Assembly: GCF_039535235.1 (NCBI RefSeq)
Contig: NZ_BAAAWU010000001.1
Location: 1,488,001-1,552,000, forward strand
Direction: 5' to 3'
Length of the DNA: 64,000 nt
Source of the DNA: Streptomyces roseoviridis
Lineage (GTDB): Bacteria; Actinomycetota; Actinomycetes; Streptomycetales; Streptomycetaceae
A model generated the notes under the pieces. That model saw nothing but the letters and a program-made list of their open reading frames with translations. It was not told the DNA's origin and made no database searches. Both the position numbers and the translations under genes were made by a program. How positions within the stretch are numbered: position 1 is the first letter of the stretch; every line of letters starts with the position of its first letter. Shown here one piece after another: positions 1 through 64,000 of the stretch.

Positions 1-2
1 TC

Positions 3-650
<648 letters not shown>

Positions 651-681
651 CGCGTGGCCCCCGCGGGGCCGTGACGGACGC

Positions 682-719
682 GGCGCGGTGTGGCGGGACC
701 CCTCCCGCCACACCGCGCC
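682..719. terminator. Bidirectional stem-loop terminator
   Basis: A perfect 16-bp inverted repeat (arms 682-697 and 704-719, loop ACCCCT) lies between two convergent genes. There is no strong T tract, as is common in Streptomyces. Confidence 0.8.
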
Positions 720-738
720 CGTCGCGCCGCTCGGCCGT

Positions 739-2160
739 TCAGGCCGCGTTCGGGCCCACGTCGGACGGCGTGAGGGGGCGGCGGACCGGGGCGAGGGTGG
801 AGTACTCGTCGGCGCCGACGTCACGGGCGCCGGTACGGGCGTGTCCGTCGAGGTCCTGGGTGACGGCGGGCTCGGTCAGCGTCGCCGCGTCGATGGCCGG
901 GCTGCCGGCCGCCAGCCGGTGCACCCCGTCGGTGTCCAGGCGCAGCCGCGGGTCGACCCGGCGGTAGCCGGCGGACGGGAGGGTGCCGTCGGCGGCGGCG
1001 CCCCACAGGATGTTGCCCTGCCAGATGAAGCCGATGGTCTGGTCGAGGTCGACCAGGGTCCCGGTGCCGGAGACCATGATGTTGTCGGCGATCACCACGT
1101 CGCTGGGGGCGTGGGTACGGCTCTCGCCGGAGAGCGTGCGGGCGTTGCCGACGAGGGTGTTGTGGGCGATCACCGCACGGTCGCAGGCGTCGTTGCCGCG
1201 CCGCTGCTCGGTGGTCTCGCCGGAGTGGTGGTCGCGGGTGGTGCCGCTGCCGATCACCAGGGCGCGGCCGGTGAGGCCGCCGAAGTAGTTGTTGACCACC
1301 AGGTGGTCGTTTCCGTAGAGGCGGACGCCGTCCTCGCCGCCGAGGAGGTGGTTGCCCTCGACGGTGGTGCGGTTGCCGTGGCGCAGCACGATGCCGCCGC
1401 GGCTGTCGCGGACGGTGTTGTAGCGGACGGTGTTGTCGGAGGACTTCACCGAGACGGCCTCGGGGTCGCCGTCGCACCGCTCGAACAGGTTGTGCTCGAC
1501 GACGGCGGAGGCGCTGGACAGGGCGCGGGAGCTGACGCCGAGGCGGATCGGTTCGCCCCCGTTGGCGCCGGTGTAGGAGTGGTCGGCGAAGTGGTTGCGG
1601 AGGATCTGGGTCCGCTGGGCCATGGCGGTGCTGCCGGGGCCGTCGACGACGAGGAAGATGCCCTCGGTGGTCTTGTCGTGGAAACGGTTGCGGTCGATCT
1701 TGGCGTCGTCGCCGCGCACGACCACCCAGTCGAGGCCGGCGACGTCGGCGAAGCGGAGGTCGTTGCGGGTCAGGCGGATGCGCGGACAGTTCGCCGGTAT
1801 CTCCAGGGTGGTGCTCTGCCGGAGCGCGAAACCGCTGACGACGATGTCGCTGGAGTCGACGAACACGAAGCCGCGTTCGCCCTGGAGCACCGCGCCGCCG
1901 CGGGACTCGGCGACGATCGTGATGGGCGCGGCGGCGGTGCCGTGGCGGCCGGAGACGGTGATGGCGCCTCCGGAGGGCACGGTGTACGTGCCGTTGGCGA
2001 GGACGATCCGGTCGCCGGCCACCGCCCGGTCGATCGCCCGCTGGAGTTCGGCGAGGGAGCCGACGGTGACCGTGGTCGCGGCGGAGGCCGTGACGAAGGA
2101 CGGCACGGTGGCGATGGCCGCCCCGAGCGCGGTGCCGGTGAGGAACGTACGTCGTCGCAT
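739..2160 (-). CDS. Secreted PL6-family polysaccharide lyase (chondroitinase B/alginate lyase-like)
   Basis: A 473-residue right-handed beta-helix protein. The N-terminus (MRRRTFLTG, a hydrophobic run, then ASA-A near residue 28) looks like a signal peptide with twin arginines, so export by Tat is plausible. The body contains repeated short beta-strand turns (IVVSGFALR, TRNDLRF, TQILRNHF, VEHNLFERCDGDPEAVSVKS, TVRYNTVRDS, TVEGNHLLGG), the pattern of polysaccharide lyase family 6, which cleaves uronic-acid-containing polymers by beta-elimination. The start follows an AAGGGG ribosome-binding site. It stands alone between MarR and the serine hydrolase, so context gives no substrate. Chondroitin/dermatan and alginate are the family's known substrates; which applies here is unknown. 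Confidence 0.8.
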   Translation of the reverse strand: MRRRTFLTGTALGAAIATVPSFVTASAATTVTVGSLAELQRAIDRAVAGDRIVLANGTYTVPSGGAITVSGRHGTAAAPITIVAESRGGAVLQGERGFVFVDSSDIVVSGFALRQSTTLEIPANCPRIRLTRNDLRFADVAGLDWVVVRGDDAKIDRNRFHDKTTEGIFLVVDGPGSTAMAQRTQILRNHFADHSYTGANGGEPIRLGVSSRALSSASAVVEHNLFERCDGDPEAVSVKSSDNTVRYNTVRDSRGGIVLRHGNRTTVEGNHLLGGEDGVRLYGNDHLVVNNYFGGLTGRALVIGSGTTRDHHSGETTEQRRGNDACDRAVIAHNTLVGNARTLSGESRTHAPSDVVIADNIMVSGTGTLVDLDQTIGFIWQGNILWGAAADGTLPSAGYRRVDPRLRLDTDGVHRLAAGSPAIDAATLTEPAVTQDLDGHARTGARDVGADEYSTLAPVRRPLTPSDVGPNAA

Positions 2161-2233
2161 GATGCCCCTTGGGAAAGGCGGATGAGGTCCGCCCCAGCCT
2201 GCGGCACGCCCTTGTCGTTCCGCTGGCGTCCCG

Positions 2234-2665
2234 CTAACGCGCTCCGGCGCCGCGGCCGGCGCGCAGTGCGGCGACGGTGGCGGCGAGTTCGGGCTCGGCG
2301 CCGAGGGCGTCGAGGGTGCCGGAGAGGACGTCGGCGTACGTGCCGCGGGCGTCCTCGTAGCGGCCGCGGCCCTCGGCGGTGATCACGGCGTAGACACCGC
2401 GCCGGTCGGAGGGGCAGAGGTCCTTGAAGGCGTAACCGGCGCCCTTGAGCCGGTCGACCAGGCGGGTGACCGAGGACTGGTTGAGGCCGATCCGGTCCGC
2501 GAGCTCCTGCATGCGCAGCTCGTCGTCGGGCGAGGCGGCGAGGTTCTCCAGGGCCCGGTACTCCGAGAGGCCGATGCCGTGGCGGCGCTGCAGGGCGGCG
2601 GCGAGCTCGCGCTCCACCCGTGCGTGCACGGTGAGCACGCGCTCCCAGACGGCGGGGTCGTCCAT
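2234..2665 (-). CDS. MarR family transcriptional regulator
   Basis: A 143-residue winged-helix protein of typical MarR length. The LRMQELADRIGLNQSSVTRLVDRLKGAGYAF segment (about residues 50-80) is the recognition helix and start of the wing, followed by the DRRGVYAVITAEGR wing motif. ATG follows GAAAGGA. It is divergent from the SMR exporter pair with 103 bases between the start codons, and an inverted repeat lies in that gap, so the simplest reading is a local repressor of the exporters that also controls itself. The ligand is unknown. Confidence 0.88.
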   Translation of the reverse strand: MDDPAVWERVLTVHARVERELAAALQRRHGIGLSEYRALENLAASPDDELRMQELADRIGLNQSSVTRLVDRLKGAGYAFKDLCPSDRRGVYAVITAEGRGRYEDARGTYADVLSGTLDALGAEPELAATVAALRAGRGAGAR

Positions 2666-2731
2666 CGGCCCGTCCTTTCAAGGTGTTTGACAACAGGTTA
2701 TATGACCATGCAAGCTCCTCGGCGACAAGAA

Positions 2732-2745
2732 CTTGCACGTACAAG
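2732..2745. promoter_or_regulatory. Candidate MarR operator
   Basis: CTTGCACGTACAAG forms a dyad (CTTG-N-ACGT-N-CAAG) in the gap between marR and the SMR genes, 24 bases upstream of the chosen SMR start. Its position and symmetry suit a MarR dimer; binding is inferred. Confidence 0.5.
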
Positions 2746-2768
2746 CAATCATGTTGGGGGTCTTCTTC

Positions 2769-3251
2769 ATGTCCACCGAGGTCGCAGCAGCAGGAGTCCC
2801 TTCGGAGCAGGGCCGGGGTCAGGGCCAGGTCCGGGGCCGGGGCCGGGGCCAGGGCCAGGGCCAGGGCCGGAGGGACAACCAGAACGTCGGCTGGGCGTGG
2901 CTGCTCTTCTCCTCCCTGTTCGAGATCACCTTCGCGCTCTCCACCGAGGCCACCCACGCCTTCACCCGCCTCGGCCCGTCCCTGCTGACCACCGCCGCGG
3001 CCGCCGCCGGCATCTACACGCTCTCCCGCGCCCTGCGGTACGTGGACGTGGGCGTCGGCTACACGGTCTGGGCGGGCATCGGCGGCGTCGGCACCGTCGT
3101 CTTCGGCACGCTCCTGTACGACGAGCCCATGACGGTCTGGAAGGTCGTCGCCTTCGTCCTGATCATCGGCGGCGGCACGGCGCTGCGGATCACCGACAAG
3201 GCCGCCGCGGCGAAGGCCGCGCGGAGCGCCGGGGACCGAGCAGCGGTCTGA
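2769..3251 (+). CDS. SMR family efflux protein, subunit A of a pair
   Basis: A four-helix small multidrug resistance protein of 160 residues with an unusual N-terminus. The transport core begins near residue 40; the essential membrane glutamate is E52 (LFEITFA), followed by the family motif GFT/AFTRLGPS and by GYTVWAGIGGVGTV. The ~35 residues before the first helix are a hydrophilic Arg/Gly/Gln run coded by six-base repeats of GGCC(A/G)G, absent from ordinary 105-110 residue SMR proteins. ATG 2769 is chosen because a GGGGG site lies eight bases upstream; ATG 2751 is in frame but lacks one. With the next gene it makes a paired SMR system, usually a heterodimer. The W-x-GIGGVGTV helix resembles the guanidinium-exporting Gdx/SugE branch, which is only suggestive. 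Confidence 0.85.
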   Translation: MSTEVAAAGVPSEQGRGQGQVRGRGRGQGQGQGRRDNQNVGWAWLLFSSLFEITFALSTEATHAFTRLGPSLLTTAAAAAGIYTLSRALRYVDVGVGYTVWAGIGGVGTVVFGTLLYDEPMTVWKVVAFVLIIGGGTALRITDKAAAAKAARSAGDRAAV

Positions 3252-3311
3252 CCACCGCACCCGAGCGCCACAGCCCGCCCCACTCCCCCCTCACAGAGAG
3301 AGTCGCCTCCC

Positions 3312-3629
3312 ATGACCTGGGTGTTCCTCGGCATCGCCATCGTCTTCGAGATCGTCTTCGCCCTCGGCACCAACGCCACTCAGGGCTTCACCCGCCTGTG
3401 GCCCAGCGTGCTGACCCTGCTCGCCGCCGCCGGCGGCATCTACACCCTGTCCCTGGCCCTGCTCGACCTCGACGTCTCGGTCGGCTACACCCTGTGGACG
3501 GGCATCGGCGGGGTCGGCACCGTCGCCTTCGGCGCGATCCTCTTCAAGGAGAAGATCACCCTCGCCCGCCTGCTCTCCTTCGCGTCGATCATCGGCGGCG
3601 CGGTCATCCTGCGGGTGACCTCCGTCTGA
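3312..3629 (+). CDS. SMR family efflux protein, subunit B of a pair
   Basis: A 105-residue protein of standard SMR length with four predicted membrane helices, the conserved glutamate E13 (VFEIVFA), the GFTRLWPS motif and GYTLWTGIGGVGTV. It lies 60 bases after subunit A, in the same direction, and is followed by a strong terminator, so the two are probably cotranscribed and work as a proton-coupled antiporter for small cations. Unlike subunit A it has no extension. Controlled presumably by the divergent MarR. Confidence 0.9.
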   Translation: MTWVFLGIAIVFEIVFALGTNATQGFTRLWPSVLTLLAAAGGIYTLSLALLDLDVSVGYTLWTGIGGVGTVAFGAILFKEKITLARLLSFASIIGGAVILRVTSV

Positions 3630-3655
3630 GCAGCACGGCGCAGGCCCACCGGACC

Positions 3656-3696
3656 GTGAGGGACAGGGCCCCGGGACGCGGGGCCCTGTCCCTCAC
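3656..3696. terminator. Strong stem-loop terminator after the SMR pair
   Basis: A perfect 18-bp inverted repeat: arms 3656-3673 and 3679-3696 with a five-base loop GGACG. The right arm includes the stop codon of the decayed gene that reads from the other side, so it probably once served both convergent genes. Confidence 0.88.
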
Positions 3697-3978
3697 GCGT
3701 CCCGGACCGGCGTGGCCGTCGCGTACCGCGGGCGGCCGGTGGGCCGGCAGACGTGGATCGTCAGGCCCTTCGGGGTGGTTCGCGCGTCGATCAGGCCGAG
3801 CGCCGCGTCAGGGCCGGAGCCGGGGAACAGTCGCGCGCCCTGGCCCACGACGACGGGCGCCCGACCCCCAGGACCCGACGAAGACCTGGTACGTCCGCCG
3901 GCCGAACAGGAACGCGTCGGCGCGCCGGTAGACCGCGCCGAGGAACGCCTCGGCCTCGTCGTCGAACAGCGGCGGGGA
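3693..3978 (-). pseudogene. Remnant of a dihydrofolate reductase/RibD C-terminal family gene
   Basis: Two pieces of one protein family lie on the minus strand in different frames. The first, directly after the TetR stop codon and in the same frame as TetR, reads PLFDDEAEAFLGAVYRR then ADAFLFGRRTYQVFVGSW, matching the middle of DHFR-family (RibD_C) proteins. The second, in another frame from about 3857, reads APVVVGQGARLFPGSGPDAA and ends GLTIHVCRPTGRPRYAT...RDA-stop, the usual C-terminus. The ~30 N-terminal residues and the central ~60-80 residues are missing. The gene therefore suffered at least an internal deletion with frame change and loss of its start. The family assignment is from recalled motifs. 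Confidence 0.72.
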
Positions 3979-4620
3979 TCACCCGCCGCGCTCGAATCCG
4001 CTCCTGCGGTCCTCGTCGGGCCAGTCGGGGGCCGGGTCCACGGGGAGGAGGGGGCGGAGGGCGCCGACCGCGGCGCCGATGCAGGCGTCGCGCAGCTCCG
4101 CGCGCTCGCAGTTCTCGTGGGTGAGCCAGTCCACGCACAGCACCTGGACGAAGACCAGCCATGCCTTCAGCGCCGCGGAAACGGCCTCGCGGGTGCGGTC
4201 GTCGGCGAGCGGCAGCACGCCGAGCAACCGGGCGCGCAGGGCGTCGAGTTCGTCGGTCATGATCGTCTGAATGACGGGGTCTCCCGCCAGCACCCGGTTC
4301 GCGGCCAGGACGGCGTGGCGGTTCGCGACGAAGTAGTCGAGATGGGCGTCGAGGCCCTGTGCGAGCTGTTCGACGAAGGTCGCCTCGGGATCGAGGCGGG
4401 TGGCGGCGAGCAGCCGGTCGGCCGCCTCCTTGTAAACCGCCGCGAAGAGGGCGTGCTTGCTCGGGAAGTGCCGGTAGAGCAGGGCGCGGGACACGCCCGC
4501 CCGTTCGGCGACGTCCTCCATCAGCACGTTCTCGTACGGCGCTGCGGCGAAGAGCTCGGCGCCGACGGCGAGCAGGTGGGCGCGGCGGTCGGCGGGGGAC
4601 AGACGTCGGCGGGGCGGCAC
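3979..4620 (-). CDS. TetR/AcrR family transcriptional regulator
   Basis: A 213-residue protein of normal TetR length. The helix-turn-helix is at about residues 30-62 (MEDVAERAGVSRALLYRHF). The C-terminal ligand-binding part is typical but gives no ligand. It is divergent from the DUF4345 membrane protein, and the 86-base gap holds two inverted copies of a 14-base sequence, so it very probably represses itself and that gene. Its C-terminus abuts the decayed DHFR-family gene. Confidence 0.9.
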   Translation of the reverse strand: MPPRRRLSPADRRAHLLAVGAELFAAAPYENVLMEDVAERAGVSRALLYRHFPSKHALFAAVYKEAADRLLAATRLDPEATFVEQLAQGLDAHLDYFVANRHAVLAANRVLAGDPVIQTIMTDELDALRARLLGVLPLADDRTREAVSAALKAWLVFVQVLCVDWLTHENCERAELRDACIGAAVGALRPLLPVDPAPDWPDEDRRSGFERGG

Positions 4621-4633
4621 ACCCGCAGACTAC

Positions 4634-4687
4634 TTGACATGTGTCTACCAGCGGGCCCTAGGCTGCATTTTAGTAGACACATGTCAA
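4634..4687. promoter_or_regulatory. Paired inverted operators with embedded -35 elements
   Basis: TTGACATGTGTCTA (4634-4647) is repeated exactly as its reverse complement TAGACACATGTCAA (4674-4687). Each copy begins, in its own direction, with a consensus -35 TTGACA, one facing each divergent gene. The core GACATGTGTC is itself nearly palindromic. This fits two TetR dimers that block both promoters. Confidence 0.78.
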
Positions 4688-4706
4688 CTAAGCCGAGGTG
4701 TGAGTC

Positions 4707-5117
4707 ATGGACAAGACGCTCCGGGTGTTCGCGTGGACGATGGGCCTCGCGTGCGTGGCGATCGGGCTGCTCCACGTGCTCGGCGGCAACGCCGCCATCC
4801 CCGGCGAGGCCGACGCGGGCCCGACCGTCGACAGCCTGGGCCGCTTCCTCGGCGCGATCTTCGCCGGCTACGGCCTGGTCTGGCTGTGGGCCGTGCGCCA
4901 GAGCCCCGTCCCCGCGCGCGTGGTGCGCTGGCTCGCCGCGGTCTTCCTGCTCGGCGGCCTGGGACGCCTGCTCTCCGTGGCCGTACACGGCTGGCCGCAC
5001 TGGTTCCAGATCGTACTGACAGCGATGGAACTGGCCTTCCCGCCGCTCTGGTTCTGGCTCGCGGACGCCGACGAACGCGCCTTCCGCGACCGCTCCCTCC
5101 CGCCCGCCACCCCCTAG
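4707..5117 (+). CDS. DUF4345 family membrane protein
   Basis: A 136-residue protein with four predicted membrane helices (about 5-25, 44-63, 73-95, 100-122). The pattern of small conserved residues (LLHVLGG, GRFLGAIFAGYGLVWL, LGGLGRLLS) matches DUF4345, a family of unknown function often found beside TetR regulators. It is transcribed away from the TetR gene and is its likely main target, judging by the shared operator region. Confidence 0.82.
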   Translation: MDKTLRVFAWTMGLACVAIGLLHVLGGNAAIPGEADAGPTVDSLGRFLGAIFAGYGLVWLWAVRQSPVPARVVRWLAAVFLLGGLGRLLSVAVHGWPHWFQIVLTAMELAFPPLWFWLADADERAFRDRSLPPATP

Positions 5118-5451
5118 GAGTCAAGGACGGTACCGCGCCCGGCGAAAGGCCCCTGTCCGAACCGTCGGACCCGGACCCCCGCGCACGAGCCGCGAGCGCC
5201 GTTCCTCCCGCCTCTCCCCCTCTCCGCCATCTCCCGCGTCTTCCCCGGCGGCACCATCCACCTGAGCGGCGGCACTGACGCGTACGGACAGACCGTCACC
5301 GTCCCGGCCGGGAACAACGGCACGGCGAGCACCGGCACCCGGCCGGCGGCCCACCCGGGCGAGAGGCCCGTGGCTCGGTTTCTCGGCGACGACCGAGACC
5401 CCCGCCGACCGCGGCCTCGTCCCCGACGGCTCGTACCGGCACGTCCCGGGA
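5118..5451. other. Intergenic stretch with possible coding remnant
   Basis: These 334 bases between two convergent genes contain no complete gene. On the plus strand a stretch around 5229-5330 reads AISRVFPGGTIHLSGGTDAY and a second, in a shifted frame around 5369-5470, reads like protein (FSATTETPADRGLVPDGSYR). This looks like a frame-broken remnant, but I do not recognise the family. No convincing terminator is visible. Confidence 0.4.
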
Positions 5452-6168
5452 TCACCGGTCGCCTGGGGGCGTGACCGCCTCCTGGCCGCGCTCCGCCGCC
5501 TCGGCCAGGAGGCGGGCGAGTTCGCGGGGGCGGGTGGTCATCGGCCAGTGGCCGGAGTCGAGGTCCGCGTAGGCGAGGTCCCGCACGCGGGCGAGCTCGG
5601 GGCTCTCGCCGCCGGCGATCCACTCCTTCGCCTGGGCCGGGGTGAACTCGGGGCACACGAGCAGCACCGGCACGTCGAAGCGGCGCTCGTCGCGAAGCCG
5701 CACCGTCCCTCTGGCGACGGCCTCGGGGACGGGGACGGCGGCGGTCGCCAGCCGCTGCCGGGCCTCGGCGTCGAGGTCGGCGGCATCCGGCCCCTCGAAG
5801 GGCCCCCAGCCCGGGAAGGGCATGACGCCGTCCTCGATCGGGAAGAGGTCGGCGTAGGCGCTCCCGTCGGCGGCCGGGAAGCCGCCGATCAGGACGGTCT
5901 TCGCCACCTTCTCGGGCCGGGCGTCGGCGGCCAGCCAGGCCAGACCGGCCGCGGCCGAGTGTCCCACCACCAGCGGCCTGCCGGGCGCCGCGTCCACGGC
6001 GGCGACGACCGCGGTCCGCTGGTCGTCCAGGGTGGCGGCGGAGTCGCCGTCGCCCTGCCCCGGCAGGGTGAGCGCCACGGGACGGTGGCCGAGGGCCGTG
6101 AGCTCGGAGGCGACGTCGTCCCACGCGGAGCCGTCGAGCCAGAGTCCGGCGATGAGCAGGATGTCCAC
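5452..6168 (-). CDS. Alpha/beta hydrolase
   Basis: A 238-residue cytosolic alpha/beta-hydrolase fold protein. The nucleophile elbow is GHSAAAG with S71, and the catalytic histidine is probably H207 in DSGHWPM. The N-terminal IAGLWLDGSAWDDV corresponds to the oxyanion strand. The start has GGAGGACACCC upstream. Proteins of this type hydrolyse esters or act as small lyases; no substrate can be assigned. It is followed on the same strand by no clear partner, and trpF upstream is 86 bases away. Confidence 0.85.
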   Translation of the reverse strand: MDILLIAGLWLDGSAWDDVASELTALGHRPVALTLPGQGDGDSAATLDDQRTAVVAAVDAAPGRPLVVGHSAAAGLAWLAADARPEKVAKTVLIGGFPAADGSAYADLFPIEDGVMPFPGWGPFEGPDAADLDAEARQRLATAAVPVPEAVARGTVRLRDERRFDVPVLLVCPEFTPAQAKEWIAGGESPELARVRDLAYADLDSGHWPMTTRPRELARLLAEAAERGQEAVTPPGDR

Positions 6169-6254
6169 GGGTGTCCTCCTGGAGCGCGTACGGATCGGTC
6201 CGGTGTGACGCTAGCGGGAGGGTCTGACAACGAGGGCCCGACAACGGGCGCGGC

Positions 6255-6962
6255 TCAGTCCTCCGCGCCGGCCGCCTTCGCCGCGGGAGCCGTCACCTCG
6301 GACGGAGCCGTCACCACGGCCGGATCCGTCACCGCGGCCGTCGCGGCCCCGGTCGCCTTCGCCGCGGCGACGAAGGCGCGGACGCGGTCGTGGTCCTTGA
6401 CCCCGGGCGCGGACTCGACGCCGCTGGAGACGTCGACGCCCCAGGGCCGGGCCCGGTCGATCGCCTCGGCGACGTTCTCGGGGGCCAGCCCGCCCGCCAG
6501 GAGCCAGGCGCCGTCGGGGCGGGCGCCGTCCAGGAGGGACAGGTCCCAGCGGGCGCCGGAGCCGGCGCGGGGCGAGTCGAGCAGGAGGACCTCCTCGCCG
6601 AGGGCGCCGACGCGGGTGTCGGGGCGCTCCTTCAGGGAGGTGGCCCGCCACAGGCGCGGGAAGACGCGGGCGGCCCGCTCGAAGTCGGTCCCGGTGTACG
6701 GGCCGTGGAGCTGGAGGGCGTCGACGTCCAGCTCGCGGGCGAGCCGGGCCGCCTCCTCGGCGGGCGTGTCGTTGACGACGAGGACGCACAGCACGTGCGC
6801 GGGGGTGTGGGAGCGGGCGTGGGCGGCGAGCCGCGCGGCCACGTCGCGGTCCAGGCCGCGGACGCTGGTCCCGCTGATCACCAGGCCGATCGCGTCTGCC
6901 CCGGCCTCGGCGGCCACGTCGATGTCGGCGGTCGTGGCGAGCCCGCACACCTTGACGAACAC
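6255..6962 (-). CDS. trpF: Phosphoribosylanthranilate isomerase (TrpF)
   Basis: A 235-residue (beta/alpha)8 enzyme that converts N-phosphoribosylanthranilate to CdRP in tryptophan synthesis. The general base cysteine C6 (VKVCGL) and the general acid D129 (LLLDSPRAGSG) are present, as are LQLHG, LAGGL and the phosphate-binding VDVSSGVE motif. The last ~35 residues are an Ala/Val-rich tail beyond the usual end. Streptomyces normally carries out this step with bifunctional PriA and lacks TrpF in its trp genes, so an isolated trpF with no other trp gene nearby is notable. It could serve a secondary pathway or be an acquired backup. Confidence 0.85.
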   Translation of the reverse strand: MFVKVCGLATTADIDVAAEAGADAIGLVISGTSVRGLDRDVAARLAAHARSHTPAHVLCVLVVNDTPAEEAARLARELDVDALQLHGPYTGTDFERAARVFPRLWRATSLKERPDTRVGALGEEVLLLDSPRAGSGARWDLSLLDGARPDGAWLLAGGLAPENVAEAIDRARPWGVDVSSGVESAPGVKDHDRVRAFVAAAKATGAATAAVTDPAVVTAPSEVTAPAAKAAGAED

Positions 6963-7119
6963 TGTCTCTCCTCCGCGCCTTCGGCCGCCGCCGGGTCGGT
7001 CCCCCGCCGTCTCCGGCCGATCCTATGCCGCGTGAACCGGGGCCGGACCGGCTCCTTGCCCGGCTCCGGACCGGCTCCGGACCGGCAGCGGATCCTGTCC
7101 GGCCCCTTGCCCGGCCGCC

Positions 7120-8307
7120 CTACGCCCCCTCCGTCTCCTCCGCCGGGATGTCGGCGGCGTACGGGTGGACGTACCGGTCCTCCCCGTACGGGGTGAACCA
7201 GGCACCGAAGCCCACGGGCACCGGTTCCCGGCCGGTGTCGGCGCGGACGTGGGTGAGGAAGCGGTCGAGGGCGGCCGCCACGTCGTCGTCCAGGAGGCCG
7301 TACAGGTCGAGGGCCACATGGGCCTGTTCCAGCAGGAAGCGCAGGACGAGCTCTTCGGCGGGGCAGCCGAGCCGGCGGAAGCCGCCGTCGGTGAACCGGG
7401 TCGTGAGCGCGACGGCGGTGACCAGGAACCGGCGGGCGAACAGCTCGTCGTAGCGGTCCGCGTGCCGGTCGGGCAGCCGGTCCAGGTGCCAGAGGTGTCC
7501 CTGACAGGCGGCGACGTGGGTGTCCTCCTCGGCGAGGGCCAGCACGTCGTCGTACAACTCGTCGATGAGGACCTCCGCGCCGTGGACGAGGGCGCCCGCG
7601 GCCAGTTCGGCGGTGTCGGGGCTCGCGCCGAAGACGGCCGGGTCGAAGGAGCGCAGCCGTACGGCCATGGCCCGGATCCCGGCCTCCGGGTCGGTGCTCT
7701 CCTCGACGACGTCGGCCCATACCTCGTCGTCCCCGGCTTCCCCGGCCACCCCGGCTCCCCCGAGGTCTTCGAGGCCCCCCGGATCCCCGGCGCCCCCGTG
7801 CCCCCCGCCGCCGTGCTCGTCGCCCTCACCGGCCCCGCTCGCGCCGCTGCCGGCGCGGGCGGCGCGGGCGGCGCGGGCGGCAGCGGCTGCGGCAGCCGCG
7901 GCGTGCAGGGCCCGGCGGGCGGCGGGGTCGGCGGGCGGCGCGTCCGGCCCGTCGGCGGCTTCCAGGCTCGCCCGGGCCCGGTCGGGCTGGAGTCTGACCT
8001 CGCTGTTGACCACCACCCACGCGGCCAGCGGCTCGCTGCGGTCCAGGATCTCCTGGGCCACGGCCCCCACGGCGTCCTCGGCGGCTTCGAGGGTCGGGGC
8101 CGCCACGGTCAGGGTGAGTTCGGCGCCTCTCGGGTGGGCCACGACGGCGACGTCGAAGACGTCGACCTCCACGCCGTCGGGTCCTTCGGCCCCGGCCACG
8201 GAGCCGAAACCCCGCTCGATGAGGACGACGGCCCCCACCCGGCCCAGTTCGTCGAGGTCGGGGGCGTCGTCGGGTATGCACGTCTCCACGGTCACCACGT
8301 ACGTCAC
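7120..8307 (-). CDS. Hypothetical protein with Ala/Gly-rich linker
   Basis: A 395-residue protein I do not recognise. The first ~115 residues form a compact domain (MTYVVTVETCIPDDAPDLDE...). Residues ~120-190 are a low-complexity Ala-then-Gly-rich linker. The last ~200 residues look folded and largely helical (EELVLRFLLEQAHVALDLYG, VAAALDRFLTHVRADTG) and end YVHPYAADIPAEE. No signal peptide, membrane segment or catalytic motif is visible. The run of Ala codons and the Gly-rich stretch are repeat-like and probably length-variable between strains. It lies alone, upstream of trpF on the same strand. Confidence 0.7.
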   Translation of the reverse strand: MTYVVTVETCIPDDAPDLDELGRVGAVVLIERGFGSVAGAEGPDGVEVDVFDVAVVAHPRGAELTLTVAAPTLEAAEDAVGAVAQEILDRSEPLAAWVVVNSEVRLQPDRARASLEAADGPDAPPADPAARRALHAAAAAAAAARAARAARAGSGASGAGEGDEHGGGGHGGAGDPGGLEDLGGAGVAGEAGDDEVWADVVEESTDPEAGIRAMAVRLRSFDPAVFGASPDTAELAAGALVHGAEVLIDELYDDVLALAEEDTHVAACQGHLWHLDRLPDRHADRYDELFARRFLVTAVALTTRFTDGGFRRLGCPAEELVLRFLLEQAHVALDLYGLLDDDVAAALDRFLTHVRADTGREPVPVGFGAWFTPYGEDRYVHPYAADIPAEETEGA

Positions 8308-8616
8308 GACGGCAAGGGTGCCAGGCGGGCACGGGCGGTTCGGCCCGATCGGGGAATCTCCCGTCCGCCCTTGACCAGGACCTGGTCAACCCCTGACCCC
8401 GCCCTGACCGTCCCCCGGCCCCGTCCGTCCGCCCGGGACCGACGGTGACAGGGCGTCAGGTCCGCCCGGTACGGAAGCCGCTGCCGTGAACCCGCCCCGA
8501 CGCCCTCCCCGTGTCCAAAAACCGCGCCCCGTGTCCGGAACCACACGGGACCCCCCTGCCGCCCGCGAAAACGGTCGGGTTAGCATATGAGCACCGCCTA
8601 GCTCGAAAGATGCACT
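8308..8616. promoter_or_regulatory. Divergent promoter region upstream of the GAPDH gene
   Basis: These 309 bases hold no gene. Near the right end, TAGCAT (8581-8586) is a plausible -10 about 30 bases before the GTG start, and GAAAG at 8604-8608 is the likely ribosome-binding site. CCGTGTCC occurs twice as a direct repeat just upstream, at about 8507 and 8529. Confidence 0.4.
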
Positions 8617-10062
8617 GTGACTGTCAACGAGGACTCGTTCACAAACTGGAAGAACCGCGAGGAGATCGCGGAGTCCATGATTCCGATCATCGGGAAGCTG
8701 CACCGAGAGCAGGACGTCACGGTCCTCGTTCACAGCCGCTCCCTGGTGAACAAGTCGGTGGTCAGCATTCTCAAGACCCACCGATTCGCCCGCCAGATCG
8801 CCGGCGAGGAGCTCTCGGTCACCGAGACCCTGCCGTTCCTGGAGACGCTCACCACCCTCGACCTGGGCCCGTCCCAGATCGACATCGGCATGCTCGCCGC
8901 GGAGTACAAGACGGACAACCGCGGCCTCTCGGTCGCGGAGTTCACCGCCGAGGCCGTCGCGGGTGCCACCGGGGCCAACAAGATCGAGCGGCGTGACGGC
9001 CGCGACGTCGTCCTGTACGGCTTCGGCCGCATCGGCCGGCTCGTCGCCCGCCTGCTGATCGAGAAGGCCGGTTCCGGCAACGGCCTGCGGCTGCGCGCCA
9101 TCGTCGTGCGCGGCGGCGGCGAGCAGGACCTGGTGAAGCGCGCCTCGCTGCTGCGCCGTGACTCCATCCACGGCCAGTTCCAGGGCACCATCACCGTCGA
9201 CGAGGCCAACGGCACGATCGTCGCCAACGGCAACACGATCAAGGTGATCTACGCCAACGACCCGTCCGAGGTCGACTACACGGCGTACGGCATCGAGAAC
9301 GCCATCCTCATCGACAACACGGGCAAGTGGCGCGACCGCGAGGGTCTGTCGAAGCACCTGCGCCCGGGCATCGACAAGGTCGTCCTGACGGCGCCCGGCA
9401 AGGGCGACGTGCCGAACATCGTGCACGGCGTCAACCACGACACGATCAAGCCGGACGAGCGGGTCCTGTCCTGCGCGTCCTGCACCACGAACGCGATCGT
9501 TCCCCCGCTGAAGGCGATGGACGACGAGTTCGGCGTGCTGCGCGGTCACGTGGAGACCGTCCACTCGTTCACGAACGACCAGAACCTGCTGGACAACTAC
9601 CACAAGGCGGACCGCCGCGGCCGTTCCGCGCCGCTCAACATGGTCATCACGGAGACGGGTGCCGCCTCCGCCGTGGCCAAGGCGCTGCCCGACCTGAAGG
9701 CGCCGATCACCGGCAGCTCGATCCGCGTCCCCGTCCCGGACGTCTCGATCGCGATCCTGAGCCTGCGCCTGGGCCGCGAGACCACCCGTGACGAGGTCCT
9801 CGAGTACCTCCGCGACGTCTCGCTGCACTCGCCGCTGAAGCGCCAGATCGACTTCACGACGGCTCCCGACGCGGTCTCGATGGACTTCGTCGGCTCGCGC
9901 CACGCCTCGATCGTCGACGCCGGTGCGACCAAGGTCGACGGCGACAACGCGATCCTGTACCTCTGGTACGACAACGAGTTCGGCTACTCCTGCCAGGTCA
10001 TCCGGGTCGTCCAGCACGTCTCCGGTGTCGAGTACCCGACCTTCCCGGCTCCGGCGGTCTGA
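8617..10062 (+). CDS. gap: Glyceraldehyde-3-phosphate dehydrogenase, long form
   Basis: A 481-residue GAPDH, about 130-145 residues longer than the usual ~335. The dinucleotide-binding motif LYGFGRIGRLVARLL begins near residue 133, and the active-site motif SCASCTTNAIVPP has the catalytic cysteine at C289. WYDNEFGYS near the end is the usual C-terminal signature. The first ~130 residues (MTVNEDSFTNWKNREEIAES onward) are a helical extension found in a distinct actinobacterial clade of GAPDH; its role is not known to me. The enzyme converts glyceraldehyde-3-phosphate and NAD(P) to 1,3-bisphosphoglycerate or the reverse. No glycolytic gene is adjacent. Confidence 0.93.
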   Translation: MTVNEDSFTNWKNREEIAESMIPIIGKLHREQDVTVLVHSRSLVNKSVVSILKTHRFARQIAGEELSVTETLPFLETLTTLDLGPSQIDIGMLAAEYKTDNRGLSVAEFTAEAVAGATGANKIERRDGRDVVLYGFGRIGRLVARLLIEKAGSGNGLRLRAIVVRGGGEQDLVKRASLLRRDSIHGQFQGTITVDEANGTIVANGNTIKVIYANDPSEVDYTAYGIENAILIDNTGKWRDREGLSKHLRPGIDKVVLTAPGKGDVPNIVHGVNHDTIKPDERVLSCASCTTNAIVPPLKAMDDEFGVLRGHVETVHSFTNDQNLLDNYHKADRRGRSAPLNMVITETGAASAVAKALPDLKAPITGSSIRVPVPDVSIAILSLRLGRETTRDEVLEYLRDVSLHSPLKRQIDFTTAPDAVSMDFVGSRHASIVDAGATKVDGDNAILYLWYDNEFGYSCQVIRVVQHVSGVEYPTFPAPAV

Positions 10063-10097
10063 CCGACCGGCTGAAGGAAGCGGCAGCACGCACACGT

Positions 10098-10131
10098 CGA
10101 ACGGCGGTGGGCCCCGGCCCGCCGCCGTTCG
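10098..10131. terminator. Bidirectional terminator between gap and the MFS gene
   Basis: A 14-bp stem (10098-10111 with 10118-10131, one T-G wobble) and a six-base loop CCCCGG lie between two convergent genes. Confidence 0.82.
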
Positions 10132-10137
10132 GCGTTG

Positions 10138-11703
10138 CTACGGGGCCGTCGTCGGCCAGTGGCGGTGCAGGGCGTCGATGCGGAACGGGTGGGCGTGCCC
10201 CCCTGCGGCCCCGGTGGCGCCGGGGACCCCGGCCAGATGAGGGTGCCCGGCCGGCAGCTCCGGATGGTCGTGCGGCAGGGCGACCGGATCCGCCCGGGGC
10301 CACAGGCGGGCCGCGGCGAGGGCGCCCGCCAGCGCGAGCGTGCCGAGGAGCGCCGCCGGGAGCGCCGGTCCCGTACGGGCGATGAGCAGGCCGGCCAGCG
10401 GATAGGTGAGCAGCCAGCAGGCGTGCGCGAGGGAGAAGTGGGCGGCGAAGACGGCGGGCAGGTCCGCCGGGCCCGCCGAGCGGCGCAGCACCCGGCCGGA
10501 GGGGGTGAGCACCGCGGAGGTCGCGGCTCCGGTGAGCAGCCAGACGACGAGCAGCCCCGGCCACGGCGGGACGGCCCCGGCCGGGGCGGCGAGCCCGAGG
10601 GCGAGCGCGCCAAGGAGCACGGGCAGCGCGAAGGCGCCGGCCAGCATGACGCGCCGGTCGTCGACCCGGTCCAGCACACGGGGCAGCAGCAGCGCGACGG
10701 CCATGGAGCCCGCGCCGTACGCGCCGAGGGCGAGCGGCACGTCGCCCTGCGGGCGGCCCAGGGTGTCGCGGACGAGGGCGACGGTGCCGACCAGGACCAT
10801 GGCGCCGGCCGCGGCCACGGCCAGGTCGAGGGCGAGCAGGGCCCGCAGCCGCGGGGTGGCGAGGAACGGCCGGACCCCGAAGGCGGCACCGGCGCCCGCA
10901 CCCGTACGGCCCGGTGGGCGGAGCCGGGTGAGCACCCGGGTCCGGGGCCGGGGCCCGGAGCGGTCCCCGAAGCCCCGGCCGGAGCCCCCGACCGGACCGC
11001 ACTCCGAGCCCCTGCCCGCGCCCGGACCGGACTGCGAACGCCTGCCCGCACCCGAACCCGAAGCCGAGCCCCTGCCCGCACCCGCACCCGAACCCGAGTC
11101 CTCCTCCCCCCGGCCGGCGCGCGCCGGTGGCCGCGCACCCGGCAGGGCCGCGGACAGCACGAGTGCCGCCGAGGCCAGGAAGCCGGTCGCCGTGCCTGTG
11201 AAGAGCCAGGGGTAGGGGACGACGATCAGGAGCAGGGCGGCGAGGGCCGGGGAGGCGAGGCTTTCCAGGTCGTGGGCGAGTCGGGAGAGGGACAGCGCCT
11301 CGGTGTAGGGGCGTTCGCCGGGCAGCACGTCGGGGACCGTGGCCTGGAGGACGGGGGTGAAGGCGGCGGAGGCGGCCTGGAGCAGCACGATCAGGGCGTA
11401 GACGTGCCATACCTCGTGCACGAAGGGGAGGGCGAGGGCGGCGCAGGCGCGGACCAGGTCCGCCGAGACGAGGAGCGCGCGCCGGGAGATCCGGCCGGCC
11501 AGGGCGCCGGCGAGCGGCGCGACGGTGACGTAGGCCGCCATCTTCAGGGCGAGGGCGGTGCCCAGGACGGCCGTGGCGTCGGAGCCGGCGAGGTCGTGGG
11601 CCAGCAGCGCGAGGGCGACGGTCGCGAGGCCGGTGCCGAGGAGGGCGACGACCTGGGCGGTGAACAGGCGCCGGAAGGCGGGCTGGCGCAGCACGGACAG
11701 CAC
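10138..11703 (-). CDS. MFS transporter with repeat-coded central loop and His-rich tail
   Basis: About 521 residues if started at GTG 11703 (MLSVLRQPAFRRLF); an in-frame GTG at 11739 lies inside the putative operator and is less likely. It has two bundles of six helices typical of the major facilitator superfamily. The central loop is enlarged by ~75 residues of Gly/Ser/Arg/Pro repeats coded by six-base direct repeats (about 10905-11110). The C-terminus is rich in histidine (PHDHPELPAGHPHLAG, GGHAHPF, DALHRHWP), as in NreB-type nickel exporters. Directly upstream on the same strand is an ArsR-type repressor. Efflux of a divalent metal such as nickel or cobalt is therefore a reasonable inference, not shown. 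Confidence 0.82.
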   Translation of the reverse strand: MLSVLRQPAFRRLFTAQVVALLGTGLATVALALLAHDLAGSDATAVLGTALALKMAAYVTVAPLAGALAGRISRRALLVSADLVRACAALALPFVHEVWHVYALIVLLQAASAAFTPVLQATVPDVLPGERPYTEALSLSRLAHDLESLASPALAALLLIVVPYPWLFTGTATGFLASAALVLSAALPGARPPARAGRGEEDSGSGAGAGRGSASGSGAGRRSQSGPGAGRGSECGPVGGSGRGFGDRSGPRPRTRVLTRLRPPGRTGAGAGAAFGVRPFLATPRLRALLALDLAVAAAGAMVLVGTVALVRDTLGRPQGDVPLALGAYGAGSMAVALLLPRVLDRVDDRRVMLAGAFALPVLLGALALGLAAPAGAVPPWPGLLVVWLLTGAATSAVLTPSGRVLRRSAGPADLPAVFAAHFSLAHACWLLTYPLAGLLIARTGPALPAALLGTLALAGALAAARLWPRADPVALPHDHPELPAGHPHLAGVPGATGAAGGHAHPFRIDALHRHWPTTAP

Positions 11704-11720
11704 GGTTCCACGGTAGCGGA

Positions 11721-11742
11721 CGTGTGCACGATTGCGCACATG
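11721..11742. promoter_or_regulatory. Candidate ArsR-family operator
   Basis: CGTGTGCACGATTGCGCACATG is an imperfect dyad (TGTGC...GCACA arms) between the arsR-like gene and the MFS gene, 18 bases upstream of the chosen MFS start. The position suits repression of the exporter. Confidence 0.5.
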
Positions 11743-11773
11743 TTGACGGTCGCGGAGAGGCGGGAATCCGGCC

Positions 11774-12112
11774 TCAGTCGTGCCAGGGCTCTCCGCTCAC
11801 CTCGTGGTCGGCCCGGCTGATCGCCTCGACCACCAGGCGCTTGAGGTGCCCGTCCGGCATCGCGTACACGACCCGGCGCCCGTCCCGCCGGGACTGCACC
11901 AGACCGCCGATCCGCAGCTTGGCCAGGTGCTGGCTGACCGCCGGTCGGGAGGCTCCGCACGCCTGCGTCAGCGCGCTCACATCGGCCTCGCCCCTGGTGA
12001 GCAGCCAGACGAGCTGGAGGCGGGTGGGGTCGGCGAGCAGCGCGAAGACCGCCGCCGCGGCGCCGAGTTCGGCGGGCCCTGGCGTCCGCTCGTGGGTCTG
12101 GCGTTCCGGCAT
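11774..12112 (-). CDS. ArsR family metal- or stress-responsive repressor
   Basis: A 112-residue winged-helix repressor from ATG 12112 (MPERQTHERTPG); the frame stays open upstream to 12181, but that extension is Arg-rich and unlike the family. The core is FALLADPTRLQLVWLLTRGE, the recognition helix SRPAVSQHLAKLRIGGLVQS, and a wing RRDGRRVVYAM. Cysteine C52 lies in TQACGAS. The C-terminal end carries His and Asp residues (DGHLKRL, DHEVSGEPWHD), so metal sensing like NmtR or KmtR is possible. It precedes the MFS exporter and probably controls it. Confidence 0.85.
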   Translation of the reverse strand: MPERQTHERTPGPAELGAAAAVFALLADPTRLQLVWLLTRGEADVSALTQACGASRPAVSQHLAKLRIGGLVQSRRDGRRVVYAMPDGHLKRLVVEAISRADHEVSGEPWHD

Positions 12113-12200
12113 GCGCTCATCGTAGGCACGCGCCCGGCGGGGGCGGCGGTGCCTTCCCGCCGCCCCTGTCACCGGGGCCACGCGGGAGCCACTAGCATCG

Positions 12201-12258
12201 TGGTACTGAGTGTGCTTTGCTGAGGGTACTCAGTGCCAAGACAGTGCCAAAAGTGCCG
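12201..12258. promoter_or_regulatory. Cluster of TGGCACT/AGTGCCA boxes upstream of the acyl-CoA dehydrogenase operon
   Basis: 12224-12238 reads GGGTACT-C-AGTGCCA, matching 12 of 14 arm positions of the perfect dyad found at 15764-15778. A weaker copy starts at 12201 (TGGTACTGAGTG), and half-sites AGTGCCA and AGTGCCG follow at 12243 and 12252. The cluster ends 28 bases before the start codon, where a repressor would block transcription. Confidence 0.65.
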
Positions 12259-12285
12259 CACGCATTGCTAGGGGAGCCCCAGACC

Positions 12286-13437
12286 ATGGCCAAGGACTTC
12301 GACCTGTATCGCCCGTCGGAGGAGCACGACATGCTCCGTGAGACGGTCCGTGCGCTGGCGGAGGCGAAGATCGCGCCGTTCGCCGCGGCGGTGGACGAGG
12401 AGGGCCGGTTCCCCCAGGAGGCCCTGGAGGCGCTGGTCGCGGCCGACCTGCACGCGGTGCACGTGCCGGAGACCTACGGCGGCGCGGGCGCGGACGCGCT
12501 GGCCACGGTGATCGTGATCGAGGAGGTCGCCCGTGCCTGCGGTTCCTCCTCGCTGATCCCGGCCGTGAACAAGCTGGGCTCGCTGCCGGTGATCCTGTCC
12601 GGCTCGGAGGAGCTGAAGAAGAAGTACCTCGGCCCGCTGGCCAAGGGCGACGCGATGTTCTCCTACTGCCTGTCCGAGCCGGACGCCGGCTCCGACGCGG
12701 CCGGGATGAAGACCCGCGCCGTGCGCGACGGCGACCACTGGATCCTCAACGGCGTCAAGCGGTGGATCACCAACGCCGGCGTGTCGCAGTACTACACCGT
12801 GATGGCCGTCACCGACCCCGAGAAGCGGTCCAAGGGCATCAGCGCCTTCGTCGTGGAGAAGGACGACGAGGGCGTGTCCTTCGGCGCCCCGGAGAAGAAG
12901 CTCGGCATCAAGGGCTCCCCGACCCGCGAGGTCTACCTCGACAACGTCCGCATCCCCGCCGACCGCATGATCGGCGCCGAGGGCACCGGCTTCGCCACCG
13001 CGATGAAGACCCTCGACCACACCCGCATCACCATCGCCGCCCAGGCCATCGGCATCGCCCAGGGCGCCCTCGACTACGCCAAGGGCTACGTCACCGAGCG
13101 CAAGCAGTTCGGCAAGCCCATCGCCGACTTCCAGGGCGTGCAGTTCATGCTCGCCGACATGGCCATGAAGCTCGAAGCCGCCCGCCAGCTCACCTACGCC
13201 GCCGCCGCCAAGTCCGAACGCGTCGACGGCGACCTGACCTTCTTCGGCGCCGCCGCCAAGTGCTTCGCCTCCGACGTCGCCATGGAGGTCACCACCGACG
13301 CCGTCCAGCTCCTCGGCGGCTACGGCTACACCCGCGACTACCCCGTCGAGCGCATGATGCGCGACGCCAAGATCACCCAGATCTACGAAGGCACCAACCA
13401 GGTCCAGCGCATCGTCATGGCCCGCAACCTCCCGTAA
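12286..13437 (+). CDS. Acyl-CoA dehydrogenase
   Basis: A 383-residue flavoenzyme that oxidises acyl-CoA to trans-2-enoyl-CoA and passes electrons to ETF. Typical motifs are present: CLSEPDAGSDAAGMKTRA, WITNAG, FGAPEKKLGIKGSPT, ERKQFGKPI, LLGGYGYTRDYPVERMMRDAK and IYEGTNQVQR, with E368 as the catalytic base. ATG 12286 follows GGGGAG at nine bases. The gene is the first of an operon with etfB (28 bases on) and etfA, so it comes with its own electron acceptor. Substrate length is unclear; the sequence resembles short- or medium-chain enzymes. Confidence 0.92.
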   Translation: MAKDFDLYRPSEEHDMLRETVRALAEAKIAPFAAAVDEEGRFPQEALEALVAADLHAVHVPETYGGAGADALATVIVIEEVARACGSSSLIPAVNKLGSLPVILSGSEELKKKYLGPLAKGDAMFSYCLSEPDAGSDAAGMKTRAVRDGDHWILNGVKRWITNAGVSQYYTVMAVTDPEKRSKGISAFVVEKDDEGVSFGAPEKKLGIKGSPTREVYLDNVRIPADRMIGAEGTGFATAMKTLDHTRITIAAQAIGIAQGALDYAKGYVTERKQFGKPIADFQGVQFMLADMAMKLEAARQLTYAAAAKSERVDGDLTFFGAAAKCFASDVAMEVTTDAVQLLGGYGYTRDYPVERMMRDAKITQIYEGTNQVQRIVMARNLP

Positions 13438-13465
13438 CCACCTGCCCGTCGAAAGGAGACAGGCC

Positions 13466-14251
13466 GTGACCCTGAAGATCGCTGTCTGTGTGAAGTACGT
13501 TCCCGACGCCACCGGCGACCGCGGTTTCGCCGACGATCTGACCACCGACCGCGAGGCCGTGGACGGCCTGCTCTCGGAGCTCGACGAGTACGCGGTCGAG
13601 CAGGCCCTGCGCATCTCCGAGGAGGCGGACGACGCCGAGGTCACCGTCGTGACGGTGGGCCCGGACGACGCCAAGGACGCGCTGCGCAAGGCGCTGTCGA
13701 TGGGCGCCGACAAGGCGGTGCACGTCAACGACGAGGACATCCACGGCACGGACGTCATCGGCACCTCGGCCATCCTGGCCAAGGCCCTGGAGCGGACCGG
13801 CTTCGACCTGGTCGTGTGCGGCATGGCCTCGACGGACGGCACCATGGGCGTGCTGCCCGCGCTGCTGGCGGAACGGCTGGGCCTGCCGCAGATGACGCTG
13901 CTGTCCGAGGTCTCGGTGGAGGACGGCACCGTGAAGGGCCGCCGGGACGGCGACGCCGCCAGCGAGCAGCTCCAGGCGCCGCTGCCGGCCGTGGTGTCGG
14001 TCACCGACCAGTCGGGCGAGGCCCGCTACCCCTCCTTCAAGGGGATCATGGCCGCCAAGAAGAAGCCGGTCGAGGAGCTGGACCTGGACGACCTCGGCAT
14101 CGACGCCGACGAGGTCGGCCTCGCGGGTTCCTGGACCCTCGTCGAGTCGGTCGCGGCCCGCCCGGCCCGTACGCAGGGCACGATCGTCACGGACGAGGGC
14201 GAGGGCGGCAAGCAGCTCGCCGCGTTCCTCTCCGCCCAGAAGTTCATCTGA
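13466..14251 (+). CDS. etfB: Electron transfer flavoprotein subunit beta
   Basis: A 261-residue ETF beta chain beginning MTLKIAVCVKYVPD. The motifs VDGLLSELDEYAVEQALR, DLVVCGMASTDGTMGVLPALLAE and LPQMTLLSEV are characteristic. It binds AMP and, with the alpha chain, forms the dimer that takes electrons from acyl-CoA dehydrogenases and hands them to the membrane ETF:quinone oxidoreductase. A GAAAGGAG site precedes GTG. It is 33 bases ahead of etfA. Confidence 0.95.
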   Translation: MTLKIAVCVKYVPDATGDRGFADDLTTDREAVDGLLSELDEYAVEQALRISEEADDAEVTVVTVGPDDAKDALRKALSMGADKAVHVNDEDIHGTDVIGTSAILAKALERTGFDLVVCGMASTDGTMGVLPALLAERLGLPQMTLLSEVSVEDGTVKGRRDGDAASEQLQAPLPAVVSVTDQSGEARYPSFKGIMAAKKKPVEELDLDDLGIDADEVGLAGSWTLVESVAARPARTQGTIVTDEGEGGKQLAAFLSAQKFI

Positions 14252-14284
14252 CCCACCGTCACCACCCCTCAGGAGCAAGGAATC

Positions 14285-15241
14285 ATGGCTGAGATCCTGG
14301 TTCTCGTGGACCACGCCGACGGTGCGGTCCGCAAGCCGGCCCTCGAACTGCTCACCCTGGCCCGCCGGCTCGGCGAGCCCTCGGCGGTCGTCCTCGGCGC
14401 CGGTGAGGCCGCGGCCTCGATCGCCGCGACGGCCGGCGAGTACGGCGCGGCGACCGTGTACGTCGCGGACGGCGCCGAGTTCGGCGAGCGGCTGGTCGTG
14501 CCGAAGGTCGACGCACTGACCCAGATCGCCAAGGACAAGGGTGTCGCCGCCGTTCTGGTGACGTCCTCGGGCGAGGGCAAGGAGGTCGCGGCGCGCGTGG
14601 CGCTGCGCCTGGGCTCCGGCCTGATCACCGACGCCGTCGAGCTGGAGGCCGGCGAGAACGGCCCGGTCGCCACCCAGTCGGTGTTCGCCGCCTCGTACCA
14701 GGTGAAGTCGGCCGTCTCGCACGGTGTGCCGGTCATCACCGTCAAGCCGAACTCGGCTGCCCCCGAGGCCGCTCCGGCCGCGGGCACGGTGGAGAACGTG
14801 TCGGTCGCCTTCTCGGGCAACGCCGCCACGGTCGTCTCGCGCACCCCGAGGGTCTCCACCGGCCGCCCGGAGCTGACCGAGTCGGCGATCGTGGTCTCGG
14901 GCGGCCGCGGCGTCGGCGCGGCCGAGGGCTTCGAGGTCGTCGAGAAGCTGGCCGACTCGCTCGGCGCGGCCGTCGGCGCCTCGCGCGCCGCGGTGGACGC
15001 GGGCTGGTACCCGCACTCCAACCAGGTCGGCCAGACCGGCAAGCAGGTCTCGCCGCAGCTGTACATCGCGGCGGGCATCTCCGGCGCGATCCAGCACCGG
15101 GCCGGCATGCAGACCTCGAAGACCATCGTCGCGGTCAACAAGGACCCGGAGGCCCCGATCTTCGACCTGGTCGACTACGGCGTGGTCGGTGACCTCTTCG
15201 AGGTGCTGCCGCAGCTGACGGAGGAGATCGGCGCCCGCTGA
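14285..15241 (+). CDS. etfA: Electron transfer flavoprotein subunit alpha
   Basis: A 318-residue ETF alpha chain. The N-terminal domain begins MAEILVLVDHADGAVRK. The C-terminal FAD domain has VVSGGRGVGAAEGFEVVEKL, SRAAVDAGWYPHSNQVGQTG, QLYIAAGISGAIQHRAGMQ and AVNKDPEAPIFDLVDYGVVGD, which carries FAD. AGGAGCAAGGAATC precedes ATG. It ends the acyl-CoA dehydrogenase-etfB-etfA operon, and a strong terminator follows 14 bases later. Confidence 0.95.
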   Translation: MAEILVLVDHADGAVRKPALELLTLARRLGEPSAVVLGAGEAAASIAATAGEYGAATVYVADGAEFGERLVVPKVDALTQIAKDKGVAAVLVTSSGEGKEVAARVALRLGSGLITDAVELEAGENGPVATQSVFAASYQVKSAVSHGVPVITVKPNSAAPEAAPAAGTVENVSVAFSGNAATVVSRTPRVSTGRPELTESAIVVSGGRGVGAAEGFEVVEKLADSLGAAVGASRAAVDAGWYPHSNQVGQTGKQVSPQLYIAAGISGAIQHRAGMQTSKTIVAVNKDPEAPIFDLVDYGVVGDLFEVLPQLTEEIGAR

Positions 15242-15254
15242 TCCCCCACCGGAA

Positions 15255-15295
15255 CGAGAGGGGCGGGTGGCACTCTGTGCCACCCGCCCCTCTCG
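15255..15295. terminator. Bidirectional terminator after etfA
   Basis: A perfect 19-bp inverted repeat (15255-15273 and 15277-15295) with a three-base loop TCT lies between convergent etfA and the OB-fold gene. Confidence 0.93.
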
Positions 15296-15312
15296 TCGTT
15301 GCCGTCCGTCCC

Positions 15313-15714
15313 TCAGAACCAGCCGTCGAGCGCGACCTCCTCGCAGAGCCGGACGACCGGCCTGCGGTCGGCGCCGGCACCGTGGTGGGCGAGCCTCACC
15401 CGGGCTCCCGGACGCACCGCGTGCGGCGGCCCGTCGACCCGGCAGCGCACGACGAAGCCCTCGGCCATGTGCACCGGCCAGAGGTCCGCCTGGGCGGCGG
15501 TGAAGGCCCGCCGGACGGAGATCACGCCTTCTCCGGCGCTGAGTTCGGGGGCGAGGTCCGTCGACCCGCAGGTCGGGCAGAGCAGGCGCTGGAAGGTGGT
15601 GGTGTGGCACCAGCGGCAGCGCTGGAAGTAGAGCTCGGGCTCGGCGGCCGACTCGTCGGCCAGGACGCTGGTCCCGTTCCGCAGGCCCGTGGATCCGGAT
15701 CCGGTGGGGAACAC
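15313..15714 (-). CDS. OB-fold/zinc-ribbon (DUF35-type) acyl-CoA-associated protein
   Basis: 133 residues from GTG 15714, chosen because AAGGAGA lies six bases upstream. A rubredoxin-like zinc ribbon CRWC...CPTC (about residues 34-51) is followed by an OB-fold with GVISVRRAFTAAQADLWPVHMAEGFVVRCRVDG, the layout of DUF35/OB-fold nucleic-acid-binding-like proteins. Members of this family commonly pair with thiolases or MaoC-like enzymes, binding acyl-CoA and sometimes regulating them; no thiolase is adjacent here. The gene has a perfect TGGCACT-G-AGTGCCA box 50 bases upstream, linking it to the dehydrogenase-etf operon. Confidence 0.78.
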   Translation of the reverse strand: MFPTGSGSTGLRNGTSVLADESAAEPELYFQRCRWCHTTTFQRLLCPTCGSTDLAPELSAGEGVISVRRAFTAAQADLWPVHMAEGFVVRCRVDGPPHAVRPGARVRLAHHGAGADRRPVVRLCEEVALDGWF

Positions 15715-15763
15715 GATGCTTCTCCTTGCACTCGGCGGCTCAACCGTGCATAGAGAAAAGATA

Positions 15764-15778
15764 TGGCACTGAGTGCCA
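15764..15778. promoter_or_regulatory. Perfect TGGCACT-G-AGTGCCA operator
   Basis: A perfect 7-1-7 palindrome 50 bases upstream of the OB-fold gene start. It is the best copy of the box also found upstream of the acyl-CoA dehydrogenase operon and of the tetR gene. A TetR dimer is the likely binder. Confidence 0.72.
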
Positions 15779-15834
15779 GCAAATAAAGACCTGAGTTCCC
15801 TCAATTGACGATACTGAGACCCCTCCGTGTCCTC

Positions 15835-16539
15835 TCAGCTGTCTCCCAGGCTCGCCTCGACCTCGCGCACCACCCGCCACATCGGGGTGGAGCGCTTGGC
15901 GATCACCACCACCACGTCGTCGGTCTCCTGCTCCCCCGCCGGGCCGGCCGGACCGGCGTCCGGGCTCCAGGTCTCCCGGACGAACGCGAGGGCCCGGTCG
16001 ACCTCCGCCAGCGGGTCGCCCTGGCCGCCCGAGCGCAGCCAGTGGCGCAGGGCGTGGTTGTGGGCCGCGACGACGGCGGCGGCCACGACGTTGGCCCGCA
16101 GGGTGCCGTCCCGGCGGTCGGCGAAGCGGGTGCGGAGATAGTCGCCGAGGGTCTTCTCGTACCGCCAGACGACGGAGAGCTCGTACGTCCGCAGTCCGGT
16201 CACCTCGCGGGTGAGGCGGTAGCGCTGGACGGAGAAGGTCGGGTTCTCGGCGTACATCCGCATCACGAGCCGGGTGGCCTCGCAGACCCGGACCAGCGGG
16301 TCGTCGGAGTCCTCGCTCGCGGCGAGGAAGGCCGTCATGTCGGCCAGGCTCTGCTCGTGGTCGGGGAAGACCACGTCCTCCTTGGAGGGGAAGTAGCGGA
16401 AGAAGGAGCGGCGGCCGACCCCGGCCGTCCTGACGATGTCGTCGATCGTCGTCTGCTCGTAGCCGCGCTCCAGGAAGAGCTGGAAGGCCGCCGCGACGAG
16501 GGAGTCACGCATCGAGGGCTTGGCGGGGTTCGTGCTCAT
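15835..16539 (-). CDS. TetR family regulator, probable repressor of the acyl-CoA regulon
   Basis: A 234-residue TetR protein. The helix-turn-helix is at about residues 28-60 (TTIDDIVRTAGVGRRSFFRYFPSKEDVVF). The C-terminal domain contains the WRYEKTLGDYLRTRFADRR and VVAAAVVAAHNHALRHWLR segments common in actinobacterial regulators of lipid metabolism. A TGGCACT-type dyad lies 34 bases before its start, as expected for autorepression, and two more copies sit before the OB-fold gene and the dehydrogenase-etf operon. TetR repressors of acyl-CoA metabolism are known in Streptomyces (AccR and FdmR, from memory); whether this is one of them needs an alignment. The ligand is probably an acyl-CoA. Confidence 0.87.
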   Translation of the reverse strand: MSTNPAKPSMRDSLVAAAFQLFLERGYEQTTIDDIVRTAGVGRRSFFRYFPSKEDVVFPDHEQSLADMTAFLAASEDSDDPLVRVCEATRLVMRMYAENPTFSVQRYRLTREVTGLRTYELSVVWRYEKTLGDYLRTRFADRRDGTLRANVVAAAVVAAHNHALRHWLRSGGQGDPLAEVDRALAFVRETWSPDAGPAGPAGEQETDDVVVVIAKRSTPMWRVVREVEASLGDS

Positions 16540-16572
16540 GTCCCGAACCTAGCACTCGGATCCCTCGTGCGG

Positions 16573-16587
16573 CGGCACTTGGTGCCA
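16573..16587. promoter_or_regulatory. Third copy of the TGGCACT/AGTGCCA box, upstream of tetR
   Basis: CGGCACT-T-GGTGCCA matches 12 of 14 arm positions of the perfect copy. It lies between the end of the short-chain dehydrogenase gene and the tetR start, the expected place for autoregulation. Confidence 0.65.
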
Positions 16588-16614
16588 AGCACCAGGTCAG
16601 AGGGGTACGAAGGC

Positions 16615-17376
16615 TCAGCGGGCGGCCATGCGCAGGGCGCCGTCCATCCGGATGGTCTCCCCGTTGAGGTAGTCGTGCTCGGCGATCATGGTGACGAGAC
16701 GGGCGTACTCCTCGGGGCGGGCGAGCCGCTGCGGGAAGGTGACTCCGGCGGCGAGCCCGGCCCGGATCTCCTCGGAGAACCCGGCCATCATCGGGGTGTC
16801 GACGATACCGGGGGCGACGGTGACCACCCGGATGCCGAACTGGGCGAGGTCGCGGGCGGCGGTGATGGTCATCCCGGCGACGCCGGCCTTGGACGCGGCG
16901 TACGCGATCTGGCCGACCTGGCCCTCGAAGGCGGCGATGGAGGCGGTGTTGACGACCAGCCCGCGCTGCCCGTTCCCGTCGGCCTCCTGCTTCGCGATGA
17001 CCTCGGCGGCGAGCCGCATCACGTTGAAGGTGCCGACCAGGTTGACGTCCAGGACCGTGCGGAACAGGGCCAGGTCGTGCGGCCCCTTGCGGCCGAGGAT
17101 CCGCGCGGAGGGCGCGATCCCGGCACAGTTGACGGCGAGCCGCAGCACGGCCCCGTCCTCCTCGGCGCGGGCGAGCGCGGCCCGTACCTGCTCCTCGTCG
17201 GTGACGTCGGCCGCGATCAGGGTGACGCCGTCGGCGGGGACCTCGGCCCCGGCGACGGCCTTGTCGAGGTCGAGGCCGTAGACGGTGGCCCCCTTCGCGG
17301 CGAGCGCGGCGGCGGTGGCGGCCCCGAGCCCGGAAGCGGCCCCGGTGACGAGCGCGGCGGAACCTGCGATGTCCAT
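16615..17376 (-). CDS. Short-chain dehydrogenase/reductase, 3-hydroxyacyl-CoA dehydrogenase type 2-like
   Basis: 253 residues from ATG 17376, which follows GAGGAG; the frame continues upstream into repeats that are unlikely to be translated. The Rossmann motif TGAASGLG, NNAG-type motif VNCAGIAP, catalytic serine in VNTASIAAFEG and YAASK (Y-x3-K) are all present. The spacing and the sequence GQIAYAASKAGVAGMT resemble the HSD17B10-like branch, which oxidises 3-hydroxyacyl-CoA with NAD. That fits the neighbouring acyl-CoA dehydrogenases and TetR, and it would supply the third step of beta-oxidation. Confidence 0.88.
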   Translation of the reverse strand: MDIAGSAALVTGAASGLGAATAAALAAKGATVYGLDLDKAVAGAEVPADGVTLIAADVTDEEQVRAALARAEEDGAVLRLAVNCAGIAPSARILGRKGPHDLALFRTVLDVNLVGTFNVMRLAAEVIAKQEADGNGQRGLVVNTASIAAFEGQVGQIAYAASKAGVAGMTITAARDLAQFGIRVVTVAPGIVDTPMMAGFSEEIRAGLAAGVTFPQRLARPEEYARLVTMIAEHDYLNGETIRMDGALRMAAR

Positions 17377-17461
17377 GGAACTCCTCGTACGAACCTGCGG
17401 CCCGCCTCCGGGCCGCCTCATGGGTGGACTCCTGCTTCCCTTCCCGGACGCGGGACGCCGG

Positions 17462-17545
17462 GCTCCTGACGCCCGGCTCCCGGCTCCGGGCTCGGGCTCC
17501 CAACTCCTGGCTCCCGGCTCCGGGCTCCGGCATCCGGGCTCCTGG
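17462..17545. repeat. Degenerate GGCTCC(C/G)G repeat tract
   Basis: The gap between the dehydrogenase genes holds alternating GGCTCCCGGCTCCGGGCTC-type units that can fold into many alternative hairpins. It is directly upstream of the short-chain dehydrogenase and is open in several frames by base composition only. Confidence 0.7.
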
Positions 17546-17622
17546 CCGCGGGTGTCCCGCCGCGGCCGGGCGAAGGCCCGGGCCGGGCGGCCGCACACCG
17601 GTCGGGCCCCGGCCGGGCCGCG

Positions 17623-18771
<1,149 letters not shown>

Positions 18772-18812
18772 GGCGACTCCATCACGACGCAGTCGGTGCT
18801 GCGAGAACGAAA

Positions 18813-18840
18813 CGGTACTGCGAAGGGTACCGCAGTACCG
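18813..18840. promoter_or_regulatory. Long palindromic operator between acyl-CoA dehydrogenase and tetR
   Basis: CGGTACTGCG (18813-18822) and CGCAGTACCG (18831-18840) are perfect 10-base arms around AAGGGTAC, midway between the divergent starts. The second TetR is the obvious binder. Confidence 0.75.
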
Positions 18841-18905
18841 GTTAGCGTAGCGCAGAAGAGGGCCCGCGTAACCCCCCGAACGGGTCGACCCGGCATACTG
18901 TTCGG

Positions 18906-19511
18906 GTGATCGAGACCTCCGCCGCCGACGCGCCCCGGCTCACCGGCCGGGGTGCCGCCCGGCGCTCCGAGCTCTTCGAGGAACTGGTGGCGCTCCTGGT
19001 CGACGAGGGCTTCGCCCAGCTGACCCTCGACGACCTCGCCGCCCGGCTGCACTGCTCCAAGCGCACCCTCTACGGCCTCGCGGGCAGCAAGGAGCAGCTC
19101 GTCCGGGCCGCCGTCGTCCACTTCTTCCGGCGCGCCACCGTCCGCGTCGAGTCGGTCCTCGCCGCCGAGACCGACCCGGCCGAGCGGCTGGCCGCCTACC
19201 TGCGGGCCGTCTCGGCCGAACTGGCCCCGGTCTCGCGGGAGTTCTTCGACGACGTGGCGGCCTTCGAACCGGCCGCCGAGGTGTACGAGCGCAACACGCG
19301 CGCCGCTGCCGGCCGCGTCCAGCAGCTGATCGAGGAAGCCGTGACGGCGGGTGTCTTCCGCGAGGTGCACGTCACCTTCGCGGCCGACGTCATCGCCTCC
19401 GTGATGGTCCGCATCCAGCGGCGCCAGGTCGCCGCCGCGACCGGCCTCGCCGACGCGGCCGCGTACGAGCAGCTCGCCGAGCTGCTGCTGCGCGGACTCC
19501 GCAAGGGCTGA
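18906..19511 (+). CDS. TetR family transcriptional regulator
   Basis: A 201-residue TetR protein. The helix-turn-helix is at about residues 38-70 (LTLDDLAARLHCSKRTLYGLAGSKEQLV). The C-terminal half (REFFDDVAAFEPAAEVYERN) is of the TetR_C type common in actinobacteria. Start GTG/ATC context is weak, but the family begins shortly before the first helix. It is divergent from the acyl-CoA dehydrogenase, and the palindrome between them suggests it represses that gene and itself. Confidence 0.88.
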   Translation: MIETSAADAPRLTGRGAARRSELFEELVALLVDEGFAQLTLDDLAARLHCSKRTLYGLAGSKEQLVRAAVVHFFRRATVRVESVLAAETDPAERLAAYLRAVSAELAPVSREFFDDVAAFEPAAEVYERNTRAAAGRVQQLIEEAVTAGVFREVHVTFAADVIASVMVRIQRRQVAAATGLADAAAYEQLAELLLRGLRKG

Positions 19512-19620
19512 GCCCGCCCCGCTCCCCGGGCAGGGCCGGCACCCCGCCCCCGGGTGCGTTCGCACACCTCCCCCGGATGTGCCCGTGCACCGTCGCCGCA
19601 CGCCTCACACCTCACGCCTC

Positions 19621-19669
19621 GCGCCTCGCGCCTCGCGCCTCGCGCCTCGCGCCTCGCGCCTCGCGCCTC
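19621..19669. repeat. Seven perfect GCGCCTC heptamers
   Basis: Seven tandem copies of GCGCCTC, flanked by decayed copies from about 19598 and by CTCGGAGGGT(C/G)ACGC repeats to 19702. It lies in the 329-base gap between convergent tetR and xdhC. Beyond the terminator another pair of ~35-base repeats (GGCGGAGGGCGCCCGC cores) fills 19759-19829. No gene is seen in this gap. Confidence 0.88.
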
Positions 19670-19715
19670 GGAGGGTCACGCTCGTGCCTCGGAGGGTGAC
19701 GCCCGCACGCGAAAA

Positions 19716-19755
19716 GCCCGTCGGGCACTCCGGGAGACCGGAGTGCCCGACGGGC
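19716..19755 (-). terminator. Terminator of the xdhC/permease transcript
   Basis: A perfect 18-bp stem (19716-19733 and 19738-19755) with a four-base loop GAGA, followed on the minus strand by TTTTC. It is placed 86 bases past the xdhC stop codon. Confidence 0.92.
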
Positions 19756-19840
19756 GAGGACGGGCGGAGGGCGCCCGCCCGCCGGGGCCCGTGCCGTGGG
19801 CGGAGGGCGCCCGCAGGCCGGGGCCCGTGCCGGGCGGCCG

Positions 19841-20992
19841 TCAGGCCACCGAGCCGATGCGGCGGCCGGCGGGTGCGTGCGGGCCGTCGTGGTGGATCGG
19901 GGTGTGCGCACCGGTCAGGGAGACGCCGCTGCCGCCGCGGCGGTTGGCGACGATCTCGGCGCCGATGGACAGGGCCGTCTCCTCCGGCGTACGGGCGCCG
20001 AGGTCGAGGCCGATCGGGGAGCGCAGGCGGGCCAGTTCGAGTTCGGTGACGCCGACCTCGCGCAGGCGCTCGTTGCGGTCCTCGTGGGTGCGGCGGGAGC
20101 CCATCGCGCCGATGTAGGCGACGGGCAGCCGCAGTGCGGTCCGGAGCAGGGGCACGTCGAACTTGGCGTCGTGGGTGAGGACGCAGAGCACGGTGCGGCC
20201 GTCGACCTCGCCCGCGGCGGCCTGGGACTCCAGGTAGCGGTGGGGCCACTCGACGACGATCTCGTCGGCGTCGGGGAAGCGCGGCTTCGTCGCGAAGACG
20301 GGCCGGGCGTCGCAGACGGTGACGCGGTAGCCGAGGAACTTGCCGACCCGGACCAGCGCGGACGCGAAGTCGATCGCGCCGAAGACGATCATGCGGGGGG
20401 CGGGGACCGAGGACTCCACGAGGAGGGTGAGCGGCTGTCCGCAGCGGCTGCCGTCCTCGCCGATCTCGACGGTGCCGGTGCGGCCCGCGTCCAGCATCGC
20501 GCGGGCCTCGCCGGCCGCGGTGCGGTCCAGCTCGGGGTGGCCGCCGAGCCCGCCCTCGTACGAGCCGTCGGGGCGGACCAGGAGCGCCCGGCCCATCAGC
20601 TCCTCGGGGCCGGACACGATGCGGGCCAGGGCCGCCGCCTCCTTCGAGACGGCGGCGGCCAGCGCGGCGGGGTAGACCCCGCCGCGGACCGGGGTGACCA
20701 GGATGTCGATGACGCCGCCGCAGGTCAGACCGACCGCGAAGGCGTCCTCGTCGCTGTAGCCGAAGCGCTCGACGACCGTGCGGCCGTCTTCGATGGCCTG
20801 TTGGCACAGCTCGTAGACGGCGCCCTCCACACATCCGCCGGAGACGGATCCGATCGCCGTGCCGTCGCTGTCGACGGCGAGCGCGGCTCCCGGCTGCCGG
20901 GGCGCGCTCCCGCCGACGGCCACCACGGTGGCGACGGCGAAGTCACGTCCCTGCTCGACCCACCGGTGCAGCTCCTCGGCGATGTCCAGCAT
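19841..20992 (-). CDS. xdhC: XdhC/CoxI family molybdoenzyme maturation factor
   Basis: 383 residues. The N-terminal XdhC/CoxI domain has FAVATVVAVGGSAPRQPGA and SVSGGCVEGAVYE; the C-terminal Rossmann domain has MIVFGAIDFASALVRVGKFLGYRV, VCDARPVFATKPRFPDADE and YIGAMGSRRTHEDR. XdhC binds molybdenum cofactor, helps sulfurate it and inserts it into xanthine dehydrogenase. Here it follows the permease by 42 bases and closes the locus on the minus strand, so it serves the xanthine dehydrogenase encoded upstream. Confidence 0.92.
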   Translation of the reverse strand: MLDIAEELHRWVEQGRDFAVATVVAVGGSAPRQPGAALAVDSDGTAIGSVSGGCVEGAVYELCQQAIEDGRTVVERFGYSDEDAFAVGLTCGGVIDILVTPVRGGVYPAALAAAVSKEAAALARIVSGPEELMGRALLVRPDGSYEGGLGGHPELDRTAAGEARAMLDAGRTGTVEIGEDGSRCGQPLTLLVESSVPAPRMIVFGAIDFASALVRVGKFLGYRVTVCDARPVFATKPRFPDADEIVVEWPHRYLESQAAAGEVDGRTVLCVLTHDAKFDVPLLRTALRLPVAYIGAMGSRRTHEDRNERLREVGVTELELARLRSPIGLDLGARTPEETALSIGAEIVANRRGGSGVSLTGAHTPIHHDGPHAPAGRRIGSVA

Positions 20993-21034
20993 CTCGAACT
21001 CCTCGTGATGTGTGGAGAGGCGGCGTCAGGTGCG

Positions 21035-22501
21035 TCAGCCGACGCCCAGCCAGCTCTCGATCGGATGGATCGCGAAGTAGACGACGAAGACGGCCGTCAG
21101 GGCCCACATGAAGGCTCCGACCTCCCTCGCCTTGCCCTGCGCGGTCTTGATGACCGCGTAGGAGATGACGCCGGCCGCGACACCGGTGGTGATGGTGTAC
21201 GTGAAGGGCATCAGGACCACGGTGAGGAACACCGGGATCGCCACGGAGCGGTCGCTCCAGTCGACGTGCTTGGCGTTCTGCATCATCATCGAGCCGATGA
21301 CGACCAGGGCCGCGGCGGCGACCTCCTGCGGCACGATCGCGGTGAGCGGCGTGAAGAAGAGGCACAGGGCGAAGAAGCCGCCGGTGACCACGGAGGCCAG
21401 ACCCGTACGGGCGCCCTCGCCGACGCCCGTGGCGGACTCGACGAAGACGGTCTGGCCGGAGGCACCGCCCGCGCCGCCGATGACGCCGCCGGCGCCGTCG
21501 ATGAACAGGGCCTTGGACAGGCCCGGCATGCGGCCCTTGTCGTCGGCGAGCTTCGCCTCGGTGCCGACGCCCAGGATGGTGGCCATGGCGTCGAAGAAGC
21601 CGGCCAGCACCAGGGTGAAGACGATCATGGTGATCGTGATGTAGCCGACGTCGCCCCAGCCGCTGAAGGACACGTCGCCGAGGAGCGAGAAGTCCGGTGC
21701 GGAGACCGCGCTGCCGTCGAGCTCCGGCGCGCCGGAGAACCAGGCCTTGCCCGGGATGTCGGCGACCGCGTTGAGGACGACCGCGACGATCGTGCCGGCG
21801 ACGATGCCGATGAGGATGGCGCCGGGGATGTTGCGGGCCTGCAGGGCGAAGATCAGCAGCAGGGTGACGGCGAAGATCAGGACCGGCCAGCCCTGGAGTT
21901 CGCCGGCCGGGCCGAGCGACACGGGGCCGCCGCCGGGGGCGGGGTTCTCGTGCACGAAGCCGGCCTTCACGAAGCCGATGATCGCGATGAACAGACCGAT
22001 GCCGATGGTGATGGCGTGCTTGAGCGCGAGCGGTATCGCGTTCATGATCATCTCACGGAGGCCGGTGACCACCAGGAGGCAGATCACGGCACCGTAGGCC
22101 ACCGACATGCCCATGGCCTGCGGCCAGGTCATGACGGGGACGACCTGCGAGGCCATCACGCCGGAGACGCTGAGACCGGCCGCGAGGGCCAGCGGGACCT
22201 TGCCCCAGAAACCCATCAGGAGGGTCGTGGCGGCCGCGCACAGCGCCGTGGCGGTGATCAGCGCGGGCTGGCCGAGGACGTTGCCGTCCACATCCTTGCC
22301 GGAGAGGATCAGGGGGTTGAGCAGGAGAATGTACGCCATCGCCATGAAGGTGGTGACGCCGCCGCGGATCTCCGTCGCGACGGTGGATCCTCTCTCCGAG
22401 ATGTGAAAGTACCGGTCGAGCCAAGACCTGCCGGCGGGGTTGCGCGAGCCGTTGCCCGCGTCCTCGACCGTGGTCTTGGGCTCCACTGACGACTGGGTCA
22501 T
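21035..22501 (-). CDS. NCS2 family purine permease (AzgA type)
   Basis: 488 residues from ATG 22501; GGGAG sits about ten bases upstream. It is highly hydrophobic with 12-14 membrane helices. The N-terminal LDRYFHISERGSTVATEIRGG, TTFMAMAYIL, and the motifs SGVMASQVVPVMTWPQAMGM, GLFIAIIGFVKAGFV and MATILGVGTEAKL are characteristic of the AzgA-like branch of NCS2 that imports hypoxanthine, adenine or guanine with protons. Its position between the xanthine dehydrogenase subunits and xdhC ties it to purine scavenging. A 242-base gap upstream with repeats suggests it may have its own promoter. Confidence 0.93.
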   Translation of the reverse strand: MTQSSVEPKTTVEDAGNGSRNPAGRSWLDRYFHISERGSTVATEIRGGVTTFMAMAYILLLNPLILSGKDVDGNVLGQPALITATALCAAATTLLMGFWGKVPLALAAGLSVSGVMASQVVPVMTWPQAMGMSVAYGAVICLLVVTGLREMIMNAIPLALKHAITIGIGLFIAIIGFVKAGFVHENPAPGGGPVSLGPAGELQGWPVLIFAVTLLLIFALQARNIPGAILIGIVAGTIVAVVLNAVADIPGKAWFSGAPELDGSAVSAPDFSLLGDVSFSGWGDVGYITITMIVFTLVLAGFFDAMATILGVGTEAKLADDKGRMPGLSKALFIDGAGGVIGGAGGASGQTVFVESATGVGEGARTGLASVVTGGFFALCLFFTPLTAIVPQEVAAAALVVIGSMMMQNAKHVDWSDRSVAIPVFLTVVLMPFTYTITTGVAAGVISYAVIKTAQGKAREVGAFMWALTAVFVVYFAIHPIESWLGVG

Positions 22502-22617
22502 GGGGCCTACTCCCAAGGTTCAAAGGGGCACCCGCAGAAAGCGTTGGGGATTGCGGGATTTGGGATATCAAGTTGGCTGCACGACCCGGGGGACGGCCCG
22601 AGACGAACGGGTGAATC

Positions 22618-22641
22618 GGTACTGCGTTACTGCGGTACTGC
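22618..22641. repeat. Period-8 GGTACTGC repeats upstream of the permease
   Basis: Three tandem eight-base units (GGTACTGC, GTTACTGC, GGTACTGC) lie 117 bases before the permease start. The ten-mer CGGTACTGCG occurs here twice and is identical to each arm of the operator at 18813-18840. It may be a regulatory site or a slippage product. Confidence 0.6.
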
Positions 22642-22743
22642 GTGGTGCGGCTCTGTGTGGTGGTGGGATACCGCGGTGTCTCCGGACGGTGCGGGCGGGG
22701 GAAGTGTGACGTTCCGGGGAGGCACGCACCGTCCGGAGAGGTC

Positions 22744-25143
22744 CTACAGGGTGCCGGTGAGCGCCTCGGGGCGGACCGGCGTCTTGTTGAGTTCCAGCCC
22801 GGTCGCGTTCCGGATCGCCGCGAGGACGGCCGGGGTCGACGACAGGGTCGGGGCCTCACCGATGCCCCGCACGCCGTACGGCGCGTTGGGGTCGGCCATC
22901 TCGATGTAGTCGACCGGGATGGTCGGCGTGTCGAGGATGGTCGGGATCAGGTAGTCCGTGAAGGAGGGGTTCTTCACCTTCGCGGTCTTCGGGTCGACGA
23001 TGATCTCCTCCATCACCGCCACGCCCAGGCCCTGGGTGGTGCCACCCTGGATCTGGCCGATGACGGACAGGGGGTTGACCGCCTTGCCGACGTCCTGGGC
23101 GCAGGCCAGTTCGATCACCTTGACGAGACCGAGCTCGGTGTCGACCTCCACCACCGCGCGGTGCGCGGCGAAGGCGTACTGGACGTGGCCGTTGCCCTGG
23201 CCGGTGACGCGGTCGAAGGCCTGCGTGGGGCGGTGCCGCCACTCCTCCTCGACCTCCACGGCCTCGTCGCCGAGGACGTCCACGAGGGTCGCGAGGACCT
23301 CGCCGCCGTCGGTGACGACCTTGCCGCCCTCCAGGAGCAGTTCGGCCGTGGCCCACGCCGGGTGGTACGAGCCGAACTTGCGCCGTCCGATCTCCAGCAC
23401 CTTCTCGCGGACGAGTGCGCAGGAGTTCTTGATGGCGCCGCCGGTCATGTACGTCTGGCGGCCCGCGGAGGTCGAACCGGCCGAGCCCACCTGCGTGTCG
23501 GCGGGGTGGATGGTGACCTGCTGGACACCGAGCTCGGTGCGGGCGATCTGCGCGTGGATGGTGACGCCGCCCTGGCCGACCTCCGCCGCGGCGGTGTGGA
23601 CGGTGGCCACGGCCTCGCCGTTGATGACCTCCATGCGGATGCGGGCGGTGGAGTAGTCGTCGAAGCCCTCGGAGAAGCCGACGTTCTTGATGCCGACCGC
23701 GTAGCCGACACCGCGCACCACGCCCTCGCCGTGCGTGGTGTTGGACAGGCCGCCCGGCAGCGCGCGGACGTCCGCGCCCTCGCCGGCGGACTCCCACTGG
23801 CGCTCCGGCGGCAGCGGGCGGGCCTTGACCCGGCGCAGCAGCTCGGCGACCGGGGCCGGCGAGTCCACGACCTGGCCGGTGGGCATGATCGTGCCCTGCT
23901 CCATGGCGTTGAGCTGGCGGAACTCCACCGGGTCCATGCCCAGCTTCGCCGCGAGCTTGTCCATCTGGGCCTCGTAGGCGAAGCAGGCCTGGACCGCGCC
24001 GAAGCCGCGCATGGCGCCGCAGGGCGGGTTGTTGGTGTAGAGGCCGATCGCCTCGATCTCCACGTCGTCGATGACGTACGGGCCGACCGAGAGCGACGAG
24101 GCGTTGCCGACGACGGAGACCGTCGAGGAGGCGTAGGCGCCGCCGTCCAGGACGATCTTGCACTTCATGTGCGTGATCTTGCCGTCCCTGGTGGCGCCGT
24201 GCTCGTAGTAGAGCTTCGCCGGGTGCCGGTGGACGTGCCCGAAGAAGGACTCGTACCGGTTGTAGACCATCTTGACCGGCTTGCCGGTGCGCAGCGCGAG
24301 CAGCGAGGCGAGGATCTGCATGGAGATGTCCTCGCGGCCGCCGAAGGCGCCACCGATGCCGGCCATGGTCATGCGGACCTTGTCCTGGGGCAGGCCGAGG
24401 CAGGGCGCGATCTGCTCGCGGTCCGCGTGCAGCCACTGGGTGGCGACGTACAGGTCGATGCCGCCGTCCTCGGCCGGCACCGCGAGGCCGGACTCGGGGC
24501 CGAGGAAGGCCTGGTCCTGCATGCCGAAGGTGTACTCGCCCTTGACGATCACGTCGGCGCGCTTGGCGGCCTCGTCCGCGTTGCCGCGGATGATCGGCTG
24601 GCGGTGCACGATGTTCGGGTGCGGGACGTACGCGGCGTGGTGGTCGTCGCGGTTCTCGTGGACCAGGATCGCGTCGGGGGCGGTGGCCGAGGCCTCGTCC
24701 GTGATGACCGGGAGCTCCCGGTACTCGACCTTGATCTTGGCGGCGGCGCGGCGCGCGGTCTCCGGGTGGTCGGCGGCCACGAGGGCCACCGGCTCGCCGT
24801 GGTGACGGACCTTGCCGTAGGCGAGCACCGGGGTGTCGCGGAACTCCAGGCCGTAGTTCTTGGCGGCCGGCAGGTCCTCGTGCGTCAGGACGGCGTAGAC
24901 GCCGTCCATCGTGAGGGCCTCGGAGGTGTCGATGGAGACGATCTCGGCGTGTGCGACGGTGGACCGCAGGACCTGGCCCCACAGCATGTCCTCGTGCCAC
25001 ATGTCCGAGGAGTAGGCGAACTCGCCGGTGACCTTGAGGGTGCCGTCCGGGCGCAGGGTGGACTCGCCGACGCCGCCCTTGGTGTGGTTCTGGGTGACGT
25101 TGGTCGGCGTGCCGGCCGGTACGGTACGTGTGTTCTGAGCCAT
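22744..25143 (-). CDS. Xanthine dehydrogenase, molybdopterin-binding subunit
   Basis: 799 residues beginning MAQNTRTVPAG. It has the two-domain CoxL/PucD layout: an N-terminal alpha/beta hammerhead with FAYSSDMWHEDMLWGQVLRS and HHGEPVALVAADH, then the Mo-cofactor region with MTMAGIGGAFGGREDISMQ, GAMRGFGAVQACFAYE (the arginine near the cofactor), AAAEVGQGGVTIHAQIART and GIGEAPTLSSTPAVLAAI. This is the large catalytic subunit that hydroxylates hypoxanthine or xanthine. The gene starts two bases after the iron-sulfur subunit stop and relies on XdhC for cofactor loading. Confidence 0.94.
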   Translation of the reverse strand: MAQNTRTVPAGTPTNVTQNHTKGGVGESTLRPDGTLKVTGEFAYSSDMWHEDMLWGQVLRSTVAHAEIVSIDTSEALTMDGVYAVLTHEDLPAAKNYGLEFRDTPVLAYGKVRHHGEPVALVAADHPETARRAAAKIKVEYRELPVITDEASATAPDAILVHENRDDHHAAYVPHPNIVHRQPIIRGNADEAAKRADVIVKGEYTFGMQDQAFLGPESGLAVPAEDGGIDLYVATQWLHADREQIAPCLGLPQDKVRMTMAGIGGAFGGREDISMQILASLLALRTGKPVKMVYNRYESFFGHVHRHPAKLYYEHGATRDGKITHMKCKIVLDGGAYASSTVSVVGNASSLSVGPYVIDDVEIEAIGLYTNNPPCGAMRGFGAVQACFAYEAQMDKLAAKLGMDPVEFRQLNAMEQGTIMPTGQVVDSPAPVAELLRRVKARPLPPERQWESAGEGADVRALPGGLSNTTHGEGVVRGVGYAVGIKNVGFSEGFDDYSTARIRMEVINGEAVATVHTAAAEVGQGGVTIHAQIARTELGVQQVTIHPADTQVGSAGSTSAGRQTYMTGGAIKNSCALVREKVLEIGRRKFGSYHPAWATAELLLEGGKVVTDGGEVLATLVDVLGDEAVEVEEEWRHRPTQAFDRVTGQGNGHVQYAFAAHRAVVEVDTELGLVKVIELACAQDVGKAVNPLSVIGQIQGGTTQGLGVAVMEEIIVDPKTAKVKNPSFTDYLIPTILDTPTIPVDYIEMADPNAPYGVRGIGEAPTLSSTPAVLAAIRNATGLELNKTPVRPEALTGTL

Positions 25144-25145
25144 CG

Positions 25146-25748
25146 TCAGACCGCCTCTCCCTGGCGCTCCTGGCGAGCGGCCGCGAGGCGGACCGCGTCG
25201 AGGATCTTCTCGTAACCGGTGCAGCGGCAGAGGTTGCCGGAGAGCGCCTCGCGGATGTCCGCGTCCGACGGGGACGGGTTGCGCTCCAGCATCTCGTCGG
25301 CCGCGACCAGCAGACCGGGCGTGCAGAAGCCGCACTGGACGGCGCCCGCGTCGATGAACGCCTGCTGGATCGGGGACAGTTCGACGCCCTCGCCGGTCTG
25401 CGAGTCCTGGCCGGGCTTGGCCTCCCACCGCTTGGCCTCGTCGAGCGAGGTGCCGCAGGCGCCGGAGGCGCAGCCGCCGTGGCCGTGCTCCTCGCGCTGC
25501 TTGGCGTACTCCGCAAGGCCCTCGACGGTGACGACCTCGCGGCCCTCGACCTGGCCGGCGGCGACCAGGCACGAGCAGACCGGCACCCCGTCGAGGCGGA
25601 CCGTGCAGGAACCGCACTCGCCCTGCTCGCAGGCGTTCTTGGAGCCGGGCAGACCCAGGCGCTCACGCAGAACGTAGAGGAGCGACTCGCCCTCCCAGAC
25701 GTCGTCGGCTTCCTGCGGACGACCGTTGACCGTGAAATTCACGCGCAT
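25146..25748 (-). CDS. Xanthine dehydrogenase, 2Fe-2S subunit
   Basis: 200 residues, about 40 longer than the usual CoxS-type subunit. The plant-ferredoxin cluster ligands are CEQGECGSC plus the cysteine in PVCSC; the second cluster is held by CGFC and CRC in QCGFCTPG and GNLCRCTGYEKI. Between the two domains is an extra His/Gly/Cys segment (EEHGHGGCASGACGTS, about residues 88-103) with two cysteines; I do not know its role. It carries electrons from the molybdenum centre to FAD. The gene is packed two bases from each neighbour. Confidence 0.94.
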   Translation of the reverse strand: MRVNFTVNGRPQEADDVWEGESLLYVLRERLGLPGSKNACEQGECGSCTVRLDGVPVCSCLVAAGQVEGREVVTVEGLAEYAKQREEHGHGGCASGACGTSLDEAKRWEAKPGQDSQTGEGVELSPIQQAFIDAGAVQCGFCTPGLLVAADEMLERNPSPSDADIREALSGNLCRCTGYEKILDAVRLAAARQERQGEAV

Positions 25749-25750
25749 GG

Positions 25751-26641
25751 TTATGCAGCTCCTTCAAGGGTGCGGCCGGTGCCGCGGTACTGCTCCCAGG
25801 TCCAGCCCAGCGTGCGGCGGGCCATGATGCCCACCGCGTGCCGGCGGTACTTGGCGGTGCCTCGGACGTCGTCGATCGGGTTGCAGGCGCCGGAGGCGAG
25901 TTCCGCGAACTGCTTGGCGATCGAGGGAGTGATGATCTTGCCGCTCTCCCAGAAGCCGCCCTCTTCGAGAGCCGCGTTCAGGAACTCCTCGGCGGCCGTC
26001 GCCCGCACCGGCGTCGGCGCGGCGGAGCCGATGCCGGTGCGCACCGTCCGGGTCTCCGGGTGCAGCGCGATGCCGAAGGCGCACACGGCGATCACCATCG
26101 CGTTGCGGGTGCCGACCTTGGAGTACTGCTGGGGGCCGTCCGCCTTCTTGATGTGGACGGTCTTGATGAGCTCGTCGGGCTCCAGCGCGTTGCGCTTCAC
26201 GCCCGTGTAGAACTCGTCGATGGGGATGAACCGGCTGCCGCGCACCGACTCGACCTCGACCTCGGCGCCCGCCGCGAGGAGCGCGGGGTGGGCGTCGCCG
26301 GCCGGGGAGGCGGTGCCCAGGTTGCCGCCGACGCCGCCGCGGTTGCGGATCTGCGGGGAGGCGACCGTGTGCGAGGCGAGCGCCAGACCCGGGAGCTCGG
26401 CCCGCAGGTTCTCCATGATCTGGGTGTACGGGACGGAGGCGCCGAGGCGGACGTTCTCCTCGCCGACCTCCCACTCGCGCAGCAGCTCGATCCGGTTGAG
26501 GTCCAGGAGGTACTCGGGACGCCGGTGGTCGAAGTTGATCTCGACCATGATGTCCGTACCGCCTGCGATGGGCACGGCCGTGGGGTGCTCTGCCTTGGCG
26601 GCGAGCGCCTCCTCCCAGCTGGCGGGGCGAAGGAAGTCCAT
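25751..26641 (-). CDS. Xanthine dehydrogenase, FAD-binding subunit
   Basis: 296 residues of the CoxM/PucC type. FAD contacts are AVPIAGGTDIMVEINF near the N-terminus and RNRGGVGGNLGTASPAGDAHPALLA around residue 100. The C-terminal CO-dehydrogenase flavoprotein domain follows (FYTGVKRNALEPDELI onward). It is first in the xdh operon (FAD-FeS-Mo order) and divergent from pucR. AGAGAG precedes ATG. Confidence 0.94.
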   Translation of the reverse strand: MDFLRPASWEEALAAKAEHPTAVPIAGGTDIMVEINFDHRRPEYLLDLNRIELLREWEVGEENVRLGASVPYTQIMENLRAELPGLALASHTVASPQIRNRGGVGGNLGTASPAGDAHPALLAAGAEVEVESVRGSRFIPIDEFYTGVKRNALEPDELIKTVHIKKADGPQQYSKVGTRNAMVIAVCAFGIALHPETRTVRTGIGSAAPTPVRATAAEEFLNAALEEGGFWESGKIITPSIAKQFAELASGACNPIDDVRGTAKYRRHAVGIMARRTLGWTWEQYRGTGRTLEGAA

Positions 26642-26953
26642 GGTGGCTCTCTTCTTGTGCTTCTAGTGATCAGGGGGGTGTCGTTCGTACGGGCCAAAGG
26701 GGACGGCCGGCCCTCGACATGCAGTTCATGTGCTGTTCACGTGGTGTGTGGCCTAGTACACAAGGCCCCCGACCTCGGGGTGCAGTGACAGAAACCATGA
26801 AGCGGTTGGCTGGCTGCCATCCTCGTCTTGTAGATTCGAACGAAAGGCGGGAAACAGTCACCTCACTGTTTCCCCCCGGAAACGGTGGCCCCACGCCACC
26901 GGCGACAACGCGACACCCATCCACCCCTGACGAAAAGGAACGGCGGCGACATC
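26642..26953. promoter_or_regulatory. Divergent control region between xdh and pucR
   Basis: These 312 bases hold no gene. For pucR, TTGGCT (26806-26811) and TAGATT (26831-26836) make a loose -35/-10 pair with 19 bases between. A perfect dyad follows at 26849-26874. On the xdh side the motif GTGAACAGCACATGAAC gives two TGAAC half-sites 11 bases apart. It is a likely place for PucR control of both directions. Confidence 0.5.
26849..26874. promoter_or_regulatory. Perfect dyad GGGAAACAGT-N6-ACTGTTTCCC
   Basis: Ten-base arms around CACCTC lie just downstream of the putative pucR -10, about where transcription would start. It may be the PucR binding site for autoregulation or an RNA hairpin in the pucR leader. 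Confidence 0.6.
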
Positions 26954-28648
26954 ATGCGGCTGCGCGCACTGCTGGAGAACGACGCGCTGGGGCTGCGCCT
27001 GCTCGGGGGCGACGACGAGCTGGACCGCACCGTCCGGGGCGTGATGACGACGGACCTGAAGGACCCCAGCCGCTACCTCTCCGGCGGTGAGCTGGTCCTC
27101 ACCGGCCTCGCCTGGCTGCGGGAGCCCGCCGACGCCGAACCCTTCGTCCGGATCCTCGCGTCCGCCGGAGTGGCCGCCCTCGCCGCCGGAGAGGCCGAGC
27201 TCGGCGACATCCCCGACGATCTCGTACAGGCGTGTTCTCGCCACCGGCTGCCGCTGTTCGCGGTCAACGAATCCGTTGCGTTCGCGACGATCACCGAGCA
27301 CGTTGTTCGACAGGTCTCCGGCGAGCGCGCCGGCGACCTCGCCGCCGTCGTCGACCGGCACAGGCGCCTGATGACCTCCGGTCCCGCCGGCGGCGGCCCC
27401 GAGGTCGTCCTCGACCTGCTCGGCTCCGACCTCGACCTGCGGGCCTGGGTGCTGTCCCCCACCGGGCGCCAGATCGCCGGTGCCGGAGAACCCCTGGAAC
27501 CCGGCCTGGCCGCCACCCTGGCCGGCGAGCACCTGGCCGCCACCCGCACCGGACGGCGCGGCCCGCACCGCCTCACGATCGCCGGATCGCCCTACTCGCT
27601 GTTCCCGATCCGCAACACCGGCCGCGGTGCCGCCCCCGCCACCCGCGACGTGCGCGAAACCGTCCTGTCGGACTGGCTGCTCGCCGTCGAGGCCGACGCC
27701 GGCGACTGGCCCGCCGCCCGCCTCGACCTGCTCCAGGGCGTCACCCAGCTCATCGCCGTCGAGCGCGACCGGCGCGAGGCCGCCCGCACCGTACGCCGCC
27801 GGCTCGCCCAGGAAGTCCTCGAGCTCGTCCAGACCGGCGCCGCGCCCGCCGAGATCGCCGCCCGCCTGCGCGTCGCCGCCCCCGTCCTCCTGCCCGGCCT
27901 CGGCACCGCCCCGCACTGGCAGGTCGTGGTCGCCCGCGTCGAATGGGACCAGGAGCCCGGTCAGACCGCCGTCGACACCGGCCCCATCGCCCAGTCCCTC
28001 CTGGAGGAGATCCTCGTCGACCCGGCGACCTCCGGGGCCGACTCCGCCGACCGCATCGCCGTCGCCCACAGCGGCGACGAGGCCATCGCCCTCGTCCCGC
28101 TCGCCACCGCGCCGCTGCCCGACAGCGAGGACGAGGTCCCCGCCGCCGTCGTCGGCCTGCACGCCGACACCCTGCTCGCCTCCGTCCGGGCCCCCCTCTC
28201 CGCCGGGCTCGACGGCGACGGCCGGCTCACCCTCGGCGTCAGCGCCGCCGTCCACTCCGCCGAGGGTCTGCGCGGCGCCCTCGAAGAGGCCCGGCACGCC
28301 CGCCGCGTCGCCGCCGCCCGCCCCGGCCGGGTCTGCGCCGCCGGACACCACGAGCTGGCCTCCCACGTCCTGCTGCTGCCGTTCGTGCCCGACGACGTGC
28401 GGCGCGCCTTCACCGCGCGGCTGCTCGACCCGCTCAAGGACTACGACCGCCGCCACCGCGCCGAGCTCATCCCCACCCTGGAAGCCTTCCTCGACTGCGA
28501 CGGCTCCTGGACCCGCTGCGCCACCCGCCTCCACCTGCACGTGAACACGCTGCGCTACCGGGTCGGGCGGATCGAGCAGCTCACCGGACGGGACCTGGCC
28601 CGTCTGGAGGACAAGCTCGACTTCTTCCTCGCCCTGCGCATGAGCTGA
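26954..28648 (+). CDS. pucR: PucR family transcriptional regulator of purine catabolism
   Basis: 564 residues from ATG 26954. The N-terminal purine catabolism regulatory domain (LRALLENDALGLRLLGGDDE, YLSGGELVLTGLAWLR) is followed by a central GGDEF-like CdaR segment and the C-terminal PucR helix-turn-helix (LETLEAFLDCDGSWTRCATR-type, then LHVNTLRYRVGRIEQLTGRDL). AAAAGGA lies upstream. PucR proteins sense purine breakdown products and activate or repress urate/xanthine genes; divergence from the xdh operon supports that here. Confidence 0.92.
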   Translation: MRLRALLENDALGLRLLGGDDELDRTVRGVMTTDLKDPSRYLSGGELVLTGLAWLREPADAEPFVRILASAGVAALAAGEAELGDIPDDLVQACSRHRLPLFAVNESVAFATITEHVVRQVSGERAGDLAAVVDRHRRLMTSGPAGGGPEVVLDLLGSDLDLRAWVLSPTGRQIAGAGEPLEPGLAATLAGEHLAATRTGRRGPHRLTIAGSPYSLFPIRNTGRGAAPATRDVRETVLSDWLLAVEADAGDWPAARLDLLQGVTQLIAVERDRREAARTVRRRLAQEVLELVQTGAAPAEIAARLRVAAPVLLPGLGTAPHWQVVVARVEWDQEPGQTAVDTGPIAQSLLEEILVDPATSGADSADRIAVAHSGDEAIALVPLATAPLPDSEDEVPAAVVGLHADTLLASVRAPLSAGLDGDGRLTLGVSAAVHSAEGLRGALEEARHARRVAAARPGRVCAAGHHELASHVLLLPFVPDDVRRAFTARLLDPLKDYDRRHRAELIPTLEAFLDCDGSWTRCATRLHLHVNTLRYRVGRIEQLTGRDLARLEDKLDFFLALRMS

Positions 28649-28707
28649 ACGGGTGAGACCGCGTCCGCGGGGAGCCCGTTCATCTCATCGGGTGATCAAG
28701 CGGACCG

Positions 28708-28735
28708 AGGGGCGGCAGGCGACTGCCGCCCCTTT
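28708..28735 (+). terminator. Terminator after pucR
   Basis: A perfect 11-bp stem (28708-28718, 28723-28733), loop GCGA, then TTT. A first, weaker dyad TGAACGGG...CCCGTTCA (28646-28682) overlaps the pucR stop codon. Confidence 0.85.
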
Positions 28736-28867
28736 GCCATGCCGGGCCCCGTTTCCGCCACCCCTCCCTTTGTGAAAAGTTTCACCCGACCCCTTGGCCC
28801 GGCCTTCCGATCCGTGCTGAGATGCCGTCCTACTCAACAGCTCGATGGCGCGCTCGGGGAGGGCAAT

Positions 28868-29617
28868 GTGGAGTACGGCCGGGGCACCCCACTGGAGACC
28901 GCGGTCTGGAGACTTCGCTCACGCGGCTGCTGGACCGACGCGGCCGAACTCCTCGCCCCACAAGCGGCCGAACCCGCCGTGGCCCTCGAACGGGCGGCCC
29001 TCCTGATCGAACGCTGCCTCTACACCGAGCAGGGCTGGGCCGACGCCGAGGAGGCCCTCCGCGCGGCCGAAGCCGTCGCGACGAGCGACGAGGAGCGCGG
29101 GGCCGCGGCCTGCGAACGCGGCTACCTCGCCTACGCCTCCACCCTGCTCGGCGTCCGCGACCGTGCCGACGAGGCCCGCGCCGCGCTCGGGCGCGCGGCG
29201 GCCCTCATCGGACCCGAGACGCCCCGGCGCGCCCTGCTCGACTTCCGGCGCGGCCTCGTCGCCCAGAACCTCGGCGACTCCCCCCAGGCGGCCCGCGCCG
29301 CCTACCGCCGCGCCCACGAAGGCGCCACCGCCCACGGCGACACCCTGCTGCTCTCCTTCACCTGGCGGCACCTGGCCGGTCTCGCCCTGCGCGAGGGCGA
29401 GTTGGCGGAGGCACGGCACGGCTTCACCGAATCCCTGCGCATCCGCGAGGAGTTGGGCTACCTGGTGGGCACGGTCCCGGCGCTGGCCTCCCTCGCGGAG
29501 GCGGAGACCGAACCGGAAGCGGGACGGCTACGGGCGGAGGCGGGACGGCTCTTCCGGCTTCTCGGAGGCGTACCGACGTGGCTGGCGGGGCAGTTGGCGC
29601 CGCGCGCGGCGATCTGA
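28868..29617 (+). CDS. Tetratricopeptide-like helical repeat protein
   Basis: 249 residues from GTG 28868, preceded by GGAGGGC; the frame is open farther upstream but that part overlaps the preceding promoter region. The sequence is a chain of antiparallel helix pairs (WADAEEALRAAEAVATSDEE, ADEARAALGRAAALIG, QAARAAYRRAHEGATAHGD, EARHGFTESLRIREELGY), characteristic of TPR proteins of the type found in Streptomyces regulators and chaperone-like scaffolds. No enzymatic motif. It converges with the beta-propeller gene across 120 bases of GGGTTTCGCG-type repeats. Confidence 0.78.
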   Translation: MEYGRGTPLETAVWRLRSRGCWTDAAELLAPQAAEPAVALERAALLIERCLYTEQGWADAEEALRAAEAVATSDEERGAAACERGYLAYASTLLGVRDRADEARAALGRAAALIGPETPRRALLDFRRGLVAQNLGDSPQAARAAYRRAHEGATAHGDTLLLSFTWRHLAGLALREGELAEARHGFTESLRIREELGYLVGTVPALASLAEAETEPEAGRLRAEAGRLFRLLGGVPTWLAGQLAPRAAI

Positions 29618-29737
29618 GGGTTTCGCGCGGGGCGCGGGCTTCGCGGGTTTCGCGGGGGCCGCGGGAGCGCGGTAGGGGGTGGCGCGGGTTCCGCTCCGGG
29701 CCGTCGGGTGCCTGCGAGCCGTGCCACGACGCGCGCG

Positions 29738-31267
29738 TTACCCACTGACCCGCTCCAGGCGGACCACTGCCTCGTCCATGCCGATGACCAGCGCACCGTC
29801 GGGTGTGACGGCAACCGAGCGGACCGGGGGCCCGGGGCGGAAGTCCAGGCGGTCACCCTGCTCCGGGCGGTCGAGCCGCACCGTGCCGTCGGCCCAGGCG
29901 ACCGCGAGGGCGGGGCCCTGCGGGGTCTCGGTGGCGGAGAGGGAGACGACCGGGGAGGGGCGCTCGGCCAGGGGGGCCGGGTCCGGGGCGCGGCCCGGGG
30001 TCCAACGGCGGACCGCGCCGTCGGTGCCGCCGCTGCAGACGAACGGGGTCGCCGACTCGACCGCCGCCACGGCGGTGACGCGGCCGCTGTGCAGGGCGGC
30101 CTGGTGGAGGCCGGTGAGGCCGAAGGCGTGGACGGAGCCGAGCCGGTCGCCGACGACCACGGAGCCCGCGATGGCGGCGAGTGCCGTGCCGGGGTGGCGG
30201 GTGAGGGTGGCGGAGACCGCCTCGGTGAGGCGCTGGAGGTAGGGCGGGCGGGGCCGGGTGCCCCGCACCGTGTGCAGCCGGCCCCGTTCGTCGAGCAGCA
30301 GCACGGTCCCGTCGGGTGCGGGGGCGAGGGAGGTGACGCGTCCGGTGACGGGGTGGTCGAGCCGCCCGAGGGGTCGGGCGTCGGCCGCGGCGAGCAGGTG
30401 GACGGTGCCGGCGAGGCCGGCGACGAGGAGGGTGCCGTCTTGGGCGGCGAGGGCGGCGACGGGGCCGGGCCAGGGCGGTGCGACGTCTCCGGCGACCCGG
30501 GTCCAGCGCACCCGCCAGGGCGCGCCCGCGGCGAGTTCGTGCAGTGCGGGCCGCAGCCGGGGGTCGGCGCCGTCGCCGAGGAGGGCGAGCAGGCCGAGGG
30601 CCCGGTCGGCGGGGGTGGCGGCGGCGCACAGGGCCTGGCCGGCCCGCAGCCAGGCGGGGCGGAGGCCGCCGTGGTCGTCGGCCGGGTCGAGGACGTAGCC
30701 GGTGGTGACGGCGACGGGGTCGGCGGCGCAGACGGCGTGCGGGTCGGAGAGGTCCGGTGGCGCGGGGGCGGGGATGCCGTGGGACGGTTCGGCGGCCTGG
30801 TCCTCGTCGACGACGGCGACGCGGCCTTCGGCGAGGACGTCGTGTTCGGGGGTGCCGGGAAGGGTCTCGACGACGACGCGGACCCGGCCGAGGCCGGCGA
30901 GGTCCTTGAGGAGGCGGGCCACGGCGAGCGGTTCGGCGGCGGTGTGCAGGGCGGGCAGGAGCAGCACGGTGCGGGCGGTGCGGCCGTCGTCGGTGGTGGC
31001 GAGGGCGCGGACGAGGTCGTCGGGTGAGCCGGCGACGACGCCGAGGTGGTCGGCGACGGCCCAGGCGGTGCCGAGGGCGGTGCGGCCGGTGAGCGGGACG
31101 AGGGCGCGGGTGGTGCGCCGGCGTCCGGCGACGCGGGGGCCGTGGGCGGCGAGCCAGTCGAGGAGCCCGGGGGCGCCGGTGACGAGGCAGAGGCGGGGGG
31201 CGTCGGGGTCGGTGAGCCAGCCGAGCAGGGCCGGGGCCCCGGGGCGCTCCGCGCGGACGGACGGCAT
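29738..31267 (-). CDS. WD40-like beta-propeller protein
   Basis: 509 residues from ATG 31267 (MPSVRAERPG), which follows AGAGGTG; the much longer open frame upstream crosses the GntR gene and is spurious. The first ~250 residues look like an alpha/beta domain (PRLCLVTGAPGLLDWLAAHG, ARTVLLLPALHTAAEPLAVA). From ~250 on, repeated blade-like segments appear (VAALAAQDGTLLVAGLAGTV, VTSLAPAPDGTVLLLDERGR, AVESATPFVCSGGTDGAVRR, VRSVAVTPDGALVIGMDEAV), as in WD40 or quinoprotein-type propellers. Probably a cytosolic scaffold or sensor of unknown partner. Confidence 0.75.
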   Translation of the reverse strand: MPSVRAERPGAPALLGWLTDPDAPRLCLVTGAPGLLDWLAAHGPRVAGRRRTTRALVPLTGRTALGTAWAVADHLGVVAGSPDDLVRALATTDDGRTARTVLLLPALHTAAEPLAVARLLKDLAGLGRVRVVVETLPGTPEHDVLAEGRVAVVDEDQAAEPSHGIPAPAPPDLSDPHAVCAADPVAVTTGYVLDPADDHGGLRPAWLRAGQALCAAATPADRALGLLALLGDGADPRLRPALHELAAGAPWRVRWTRVAGDVAPPWPGPVAALAAQDGTLLVAGLAGTVHLLAAADARPLGRLDHPVTGRVTSLAPAPDGTVLLLDERGRLHTVRGTRPRPPYLQRLTEAVSATLTRHPGTALAAIAGSVVVGDRLGSVHAFGLTGLHQAALHSGRVTAVAAVESATPFVCSGGTDGAVRRWTPGRAPDPAPLAERPSPVVSLSATETPQGPALAVAWADGTVRLDRPEQGDRLDFRPGPPVRSVAVTPDGALVIGMDEAVVRLERVSG

Positions 31268-31314
31268 GGGCACCTCTCGGTCGGCGCGGTCGGACGTACG
31301 GGAGACCTTAGTCG

Positions 31315-32097
31315 TCAGTCCTGCGCTCCGGTGAAGTGCTCCCGTACGAGGGACGACACGACGGGGAGGTCCTGGGCGACGAGGGCGTCGAGGAGGGCGG
31401 TGTGTTCGGCGGCGTCGGCGACGAGCCGGCCGTGACTGGTGGCGGGTGCGCTGACGAGGGGCCACTGGGAGCGGCGGTGGAGGTCGTCGGCGATGTGGAG
31501 GAGCTGTTCGTTGCCGGCGAGGGAGAGGACGGCGCGGTGGAAGGCGCGGTCGGCTTCGGCGTAGTGGGCGCGGTCGCCGCGGGCGGCGGCGGTGGCGGTG
31601 GCCTCGGCGAGGGGGCGGAGTTCGGCCCAGCGGGCAGCGGGGACGGTGCGGGCGAGCCGGAGCATCACGGGGACCTCGATGAGAGCGCGGACCTCGGCGA
31701 GTTCGGCGAGTTCGCGGGGGGTGCGTTCGATGACGCGGAAGCCGCGGTTGAGGACGACTTCGACGGCGCCCTCGGTGGCGAGTTGCTGCATGGCTTCGCG
31801 GACGGGGGTGGCGGAGACGCCGAAGCGTTCGGCGAGGACGGGGGCGGAGTAGACCTCGCCGGGGCGGAGTTCGCCGCCGACGAGGGCGGTGCGCAGCGCC
31901 TGGAGGACCTGGCCGCGGACGGAGTGCCGGCGGACGGTCCTGGGGGCGGGTTCGCCGTGGGTGTGTTCGCCGCGTACGTCGTGGGCGCGGGTCTGCCCGG
32001 GGACCCTCGCGGCGCCGTCGTACGGGGCCGCGGGGTCGCCGTGGGGCGCGGGCGCGGACCCGTCGGTGGTCCGTCCGCGCGTGTCGCCGTGCTCCAC
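31315..32097 (-). CDS. GntR family (FadR/FCD-type) transcriptional regulator
   Basis: 260 residues from GTG 32097, chosen for the AGGAGG seven bases upstream. A ~45-residue disordered N-terminus precedes the GntR winged helix (VRGQVLQALRTALVGGELRP, VLAERFGVSATPVREAMQQL, GFRVIERTPRELAELAEVR). The C-terminal part is an all-helical FCD domain (ALIEVPVMLRLARTVPAARW, ADRAFHRAVLSLAGNEQLLH, EHTALLDALVAQDLPVVSSL) that usually binds a carboxylic acid with a metal. No catabolic operon is adjacent, so the target is unknown. Confidence 0.9.
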   Translation of the reverse strand: MEHGDTRGRTTDGSAPAPHGDPAAPYDGAARVPGQTRAHDVRGEHTHGEPAPRTVRRHSVRGQVLQALRTALVGGELRPGEVYSAPVLAERFGVSATPVREAMQQLATEGAVEVVLNRGFRVIERTPRELAELAEVRALIEVPVMLRLARTVPAARWAELRPLAEATATAAARGDRAHYAEADRAFHRAVLSLAGNEQLLHIADDLHRRSQWPLVSAPATSHGRLVADAAEHTALLDALVAQDLPVVSSLVREHFTGAQD

Positions 32098-32201
32098 CCG
32101 GGTCCTCCTGCGCTGTCGTGCCGGGCCCCGGCTCGCGGTGGCGGGGTCCTCCGTGCACGATAGGCGGACGGCGTCGCAGTTCAAACACCGTACGCATCGG
32201 G

Positions 32202-32220
32202 TAAGGTAAGGCTTACCTGC
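32202..32220. promoter_or_regulatory. Iron box (DmdR/IdeR-type operator)
   Basis: The stretch contains AGGTAAG-G-CTTACCT (32204-32218), a perfect dyad matching the TTAGGTTAGGCT(A/C)ACCTAA consensus of actinobacterial iron repressors. It lies 28 bases upstream of the FhuF-like gene, so that gene should be derepressed in iron starvation. Confidence 0.85.
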
Positions 32221-32247
32221 TAACGATCGCGATTCGGTGGTCCCCGC

Positions 32248-33105
32248 ATGACCGTGCCCGCTCTGCTGCCGTCTGCTCCCGCCTCGCCCGTCGCGGCCGC
32301 GTACGCCCGGCTCGGCGAGGTGTTCACCGCTCTTCGCGTGGACGAACGGGCGAGTGACGAGGGCATGCCGCGCGGGACGGGCTGGGTGGCCTCGGACGCT
32401 CTCGGCGCGGGTGGAGACGGCCTGGACGCCTTCCTCGCCTGGGACGACACACAGGTGCGCCGGGACTACGGGCGGCCGGCCCGCCCCGACGTGGTGGCGA
32501 GCTTCGGTCTGCACCGGTACGCCTGGCCGGTCTGCCTGATGGTGACCCTTCCGTGGTTCCTGCACCGCAGGGTGCCCCGCCTTCCGGCCCGGAACGTGGC
32601 CTTCCAGCGGGCCCTCGGCCGGCTCGCGGTGCGGGTGGAGGAGTTCGCGTGCCTGCCGGGCGACCCGGCCGCCGCGCTGCCGGGCGCACGGGTGGTCGCG
32701 GACGAGGAGGCGCTGCGGGCCGAGGTGCGCGAGGCGCTGGCCGAGCACTTCGAGGAGGTCCTGGCCGGTTTCGGGCCGCGGATGCGCCGGGGCCGGCGGG
32801 CGCTGTGGGGCATGGTCACGGACGAGATCGTCGAGGGCCTGTGGTACGTCGCCGCGCTGCTGGGCGAGGAACGGCGGGCGCTGGCGGAGCTGGAGCGGCT
32901 GATGCCGGGGTCGGCCAGGCCCTACGTGGGGGCGGCCGGTTTCCGGGAGCTGCCGGGTTCGGCGGAGGCGTGCGGGACGGCACGCTCCACGCGGGACCGG
33001 GCGACGTGCTGCCTCTTCTACACGCTGCGCCCCGAGGACACCTGCCTGACGTGCCCGCGGACCGCCGACGCGGAGCGGGTCCGCCGGCTGGCGGCGACCG
33101 CCTGA
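32248..33105 (+). CDS. FhuF-like (2Fe-2S) siderophore-iron reductase
   Basis: 285 residues. The C-terminal cysteine motif CC-x10-C-x2-C (TCCLFYTLRPEDTCLTCPRT) is the unusual 2Fe-2S site of FhuF-type ferric reductases, which release iron from siderophores in the cytosol. The central region (PVCLMVTLPWFLHRRVPRLP) matches the ferric-iron-reductase domain. An iron box lies directly upstream, which strongly supports a role in iron acquisition. No siderophore transport or synthesis gene is adjacent, so it works with systems coded elsewhere. Confidence 0.9.
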   Translation: MTVPALLPSAPASPVAAAYARLGEVFTALRVDERASDEGMPRGTGWVASDALGAGGDGLDAFLAWDDTQVRRDYGRPARPDVVASFGLHRYAWPVCLMVTLPWFLHRRVPRLPARNVAFQRALGRLAVRVEEFACLPGDPAAALPGARVVADEEALRAEVREALAEHFEEVLAGFGPRMRRGRRALWGMVTDEIVEGLWYVAALLGEERRALAELERLMPGSARPYVGAAGFRELPGSAEACGTARSTRDRATCCLFYTLRPEDTCLTCPRTADAERVRRLAATA

Positions 33106-33313
33106 GACCACACCACTGCCCCGGGTGACGTGACTCGAACACAACCCCCTGCCGTCGCGCGGGAGTTCGACCAGATCGCACCTATTCGCATGCCGTGCGA
33201 CCCCGTTGGCGTGCTCTTGCCGCGAAACCCCCTGCCCGCCCCGCCCGGTCGGCCAGTATGGGCGGCCGTATCGCCCTGTTGCGAGGCACTACTGCGAGGC
33301 AAGGGACACCGCA

Positions 33314-34402
33314 ATGAGACTGACCGACATATCGCTGGACTGGCTGCTTCCGGGCGGCGTGATGGTGGCGGGAGTCCTGACGGCGGTGGCGGTGCTCGCG
33401 CGCGGCAAGCGCGCCGGTGACCAGGCCGCGGCCGAGGACTCCTGGGAGCGCAGCGAGGAGCGCCGCAGACGCAAGGAGGCCGTGTACGGCACCGCCTCCT
33501 ACGTCCTGCTCTTCTGCTGCGCCGCGGTCGCGGCGGCGCTCTCCTTCCACGGGCTCGTCGGCTTCGGCCGGCAGAACCTCAACCTCTCGGGAGGCTGGGA
33601 GTACCTGGTCCCCTTCGGCCTCGACGGCGCCGCGATGTTCTGCTCGGTGCTGGCCGTCCGGGAGGCCAGTCACGGCGACGCGGCCCTCGGCTCCCGCCTG
33701 CTGGTGTGGACGTTCGCGGGCGCCGCGGCCTGGTTCAACTGGGTGCACGCCCCGCGCGGCCTGGGCCACGCGGGCGCTCCGCAGTTCTTCGCCGGCATGT
33801 CGCTGTCGGCGGCGGTGCTCTTCGACCGGGCGCTGAAGCAGACCAGGCGGGCGGCGCTGCGCGAACAGGGCCTGATCCCGCGGCCGTTGCCGCAGATCCG
33901 GATGGTCCGCTGGCTGCGGGCGCCCCGGGAGACCTTCGGCGCCTGGTCGCTGATGCTCCTGGAAGGCGTACGGACCCTGGACGAGGCCGTCGACGAGGTG
34001 CGCGAGGACCGCCGGGAGAAGGAGCAGAACCGGATCCGCAGGCGGGAGCAGGCGAAGCTGGACCGGGCGCGGCTGAAGGCGCTGAACCGTCAGCACCGCG
34101 CCTTCGGCCGGTCCGGCCGGCAGGTCGAGATGGCGGCGCTGGGTGCCGCCTCGGGCGCGGGCTCCGCGACGGGCACGGTGCAGGCCGCCGTCGCGGAGCC
34201 CGCCATAGCGGACCCCGGACAGCTGCCGCTTCGCACCCGGCCCTCCCTCCAAGCCGTGAAGGGCGCTGAGCCGCGCCCGGGCGAGTCCCGCACGGCGGAG
34301 CCCCGGACGGTGGACCTCACCGCCGAGGACGACACCCAGACGCTGCCCCGGCTCGACTCCCTGGAGCGCAAGCTCGCGGACCTGGAGCAGCAGTTCGGCT
34401 GA
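33314..34402 (+). CDS. DUF2637 membrane protein
   Basis: 362 residues from ATG 33314. The N-terminal half has four to five membrane helices (WLLPGGVMVAGVLTAVAVLA, YVLLFCCAAVAAALSFHGLV, YLVPFGLDGAAMFCSVLAVR, LLVWTFAGAAAWFNWVHAPR, FFAGMSLSAAVLFDRALKQT), matching DUF2637, an actinobacterial family of unknown function also found beside plasmid-type DNA transfer genes. The cytoplasmic half is charged, with a coiled-coil-like stretch (EVREDRREKEQNRIRRREQA) and ends with another (LDSLERKLADLEQQF). Nothing nearby shows plasmid origin. Confidence 0.8.
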   Translation: MRLTDISLDWLLPGGVMVAGVLTAVAVLARGKRAGDQAAAEDSWERSEERRRRKEAVYGTASYVLLFCCAAVAAALSFHGLVGFGRQNLNLSGGWEYLVPFGLDGAAMFCSVLAVREASHGDAALGSRLLVWTFAGAAAWFNWVHAPRGLGHAGAPQFFAGMSLSAAVLFDRALKQTRRAALREQGLIPRPLPQIRMVRWLRAPRETFGAWSLMLLEGVRTLDEAVDEVREDRREKEQNRIRRREQAKLDRARLKALNRQHRAFGRSGRQVEMAALGAASGAGSATGTVQAAVAEPAIADPGQLPLRTRPSLQAVKGAEPRPGESRTAEPRTVDLTAEDDTQTLPRLDSLERKLADLEQQFG

Positions 34403-34424
34403 GCACGATGGTGGCGGGGCCGCC

Positions 34425-34829
34425 TCAGGCGGCCTCGCCGTTCAGTTCGAACCAGACGACCTTGCCCGCCCCGTGGTTCTCCACTCCCCAGGAGTCGGCG
34501 AGCGCCTGGACGAGGACGAGTCCCCTGCCGTGCGTACCGTCGTCGGCGTGCGGTACGCGCGGGGCGGGCAGTCCGGAGACGAAGTCGCGGACCTCGACCC
34601 TCAGGTGCTCGGGGGCGACGGTGGCGCTGACCACCGCCCCGTGGTCGGTGTGGACCAGGGCGTTGGTCACCAGCTCGCTGGTCAGCAGTTCCGCGACGTC
34701 GGTGGCGCCCGGCCCGCCCCACGTCCCGAGCATCGCCCGCAGGGCGTGCCGCACCTCCGGCACCGCGGCGAGATCCGCGCATCCCACCTTTCTGAGCAGC
34801 CCCGTCGGCTGTTTCGCCTCCCCGGCCAT
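34425..34829 (-). CDS. Anti-sigma-factor-type ATP-binding protein (HATPase_c_2)
   Basis: 134 residues from ATG 34829 (GGGGTGGGGGGAC upstream); the frame also allows GTG 34865 or 34910. The GHKL/Bergerat motifs are ELLTSELVTNALVHTD (N box) and ADDGTHGRGLVLVQALADSW (G1/G2 region), typical of the many small RsbW-like proteins in Streptomyces. Such proteins bind ATP and sigma or anti-anti-sigma factors, and sit in the cytosol. No sigma factor or STAS partner is adjacent. It follows poxB by 87 bases on the same strand. Confidence 0.86.
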   Translation of the reverse strand: MAGEAKQPTGLLRKVGCADLAAVPEVRHALRAMLGTWGGPGATDVAELLTSELVTNALVHTDHGAVVSATVAPEHLRVEVRDFVSGLPAPRVPHADDGTHGRGLVLVQALADSWGVENHGAGKVVWFELNGEAA

Positions 34830-34916
34830 GTCCCCCCACCCCGTCGTCGCGTCGAACAGGCTCACGGGGATGCATGCCCCGGGGGCACGCGGGCATTCAT
34901 CCGGGTGCACGGACGG

Positions 34917-36659
34917 TCAGGGCCTGGGCACGTTCCGCAGGTTGGATCGAGCCATCTGGAGCATGCGGCCCACTCCCCCGTCGAGGACGATCTTGCTGGC
35001 GGACAGGGCGAAGCCGGTCACCATGTCGGCCTTGATCTTCGGCGGGATGGACAGGGCGTTGGGGTCGGTGACCACGTCGACCAGCGCCGGACCCTTGTGC
35101 CGGAAGGCGTCCTTCAGGGCGCCGGCGAGCTGCTTGGGCTTCTCGACGCGGACGCCGTAGGCGCCGGCCGCGCGGGCGACGGCGGCGAAGTCGGGGTTCT
35201 TGTACGACGTTCCGTACGAGGGCATTCCGGCGACCAGCATCTCCAGCTCGACCATGCCGAGCGAGGAGTTGTCGAACAGCACCACCTTCACCGGCAGGTC
35301 GTACTGCACGAGGGTGAGGAAGTCGCCCATGAGCATGGAGAATCCGCCGTCGCCCGACAGGGTGACGACCTGGCGCCGGCGGTCGGTGAACTGGGCGCCG
35401 ATGGCCTGCGGCAGGGCATTGGCCATGGAGCCGTGGCTGAACGAACCGATGATCCGGCGCCGTCCGTTGGGGGTCAGGTAGCGGGCCGCCCATACGTTGC
35501 ACATGCCAGTGTCGACGGTGAACACGGCGTCGTCGTCGGCGAGTTCGTCGAGGACGGAGGCGACGTACTCGGGGTGGATCGGCACGTGCTTGTCGACCTT
35601 GCGGGTGTAGGCCTTGACCACGCCTTCGAGGGCGTCGGCGTGCTTCTTCAGCATCTTGTCGAGGAAGCGGCGGTTCGTCTTGGGCCGCACGCGCGGGATG
35701 ACGCAGCGCAGGGTCTCGCGCACGTCGCCCCACACGGCGAGGTCGAGCTTGGAGCGCCGGCCGAGGCGCTCGGGCCGCACGTCGACCTGGACGATCTTGA
35801 CGTCGTCCGGCAGGAAGGCGTTGTACGGGAAGTCGGTGCCGAGCAGGATCAGCAGGTCGCACTCGTGGGTGGCCTCGTAGGCGGCGCCGTAGCCGAGGAG
35901 ACCGCTCATCCCGACGTCGTACGGATTGTCGTACTGGATCCATTCCTTGCCGCGCAGGGCGTGGCCGACGGGTGCCTTCACCCGTTCGGCGAACTGCATG
36001 ACCTCCGGGTGGGCGCCGGCGGTGCCGCTGCCGCAGAAGAGCGTCACCCGGTCGGCGGAGTCGATCATCCGCACGAGGGCGTCGATCTCGGCGTCACCGG
36101 GCCGCACGGTGGGCCGGGTGGTCACGAGCGCGGTCTCCGCCGCCTTGTCGGGGGCCGGTTCGGAAGCGAGGTCGCCGGGGAGCGAGACGACGCTGACGCC
36201 CCCCTGGCCGACGGCGTGCTGGATCGCGGTCTGGAGCAGCCGGGGCATCTGCTGCGGGCTGGAGATCAGCTCGCTGTAGTGGCTGCACTCGCGGAACAGC
36301 TGGTCCGGGTGGGTCTCCTGGAAGTAGCCGAGACCGATCTCGCTGGAGGGGATCTGGGAGGCGAGGGCCAGGACCGGGGCCATGGAGCGGTGGGCGTCGT
36401 ACAGGCCGTTGATGAGGTGGAGGTTGCCCGGGCCGCAGGAGCCGGCGCAGGCGGCGAGCCGGCCGGTGATCTGGGCCTCGGCGCCGGCGGCGAAGGCCGC
36501 CGTCTCCTCGTGCCGCACCTGGATCCAGTCGATGGCGGCGTTGCGGCGGATGGCGTCGACGACGGGGTTCAGGCTGTCGCCGACGACTCCGTACAGGCGC
36601 CGCACGCCCGCGCGGACGAGGATGTCGACGAACTGTTCTGCGACGTTCTGTTTGGCCAT
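34917..36659 (-). CDS. poxB: Pyruvate dehydrogenase (quinone)/pyruvate oxidase, ThDP-dependent
   Basis: 580 residues, the usual length. The N-terminal PYR domain has the catalytic glutamate in VRHEETAAFAAGAEA (E51/E52). The central domain with FCGSGTAGAHPEVMQFAER binds FAD. The C-terminal PP domain has the ThDP/Mg motif LSGDGGFSMLMGDFLTLVQY ending near NSSLGMVELE. The enzyme decarboxylates pyruvate to acetate and CO2 and gives electrons to the quinone pool, a stationary-phase or overflow route. A C-terminal stretch (ADMVTGFALSASKIVLDGGV) corresponds to the lipid-activation tail region of the family. Confidence 0.92.
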   Translation of the reverse strand: MAKQNVAEQFVDILVRAGVRRLYGVVGDSLNPVVDAIRRNAAIDWIQVRHEETAAFAAGAEAQITGRLAACAGSCGPGNLHLINGLYDAHRSMAPVLALASQIPSSEIGLGYFQETHPDQLFRECSHYSELISSPQQMPRLLQTAIQHAVGQGGVSVVSLPGDLASEPAPDKAAETALVTTRPTVRPGDAEIDALVRMIDSADRVTLFCGSGTAGAHPEVMQFAERVKAPVGHALRGKEWIQYDNPYDVGMSGLLGYGAAYEATHECDLLILLGTDFPYNAFLPDDVKIVQVDVRPERLGRRSKLDLAVWGDVRETLRCVIPRVRPKTNRRFLDKMLKKHADALEGVVKAYTRKVDKHVPIHPEYVASVLDELADDDAVFTVDTGMCNVWAARYLTPNGRRRIIGSFSHGSMANALPQAIGAQFTDRRRQVVTLSGDGGFSMLMGDFLTLVQYDLPVKVVLFDNSSLGMVELEMLVAGMPSYGTSYKNPDFAAVARAAGAYGVRVEKPKQLAGALKDAFRHKGPALVDVVTDPNALSIPPKIKADMVTGFALSASKIVLDGGVGRMLQMARSNLRNVPRP

Positions 36660-36686
36660 GGGTCCATCACCCCACGGCCGTGGAGG

Positions 36687-37991
36687 TTACGCCTCCCAGA
36701 CGGCCACCCCCGTACGGTCGTCGGCGTAACCGGTCACCCGCAGCTGGGTGTCGGCGAGGAATGCGGCGAGTCCGGGCGGTTCGGCGCCGCCCCAGCGGGC
36801 GGCGAGCTCGCGGGCCAGGGCGGGTTCGCCGCGCAGCGGCTCGGCGAGGCCGTGCGAGGCGAGCAGCAGGGTGTCGCCGGGGCGGGCGACGGAGGCGCGG
36901 AAGCGGAAGGGTTCGGCGGGCGGGGGCGGGGGGTCCTCGACGAAGGGACGGCCGGGCGCGTCGGTGACGCCCAGCTTCAGGGTGAGCCGGTCGCCGTTCT
37001 CGGTCGCCTCGGGGACGTCGGCGGCCTCCGGGGCGTCACGGGGCTCGCGGGGATCGCGGGGGTCGTCCGGGGCCGCCGGGGGTGGCGGCGGTGAGCCGAA
37101 GCCCACGACGGGCGCGCCGGCGGTGGCGGCCGGTTCGGGGAGGAGGGGCTCGATGTCCTGCCAGGCGCCGTCGCGGAGGCGGAAGAGCCCGCCGGGGCCG
37201 ACGCCGAAGAAGACCCGGGTGCGGCACGCGGGGTCGGCGGTGAGCAGCAGGCAGCGCAGGCCCGCCGTGTACGCGTCGGGGTCGAGGCCGCGTTCGGCGG
37301 CGCGGGCGCGCAGCTTGCCGTAGGTGCGGTCGGTGAGCCGGTGGAGCCCGGATTTGAGGTCCCCGCGGCGGCCGGAGCGGATGTCCTCGGAGAGCCGGGC
37401 GTGGCTGCGGCCGACGGACTCGCCGATCCAGCGGCAGACGTCGGCGGCGGCGAGGTGGGCGTGGTCGGCGGTGCGCCGGCCGGCGGCGACGGCGACGAGG
37501 ACGAGGGCGGCCTCGTCCTGGCCGAAGCGGGCGGTGAGCAGGGCGTCGCGGCGGGGTTCGCCGCGGAAGCGGGCGGAGTCGCCGCGGACGGAGGCGGCGC
37601 GCAGGGTGTAGGCGCCGTAGCGGGCGCCGTCGAGGACGGTGTCGGCGACGAGCGCGTCGAGCTCGCCGGGGCGGGCGGCGGGCAGGGCGGTCGGTTCGCC
37701 CTCGTAGGTGGGCGGCCGGCTGCCGACGTGTCCGGTACGGGGGCGGGGCGCGGGGACCTGGACGGTGGGGGCCTCGCCGGACGGAGCCCGGGCGGACGGG
37801 GCCTGGGCGGGAGCGGCCTCGGCGGGCATGGCCTCATCGGGCGGGGCGGCGGGCGGCGGGTCGGCGCTGGTGGTGCGGGCGGCGGAGGCGTAGCGCTCGT
37901 CGAGGCTGTCGGACGTCGGGGCGGGCGCGGTGTCGGGCGCCGCCTCGTCGTAGAGCTTGTCCCACCAGTTGGTGTCCCCCTGCTGAGTCAT
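36687..37991 (-). CDS. PP2C-like phosphatase domain protein
   Basis: 434 residues from ATG 37991. The first ~105 residues are a Pro/Ala-rich disordered region. The folded part resembles the PP2C_2 family (YGAYTLRAASVRGDSARFRG, DEAALVLVAVAAGRRTADHA, VFFGVGPGGLFRLRDGAWQD, RPGDTLLLASHGLAEPLRGE). The metal-binding aspartates are poorly matched (GDSARF for the first, SHGLA for the usual SDGL), so catalytic activity is doubtful. Start is 135 bases past the subtilase gene stop on the same strand. poxB follows after 27 bases. Confidence 0.72.
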   Translation of the reverse strand: MTQQGDTNWWDKLYDEAAPDTAPAPTSDSLDERYASAARTTSADPPPAAPPDEAMPAEAAPAQAPSARAPSGEAPTVQVPAPRPRTGHVGSRPPTYEGEPTALPAARPGELDALVADTVLDGARYGAYTLRAASVRGDSARFRGEPRRDALLTARFGQDEAALVLVAVAAGRRTADHAHLAAADVCRWIGESVGRSHARLSEDIRSGRRGDLKSGLHRLTDRTYGKLRARAAERGLDPDAYTAGLRCLLLTADPACRTRVFFGVGPGGLFRLRDGAWQDIEPLLPEPAATAGAPVVGFGSPPPPPAAPDDPRDPREPRDAPEAADVPEATENGDRLTLKLGVTDAPGRPFVEDPPPPPAEPFRFRASVARPGDTLLLASHGLAEPLRGEPALARELAARWGGAEPPGLAAFLADTQLRVTGYADDRTGVAVWEA

Positions 37992-38072
37992 GCCCTTATT
38001 GTCCACCGCACAGGCCGCCAGAAAACGGGACATCCGGAAATGTGTCGCGGAATTCCGGGGCGGGGAAAGGGT

Positions 38073-38120
38073 GGTCCGCCGGACGACCCCACCCCCCACG
38101 GGAAGGTCGTCCGGCGGACC
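38073..38120 (-). terminator. Terminator of the subtilase gene
   Basis: A perfect 16-bp inverted repeat (38073-38088 and 38105-38120) with a 16-base loop lies directly after the subtilase stop codon. Confidence 0.85.
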
Positions 38121-38126
38121 GCGTGG

Positions 38127-41100
38127 TCAGCGCACGTCGTAAGCGCGGACCACGGTCTGGGTGACGGAGTTGCCGCGGGCGTCCGTCAGTTCGGTCTTCA
38201 GGGTGACCTGCCTGCCGGTGGCGCCCGCGTGGTCGACGGTGGCGCTCCAGGCGTCGCCCTGGCGGGAGACCGGCGCTTCGGTCCAGGTCTCGCCGCCGTC
38301 GTAGGAGTAGGAGAGCCGGGCCGAGGTGAGGGGCGCGGGGGTGTAGCCCGCGTGGCCCGTCACGGAGAGGCCGATCCGCTGGCCGTCGGTCGCGGCGAGG
38401 GTCTTGAGTCCGTCCTCCGGAAGGTCGTACCGGGGGAAGAGAATCGGGATGCCCTGAGAATAGACGCTCTCGTCGAGCCCGGAGGTGAATTCCCACACGG
38501 AGTTGACGGCCGTGGAGCGGGCCCACACCTTGCTGCCGATCTTCGCGGTGCGCTGTTCGAGGGTGTACCTGCCGGGTTCGGCCGGCACCTCGAACACTCC
38601 GAACGGCCAGGCCGTCCGGTCGAGCTCCTGCCCGTCGCGGCTGAGCCGGAGGCTGCCGACGTCACCGAAGGAGCCGGACTGGGCGTGGTGGACGGTGTCG
38701 CCCCACAGGGCGTCGGCGAAGCCGATCAGGTTGCCCTGGCGTTCGGCGACGAGGACCGGCTTTCCGGTCGCGTCGCGCGGGGCGGTGGGGGCGACGACCC
38801 CGTCGTACCAGCTCTCGGAGCGCCGTTCGCCGGGCCGGTAGGCGTGCGGGGTGCCGATCATCAGCTCGCCGAAGGGGAAGCTGGAGCAGAGCGTCTTCTC
38901 CCAGACCGTGTCCCCGGCCGTGTAGTACTCGGTGCGGGTGCCGGGCGCGGGGGCCGGCTCCAGGCCGGCGAAGGCGGCGGAGAGGCCGCTCGGCCGCCGG
39001 GCGAGGCCGAAGTCCACGAAGCCGCCGGCGACACCCATGGCGGTGTACGTGGAACGGGTGCTGCCGAGGGCCGCGTCGCGGACCCGGTAGGTCCGCTCGC
39101 CGCGGATCGTGCCGGACTCGGGGAACGCCAGCTGGTAGACGTACGGGCTCTTCGCAGTGGCCTTCCAGCGGAGGGTGACCTCGCCGGCCGCGAGCCTGCC
39201 CGACAGCGTGGCGGCCTCGGCCGACTCGACGGCGAGGACCGGGAGGGCGGCGCTGCCGAAGCCGGCGTTCGGGTACCAGCGGCCGGGTGCCGTGCGGTGG
39301 GCGAGGACGGCGATGGCGCCGGCGGCCCTGGCGTCACGGGCGACGGTTCCGGAGAACTCCTGGCCCTCGGGGAAGCGCACCAGGGCGATGCGGCCCCTGA
39401 CCTGAGCGGCCGTCAGCTCGGCCGGGGTGCCGGTGCCCGCGTCGACGAGGCGCGCGCTTCCGGTGCCGTCGAGGTTGTCGGAGCCGGTGGAGCCGGTGAC
39501 CGGGTGCAGGGCGAGGCCGTCGCCGGTGGTGAGCGCGGAGATCTGCGGGGCGGCGGTGCGCCAGTGGCTGCCGAACTCGAAGTCGCCGTTCTCGGGCTCG
39601 CCTTCGACCGATGCGTAGTAGCCGCGGACGGTTCGGCCCGCGGCGAGGCTGCCGGCGTGCAGCCAGCTGCCGTCCCAGGAGCGGGCGAAGGCGAGGGTGG
39701 CGGCGCGCACTTCGGAGGGCCGGTCGGTGCGCACGGAGAGCCGGTGGGCCTTGCGGGCGTCGAGGACGACGAGGGTGTCCTCGGTGAGCTTCAGCTCGGG
39801 GCGGCCGAGGTAGCCGAGCGAGTCCGCCAGGGTGGCCCCGGGCGTGGCGTCGGGGGTGATGACGAAGGAGGAGAGGAAGTAGCTGCCGGGCCGGAGCCGG
39901 TAGACCTGGTCGGCGGCACCGTCGTTGAAGCGGCGCTCACCGGTGGCGGTGTCGGTGCCGATGACGTCGAGGGACGAGGTCCCGCCGGCGGGCTTGCCCA
40001 GGCGGTCGATCAGCTTGACGCGGAGGGTGACCGTCTCGGGCTCGACGTGGAGCGAGAACGGGGTGGAGACGTGGAGGCCGCCGGGACCGGTGGCGATGAC
40101 GCGTCCGGTGACGTCGCCGTACTGGGCGTGGTCGAGCCGGGCGGCGGGATCGAGCCGCAGCGGGACCTCGACGGTGGCGCCGGCCGGGACGGTGACGGTG
40201 CGCTTGCCCAGGCGGGCGAGGGGCGTGCGGACGGCGGAGCCGTCGTTGCCGGTGACCCGCTCCACGGCGAGGGAGAGGGTGACGGGCTTGTCGCCGGTGT
40301 TGGTGTACGGGACGGCGACGGTGGTGCGGTCGGCGGCGTCCTGCGGCCAGTGGAAGGTGCCGCCCTGGACGGCGGGGGCGCCGAGGACGGTCTGGTCGAC
40401 GGCGGCCTTGACGTCGAGGCGGCCGCCGCCGGTCTCGCGGACGTCGCCGGGGACGCCGCTGTCGGCGGAGGAGACCAGCGCGGCCTTGATCCGCCCCGCG
40501 GTCCAGTCGGGGTGGCGCTGCTTGAGGATGGCGGCGGCGCCCGCGACGTGCGGGGTGGCCATGGAGGTGCCGGACATGGCCTGGTACGCGTACACGCCGC
40601 GCCCGCCGGCCGCCGCGGCGGAGATGGCGACGCCGGGGGCGGCGATCTCCGGCTTGAGGGTGTGGCTCAGGGTGGTCGGACCGCGGCTGGAGAAGTACGC
40701 GGTGGAGTCGTCGCGGTCGGTGGCGCCGACGGTGAGGACGCTCGGGGCGCAGCCGGGCGAGGAGACGGTGTTGAGCGAGGGACCGCTGTTTCCGGCGGCG
40801 ACGACGAACAACGTGCCGTCCTGGCGGGCGAGTTGCTCGGCGGCGGCGCTCATCGGGTCGGTGCAGTCGGTCTCGGAGGGGTTGCCGAGGCTCATGGAGA
40901 CGACGTCGGCGCCCTGGGCGACGGCCCACTCCATGCCGGCGATGATCCACGAGGTGGCGCCGGAGCCGGAGTCGTCGAGGACCTTGCCGTTGAGGAGGGC
41001 TGCGCCGGGTGCGACGCCCTTGTTCCTGCCGCCGCTCGCGGCGCCGCTGCCGCCGACGGTGGAGAGGGTGTGCGTGCCGTGGCCCTGGCGGTCGCCGGTG

Positions 41101-41903
41101 GTGGCGGAGTCGGTGAAGTTCTCGGCGGCGACGATCCGGCCCTTGAGGTCGGGGTGGTCGGCGTCGGCTCCGGTGTCGAGGACGGCGACCTTGGTGCCGG
41201 TGCCGTCGTAGCTGGCCGCCCATGCTTCGGGGGCGTGGACCTGGGCGGTGGAGCGCTCCAGGGTGGCCCGCACCTTGCGGTCGAGCCACAGCTTCTTCAG
41301 GCCGCCGTGGGACGCGGCGCGGGCGGCGGGTGCGTCGATGTCGGCCCAGAAGGCGGCGGCCCGCTTCTTGTCGGCGGTGAGCGCGACGGCGTCGACGCTC
41401 TCGAGGACCTGGCCGCGGGTGGCGCCGCGCGGGGCGGGCGGCAGGGACCGGGCGGCGGCCAGGTCGGTGCCGTAGACGGCGATGAGCGGCAGGGCGGCGG
41501 AGCCGGCGTCGTCGTAGCCCTGGCGGATCAGTCCGGTCACGTTGAAGAGCTCCTCGTCGACCCGGCCCGCGGCGAGGGCGGCGGTGGCGGCCTCGGGGTA
41601 GACGTAGAGCTCGGGGCCGGAGCGGCGGGTCTGCACGAGCGGCACGGTGCCGTCCTCGCGGGGCAGCGCCGCGGCCGCCGGGTTGCCCCGGGCGTCCCGG
41701 GTGACGAGGACCCGGTCACCGGTGACGAGGGTGACCGTGGCCGGTCGCTCGGCGGCGTTCCGGGCCGCTTCGCTGCCGACCAGCGGTCGCTTGCCGGTCG
41801 CGGGGGCGTCCTGCGGCGCTGCCGCCGCGGACGTCGCGACCACGGTGACGGCCAGGACGGCGGCGGTCGCCGCCCTCAGGGCCGTACGTGAAATCGGGCG
41901 CAT
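38127..41903 (-). CDS. Secreted subtilisin-like S8 serine peptidase, large multidomain
   Basis: 1258 residues from ATG 41903, which follows GGGGAG. A Sec signal peptide spans about 1-29 (AATAAVLAVTVVATSAAAA). An I9-like propeptide region follows to ~225. The peptidase domain has D243 (AVLDTGAD), H275 (GHGTHTLS), the oxyanion asparagine N372 (AAGNSGP) and S447 (SGTSMATPHVAGAA). The remaining ~750 residues hold a Fn3-like module, a PA-type insert (ALVRFPEGQEFSGTVARDAR) and beta-sandwich domains that may bind substrate or cell wall. No sortase motif is seen, so it is probably released. Such subtilases degrade extracellular protein in Streptomyces. It is divergent from a TrmB/LuxR-type regulator. 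Confidence 0.93.
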   Translation of the reverse strand: MRPISRTALRAATAAVLAVTVVATSAAAAPQDAPATGKRPLVGSEAARNAAERPATVTLVTGDRVLVTRDARGNPAAAALPREDGTVPLVQTRRSGPELYVYPEAATAALAAGRVDEELFNVTGLIRQGYDDAGSAALPLIAVYGTDLAAARSLPPAPRGATRGQVLESVDAVALTADKKRAAAFWADIDAPAARAASHGGLKKLWLDRKVRATLERSTAQVHAPEAWAASYDGTGTKVAVLDTGADADHPDLKGRIVAAENFTDSATTGDRQGHGTHTLSTVGGSGAASGGRNKGVAPGAALLNGKVLDDSGSGATSWIIAGMEWAVAQGADVVSMSLGNPSETDCTDPMSAAAEQLARQDGTLFVVAAGNSGPSLNTVSSPGCAPSVLTVGATDRDDSTAYFSSRGPTTLSHTLKPEIAAPGVAISAAAAGGRGVYAYQAMSGTSMATPHVAGAAAILKQRHPDWTAGRIKAALVSSADSGVPGDVRETGGGRLDVKAAVDQTVLGAPAVQGGTFHWPQDAADRTTVAVPYTNTGDKPVTLSLAVERVTGNDGSAVRTPLARLGKRTVTVPAGATVEVPLRLDPAARLDHAQYGDVTGRVIATGPGGLHVSTPFSLHVEPETVTLRVKLIDRLGKPAGGTSSLDVIGTDTATGERRFNDGAADQVYRLRPGSYFLSSFVITPDATPGATLADSLGYLGRPELKLTEDTLVVLDARKAHRLSVRTDRPSEVRAATLAFARSWDGSWLHAGSLAAGRTVRGYYASVEGEPENGDFEFGSHWRTAAPQISALTTGDGLALHPVTGSTGSDNLDGTGSARLVDAGTGTPAELTAAQVRGRIALVRFPEGQEFSGTVARDARAAGAIAVLAHRTAPGRWYPNAGFGSAALPVLAVESAEAATLSGRLAAGEVTLRWKATAKSPYVYQLAFPESGTIRGERTYRVRDAALGSTRSTYTAMGVAGGFVDFGLARRPSGLSAAFAGLEPAPAPGTRTEYYTAGDTVWEKTLCSSFPFGELMIGTPHAYRPGERRSESWYDGVVAPTAPRDATGKPVLVAERQGNLIGFADALWGDTVHHAQSGSFGDVGSLRLSRDGQELDRTAWPFGVFEVPAEPGRYTLEQRTAKIGSKVWARSTAVNSVWEFTSGLDESVYSQGIPILFPRYDLPEDGLKTLAATDGQRIGLSVTGHAGYTPAPLTSARLSYSYDGGETWTEAPVSRQGDAWSATVDHAGATGRQVTLKTELTDARGNSVTQTVVRAYDVR

Positions 41904-42137
41904 CACTCTCCCCATCTGTTTCCGGGCATGACGGCACAAGGTGCCCATCTCCGGAGGCTGTTGGTGCTGCGGTGGCGCCACATTGGCAGAGGTGAGGGTG
42001 GTGAGGGCAGGATGGGCGCGGCGGGAATGCGCCGTGGCCGATTCCCGCCAGTGCACCGACGGAACGAACGCGTCCGCCGGCCGCCCGGGGCATGTCCGGG
42101 TCGTCCGGGGACGTCCGCGCGAGGGGTGGGGTCAGCG

Positions 42138-43121
42138 ATGCTGGGAGCGATCGGTCTCGACGAACGGCAGGAGTCCGCCTACCGCGCGCTGGTCGCCATG
42201 GGCGCGGCCGAGGTCTCCGACCTGGCCCACCGGCTCTCCCTGCCGGTGGGCGACACCGAGCGGGCGCTGCGCCGCCTGGAGTCGCAGGGCCTGGCGGCGC
42301 AGTCCTCGGCCCGTACCGGGCGCTGGGTCGCGGCCCCGCCCGGCGTGGCGCTCGGCGCGCTGCTCACGCAGCAGCGGCACGAGCTGGAGCAGGCCGAGCT
42401 GGCGGCGGCGCGGCTCGCGCAGGAGTACCGGGCCGAGGCGACCGAGCCGGCCGTGCACGACCTGGTGGAGGTGGTGACCGGCGCGAGCGCGGTGGCGCAT
42501 CGTTTCTTCCAACTCCAGCTGGGCGCGACGGAGGAGGTCTGCGCGCTGGTGACGGGCAAGCCGATCGCGGTGACCGGCCTGGAGAACGACGCGGAGGCGA
42601 TGGCCGCCGAGCGGGGCGTGCGCTATCGGGTGGTCATCGAGCGCGAGGTGCTGACCCAGCCGTCGGGCCTGCTGGAGCTGTCGGCGGCGCTCGGCCGCGA
42701 GGAGGAGATCCGGATCGTGGACCGGGTGCCGACGAAGCTGGTCGTCGCCGACCGGACCCTCGCGATGGTGCCGCTCACCGGCCGCGGCGCCGAACCCGCC
42801 GCGCTCGTGGTGCATGCCAGCGGGCTCCTGGAGTCGCTGATGGGCCTGTTCGAGTCGGTCTGGCGCGAGGCCCTGCCGCTGCGGCTGGGCGCGGGCGCCC
42901 AGGTGACGGAGGACGAGGTCCCGGGTCCCGACCCGACGGACCTGGAGATCCTCAGCCTGCTGCTCGCGGGGATGACGGACGCGAGCGTGGCCAAGCAGCT
43001 GGACCTGGGCCTGCGGACGGTGCAACGGCGGGTGAAGGGGCTGATGGAGCTGACGGGCGTGACGACCCGGCTGCAGCTGGGCTGGCACGCGTACGAGAAG
43101 GGGTGGGTGGCGCGTCGGTGA
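42138..43121 (+). CDS. TrmB/LuxR-type helix-turn-helix regulator
   Basis: 327 residues from ATG 42138 (GGGGTGGGGTCAG upstream). The N-terminal TrmB-like winged helix (LDERQESAYRALVAMGAAEV, RALRRLESQGLAAQSSARTG) is followed by a coiled-coil linker (LTQQRHELEQAELAAARLAQ) and a middle ligand-type domain. The C-terminus is a LuxR-like helix-turn-helix (DLEILSLLLAGMTDASVAKQ, LDLGLRTVQRRVKGLMELTG). This double-headed layout is common in Streptomyces next to subtilases and other secreted peptidases; the neighbour 234 bases away is such a peptidase, so control of it is likely. Confidence 0.87.
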   Translation: MLGAIGLDERQESAYRALVAMGAAEVSDLAHRLSLPVGDTERALRRLESQGLAAQSSARTGRWVAAPPGVALGALLTQQRHELEQAELAAARLAQEYRAEATEPAVHDLVEVVTGASAVAHRFFQLQLGATEEVCALVTGKPIAVTGLENDAEAMAAERGVRYRVVIEREVLTQPSGLLELSAALGREEEIRIVDRVPTKLVVADRTLAMVPLTGRGAEPAALVVHASGLLESLMGLFESVWREALPLRLGAGAQVTEDEVPGPDPTDLEILSLLLAGMTDASVAKQLDLGLRTVQRRVKGLMELTGVTTRLQLGWHAYEKGWVARR

Positions 43122-43231
43122 GGGCGGCCCGTGGGGGCCGAACGGCCGTGTGGCAGGGTGAGCGGCCGGTTTCTCTTCCGGACGGGGTGGAACGGACCCC
43201 GTCCCGGCCCTCTCACCCAGGAGCACCACCG

Positions 43232-43666
43232 ATGAACGGAAGGCGCCGCCGCGCCCTGCTGACCGCCGTCACCCCGATGCTCGAGCCCGGGGAGCGGGTG
43301 GAGGTCACCTCCCTCGTCAACCTGAGTTCGGTGTCCGTGCGCCGTACCGCCGCCTTCGGCATCGCGTCGGCGATCGCCAGCGGCGGGTCGATGGCGGTGA
43401 TCCCGGCGCCGACCCCGATGTACCTGGCGCTGACCGACCGCCGGATCCTGATCTTCCGCGCGGATCCGGTGTTCGCGAAGCCGGTCGAGCACACCATGAC
43501 GATCAGGCGGGAGGGTCTGTTCCGCTCGGAGGTCAGGGAACGGATCCTGAACTCCTCCTTCGTCCTGTGCTCCCCGTACGGCGAGACCTCGCTGAAGATC
43601 GTCTTCCCCTTGATCGAGCGCAAGGCCCGGAACCTGGTGGCGGCGGCCCTGCCGGTGGCGGCCTGA
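43232..43666 (+). CDS. Small protein with a bacterial PH-like (YokE-type) fold
   Basis: 144 residues from ATG 43232, preceded by CCAGGAG. The middle reads YLALTDRRILIFRADPVF and the end SLKIVFPLIERKARNLVAAL, a layout of beta-strands and a final helix like that of bacterial PH-domain proteins. No signal peptide or membrane segment. Function unknown; it stands between a regulator and a DUF456 protein, all on the plus strand. Confidence 0.68.
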   Translation: MNGRRRRALLTAVTPMLEPGERVEVTSLVNLSSVSVRRTAAFGIASAIASGGSMAVIPAPTPMYLALTDRRILIFRADPVFAKPVEHTMTIRREGLFRSEVRERILNSSFVLCSPYGETSLKIVFPLIERKARNLVAAALPVAA

Positions 43667-43729
43667 CCTCCCGCGCTGGTCAGCCGGTCTTGACCTGCGG
43701 GAACACCCGTCTTCCTGCACCCTTGGCAG

Positions 43730-44212
43730 ATGGGTGTGTGGCAGCTCCTGATGGTCGCGACGGTGATGCTGCTCGGCCTGTTCGGGGTGCTGACGCCCGG
43801 CGTGCCGGGGACGTGGCTGGTGTGGGCGGCGATGCTGTGGTGGTCCCTGCACGAGCAGACGGGCCTCGCCTGGATCCTCCTCGTCTCCTCCACCGGACTG
43901 CTGCTCCTCACCCAGGTGGTCGTATGGCAGCTGCCGCCGCGCCGCTTCCGGGGCGTGGGCATCACCCGGCGGATGGTGACGTACGCGGGAGCGGGCGCGT
44001 TCCTGGGCTTCCTTCTGGTGCCGGTGCTGGGCGCGATCCCCGGGTTCGTCGGCGGGATCTACCTCTCCGAACGCCTCCGCCTCGGCGGCCACGGCCAGGC
44101 CCGGGCGGCCACGCGCACGGTGATGCGGGCGGCGGGGACGAGCGTCCTGGTCGAGCTGTTCGCGTGCCTGCTGATCGTGGGGGCGTGGGCGGGAGCGGTG
44201 ATCTGGGGCTGA
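43730..44212 (+). CDS. DUF456 family membrane protein
   Basis: 160 residues with four to five membrane helices (LLMVATVMLLGLFGVLTPGV, WLVWAAMLWWSLHEQTGLAW, ILLVSSTGLLLLTQVVVWQL, AGAGAFLGFLLVPVLGAIPG, LVELFACLLIVGAWAGAVIW). The conserved PGVPGTWLVW and PGFVGGIYLSERLR motifs match DUF456, a family of unknown function. The last codons (TGG GGC TGA CGG) are the first part of a 27-base tandem repeat that continues past the stop. Confidence 0.85.
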   Translation: MGVWQLLMVATVMLLGLFGVLTPGVPGTWLVWAAMLWWSLHEQTGLAWILLVSSTGLLLLTQVVVWQLPPRRFRGVGITRRMVTYAGAGAFLGFLLVPVLGAIPGFVGGIYLSERLRLGGHGQARAATRTVMRAAGTSVLVELFACLLIVGAWAGAVIWG

Positions 44213-44328
44213 CGGGCGCCGTCCGGGACCTGGGGCTGACGGGCACAGGCCGGGACCTGGGGCTGACGGGCACAGGCCGGGACCTGGGGCTGACGGGGGC
44301 CGACCGGGACCTGGGGCTGACGATCGCC
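44203..44328. repeat. 27-base tandem repeat (4.7 copies) that contains the DUF456 stop codon
   Basis: Units start at 44203, 44230, 44257, 44284 and 44311 (partial), each beginning CTGGGGCTGACGG. Units 2 and 3 are identical. The first unit includes the TGA of the DUF456 gene (44210-44212), so each unit carries an in-frame copy of that stop. Confidence 0.95.
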
Positions 44329-44394
44329 GGTCGGCGGTCGTCCGGCGCCGGATCACGGCTCAGACCGGACGCGGAAAGTCACGCGGTCCGCGGG

Positions 44395-44524
44395 GCACAT
44401 GCGGTCCCCGGGGCGTCATGCGGTCCCCGGGGGGGCGTGCGGCCCGCAGGGCACATGCGGTTCCCGCGGCGTCATGCCGTCCGCAGGGCACATGCGGTTC
44501 CCGCGGCGTCATGCCGTCCGCAGG
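44395..44524. repeat. 37-base tandem repeat that contains the ada-alkA stop codon
   Basis: Two identical 37-base units, 44451-44487 and 44488-44524, begin GCACATGCGGTTCCCG; a decayed 56-base version precedes at 44395-44450. The stop codon of the ada-alkA gene (44509-44511 on the minus strand) is in the last unit, and the same stop context is repeated downstream of the gene. Confidence 0.95.
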
Positions 44525-45933
44525 TAGCGGGCGGCGTAGGAGCGCCAGGGCCGCCATTCCGGGTGGGCGCCGGGGGCGCCCTCCGCGTCCGGGAGCACGT
44601 CCGGGTCGCCGAGGGCCCGCATCCGAATGACGGCGGCGGCCCGCGCGCTCACCCCGGGTACGACGGCCAGGGCAGCGGCGGAGGCGGCCCGGTCCGCGCC
44701 GGGATCCAGGCGGACGGTGCCGTCGACGAGCGCGGCGGCGAGCGGACCCGCCACCGGGTGGCCGGTGAGCGCGGACGGCTCGGGGAACAGATGGGTGAGC
44801 GTGCCGCAGGGGGTTTCCAGGGGGGTGCCGTACCGGGCGACGAGGCGGGCGGCCCCTTCGGCGCCGACGAGCGTCCGCAGCGCGAACTCCTCGGGATCCG
44901 CCGTGCCCGGTGACCGGACGCCGGGGCGGGCGGCGACCTCCGCCGCGAGGACCGGATCGGCGCCGAGGCGCTCGGCGACGGCGTACGGATCGGCGTCCAG
45001 GTCGAGCAGCCGGCGCAGCCGCTGCACGGCGGTGGTGAGGTCGCGCAGCTCGGCGAGATGGATCCGGGCCTCCAGCCAGGCCCCGGGGGAACGCTCGTCG
45101 ACGGAGACGATCCCGGTGCCGTACGGGAGGCGGAGCGTACGCCGGTAGGTACGGGCGCCGGGCTCGCCGACCACCTCCTCGACGCCCGGCACCGCCTCGG
45201 CGGCCAGCAGGTCGAAGACCTCCCCCGCCGCGTACGGCCCACGGTGGGCGAGCCGCAGCGGCACCCCGGCGGCGAGCGCGGTGCGCGGGCCCGCACCGGT
45301 GCCGGACTCGGCGCGCAGTTCGGTGGGGGTCCGGGCGTAGACGGCGCGGATGGTGTCGTTGAACTGCCGGACGCTGGCGAAGCCCGCCGCGAAGGCGATG
45401 TCCGTGACCGGGAGCGGGGTGGTCTGGAGCAGCAGGCGCGCGGTGTGCGCCCGCTGGGCTCGGGCCAGGGCCACGGGCCCGGCCCCCAGCTCGGCGGTGA
45501 GCTGCCGCTGGACCTGCCGGGCGCTGTAGCCCAGCCGTCCGGCGAGGCCGGGGACGCCCTCCCGGTCGACGACCCCGTCACCGATCAGGCGCATGGCCCG
45601 CCCCACGACGTCCGCCCGCACGTTCCACTCGGCGGATCCGGGCACGGCGTCGGGCCGACAGCGCCGACAGGCCCGGAACCCGTGCCCCTGGGCCGCCGCG
45701 GCGGTCGGGAAGAAGCGGACGTTGCGCCGCTTGGGCGTGACGGCGGGGCAACTGGGCCGGCAGTAGATCCCGGTGGTCGACACCCCGAAGAAGAACACCC
45801 CGTCGAACCGCGCGTCCCTGCTGCTCACGGCCCGATACCGCGTCTCGTCGTCCCCCGCCCGCCCCGCGACCGCGCCGGGGGCGGTGTCGGTCGTCGCGGT
45901 GCGCGTCGCGGAGAGCGTCGCCGTGTTCGTCAT
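44509..45933 (-). CDS. Ada-AlkA fusion: methylphosphotriester-sensing regulator and 3-methyladenine glycosylase
   Basis: 474 residues from ATG 45933 (TGGAGGC upstream). The Ada zinc domain has C58, C62, C89 and C92 (GIYCRPSC, FRACRRC), where C58 accepts a methyl group from DNA phosphotriesters. An AraC-type helix-turn-helix follows at about 105-190 (DREGVPGLAGRLGYSARQVQ, PVTDIAFAAGFASVRQFNDT). The C-terminal ~270 residues are an AlkA glycosylase with the helix-hairpin-helix VPGVSARAAAVIRMRALGDP and the catalytic aspartate in DPDVLPD. Such fusions sense methylation and excise alkylated bases in one protein. The C-terminal codons are part of a tandem repeat. Confidence 0.92.
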   Translation of the reverse strand: MTNTATLSATRTATTDTAPGAVAGRAGDDETRYRAVSSRDARFDGVFFFGVSTTGIYCRPSCPAVTPKRRNVRFFPTAAAAQGHGFRACRRCRPDAVPGSAEWNVRADVVGRAMRLIGDGVVDREGVPGLAGRLGYSARQVQRQLTAELGAGPVALARAQRAHTARLLLQTTPLPVTDIAFAAGFASVRQFNDTIRAVYARTPTELRAESGTGAGPRTALAAGVPLRLAHRGPYAAGEVFDLLAAEAVPGVEEVVGEPGARTYRRTLRLPYGTGIVSVDERSPGAWLEARIHLAELRDLTTAVQRLRRLLDLDADPYAVAERLGADPVLAAEVAARPGVRSPGTADPEEFALRTLVGAEGAARLVARYGTPLETPCGTLTHLFPEPSALTGHPVAGPLAAALVDGTVRLDPGADRAASAAALAVVPGVSARAAAVIRMRALGDPDVLPDAEGAPGAHPEWRPWRSYAARYLRTA

Positions 45934-46015
45934 GCCTCCAGTGTGCGGGAGGCCACGGTGCCAGGCTGGCGGTTTTCGGACACGGAGGCGGATGGAACGG
46001 GGCGGGTGGGGGGTC

Positions 46016-46516
46016 GGGTCGGGGACCACCGCCGGGGCGGGGCCGACGGGCCCGGCGGAACGCCCGCCCGGTGGGCCCGGACGGCGGGGGGCCGGGAGGC
46101 GGGAGCGGGCCTGCTGGCCGCCGCAGCGCCACCCGGGCAGGGCGGGTCGGGACCACCGGCGGGGCGGGACCGACGGGCCGGCCGAACGCCCACCCGGTGG
46201 ACCCGGACGGCGGCAGGCGGGAGGCGGGCCTGCGGGCCGCCGGAGCGCCACCCGGGCAGGGCGGGTCGGGACCACCGGCGGGGCGGGGCCCACGGGCCCG
46301 GCCAAACGCCCACCCGGTGGACCCGGACGGCGGGGGGCCGGGAGGCGGGAGCGGGCCTGCCGGCCGCCGCAGCGCCGCCCGGGCAGGGCGGGTCGGGACC
46401 ACCGGCGGGGCGGGACCGACGGGCCCCGCCGAACGCCCGCCCGGCGGACCCGGACTGCCGGCAGGCGGGAGGCGGGGGCCGGCCTGCCGACCGCCGCAGC
46501 GCCACCCGGGCAGGGC
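46016..46516. repeat. Four tandem copies of a 119-128-base minisatellite
   Basis: Units start at 46016, 46144, 46263 and 46390, each beginning GGGTCGGG(G)ACCACC and ending CGCCCGGGCAGGGC or CACCCGGGCAGGGC. Lengths are 128, 119, 127 and 127. They share most bases with small insertions. The array lies between the ada-alkA start and rsgA end, in a 1.3-kb stretch without a supportable gene. Confidence 0.92.
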
Positions 46517-46682
46517 GGACGGACGGGAACCCGTCGGGGTGCCGCCCGACCAGTCCGACGACGGCAGACCGGCCGCGGGCCGGCGCGGGCCGGTGGGCTG
46601 GCGGGAAGGCCAGGACGGGGCCCGGCCGGACCCGCCGGGACGGCCCGGGCTCCTGGCCGGGCCCCGGCACCGCCGCGCCCTG

Positions 46683-47275
46683 CGGAGGGCGAGCGACGCG
46701 GCTCCCTCACCACCCGGGACGGCCCGGGCGGGCCCCGGTGCGGGCGCTGCCCGGCGCCCGTCAGCACAGGGCGACCGACGCGGCCCCGAACCCCCCGGGA
46801 CAGCCAGGACCTCGTCCTCGGGCGCAGGAGCTGCCCGGCGCCGGGCCGCGAGGGCCAGCGACGCGAGGCCCGGACCTCCGGGACAACCAGGACCTGGTCC
46901 GGTCCCCGGGCGCAGGCGCCGTCCAGCACAGACCGCGAGGGCGAGCGACGCGAGCCCCGGACCTCCGGGACAACCAGGACCTGGTCCGGTCCCCGGGCGC
47001 AGGGGCCGCCCGGCGCCCCTCGGGCAGGGCGAGCGACACGGCCCCGAACCCCGGGCCAACCAGGGACGCACCCCCAAACCACAGGCACCGCCCGACGCCA
47101 CTCAGGGCAGGGCCAGCAACGCAGCCCCCGACCCCCTGGGACAACCAGGGGACCGACCCCAGGCGCAGGCGCCGCCCGGCGCCGGGCCGCGAGGGCGAGC
47201 GGCAGGGTCCCGACCCGCCGGTGGCCGGGCCAGGACCCGTCCGCCCCCCAGGCCCGCGGCAGCGGTCCGGCCTCG
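46683..47275. repeat. About seven degenerate ~80-88-base repeats
   Basis: Successive units share GGGCGAGCGACGCG...CCCGGGACAACCAGGACC...GGGCGCAGG...GCCGCCCGGCGCC cores, beginning near 46683, 46768, 46848, 46934, 47020, 47101 and 47185. Copies three and four (46848-47019) are almost identical. The array ends just before the rsgA stop codon. Apparent long frames across it on both strands come from composition and repeat periodicity. Confidence 0.85.
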
Positions 47276-47276
47276 G

Positions 47277-48395
47277 TCAGCGGACGCGGCCCCGCTTCGC
47301 GTCCAGCGCCGCGCGGCCTTCCGCGCCCTTGCGCTTCCAGTCCTTGAGGATCTCCGCGCGGACGCGGGCGTCGGTCTTGGCGACGAGGCGCTGGTTCTCC
47401 CGCAGGAGCTTGCGGTAGCTGTCGAGACGGCGCTCGGGCAGGGAGCCGTCGGCGATGGCGGCGGTCACGGCGCAGCCCGGTTCGGACTCGTGGGCGCAGT
47501 CGTGGAAGCGGCACTCGGCCGCGAGGTCCTCGATCTCGGCGAAGACCTGGCCGACGCCCGCCTCCGCGTCCCACAGGCCGACGCCGCGCAGACCGGGCGT
47601 GTCGATGAGCACACCGCCGCCGGGCAGGACGAGCAGGTTGCGGGTGGTGGTGGTGTGCCGGCCCTTGCCGTCCACGTCGCGGGCGGCCTGGACGTCCATG
47701 ACGTCCGCGCCGAGCAGCGAGTTGGCGAGGGTCGACTTGCCCGCGCCTGAGACGCCGAGCAGCACGCTCGTCCCGCCTCCGGCGACCGCGCGGAGCACGT
47801 CCAGTCCCTCCCCCGTGTGCGAGCTGACGGGCAGGACCTGGACGCCGGGCGCGACCGTCTCGACGTCCTCGACGAGATAGGAGAGCCCGACCGGGTCCGG
47901 CACCAGGTCGGCCTTGCTGAGGACGACCAGCGGCTGCGCACCGGACTCCCAGGCCAGCGCCAGGAAGCGTTCGATGCGACCGAGGTCGAGCTCGACCGCG
48001 AGCGACACGGTGATGATCGCGTGGTCGACGTTGGCCGCGAGGATCTGCCCCTCCGACCGCTTGGACGAGGTGGAGCGGGCGAACGCGGTCCGTCGCGGCA
48101 GGCACGCCCGTACGTAACGGGGGTCACCGGCCCCCTCCGGGTCGACGGCCGCCCAGTCGCCGGTGCAGATCACCCGCAGGGGGTCGTGCGGAGTGACGAA
48201 CGCGGTGTCGGCGCGCACGAGCCCTTCGGGGGTCACGAGGTCGCACTGGCCGCGGTCGACCCGGACGACGCGGCCGGGCAGCAGACCTTGCGCCGCGTAC
48301 GGGGCGAAGTCGGCCGCCCACGCGTCGTCCCAGCCGTAGGCGCGCAGGGAGGAGGTGTCGGTGGAGGTGGAGCCGGTGGTGGTGGAGAAAGACAA
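47277..48395 (-). CDS. rsgA: Ribosome small subunit-dependent GTPase RsgA
   Basis: 372 residues from TTG 48395, preceded by GAAGGG. It is a circularly permuted GTPase: G4 SKAD at 160-163 precedes G1 GVSGAGKST at 214-222 and G3 DTPG at 265-268. An N-terminal OB-fold and a C-terminal zinc site (C295, C300, H302, C308, in CRFHDCAHESEPGC) complete the family. RsgA checks the late 30S subunit and releases RbfA during assembly. Upstream of it lies a short ORF with a near-perfect Shine-Dalgarno site and a hairpin, so translation or transcription may be attenuated. Confidence 0.95.
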   Translation of the reverse strand: MSFSTTTGSTSTDTSSLRAYGWDDAWAADFAPYAAQGLLPGRVVRVDRGQCDLVTPEGLVRADTAFVTPHDPLRVICTGDWAAVDPEGAGDPRYVRACLPRRTAFARSTSSKRSEGQILAANVDHAIITVSLAVELDLGRIERFLALAWESGAQPLVVLSKADLVPDPVGLSYLVEDVETVAPGVQVLPVSSHTGEGLDVLRAVAGGGTSVLLGVSGAGKSTLANSLLGADVMDVQAARDVDGKGRHTTTTRNLLVLPGGGVLIDTPGLRGVGLWDAEAGVGQVFAEIEDLAAECRFHDCAHESEPGCAVTAAIADGSLPERRLDSYRKLLRENQRLVAKTDARVRAEILKDWKRKGAEGRAALDAKRGRVR

Positions 48396-48423
48396 GGGGA
48401 ACCCTTCAGGGGGTGGCCCCGGC

Positions 48424-48440
48424 GCTGCGCCCGGCGCAGC
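48424..48440 (-). promoter_or_regulatory. Hairpin between the upstream ORF and rsgA
   Basis: GCTGCGC-CCG-GCGCAGC is a 7-bp stem with a three-base loop, 13 bases past the upstream ORF stop and 29 bases before the rsgA start. It could act as an attenuator or mask the rsgA ribosome-binding site. Confidence 0.5.
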
Positions 48441-48452
48441 TGGTGGAAGAGA

Positions 48453-48524
48453 TCAGCCGGTGGCCACGGAGGTGGAGTGGACGAGCATCTGGATGCGGGC
48501 AACGCCCGTCGTGACGACAGCCAT
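48453..48524 (-). CDS. 23-residue upstream ORF in the rsgA leader
   Basis: ATG 48524 follows AGGAGGTGTGACCG, the best Shine-Dalgarno sequence in the neighbourhood. The peptide begins MAVVTTGVARIQ, continues MLVHSTSVATG and stops at 48453, 58 bases before rsgA. No amino acid dominates, so classical amino-acid attenuation is unlikely; coupling rsgA expression to ribosome state is a more natural idea given RsgA's job. That is inference; the ORF could be accidental despite the strong start signal. Confidence 0.55.
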   Translation of the reverse strand: MAVVTTGVARIQMLVHSTSVATG

Positions 48525-48559
48525 CGGTCACACCTCCTGGTCGAAAGGTCCGGCACACA

Positions 48560-48597
48560 CTTCTGGACCACGATCGTGGATCTTCGCGGTCCAGAAG
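48560..48597. promoter_or_regulatory. Nested palindromes upstream of the rsgA leader ORF
   Basis: Outer arms CTTCTGGACC (48560-48569) and GGTCCAGAAG (48588-48597) are perfectly complementary; inside is the perfect palindrome CCACGATCGTGG (48568-48579). The element lies 36 bases upstream of the leader ORF start, a position for an operator or the start of a structured leader. Confidence 0.6.
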
Positions 48598-48657
48598 AAC
48601 GTAGCGGGCGGACGGCCCGACGTGCCACGTATTTTTCCGGCGGTCCTGAACGGCCCG

Positions 48658-49053
48658 TCAGGCGGTGAGGGAATGCCCGGTCGTCGCGTCCACGTGGTCC
48701 GGCAGTTCGTCGTGACGGTCGCCCACGGAGAGCGTCCCGGTCGGCTCGAACAGCAGGATCGCGGCGCCGGCCGGGGCCGACGGCCGGTGTTCCGTACCCC
48801 TCGGCACGGTGAAGACGGAGCCGCGGTTCAGGACGACGGTGCGCTCACCGCCGCGCTCGCGCAGGGCGATCCGCAGCTCCCCGTCGAGGACGAGGAAGAA
48901 CTCGTCGGTGTCGTCGTGCGCGTGCCAGACGTGTTCGCCCTCGACCTTGGCGACGCGGACGTCGTAGTCGTTGACGCGGGTGACGATCCGGGGACTCCAC
49001 AGGGCGTCGAAGGAGGCGAGGGCGTGGGCCAGGGCGATGGGTTCGTTGCTCAT
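48658..49053 (-). CDS. Small cupin-domain protein
   Basis: 131 residues, a single cupin barrel. The metal-binding motif is HVWHAHDDTDEFFLVLDGEL (His-x-His...Glu) and the second motif is GSVFTVPRGTEHRPSAPAGA. Such proteins bind a divalent metal and often act as sugar-phosphate isomerase-like or dioxygenase-like enzymes or as small sensors; no function can be set. It precedes rsgA on the same strand and is divergent from the GlxA-type regulator. Confidence 0.85.
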   Translation of the reverse strand: MSNEPIALAHALASFDALWSPRIVTRVNDYDVRVAKVEGEHVWHAHDDTDEFFLVLDGELRIALRERGGERTVVLNRGSVFTVPRGTEHRPSAPAGAAILLFEPTGTLSVGDRHDELPDHVDATTGHSLTA

Positions 49054-49105
49054 GGGCCGATCCTCGGCGGTTCCGCCGGTAGGCCGTGAGTGCTAGAAAT
49101 CGCGC

Positions 49106-50158
49106 ATGGCGAAAGGATCCTCGCACGAAGGGGCGCACGGAGGGGCGCACGGCGCGACGGACGGAGGGGCGGACGGCGAGGCGGCGGCCGGGGAGGCGCT
49201 GCACCGGGTCGTCGTGATCGTGGACGAGAACTCCAACCCGTTCGAACTGGGCTGCGCCACCGAGGTCTTCGGACTGCGCCGCCCGGAACTGGGGCGTGAC
49301 CTGTACGCGTTCTCGCTGTGCTCGCCCGAGCCCCGCACACCGATGCGAGACGGCTTCTTCACCCTCACGGGTGTCGCCGGTCTGGAGGCGGCCGACACGG
49401 CGGACACCCTCGTCGTCCCCAACCGGCCCGACGTCGAGGTGCCGCGCCGCCCGGCCGTGCTCGACGCGGTGCGGCGGGCGCACGCGCGGGGCGCGCGGCT
49501 GATCGGCTTCTGCAGCGGGGCGTTCACGCTGGCCGAGGCCGGGGTCCTGGACGGGCGTCGGGCCACGGCGCACTGGCAGTGGGCGGACGACTTCCGTGCC
49601 CGGTTCCCCTCGGTGCGGCTGGAGCCCGACGTGCTGTTCGTGGACGACGGCGACATCCTGACCGCGGCGGGCAGCGCGGCAGCGCTCGACCTGGGTCTGC
49701 ACGTGGTCCGCCGGGACCACGGCGCCGAGGTCGCCAACGCGGTCAGCCGGCGGCTGGTCTTCGCGGCGCACCGGGACGGCGGGCAGCGGCAGTTCGTCGA
49801 GCATCCGATGCCCGAGCTCAGGGACGAGTCCCTGGCACCGGTCCTGGCCTGGGCGCGGGAACGCCTGGACGCCCCGCTCGCCGTGGCCGACCTCGCCGCC
49901 CGCGCGGCCGTGAGCCCGGCGACGCTGCACCGGCGTTTCCAGGCCCAGCTGGGCACGACGCCCCTCGCGTGGCTGACGGGGGAACGGCTGACGCTCGCGT
50001 GCCGGCTGATCGAGCGGGGCGAGTCCCGCTTCGAGGTGGTCGCCCGGCACAGCGGCCTGGGCACGGCGGCCCATCTGCGGATGCTGATGCGGCGCGAGAT
50101 CGGCATCACCCCATCGGAGTACCGCCACCGCTTCGGACCTCCCCCGGCCGGGCGCTGA
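49106..50158 (+). CDS. GlxA family transcriptional regulator (DJ-1/PfpI plus AraC)
   Basis: 350 residues from ATG 49106. The first ~30 residues are repeat-like (HEGAHGGAHGATDGGADGE). A DJ-1/PfpI-like domain follows (HRVVVIVDENSNPFELGCAT, LIGFCSGAFTLAEAGVLDGR with the nucleophile-elbow cysteine). The C-terminal AraC domain has two helix-turn-helices (LAARAAVSPATLHRRFQAQL, EVVARHSGLGTAAHLRMLMR). GlxA-like proteins act as activators and are linked to development in Streptomyces; the target is unknown. It is divergent from the cupin gene. Confidence 0.9.
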   Translation: MAKGSSHEGAHGGAHGATDGGADGEAAAGEALHRVVVIVDENSNPFELGCATEVFGLRRPELGRDLYAFSLCSPEPRTPMRDGFFTLTGVAGLEAADTADTLVVPNRPDVEVPRRPAVLDAVRRAHARGARLIGFCSGAFTLAEAGVLDGRRATAHWQWADDFRARFPSVRLEPDVLFVDDGDILTAAGSAAALDLGLHVVRRDHGAEVANAVSRRLVFAAHRDGGQRQFVEHPMPELRDESLAPVLAWARERLDAPLAVADLAARAAVSPATLHRRFQAQLGTTPLAWLTGERLTLACRLIERGESRFEVVARHSGLGTAAHLRMLMRREIGITPSEYRHRFGPPPAGR

Positions 50159-50335
50159 GCCCTGACGGCCCCGACAGGAGCGTCACCGCACCGGACACGG
50201 CCGCGCGCCGCTCCTTCCGGCCGGCCGCGCGCCCCGCGCCGCCGCCCGCGCCTCCCCGGCCGGCCGCGCGCCGGCCCGTCCGTCGTGTCCGATCCGTACA
50301 AGACGGCGCCGCGCCGCCCCTCCTACCGTGCCGGC

Positions 50336-50941
50336 ATGAACACGAACCGACCCTCCGACACGAACCGACCCTCCCCCTCCTCCTCCCCCCTTCCCGCTCC
50401 CCGTCTCGACGTCATCGGCCTCGTCACGGCCGACATGGCGGCGTCCCTCGCCTTCTACCGGCTGCTTGGGCTCGACGTGCCCGACGGTGCCGAGAACAGG
50501 CCGCACGTGGAGGTGGCGCTGCCGGGCGGGATGTGGGTGCTGTGGGACAGCGAGGACGTCGTACGGTCCTACGACCCGGCGTGGACGCGGCCGGCCGGCG
50601 GGGGCGAGCGGGTGACGCTCGCCTTCCGTCTACGGGAGCCGGGCGAGGTCGACGCGCTGTACGAGACGCTGACCGCCGCCGGTCATCGCGGCCACCTCGA
50701 GCCGTGGGACGCCGTCTGGGGCCAGCGATACGCGGTCGTGCTCGACCCGGACGGGTCCGCGGTGTCCCTCTACGCCGACCGTGCCGGCGAGGCCGCCGGC
50801 ACGGAGGACGGGGACGGCACGGAGGACGCGGACCGCTCGAAGGACGGGGACCGCTCGAAGGACGGGGACGGCACGGAGGACGCGGACCGCTCGAAGGACG
50901 GGGACCGCTCGAAGGACGCGGACCGCACGGACGCCGTGTGA
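50336..50941 (+). CDS. VOC (glyoxalase/bleomycin-resistance) family protein with repeat-coded acidic tail
   Basis: 201 residues from ATG 50336 (MNTNRPSDTNRPSPS). One VOC domain spans about 20-140 (LDVIGLVTADMAASLAFYRL, GMWVLWDSEDV, ERVTLAFRLREPGEVDALYE, YAVVLDPDGSAVSLYAD). The last ~50 residues are a charged tail of GTEDADRSKDGDRSKD units coded by a 54-base tandem repeat. The final 172 bases overlap the C-terminal coding part of the AraC-type gene on the other strand. Function of the VOC domain is unknown; many bind metals or toxins. Confidence 0.8.
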   Translation: MNTNRPSDTNRPSPSSSPLPAPRLDVIGLVTADMAASLAFYRLLGLDVPDGAENRPHVEVALPGGMWVLWDSEDVVRSYDPAWTRPAGGGERVTLAFRLREPGEVDALYETLTAAGHRGHLEPWDAVWGQRYAVVLDPDGSAVSLYADRAGEAAGTEDGDGTEDADRSKDGDRSKDGDGTEDADRSKDGDRSKDADRTDAV

Positions 50942-51624
50942 CGGGTCAGGGTCGTGCCCGTCAGGGCGCGCATCTCGCGGGCCAGGTGGGCCTGGTCGGC
51001 ACAGCCCGCGCGGTGGGCCGCCTCCGCGTACGGCACTCCGCGGGCCACCAGGTCGAGGGCGCGCCGCAGGCGCAGGATCCGGGCCAGGGTCTTCGGGCCG
51101 TAGCCGAACGCGGCGAGCGAGCGCCGGTGCAGCTGCCGCGCCCCGAGGCCCACCGCGTCGGCCACGGCCCCGACCGGCTCTCCCGCCCCGAGCCGGGCGA
51201 CAACGGCCCGCAGCAGCGGATCGGGCGCGGGCGCGTCGGCCGCCCTGCGCAGCACCAGCGCCTCCAGGGCGGCGGCCCGGTCGGCCGCCCCCGTGACCTC
51301 GTCGGCGAGCCGGCGGGCGGCGCGGGCGCCCCACAGGTCGGCGAGCTCGACCCGCCGGTCGCGCAGGGCGCTGGCCTCGGTGCCGAGCACGGACGGGGCC
51401 TCACCGGGCGCAAACCGTACTCCGGCGTACGCGTGGGCGGGACTCCCGGGCACGTACGCCCGCGTGTCGGGCCCGGCCACGAGCAGCGTGCCGTCGGCCC
51501 AGATCAGGTCCATGCAGCCGTCGGGCAGGACCGGCCGGGTCCCCGAGTCCGCCGGGTCGGCGGGACCGGTGAGCCGGGTCCAGACGACGGCGCCGTCGAG
51601 GCGGGAGGGACGTTCCTCGTACAC
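50770..51624 (-). CDS. AraC family regulator (DUF6597-type sensor) with repeat-coded tail
   Basis: 284 residues. The N-terminal domain (DGAVVWTRLTGPADPADSGT, LPDGCMDLIWADGTLLVAGP) is typical of regulators with a DUF6597/cupin-like sensor. The AraC helix-turn-helix is at about 150-235 (AVADAVGLGARQLHRRSLAA, PYAEAAHRAGCADQAHLARE). The last ~50 residues (SVRSASFERSPSFERSASSV and so on) are not part of the family; they are the antisense reading of the repeat in the convergent VOC gene. The gene probably once ended near 50940 and gained a tail by stop loss or repeat growth. Confidence 0.82.
   Translation of the reverse strand: MYEERPSRLDGAVVWTRLTGPADPADSGTRPVLPDGCMDLIWADGTLLVAGPDTRAYVPGSPAHAYAGVRFAPGEAPSVLGTEASALRDRRVELADLWGARAARRLADEVTGAADRAAALEALVLRRAADAPAPDPLLRAVVARLGAGEPVGAVADAVGLGARQLHRRSLAAFGYGPKTLARILRLRRALDLVARGVPYAEAAHRAGCADQAHLAREMRALTGTTLTRHTASVRSASFERSPSFERSASSVPSPSFERSPSFERSASSVPSPSSVPAASPARSA
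50816..50923. repeat. 54-base tandem repeat coding on both strands
   Basis: Two 54-base copies (50816-50869 and 50870-50923), themselves built of related 15-18-base units (GACGGGGACCGCTCGAAG). The length is a multiple of three, so both the VOC frame and the AraC frame stay open through it. Confidence 0.93.
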
Positions 51625-51699
51625 CGCTCCAGGGTAGGCGGGCCGTCCGACACCGCCCGAGCGGCCGGACGGAGTGGTGCGCGAGCCGACGGGCCGGGC

Positions 51700-51835
51700 G
51701 GTTCCGTCCGCCTCCGCGCGCGGTCGTCAGTCCGGTTCCGTCCACTTCCGCGCACGGCCGTCAGTCCGGTTCCGTCCGCCTCCGCGCACGGCCGTCAGTC
51801 CGGTTCCGTCCGCCTCCGCGCACGGTCGTCAGTCC
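51700..51835. repeat. 34-base tandem repeat (four copies) that contains the yihY-type stop codon
   Basis: Units start at 51700, 51734, 51768 and 51802, each beginning GGTTCCGTCC and ending with CGTCAGTCC or nearly so. The stop codon of the membrane protein gene (51829-51831 on the minus strand) is in the last unit, and its context GGACTGACG is repeated in the units downstream of the gene. Confidence 0.94.
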
Positions 51836-52953
51836 TTCTCCCACCCCGCGTGCAGCCGTGACTTCACGTCGTCCGGCGGCAGGAACCGCGACCAGCGTTC
51901 GGGGAACTCGGACGGCATGTCCGGGTCGTCCTCGTCCACGTCCTCCGCCTCCGCCCGGAGGCGGGCCATCAGTTCGGCGGCCTGGACGGCGCGGGCGCGT
52001 TCGTTGGCCTCGCGCGCGGCGGCGGTGGCGACGGAGGGCCAGACGCGGTCGATGGCCGCGTTGACGGCGGCGCCGACCAGGACGGCGAAGGCGGAGATGC
52101 CGATCCAGAGCAGGACGGCGATGGGGGCGGCGAGGGAACCGTAGATGGTGGGGCCCTCGACCTGGCTGGTCAGGTAGATGCGCAGCAGGAAACTGCCGAG
52201 GACCCACATCGCGAGGGCGACGAGGGCGCCCGGGATGTCCTCGATCCACGGGGAGCGGACCGGCACGGACACGTGGTACAGCGTCGTCAGGAAGGCGATG
52301 GACAGCAGGATGACGGCCGGCCAGTACAGGACGGAGACGACCTCCGTGCCGAAGGGGACGAACTCCACCACCCGGTCCGGGCCGACGACCGCCAGCGGCA
52401 GGACGACGGCGCCGATGATCAGGGCGATGATGTAGAGCAGGAAGGCGAGCAGCCGGGTCTTGACGATGCCGCGGTGACCGTCGAGGCCGTACATGACGGT
52501 GATGGTGTCGATGAAGACGTTGACGGCACGGGAACCGGACCACAGGGCGATGGCGAAGCCGAGGGAGATCAGGTCGGGGCGCTTGCCGTGGGTGACGTCC
52601 TCCAGGAGGGGGCGGGCGATCTCGTTGACGCCCCGGTCGGACAGGACCGTCCGGGCGGCGTGGAGGATGTTCTCCTCGATGCTGGCGACGGTGTCGGTGT
52701 TGGTCCATTCGTCGGCGTAGCCGAGGAGGGCGATCAGGCCGAGCAGCAGCGGCGGCAGGGACAGCAGGGTGAAGAAGGCGGCTTCGGCGGCGAGGCCGAG
52801 GATGCGGTACTCGATGCACGAGTTGACCGTGTCCTTGAGGAGCAGCCAGACCATTTTGCGCTTGGAGACGTTGCGGTACAGGACGCGGGCTCGGTGGAGC
52901 CTGCTCCAGGGCCGCCGCTCGGGTCGTTCGGGTGTTTCGTTTGCTGCCTGCAC
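51829..52953 (-). CDS. YihY/BrkB family membrane protein
   Basis: 374 residues with six membrane helices (AAEAAFFTLLSLPPLLLGLI, LISLGFAIALWSGSRAVNVF, RLLAFLLYIIALIIGAVVLP, SVLYWPAVILLSIAFLTTLY, LVALAMWVLGSFLLRIYLTS, APIAVLLWIGISAFAVLVGA), the YihY/virulence factor BrkB layout. The C-terminal 80 residues are cytoplasmic and acidic (DVDEDDPDMPSE). The start GTG 52953 overlaps its AAGGAG(GTG) site, so a start a few codons later is possible. Function is unknown. Divergent from the AidB-like gene with only 17 bases between starts. Confidence 0.87.
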   Translation of the reverse strand: MQAANETPERPERRPWSRLHRARVLYRNVSKRKMVWLLLKDTVNSCIEYRILGLAAEAAFFTLLSLPPLLLGLIALLGYADEWTNTDTVASIEENILHAARTVLSDRGVNEIARPLLEDVTHGKRPDLISLGFAIALWSGSRAVNVFIDTITVMYGLDGHRGIVKTRLLAFLLYIIALIIGAVVLPLAVVGPDRVVEFVPFGTEVVSVLYWPAVILLSIAFLTTLYHVSVPVRSPWIEDIPGALVALAMWVLGSFLLRIYLTSQVEGPTIYGSLAAPIAVLLWIGISAFAVLVGAAVNAAIDRVWPSVATAAAREANERARAVQAAELMARLRAEAEDVDEDDPDMPSEFPERWSRFLPPDDVKSRLHAGWEKD

Positions 52954-52970
52954 CTCCTTACCGTATCGGC

Positions 52971-54635
52971 ATGGCAGCCGGCACCCACACCGTGACCAAC
53001 CAGGCTCCGCCCCTGGTGGCGTACGACATGTTCACGTCCGATCGGGCCCTCGCGGAGGCCGTCGAGCGGCATCTGCCACCGGACGTCCACGACGAGGCGA
53101 TCGGGCACCTGACCTCCTTCGGAGTGTCGGCGGGCTCGGCACAGGCGCAGGGATGGGGGACGCTCGCGAACGACTGTCCGCCGCGGCTGCGCACCCACGA
53201 CCGGTACGGCAACCGGATCGACGAGGTCGACTTCCATCCGTCGTGGCACCGGCTGCTCGGCCGGGCGGTGACGGCCGGTCTCTCGGGCGGCGCGTGGGGC
53301 CGTCCGGGTGGTCATGTGTGGCGGGCGGCCGGTTTCGTCCTGGCCGCGCAGGTGGAGGCGGGGCACCTGTGTCCGCTGTCGATGACGCACGCGGCGGTGC
53401 CGGCGCTGCGGGCCGAGCCGGAGCTCGCCGAGGCGTGGGAGCCGCTGCTGGCCTCGCGGGTGTACGAGCAGGGGCTGCGGCCGCCGCTGGAGAAGGCGGG
53501 CGTGCTGCTCGGGATGGGCATGACGGAGAAGCAGGGCGGCAGTGACGTACGGGCGAACACGACCCGCGCGGAGCCGCTGGCGGCCGACGGGGAGTACGTG
53601 CTCACGGGGCACAAGTGGTTCTGCTCCGCCCCGATGTCCGACGGCTTCCTGGTCCTGGCGCAGGCCCCGGCGGGGCTGACCTGCTTCCTGGTGCCCCGGG
53701 TGCTGCCGGACGGGGCGCGCAACGCGTTCCTGATCCAGCGGCTCAAGGACAAGCTGGGCAACCGGTCGAACGCGTCCGCCGAGGTGGAGTTCGACGGGAC
53801 GACGTGGGCGCGCCGGGTCGGCGAGGAGGGCCGGGGGGTGCGCACGATCATCGGCATGGTGGCGGCGACCCGGCTCGACTGCGTGCTGGGGTCGGCGGGT
53901 CTGATGCGGCAGGCGGTGGCGCAGGCCGTGCACCACGCCTCGTACCGCAGGGCGTTCGGCGGGCTGCTCGTCGACAAGCCGCTGATGCGGAACGTGCTGG
54001 CCGATCTGGCCCTGGAGTCGGAGGCGGCCACCGTGCTCGGGCTGCGGCTGGCGGCGGCGTACGACGCGGCCGGAGCCGGAGGTGCGGACGCGGAGGCGGA
54101 GCGGGCGCTGCTGCGGGTCGCGGTGCCGGTGGCGAAGTACTGGGTGACGAAACGGTGCACCCCGCTGGTGGCCGAAGCGCTGGAGTGCCTGGGCGGGAAC
54201 GGGTACGTCGAGGAGTCGGGGCTGCCCCGGCTGCTGCGGGAGTCGCCGCTGAACTCCATCTGGGAGGGCGCGGGGAACGTGCAGGCGCTGGACGTGCTGC
54301 GGGCGCTGCAGAGGGAGCCGGCGGCGCTGAACGCGTTCCTGGAGGAGGTCGGCCGGGCCCGCGGGGCGGATCACCGGCTGGACCGGGCGATCCGGGACCT
54401 GCTGGCCGAACTGGCGGACCTGGAGGGGATCGAGGCGCGGGCGCGGCGCCTGGTGGAGCGGATGGCGCGGGTGCTCCAGGGTGCGCTGCTGGTGCGGTGG
54501 GCGCCGCCGGAGGTCGCGGACGCGTTCTGTGCCTCGCGGCTCGGCGGCGACTGGGGGGCGGCGTTCGGGACGCTGCCGCACACGCTCGACCTGGGGGCGC
54601 TGGTGGCGCGGGCGCGGCCCGTGGACGCGGATTGA
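52971..54635 (+). CDS. AidB-like acyl-CoA dehydrogenase family protein
   Basis: 554 residues from ATG 52971. It is longer than ordinary acyl-CoA dehydrogenases and matches the AidB branch: N-terminal VDFHPSWHRLLGRAV, GMTEKQGGSDVRANTT, YVLTGHKWFCSAPMSD, LKDKLGNRSNASAEVEFDGT, GMVAATRLDCVLGSAGLMRQ, CLGGNGYVEESGLPRLLRES and NSIWEGAGNVQALDVLRAL. AidB binds FAD and DNA and is induced with Ada during alkylation stress in E. coli; an Ada-AlkA gene lies 7 kb away, but no shared operator is evident. In actinobacteria such proteins may simply be isovaleryl-CoA-type dehydrogenases. Confidence 0.9.
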   Translation: MAAGTHTVTNQAPPLVAYDMFTSDRALAEAVERHLPPDVHDEAIGHLTSFGVSAGSAQAQGWGTLANDCPPRLRTHDRYGNRIDEVDFHPSWHRLLGRAVTAGLSGGAWGRPGGHVWRAAGFVLAAQVEAGHLCPLSMTHAAVPALRAEPELAEAWEPLLASRVYEQGLRPPLEKAGVLLGMGMTEKQGGSDVRANTTRAEPLAADGEYVLTGHKWFCSAPMSDGFLVLAQAPAGLTCFLVPRVLPDGARNAFLIQRLKDKLGNRSNASAEVEFDGTTWARRVGEEGRGVRTIIGMVAATRLDCVLGSAGLMRQAVAQAVHHASYRRAFGGLLVDKPLMRNVLADLALESEAATVLGLRLAAAYDAAGAGGADAEAERALLRVAVPVAKYWVTKRCTPLVAEALECLGGNGYVEESGLPRLLRESPLNSIWEGAGNVQALDVLRALQREPAALNAFLEEVGRARGADHRLDRAIRDLLAELADLEGIEARARRLVERMARVLQGALLVRWAPPEVADAFCASRLGGDWGAAFGTLPHTLDLGALVARARPVDAD

Positions 54636-54743
54636 CGCCGGACGGCTGAACGTGCGTGTGGGGGGACCGTCTCGCGGGTGACGGTGGTGCTTTGTGCCGC
54701 GCGTGCCAGGGGTGGACCTGAGGGGGTCGGCGCGCGCGGAGGA

Positions 54744-54783
54744 GCGGAGGGTGGTGCTGCGCCGACACGGCACCACCCTCCGC
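54744..54783 (+). terminator. Stem-loop terminator after the AidB-like gene
   Basis: A perfect 14-bp inverted repeat (54744-54757 and 54770-54783) with a 12-base loop, 108 bases past the stop codon, followed by TTCGGTTCC. Confidence 0.75.
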
Positions 54784-54938
54784 TTCGGTTCCACCCTCCT
54801 GGACGGGGGCGGGGGTCGCCAGGGTTGCAAAGGGTTGCAGGATTACCCGAAGCGCCCCGCGCGCGGCGCTGCGGAGGGGCACGATGGGCGCCGGGACGCA
54901 CCGAGTGCACAACCGATACAGCACCGATACGGCAGCAT

Positions 54939-55120
54939 GCCGGCCGGCACGACAGCCAGACACCAGACAGCCAGACAGCCAGACACCAAACACCAAACAC
55001 CAAACACCAGACAGCGACACAGCCACACAGCCACACAGCCACACAGCACAACGGCACCACACCACAACGGCACGACAGCACCGCAGCACCACAGCAAAAC
55101 AGCCAGCAGGACAGCACCAC
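54939..55120 (+). other. 182-base T-free, CA-rich leader of the GAF regulator gene
   Basis: No T occurs on the plus strand from 54939 to 55120. The tract is built of short repeats: ACAGCCAG, three ACCAAAC units near 54985-55005, then CACAGCCA units near 55018-55045, then CACCACA/GCACAAC. It begins after the AidB terminator and ends 41 bases before the regulator start. As RNA it would be free of U and nearly unstructured. The reading frame of the regulator is open through it, but a GGGAGGGACCG site at 55150 marks the true start. Confidence 0.9.
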
Positions 55121-55161
55121 TTCAGCGCCGATGCAGCACCGCGGGTGGCCGGGAGGGACCG

Positions 55162-56481
55162 ATGAACAACACGCAGCTCGACCTGAACCGGCTGGCCGCC
55201 ATGGATTCCGCCCAGGCGACCCGGCTGCTGCTCAAGGTCCGCGAGGCGACGCTGTCCGGCCGGACCCCACCGGTGGCACCGCGCCCGGTGATCGACGCGT
55301 CCTGGCGGCGGATGTTCCGGCTCGGCCTGAACCCGGACCAGGGCACGAGCAGCGTGCTGCTGCGGCGCGACGAACTGGAGGAGCGGCGGCGGACGACGGC
55401 GCTCGGCGAGGTGATGCGGACGCTCAGCGCGGGGCTGGCGGGGATCGCCGACGCCTCCATGCAGATCATGGTGGTGACGGACGAGCAGGGCCGGGTGTTG
55501 TGGCGGGAGGGCAACATGGCGGTGCTGCGCCGGGCCCACGGCATCTGCCTGGAGGAGGGGGCGGCCTGGAGCGAGCACGACACCGGGACGAACGCGGTGG
55601 GCACGGCGCTCGCCATGGGCAGGGCCGTCCAGGTGCACTCGGCCGAGCACTACGTCCACCAGCTGCACAACTGGACCTGTGCCGCCGCCCCCGTCCACGA
55701 CCCGCGTGACCAGCGGCTGCTCGGCATCGTGGACGTGAGCGGTCCGGCGTCCAGCTTCCATCCGGCGACGCTGGCCCTGGTGGCCTCGGTGGCGCAGCTG
55801 GCGGAGGCGGAGATGCGGCAGCGGCACCTGCGGTCGATCGAGCGGCTGCGGTCGGTGGCCGCGCCGATCCTGTGCCGGGTGGGCGGCCGGGCGATCGCGG
55901 TGGACACGCACGGCTGGACGGCGGCGGTGACCGGGATGGCGCCGGTGGACCGGCTGGCGCTGCCCAAGTCCTTCCGGGCGGGCCGGACGTGGCTGCCGTC
56001 GCTGGGGATGTGTGCGGTGGAGCCGTTGCCGGGCGGCTGGCTGCTGCGGGTCGAGGAGGAGACCCCGCCGGCCGGTGCCGGCTCGGGCGCGGCGAGCCGG
56101 GTGGTCCTCGACCTGAGCCGGCCGCGCCGCTGGACGGTGGCGGTGTCGGGCGCGGCCGGCAGCTGGTCGCAGGAGCTGAGCCCGCGCCATGCGGAGCTGC
56201 TGTATCTGCTCGCCCTGCACCCGGAGGGGCGGACGGCGGCGGACCTGGCCCAGGACGTGTTCGGCGACCGGACCCGGACGGTGACGGTACGGGCGGAGCT
56301 GTCGCGGGTGCGCCGCAATCTGGCGGGGGTCCTCGCCCACCGCCCGTACCGCTTCAGCGAGGAGGTCGAGGTCGAGGTCGTCACCCCGTCCCACCCGGCC
56401 GACCTCCTCCCCCACTCCACGGCCCCGGCGGTCCGCGCGGTGCGCGAGGGGCGGACGGGACGGGCGGGACGGGCCGGATAG
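55162..56481 (+). CDS. GAF-domain transcriptional regulator
   Basis: 439 residues from ATG 55162 (GGGAGGGACCG upstream). The N-terminal part with VIDASWRRMFRLGLNPDQGT resembles the AcoR-type sensor region; the GAF domain is about 85-220 (IMVVTDEQGRVLWREGNMAV, EGAAWSEHDTGTNAVGTALA, NWTCAAAPVHDPRDQRLLGI). There is no AAA+ domain; instead the C-terminus holds a winged-helix-like DNA-binding part (HAELLYLLALHPEGRTAADL, RTVTVRAELSRVRRNLAGVL). Such regulators control aldehyde/alcohol or acetoin-type catabolism in actinobacteria. The gene ends in a short GGGACGGGC repeat that gives a RTGRAGRAG tail. Confidence 0.85.
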   Translation: MNNTQLDLNRLAAMDSAQATRLLLKVREATLSGRTPPVAPRPVIDASWRRMFRLGLNPDQGTSSVLLRRDELEERRRTTALGEVMRTLSAGLAGIADASMQIMVVTDEQGRVLWREGNMAVLRRAHGICLEEGAAWSEHDTGTNAVGTALAMGRAVQVHSAEHYVHQLHNWTCAAAPVHDPRDQRLLGIVDVSGPASSFHPATLALVASVAQLAEAEMRQRHLRSIERLRSVAAPILCRVGGRAIAVDTHGWTAAVTGMAPVDRLALPKSFRAGRTWLPSLGMCAVEPLPGGWLLRVEEETPPAGAGSGAASRVVLDLSRPRRWTVAVSGAAGSWSQELSPRHAELLYLLALHPEGRTAADLAQDVFGDRTRTVTVRAELSRVRRNLAGVLAHRPYRFSEEVEVEVVTPSHPADLLPHSTAPAVRAVREGRTGRAGRAG

Positions 56482-56671
56482 GCGGGACGGGCGGAGCCCG
56501 GGTGGGCCCGGCGGGCCCGGCGGGCCGGGCGCACGAGACAGGGGGACGTCCGGAACGGCGCGTGTCAGGAAGTCCTGCCGCGATCCAGTAGGGTGACGTG
56601 CGCTCGTCAAGGCGAGCACCTCTTTTCGCACACGCGTCATCGCACAACACACACTCAACGGGGGTTGAAGC

Positions 56672-57181
56672 GTGAAGCTTCGTCATGTCCGCGCCGTCGC
56701 CGTCTTCGGAATCGCCCTGATCGCCCTCACCGGCGCCCGGGGCTCCGGCGGCGGAAGCTGCAGCGGTGGCGGCTCGAACAGTTCCAGCAGCTCCGGCAGC
56801 GGCTCGGACCACGGCTCCGACGGCAACGGCTCCAGCTCCGGTGGCGTCACCTCGGGTGGCGTCGGGGGCTCGTCGAAGGACCGCGCGCAGCGCGACGTCC
56901 GCATCGACGACTGCGCGCTGAGCGCCGACCGCAAGAACCTGGTCGCCAAGGTCACCATCACCAACAGCGACTCGTCGGCGTACCTCTACGACGTCACCCT
57001 GCAGTTCAAGGGCGCCGAGGGTTCGAGCTCCGCCAAGCCGGCGGTGGCCGAGGTCAAGGACCTGCGGGTCGAGGGCGGCGCGTCGAAGCAGGCCGAGGCC
57101 AGCACCCCGTACACCGGCGGCGGCGACGGCTCCGAGTACACGCGCTGCGTCGTCACCGACGCCGACCGCGTCATCGGCTGA
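56672..57181 (+). CDS. Small secreted protein with Ser/Gly-rich linker
   Basis: 169 residues from GTG 56672 (GGGGGTTGAAGC upstream). Residues 1-22 are a signal peptide (VAVFGIALIALTGARGSGGG). No lipobox is certain, although C29 follows a Gly/Ser stretch. Residues 25-67 are a Ser/Gly/Asp linker. The C-terminal ~100 residues are a small beta-sandwich of the FxLYD type (VTITNSDSSAYLYDVTLQFK, CVVTDADRVIG) with two cysteines that may form a disulfide. Such proteins are common and uncharacterised in Streptomyces. A terminator follows directly. Confidence 0.8.
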   Translation: MKLRHVRAVAVFGIALIALTGARGSGGGSCSGGGSNSSSSSGSGSDHGSDGNGSSSGGVTSGGVGGSSKDRAQRDVRIDDCALSADRKNLVAKVTITNSDSSAYLYDVTLQFKGAEGSSSAKPAVAEVKDLRVEGGASKQAEASTPYTGGGDGSEYTRCVVTDADRVIG

Positions 57182-57193
57182 CACCCGTGAGCG

Positions 57194-57219
57194 AGCCCCC
57201 GGCCCAGGCCGGGGGCTTT
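57194..57219 (+). terminator. Terminator after the small secreted protein gene
   Basis: AGCCCCCGGCC (57194-57204) pairs with GGCCGGGGGCT (57207-57217), followed by TTT. It lies 13 bases past the stop codon. Confidence 0.9.
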
Positions 57220-57238
57220 CGCGTGGCGCCGCACACAC

Positions 57239-57345
57239 CCGCCGGACGCACCCGCCGCCGACCGCGCCCGCCGGACGCACCCCCCGCCGCACACACCCGC
57301 CGGACGCACGCCCGCCGACCGCACCCGCCCCGCCGGCCAGACCGC
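57239..57345. repeat. 29-base-spaced CCGCCGGACGCAC repeats
   Basis: CCGCCGGACGCAC occurs at 57239, 57268 and 57297, with degenerate CCGCCGACCGCACCCGCC units between and after. The array fills most of the gap between the secreted protein's terminator and the acetyltransferase gene. Confidence 0.85.
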
Positions 57346-57447
57346 CCGCCGCATTCGCCGCCTGGACAGGGCGTCCGGCATGCGGACAGCATTCCGCCAG
57401 GACCGAACACAGTGGGAATCCGGCCCTCCGCATGATGCGATGAAGCC

Positions 57448-58017
57448 ATGAGCATCACTCTCACCACCTGGTCCCTCGAGCAGACCTCGCCGTCCGACCT
57501 GCGCCCGGTCCCCGCTCCCGAGGGCGGGGACCTGCGGATCGTGCGGGCCGAGGTGCCCTCGCCGGAGTTCAGCCGCTTCCTCTATACCGCGGTCGGCGGC
57601 GACATCCGCTGGACCGACCGGCTGCCGCTGACCTACGCGCAGTGGCAGGAGATAGTGGAGCGGCCCGGCGCCGAGATCTGGGTCGCGTACGAGAAGGGGA
57701 CGCCGGCCGGGTACGTGGAGCTGGAGGCGCAGCCCGACGGCGTGGTGGAGATCGTGTACTTCGGCCTGATCCCGGCCTTCCGCGGCCGCGGCATCGGCGG
57801 CCACCTCCTGTCGGTCGGGGTCGAGCGGGCCTGGGACCTGGCCGAGCGCTGGCCGGACCGGGAGCCCACCGAGCGGGTGTGGCTGCACACCTGCTCGCTC
57901 GACGGCGAGCACGCGATGGCCAACTACGAGCGCCGCGGCTTCCGGCTCTTCGACACCAAGGTGGAGCAGACCGAGGCCGCCGAGAACCCCGGCCCGTGGC
58001 CGGGCGCGTTCGCCTGA
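57448..58017 (+). CDS. GNAT family N-acetyltransferase
   Basis: 189 residues. The acetyl-CoA-binding motif is IPAFRGRGIGGHLLSVGVER (R/Q-x2-G-x-G/A type) at about residues 110-130, and the C-terminal HAMANYERRGFRLF is the usual end of a GNAT fold. The central EIVYFGLIP strand precedes it. Substrate unknown. A bidirectional terminator lies 48 bases past the stop, and the sulfate assimilation operon starts beyond it. Confidence 0.9.
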   Translation: MSITLTTWSLEQTSPSDLRPVPAPEGGDLRIVRAEVPSPEFSRFLYTAVGGDIRWTDRLPLTYAQWQEIVERPGAEIWVAYEKGTPAGYVELEAQPDGVVEIVYFGLIPAFRGRGIGGHLLSVGVERAWDLAERWPDREPTERVWLHTCSLDGEHAMANYERRGFRLFDTKVEQTEAAENPGPWPGAFA

Positions 58018-58064
58018 GGGATCCCGGGCAGGGATCCCGCACCACCCTCGGCCTCCGGGCCGCG

Positions 58065-58092
58065 AAAAGGGGCCCTGAACTGGGCCCCTTTT
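58065..58092. terminator. Terminator after the GNAT gene
   Basis: AAAAGGGGCCC (58065-58075) pairs with GGGCCCCTTTT (58082-58092) across TGAACT, with a T-rich end on both strands. It separates the GNAT gene from the sulfate operon. Confidence 0.93.
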
Positions 58093-58112
58093 GCGTGACC
58101 CACGCCACACCA

Positions 58113-58149
58113 TCTCGTACAACGAGACAGTCATGTCCATATTCTGGAC
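58113..58149. promoter_or_regulatory. Two small dyads in the sulfate operon promoter region
   Basis: TCTCGT-ACA-ACGAGA (58113-58127) and GTCCA-N5-TGGAC (58135-58149) are adjacent inverted repeats 40-78 bases upstream of the leader peptide start. They are candidate sites for a sulfur-responsive regulator; no -35/-10 is clear. Confidence 0.4.
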
Positions 58150-58190
58150 GAAGCTGGACTGGTTCCAAACTCCCGTGACACGCTTCCGTC

Positions 58191-58274
58191 ATGTCTGGAA
58201 CTGGAATTGCCTTGGTGAGTCGGCGGCACGTCGACCTCGGCCGCATGTCCAGCGCCATGTGTTCGGCGCGCTGA
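58191..58274 (+). CDS. Sulfite reductase operon leader peptide
   Basis: A 27-residue peptide beginning MSGTGIALVSRRHVDL and ending MSSAMCSAR, 125 bases before the sulfite reductase gene. It belongs to a family of Streptomyces leader peptides with a HVDL-x-R-x3-A-x-C signature that precede sulfur and redox genes; GenBank entries call them putative leader peptides (recalled). No Shine-Dalgarno is visible, so it may be leaderless or weakly translated. The lone C-terminal cysteine suggests ribosome stalling when Cys-tRNA is scarce, as in mycobacterial cysteine attenuators, but this is inference. Confidence 0.85.
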   Translation: MSGTGIALVSRRHVDLGRMSSAMCSAR

Positions 58275-58399
58275 GAGAACCAGCACCGCCGCACATCTCT
58301 TCTCAAGTCCTGTCCCTGCGCACCGTCGCGCCACTCTCCGTACGAGCGCGAGTGTGCAGGTCAGAGCCGCCCTCCCGCAGTCCCGAAGGACATATCGCC

Positions 58400-60097
58400 A
58401 TGGCCGCCACCCCGGAAAACCCCACACCCGCCACCGCCCGCCGCAAGGCCGGGCGCCACCGTGGCGAGGGTCAGTGGGCCGTGGGGCACTTCACCCCGCT
58501 GAACGGCAATGAGCAGTTCAAGAAGGACGACGACGGTCTCAACGTACGGACACGTATTGAGACGATCTACTCCAAGCGCGGATTCGACTCCATCGACCCC
58601 AACGACCTGCGCGGACGCATGCGCTGGTGGGGCCTCTACACCCAGCGCCGGGAGGGCCTCGACGGCACGAAGACCGGTGTCCTGGAGCCGGAGGAGCTGG
58701 ACGCCGAGTACTTCATGCTCCGCGTCCGCATCGACGGCGGCCGGCTGACCACGGAGCAGCTGCGGGTCATCGGTGAGATCTCCCAGGAGTTCGCGCGCGG
58801 CACCGCCGACATCACCGACCGGCAGAACGTCCAGTACCACTGGATCCGCATCGAGGACGTCCCGGAGATCTGGAACCGCCTGGAGGCGGTCGGCCTGTCC
58901 ACCACCGAGGCCTGCGGTGACACCCCGCGCGTCATCCTCGGCTCCCCGGTGGCCGGCATCGCCGAGGACGAGATCATCGACGGCACGCCCGCCATCGAGG
59001 AGATCCAGCGGCGGATCGTCGGCAACAAGGACTTCTCCAACCTGCCCCGCAAGTTCAAGTCCGCGGTCTCCGGCTCCCCGCTGCTCGACGTGGCGCACGA
59101 GATCAACGACATCGCCTTCGTCGGCGTGCACCACCCCGAGCACGGTCCCGGCTTCGACGTCTGGGTCGGCGGCGGTCTGTCCACCAACCCCAAGCTGGGC
59201 GTCCGACTCGGCACCTGGGTCTCCCTGGACGAGGTCCCCGACGTCTACGAGGGCGTCATCTCCATCTTCCGCGACTACGGCTACCGGCGGCTGCGCAACC
59301 GCGCCCGCCTGAAGTTCCTGGTCGCCGACTGGGGCGCGGAGAAGTTCCGCCAGGTCCTGGAGGACGAGTACCTGAAGCGCAAGCTGACGGACGGCCCCGC
59401 CCCCGAGCAGCCGGCCGGCCGCTGGCGCGACCACGTCGGCGTCCACAAGCAGAAGGACGGCCGCTACTACGTGGGCTTCGCCCCGCGCGTCGGCCGGGTC
59501 GACGGCGCCACGCTGACGAAGATCGCCGAGATCGCCGAGGCGCACGGTTCGGGACGGATCCGCACCACCGCCGAGCAGAAGATGATCGTCCTGGACATCG
59601 AGGAGGCGCAGGTCGACTCGATCGTCTCCGCCCTGGAGTCCCTGGACCTGCGGGTCACCCCCTCGCCGTTCCGGCGCGGCACGATGGCCTGCACCGGCAT
59701 CGAGTTCTGCAAGCTGGCCATCGTCGAGACCAAGGGGCGCGGCGCCTCGCTGATCGACGAACTGGAGCGCCGCATCCCGGAGTTCGACGAGCCGCTCACC
59801 ATCAACATCAACGGCTGCCCGAACGCCTGCGCCCGCATCCAGGTCGCGGACATCGGTCTCAAGGGCCAGCTGGTCCTGGACGACGACGGCAACCGGGTCG
59901 AGGGCTACCAGGTCCACCTCGGCGGCGCGCTCGGCCTGGAGGCCGGCTTCGGCCGCAAGGTCCGCGGCCTGAAGGTCACCGCGGCCGAGCTGCCGGACTA
60001 CGTCGAGCGGGTCCTCAAGCGCTTCCAGGCGGAGCGCGAGGACGGCGAGCGCTTCGCCACCTGGGCGGCGCGCGCCTCGGAGGAGGCGCTGTCGTGA
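58400..60097 (+). CDS. Assimilatory sulfite reductase (ferredoxin-type, siroheme)
   Basis: 565 residues from ATG 58400 (GAAGGA upstream). It has the two-fold nitrite/sulfite reductase layout: ferredoxin-like half domains (EYFMLRVRIDGGRLTTEQLR; GRYYVGFAPRVGRVDGATLT) and siroheme domains. The 4Fe-4S/siroheme ligands are C431, C437, C473 and C477 (ACTGIEFC and NGCPNAC). The enzyme reduces sulfite to sulfide with six electrons from ferredoxin. Nitrite reductases look alike, but the cys genes that follow favour sulfite. It heads the operon, after the leader peptide. Confidence 0.94.
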   Translation: MAATPENPTPATARRKAGRHRGEGQWAVGHFTPLNGNEQFKKDDDGLNVRTRIETIYSKRGFDSIDPNDLRGRMRWWGLYTQRREGLDGTKTGVLEPEELDAEYFMLRVRIDGGRLTTEQLRVIGEISQEFARGTADITDRQNVQYHWIRIEDVPEIWNRLEAVGLSTTEACGDTPRVILGSPVAGIAEDEIIDGTPAIEEIQRRIVGNKDFSNLPRKFKSAVSGSPLLDVAHEINDIAFVGVHHPEHGPGFDVWVGGGLSTNPKLGVRLGTWVSLDEVPDVYEGVISIFRDYGYRRLRNRARLKFLVADWGAEKFRQVLEDEYLKRKLTDGPAPEQPAGRWRDHVGVHKQKDGRYYVGFAPRVGRVDGATLTKIAEIAEAHGSGRIRTTAEQKMIVLDIEEAQVDSIVSALESLDLRVTPSPFRRGTMACTGIEFCKLAIVETKGRGASLIDELERRIPEFDEPLTININGCPNACARIQVADIGLKGQLVLDDDGNRVEGYQVHLGGALGLEAGFGRKVRGLKVTAAELPDYVERVLKRFQAEREDGERFATWAARASEEALS

Positions 60098-60134
60098 GCG
60101 GGGCGAGCGCAACGAGCGAGACGAGGGAGGGCGC

Positions 60135-60314
60135 ATGAGCGAGCGTGCCGCACCCTTCCACTGCCCCTACTGCGGGGACGAGGACCTGCGTCCGAACGAG
60201 CAGGGCCACGGCGCCTGGGAATGCGCCGCGTGCAGCCGGGCCTTCCAGCTGAAGTTCCTGGGGCTGCTCGCCCCGGCGACTTCGAGCAATGCAACTGGAG
60301 GGGAACAGACATGA
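60135..60314 (+). CDS. 59-residue zinc-ribbon protein in the sulfate operon
   Basis: ATG 60135 follows GAGGGAGGGCGC, and the TGA overlaps the cysH ATG (ATGA). The peptide has two CxxC pairs, HCPYCG and ECAACS, 17 residues apart, a rubredoxin-like or zinc-ribbon site, then a hydrophobic segment FQLKFLGLLAPA. It is tightly packed between sulfite reductase and cysH, so a role in the same pathway is likely, perhaps as a small electron or metal partner of sulfite reductase. Function is not known to me. Confidence 0.85.
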   Translation: MSERAAPFHCPYCGDEDLRPNEQGHGAWECAACSRAFQLKFLGLLAPATSSNATGGEQT

Positions 60315-61018
60315 CGGTCACTCAGGACATGACCGCGGCCGACCTGAAGGCACTCGCCGAGCAGGCCGGCCGCGATCTGGAGGACGCCTCCGCGCTGGAG
60401 ATCCTCCAGTGGGCCGCCGCGACGTTCGGCAAGGAGTTCTGCGTCACGTCCTCGATGGAGGACGCGGTCGTCGCCCACCTGGCCTCCCGGGCGATGCCCG
60501 GCGTGGACGTGGTGTTCCTGGACACCGGCTACCACTTCCCCGAGACCATCGGCACCCGTGACGCGGTCGACGCCGTCATGGACGTCAACGTCATCACGCT
60601 GACCCCGCGTCAGACGGTGGCCGAGCAGGACGCCGCCTACGGGCCGAGGCTGTTCGAGCGCGACCCCGACCTGTGCTGCGCGCTGCGCAAGGTGAAGCCG
60701 CTGGAGGAGGGCCTGACCCGCTACCGCGCGTGGGCCACCGGACTGCGCCGTGACGAGTCCCCGACCCGGGCGAACACCCCGGTCGTCGGCTGGGACGAGA
60801 AGCGGCAGAAGGTGAAGATCTCCCCGATCGCCCGCTGGACGCAGGAGGACGTGGAGTCCTACGTCCTGGAGCACGGCGTGCTCACCAACCCGCTCCTCAT
60901 GGACGGTTACGCCTCCGTCGGCTGCGCCCCCTGCACCCGCCGGGTCCTCGAGGGCGAGGACGCGCGGGCCGGCCGCTGGGCCGGGCGGACCAAGACCGAA
61001 TGCGGGCTGCACGGCTGA
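60311..61018 (+). CDS. cysH: Adenylyl-sulfate/phosphoadenylyl-sulfate reductase
   Basis: 235 residues from ATG 60311. The nucleotide-binding strand is EFCVTSSMEDAVVAHLASR, the CC-x80-CxxC iron-sulfur motif is C122/C123 and C205/C208 (DLCCALRKV, GCAPCTRR), and the C-terminal catalytic cysteine is C231 in KTECGLHG. The four-cysteine set marks the 4Fe-4S APS-reducing branch, which makes sulfite from APS with thioredoxin. It overlaps the zinc-ribbon gene by four bases and cysC by one. Confidence 0.94.
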   Translation: MTVTQDMTAADLKALAEQAGRDLEDASALEILQWAAATFGKEFCVTSSMEDAVVAHLASRAMPGVDVVFLDTGYHFPETIGTRDAVDAVMDVNVITLTPRQTVAEQDAAYGPRLFERDPDLCCALRKVKPLEEGLTRYRAWATGLRRDESPTRANTPVVGWDEKRQKVKISPIARWTQEDVESYVLEHGVLTNPLLMDGYASVGCAPCTRRVLEGEDARAGRWAGRTKTECGLHG

Positions 61019-61584
61019 TGACCACCCCCGAGACTTCCCAGGAGAACGACGTGACCGGTGCCACCATCTGGCTCACGGGCCTGCCGAGCGCCGGCAAGAC
61101 CACGATCGCGTACGAGCTGGCCGGCCGGCTGCGCGAGGAGGGCCACCGCGCCGAGGTCCTCGACGGTGACGAGATCCGCGAGTTCCTGTCCGCGGGCCTC
61201 GGCTTCAGCCGCGAGGACCGGCACACCAACGTGCAGCGGATCGGCTTCGTCGCCGAACTGCTCGCCTCGCACGGCGTGAAGGTCCTGGTCCCGGTCATCG
61301 CCCCGTACGCCGACAGCCGCGAGGCGGTCCGCAAGCGCCACGAGACCGAGGGCACCCCCTACGTCGAGGTGCACGTGGCCACGCCGGTGGAGGTGTGCTC
61401 GGTGCGGGACGTGAAGGGCCTCTACGCCAAGCAGGCCGCGGGCGAGATCAGCGGGCTCACCGGCGTCGACGACCCGTACGAGGCGCCCGAGACGCCCGAT
61501 CTGCGGATCGAGTCCCAGAACCAGACCGTGCAGGAGTCCGCGGCGCAGCTCCACGCGCTGCTCACCGAGAGGGGTCTGCTGTGA
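61018..61584 (+). CDS. cysC: Adenylyl-sulfate kinase
   Basis: 188 residues from ATG 61018 (TGATG overlap with cysH). The P-loop is GLPSAGKTT (21-29); DGDEIREFLSAGLGFSREDR and VQRIGFVAELLASHGVKVLV are the usual APS-binding segments, and the serine acting in kinase turnover lies in IAPYADSR. It phosphorylates APS to PAPS. Since the CysH here looks APS-type, CysC may feed sulfation rather than reduction. It shares GTGA with cysD. Confidence 0.94.
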   Translation: MTTPETSQENDVTGATIWLTGLPSAGKTTIAYELAGRLREEGHRAEVLDGDEIREFLSAGLGFSREDRHTNVQRIGFVAELLASHGVKVLVPVIAPYADSREAVRKRHETEGTPYVEVHVATPVEVCSVRDVKGLYAKQAAGEISGLTGVDDPYEAPETPDLRIESQNQTVQESAAQLHALLTERGLL

Positions 61585-62516
61585 CCACCGTTGCCCATGT
61601 TCACGACGCGACCGACAGCCCGTTCGCGCTGACGCACCTCGACTCCCTGGAGTCGGAGGCCGTCCACATCTTCCGTGAGGTGGCGGGCGAGTTCGAGCGG
61701 CCGGTGATCCTGTTCTCCGGCGGCAAGGACTCGATCGTCATGCTGCACCTGGCGCTGAAGGCGTTCGCGCCGGCGGCGGTCCCCTTCTCGCTGCTGCACG
61801 TCGACACCGGGCACAACTTCCCCGAGGTCATCGAGTACCGCGACCGGGTGGTCGCCGAGCACGGGCTGCGCCTGCACGTGGCCTCGGTGCAGGAGTACAT
61901 CGACGCGGGCAAGCTGCGCGAGCGCCCGGACGGCACCCGCAACCCGTTGCAGACCGTCCCGCTGACCGAGGCGATCCAGCAGCACCGTTTCGACGCCGTC
62001 TTCGGCGGCGGCCGGCGCGACGAGGAGAAGGCCCGCGCCAAGGAGCGGGTGTTCAGCCTGCGCGACGAGTTCTCGCAGTGGGACCCGCGCCGCCAGCGGC
62101 CCGAGCTGTGGCAGCTGTACAACGGCCGGCACGCCCCCGGCGAGCACGTCCGGGTCTTCCCGCTGTCGAACTGGACCGAGCTGGACGTCTGGCAGTACAT
62201 CCAGCGCGAGAAGATCGCGCTGCCGGAGATCTACTTCGCGCACGAGCGCGAGGTGTTCGCCCGCAACGGCATGTGGCTGACGGCCGGCGCGTGGGGCGGC
62301 CCGAAGGAGAACGAGACCGTGGAGCGGCGGCTGATCCGCTACCGCACGGTCGGCGACATGTCCTGCACGGGTGCGGTGGACTCCGACGCCACCACCCTGG
62401 AGGCCGTGATCGCCGAGATCGCCGCGTCCCGGCTCACCGAGCGGGGCGCGACGAGGGCGGACGACAAGCTGTCCGAGGCCGCGATGGAAGACCGCAAGCG
62501 CGAGGGGTACTTCTAA
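61581..62516 (+). CDS. cysD: Sulfate adenylyltransferase subunit 2
   Basis: 311 residues from GTG 61581. The PP-loop SGGKDS (46-51) binds ATP, and LLHVDTGHNFPEVIEYRDRV, DAVFGGGRRDEEKARAKERV and FPLSNWTELDVWQYI are family signatures. With CysN it makes APS from sulfate and ATP. Stop and start of cysN overlap (TAATG). Confidence 0.96.
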   Translation: MTTVAHVHDATDSPFALTHLDSLESEAVHIFREVAGEFERPVILFSGGKDSIVMLHLALKAFAPAAVPFSLLHVDTGHNFPEVIEYRDRVVAEHGLRLHVASVQEYIDAGKLRERPDGTRNPLQTVPLTEAIQQHRFDAVFGGGRRDEEKARAKERVFSLRDEFSQWDPRRQRPELWQLYNGRHAPGEHVRVFPLSNWTELDVWQYIQREKIALPEIYFAHEREVFARNGMWLTAGAWGGPKENETVERRLIRYRTVGDMSCTGAVDSDATTLEAVIAEIAASRLTERGATRADDKLSEAAMEDRKREGYF

Positions 62517-63868
62517 TGAGCACGTCCACCGAACAGCCCACCGCCGGGCACGCGGAGCTGGCGGCGACGACCCTGCTGCGCTTCGCCACCGCCGGGTCCG
62601 TCGACGACGGCAAGTCCACGCTGGTGGGGCGCCTGCTGCACGACTCCAAGTCGGTGCTCGTCGACCAGCTGGAGGCCGTCGAGCACGCCTCCCGTTCGCG
62701 CGGTCAGGAGGCGCCGGACCTGGCGCTGCTGACCGACGGCCTGCGGGCCGAGCGGGAGCAGGGCATCACCATCGACGTGGCCTACCGCTACTTCGCGACG
62801 CCCCGGCGCCGGTTCATCCTGGCCGACACCCCCGGGCACGTGCAGTACACCCGGAACATGGTCACCGGAGCCTCCACCGCCGAGCTCGCGGTGGTGCTGG
62901 TCGACGCCCGCAACGGGGTGGTCGAGCAGACCCGCCGGCACGCGGCCGTCGCCGCTCTGCTGCGGGTCCCGCACGTGGTCCTCGCGGTGAACAAGATGGA
63001 CCTGGTCGAGTACCGGGAGTCCGTCTTCGCCGCGATCGCCGAGGAGTTCACCACGTACGCCTCCGAGCTCGGCGTCCCGGAGATCACCGCGATCCCGATC
63101 TCCGCGCTGGCCGGTGACAACGTCGTGGAGCCGTCGGCGAACATGGACTGGTACGGCGGCCCGACCGTCCTGGAGCACCTGGAGACGGTGCCGGTCAGCC
63201 ACGACCTGACGGCCTGCCACGCCCGCTTCCCGGTGCAGTACGTGATCCGTCCCCAGACCGCCGAGCACCCCGACTACCGCGGCTACGCGGGTCAGATCGC
63301 GGCCGGCGCGTTCCGGGTCGGCGAGCAGGTCACCGTACTGCCCTCGGGCCGGACCTCGACGATCACCGCGATCGACGCGCTCGGCGAGTCGGTCGACATC
63401 GCCTGGGCGCCGCAGTCGGTCACCCTCCGCCTCGCCGACGACATCGACATCTCGCGCGGCGACCTGATCGCCCCGAGCGGCGACGCCCCGGCGACCAGCC
63501 AGGACGTCGAGGCGACCGTCTGCCACGTCGCGGACACCCCGCTCACCGTCGGCCAGCGGGTGCTGCTCAAGCACACCACCCGCACGGTCAAGGCGATCGT
63601 GAAGGAGATCCCGTCCCGGCTCACCCTGGACGACCTCTCCCAGCACCCCGAGCCGGGCCGGCTCGTCGCCAACGACATCGGCCGGGTGAAGGTCCGCACC
63701 GCCGAGCCGCTCGCGCTCGACGCGTACGCCGACTCCCGCCGCACCGGTTCGTTCCTGCTGATCGACCCCGCGGACGGCACCACGCTCGCCGCCGGCATGG
63801 CCGGCGAGTCCTTCGCCACCGCCAAGGCCACGGCCGCGGTGGACGACGAGGAAGGCTGGGACTTCTAG
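62516..63868 (+). CDS. cysN: Sulfate adenylyltransferase subunit 1 (GTPase)
   Basis: 450 residues from ATG 62516. GTPase motifs: P-loop AGSVDDGKST (26-35), REQGITIDVAYRYF switch I, DTPGH (105-109), NKMD (160-163) and SALAGDNV. EF-Tu-like domains II and III follow. GTP hydrolysis by CysN drives adenylation of sulfate by CysD. It lacks the fused CysC domain seen in some actinobacteria, in line with the separate cysC. Confidence 0.96.
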   Translation: MSTSTEQPTAGHAELAATTLLRFATAGSVDDGKSTLVGRLLHDSKSVLVDQLEAVEHASRSRGQEAPDLALLTDGLRAEREQGITIDVAYRYFATPRRRFILADTPGHVQYTRNMVTGASTAELAVVLVDARNGVVEQTRRHAAVAALLRVPHVVLAVNKMDLVEYRESVFAAIAEEFTTYASELGVPEITAIPISALAGDNVVEPSANMDWYGGPTVLEHLETVPVSHDLTACHARFPVQYVIRPQTAEHPDYRGYAGQIAAGAFRVGEQVTVLPSGRTSTITAIDALGESVDIAWAPQSVTLRLADDIDISRGDLIAPSGDAPATSQDVEATVCHVADTPLTVGQRVLLKHTTRTVKAIVKEIPSRLTLDDLSQHPEPGRLVANDIGRVKVRTAEPLALDAYADSRRTGSFLLIDPADGTTLAAGMAGESFATAKATAAVDDEEGWDF

Positions 63869-63970
63869 ATGGTCCAGGACGTCTACGGCACCTTCGCCAA
63901 GGAGGGCGGCCGGGTGGGTTCCGGCGCCCTCGGTGCGGGCCGGGGAGGTGTCGCGCGATGTGCGTGCTGA
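63869..63970 (+). CDS. 33-residue ORF after cysN, ending Cys-Ala-Cys
   Basis: ATG 63869 follows the cysN TAG with no gap. The peptide begins MVQDVYGTFAKEGGRVG and ends GGVARCAC-stop. The frame of a next gene appears to begin inside it at ATG 63958 (MCVLTSVRRS, GGGGAGGTGTCGCGCG upstream) and runs off the window. The ORF may be a small coupled gene or a second Cys leader for sulfur genes downstream; it could also be chance. Confidence 0.4.
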   Translation: MVQDVYGTFAKEGGRVGSGALGAGRGGVARCAC

Positions 63971-64000
63971 CCTCCGTGCGCCGCTCCGGCGGCGCGACGC

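Follow-up and report, generated by a model that had tools for sequence, protein, structure and literature searches.

A probable lineage-specific expansion of short CA-rich repeats, free of T, ahead of a GAF-domain regulator gene of Streptomyces roseoviridis

The stretch of DNA analysed here, hereafter the window, covers 64,000 nucleotides (positions 1488001-1552000) of a 7.45-Mb Streptomyces-type chromosome. A gene for an AidB-like acyl-CoA dehydrogenase (AidB_N and Acyl-CoA_dh domains), which runs on the forward strand from a predicted start at 52932 to 54635, is followed on the same strand by the gene of a GAF-domain regulator of 439 amino acids (55162-56481; Pfam PF01590, E=4e-13). Close orthologs of the regulator align with it from residue 1, and its ATG at 55162 is preceded by the Shine-Dalgarno sequence GGGAGGGA (55151-55158, forward strand), which reads GGGAGRGA in most orthologs. 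The orthologs are clear across Streptomyces, most of them with the same upstream neighbour, and a literature search for the AidB-GAF regulator pair in Streptomyces returned nothing. It can be observed that five blocks are common to the ortholog leaders: the palindrome GGTGGTGCTGCGCCGACACGGCACCACC, the repeat GTTGCA-N4-GTTGCA, GGCACGATGGGC, GTGCAGAACCGATACAGCACC, and GGTGGCTGGGAGAGACCG, which stands directly before the ATG. The palindrome, 28 bases long (54750-54777) and located between aidB and the regulator, is the 3' hairpin, on the opposite strand, of the scr6106 family of small RNAs (Rfam RF02827; 54742-54809, reverse strand). In the passage of PMC8388888 that cites Vockenhuber et al., scr6106 is given as one of eleven confirmed small RNAs of S. 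coelicolor. The match in the window (46 bits, E=2e-4) misses the family's gathering score of 52.5 bits although the 3' hairpin is intact, and one ortholog locus (L042) passes it with 75.4 bits. Across the genus the hairpin, with its invariant loop, hardly varies (about 85 of the 95 loci examined show virtually no change), and it is single-copy in the genome. The direct repeat GTTGCA-N4-GTTGCA (54824-54839, forward strand; 10-base period) also occurs once in the genome and is conserved in nearly all orthologs. This repeat precedes the putative 5' end of scr6106 by 15 bases and also lies upstream of the regulator, so that it may serve as operator or promoter for either of them.

Downstream of these elements, between the end of the dehydrogenase gene and the regulator ATG, lies the tract with which this study is concerned. 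The initial annotation had described a 182-base run without T ahead of the regulator, and its extent proved exact (54939-55120, forward strand): T is found at the flanking positions 54938 and 55121 and nowhere between. C accounts for 78 of its bases, A for 70 and G for 34, a C+A share of 81%, and no other T-free run in the window is as long. Its description as short CA-rich repeats is borne out as well. Most of the tract is a degenerate tandem array in which nearly identical units of 7 and 8 bases (GACAGCCA, GACACCA, AACACCA and CACAGCCA) form blocks, and for which TRF reports a score of 103 at 54951-55047 on the forward strand, with a consensus period of 8 bases (GACAGCCA), approximately 12.8 copies and a 90% match. 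The units are arranged head to tail, as in a minisatellite, and the repeat periods of 7, 8 and 11 bases include no multiple of three.

The rarity of such a run depends on what it is compared with. When the window is modelled as a Markov chain of order 1, 3 or 5 (30 runs each), the longest run free of T or of A is expected to be about 70 bases per 64 kb, and reached 97 at most; the 182-base run is not random sequence, and to that extent the judgement that it is very unlikely stands. That judgement is qualified by the repetitive nature of the tract, in which only about 62 of the 182 bases remain novel after removal of copies of at least 7 bases (median 158 for random 182-base pieces), and by the genome as a whole, in which a search for similar tracts found 21 stretches of 147 bases or more without T (11 on the forward and 10 on the reverse strand), the largest of 328 bases. 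T-free runs of at least 62 bases occur eight times in the window, so that a seed without T is nothing unusual and duplication accounts for the remainder. Between 2 and 24 such long runs are present per genome in other sampled Streptomyces. What distinguishes the tract among the 21 is its CA-richness, the highest of all. The longest of these runs (L147, at G000:C1:388203) is itself an array, of approximately 44-base units (GGACCGGCGCCACCCCCACGACGCCCGGCACGACAC).

Comparison with the orthologs locates the tract precisely. In the usual leader, GATACAGCACC is followed by about 20 bases, including the Shine-Dalgarno sequence, and then by the ATG. Here, the leader is broken after GATACAGCACCG, which ends at 54926, and is picked up by CGGGTGGCCGGGAGGGACCGATG at 55142, leaving a lineage-specific insertion or expansion of 215 bases (54927-55141, forward strand). 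Its deletion in silico restores the arrangement of the orthologs and reconstructs an empty site, GATACAGCACCG joined directly to CGGGTGGCCGGGAGGGACCGATG (GATACAGCACCGCGGGTGGC), which at the join is identical to the leader of S. lateritius (L052). On the upstream side, the insertion is abutted by the conserved leader block GTGCANAACCGATACAGCACCG (54905-54926, forward strand). Two copies of CAGCACCG on the same strand bracket the expansion, the left one (54919-54926) being part of the ancestral leader and the right one located at 55134-55141. The palindrome core and the ATG are 405 bases apart here, compared with 137-258 (mostly 195-196) in 36 Streptomyces orthologs. In the same interval, the longest T-free run of these 36 is at most 40 bases, and it is at most 46 bases in about 28 further ortholog loci. 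The similar tract that was to be sought at orthologous positions is thus absent from every locus sampled, and a search of approximately 390 Streptomyces, made in two draws of largely overlapping genomes, found no sister species with a long tract of intermediate size. In a separate group of relatives (L137, L140-L143), about 60 extra bases lie between the GGCACGATGG and GCAGAACCGATAC blocks, so that leader spacing is tolerant there too.

At the insertion point itself, the relatives form a series. A single CAGCACC is present in most orthologs, two copies of an 11-base unit in the genome G335 (L118, CAGCACCGACACAGCACCG), and three in S. roseicoloratus (L051, CAGCTCCGACGCAGCACCGAGACAGCACCG). The leader of S. 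sp. SKN60 (L078) is about 55 bases above the mode, and much of the excess is found at the same point. Copy number therefore differs among relatives at one site, from one, two and three units to the 215-base tract, which is the behaviour of a minisatellite, as seen here with one genome per species. The site is therefore prone to growth among the close relatives of this genome, with the long tract as the extreme case.

Given the directly observed insertion point, the bracketing CAGCACCG copies, the series of one, two and three units and the lack of a long tract in the relatives, the tract is very probably a lineage-specific tandem-duplication expansion of a short T-poor, CA-rich motif in the regulator leader. 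The seed would have been the motif CAGCACCGAnA, duplicated repeatedly in tandem once this lineage had diverged from the sampled relatives, presumably through slippage during replication or through unequal exchange. The absence of T would go back to a seed that already lacked it and would have been multiplied with each copy, rather than kept by selection. The outcome would be a weakly structured leader longer by about 215 nt, most likely with little or no regulatory role. Two observations sit less easily with this account. Towards its middle the tract has lost close similarity to CAGCACCG, so that some of it might have arisen differently; CAGCACC occurs four times in the insert, a number reached by 5 of 1000 Markov sequences. 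In addition, none of the 78 C positions displays a C-to-T change, which could hint at selection or at a very recent origin; independent substitutions between units are few. The initial annotation had suggested a strand-asymmetric slippage product. Slippage is supported by the comparison of orthologs; a replication-strand cause was rejected, since the genome's long T-free runs, many of which lie in coding repeats, divide 11:10 whether they are sorted by strand or by orientation relative to dnaA.

An origin of the 215 bases by import, or as the remnant of a mobile element, rather than by local expansion is highly improbable. Unrelated loci of other Streptomyces do contain CA-rich stretches that are 73-87% identical over 50-100 bases; the one that was inspected, however, is a simple repeat itself (a TGGTGCTG array in L145), and the local CAGCACC unit is found both within the insert and on either side of it, with neither a gene nor an obvious terminal inverted repeat to be seen inside. 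Similarly, it is barely credible that the regulator is also made with the Thr/His/Gln-rich N-terminal extension that had been proposed, starting at ATG 54937 or further upstream. The regulator frame is indeed open through the tract, from 54694 onwards. The stop codons TAA, TAG and TGA all contain T, so that a T-free run is trivially open in all three forward frames. Moreover, the 7- and 8-base units shift the frame, the in-frame ATG at 54937 lacks a Shine-Dalgarno sequence, and the Shine-Dalgarno sequence and ATG at 55162 are common to the orthologs, which start there; no conserved upstream start, ribosome-binding site or frame was found.

The tract is most likely transcribed as part of the 5' leader, since every conserved promoter-like block precedes the insertion, and no more than about 20 bases, among them the Shine-Dalgarno sequence, separate it from the ATG. 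By the same arrangement, the insertion would be preceded by at least part of the ancestral promoter. A sigma-70 scan of 54500-55300 found no promoter-like site. As for structure, the expectation that the transcript would hardly fold is correct in absolute terms: its minimum free energy is -23.6 kcal/mol, whereas 798 pieces of 182 nt sampled from the window give -86.4 +/- 13.5 kcal/mol, every one of them folding more strongly. Relative to its own dinucleotide shuffles, however, the tract folds slightly better (z -2.07), and its weak folding is accordingly attributable to composition. Rfam gave chance-level matches only for the tract. Nothing here shows selection for low structure, no functional claim is supported, and the suggested role as target of an RNA-binding protein found no evidence.

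An unstructured leader that aids ribosome loading had also been envisaged, and its premises partly hold, in that structure is low and transcription probable. On this reading the insertion, although recent, would be rich enough in ACA to work as a standby site or enhancer and to increase translation of the regulator, much as ACA motifs upstream of the Shine-Dalgarno sequence do for yifK and dppA of Salmonella. In enteric bacteria, initiation is greatly increased by ACA motifs near the Shine-Dalgarno sequence (PMC3879156), the insert contains 24 ACA triplets, and the tract is the least structured 182-nt piece of the window. Such an effect is nevertheless unlikely. The triplets are not enriched (24, compared with 25 expected from dinucleotides), the tract folds no worse than shuffles and is missing from every sampled relative, and predicted accessibility of the Shine-Dalgarno sequence with and without the insert changes in no consistent direction (0.48/0.36, 0.33/0.24 and 0.18/0.28 for leaders of 60, 120 and 300 nt). 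The yifK and dppA leaders share with the tract CA-rich RNA upstream of the Shine-Dalgarno sequence (PMC3879156), but they are short, conserved and near that sequence, whereas the tract is long and unconserved, with ACA not above dinucleotide content. Recruitment of Rho by C-rich, G-poor, untranslated RNA, attenuating the regulator transcript, is very unlikely: the tract is 43% C and 19% G, untranslated and little structured, but its C-over-G excess of 32 per 100 nt is equalled or exceeded at no fewer than 12 other places in the window, the lack of U limits the YC dimers preferred by Rho to CC (19), and the tract is not conserved. It is also decidedly unlikely that the expansion was kept because a long U-free, unstructured leader gave the regulator of this lineage a new post-transcriptional setting; if it were so, candidate routes would be standby binding of ribosomes, an RNA-binding protein or evasion of RNases that act at U, and a regulatory leader would have been created by slippage. 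Absent from the 36 and the about 28 further ortholog loci, the element is no conserved cis-regulatory leader, and because no sampled relative has it, the tract is most likely an ordinary copying accident rather than a conserved RNA device. What is genuinely conserved here is the scr6106-like hairpin and the GTTGCA repeat, both upstream of the tract, and the hairpin and repeat merit more attention than the tract does.

Ordinary lineage-specific tandem repeats fit the anatomy of the tract. Like bacterial intergenic minisatellites or VNTRs produced by slippage, it consists of short head-to-tail units in homogeneous variant blocks, is intergenic, and is absent or of different size in relatives; it differs in having a degenerate unit (7, 8 or 11 bases), and the comparison here is drawn from one genome per species. 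The closest well-described parallel is provided by the tandem repeats of Borgs (PMC9879509), which are likewise recent, lineage-specific, flanked by partial repeats and biased on one strand, with A up and T down. Those repeats are perfect and occur genome-wide in archaeal extrachromosomal elements, whereas the present array is imperfect and lies in a bacterial chromosome. The locus offers a clear example of how an odd low-complexity leader can originate in a high-GC genome, with the empty site and small duplications preserved in relatives, and a warning against inferring open frames or RNA function from T-free stretches.

The genome seems rich in tandem repeats. Tandem-array density is 2.1 kb per 100 kb, compared with 0.5-1.7 in four relatives, as estimated from limited samples, and the window contains further arrays with units of 18-127 bases at 44187-44524, 46015-46518, 46749-47201, 50799-50931 and 51699-51835. 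A second intergenic T-free run, of 129 bases (57225-57353), is composed of CGCACCCGCCGC-type repeats and is located ahead of a GNAT gene at 57448; in the matching stretch of orthologs the longest T-free run is 29-82 bases, and this run, too, looks lineage-specific.
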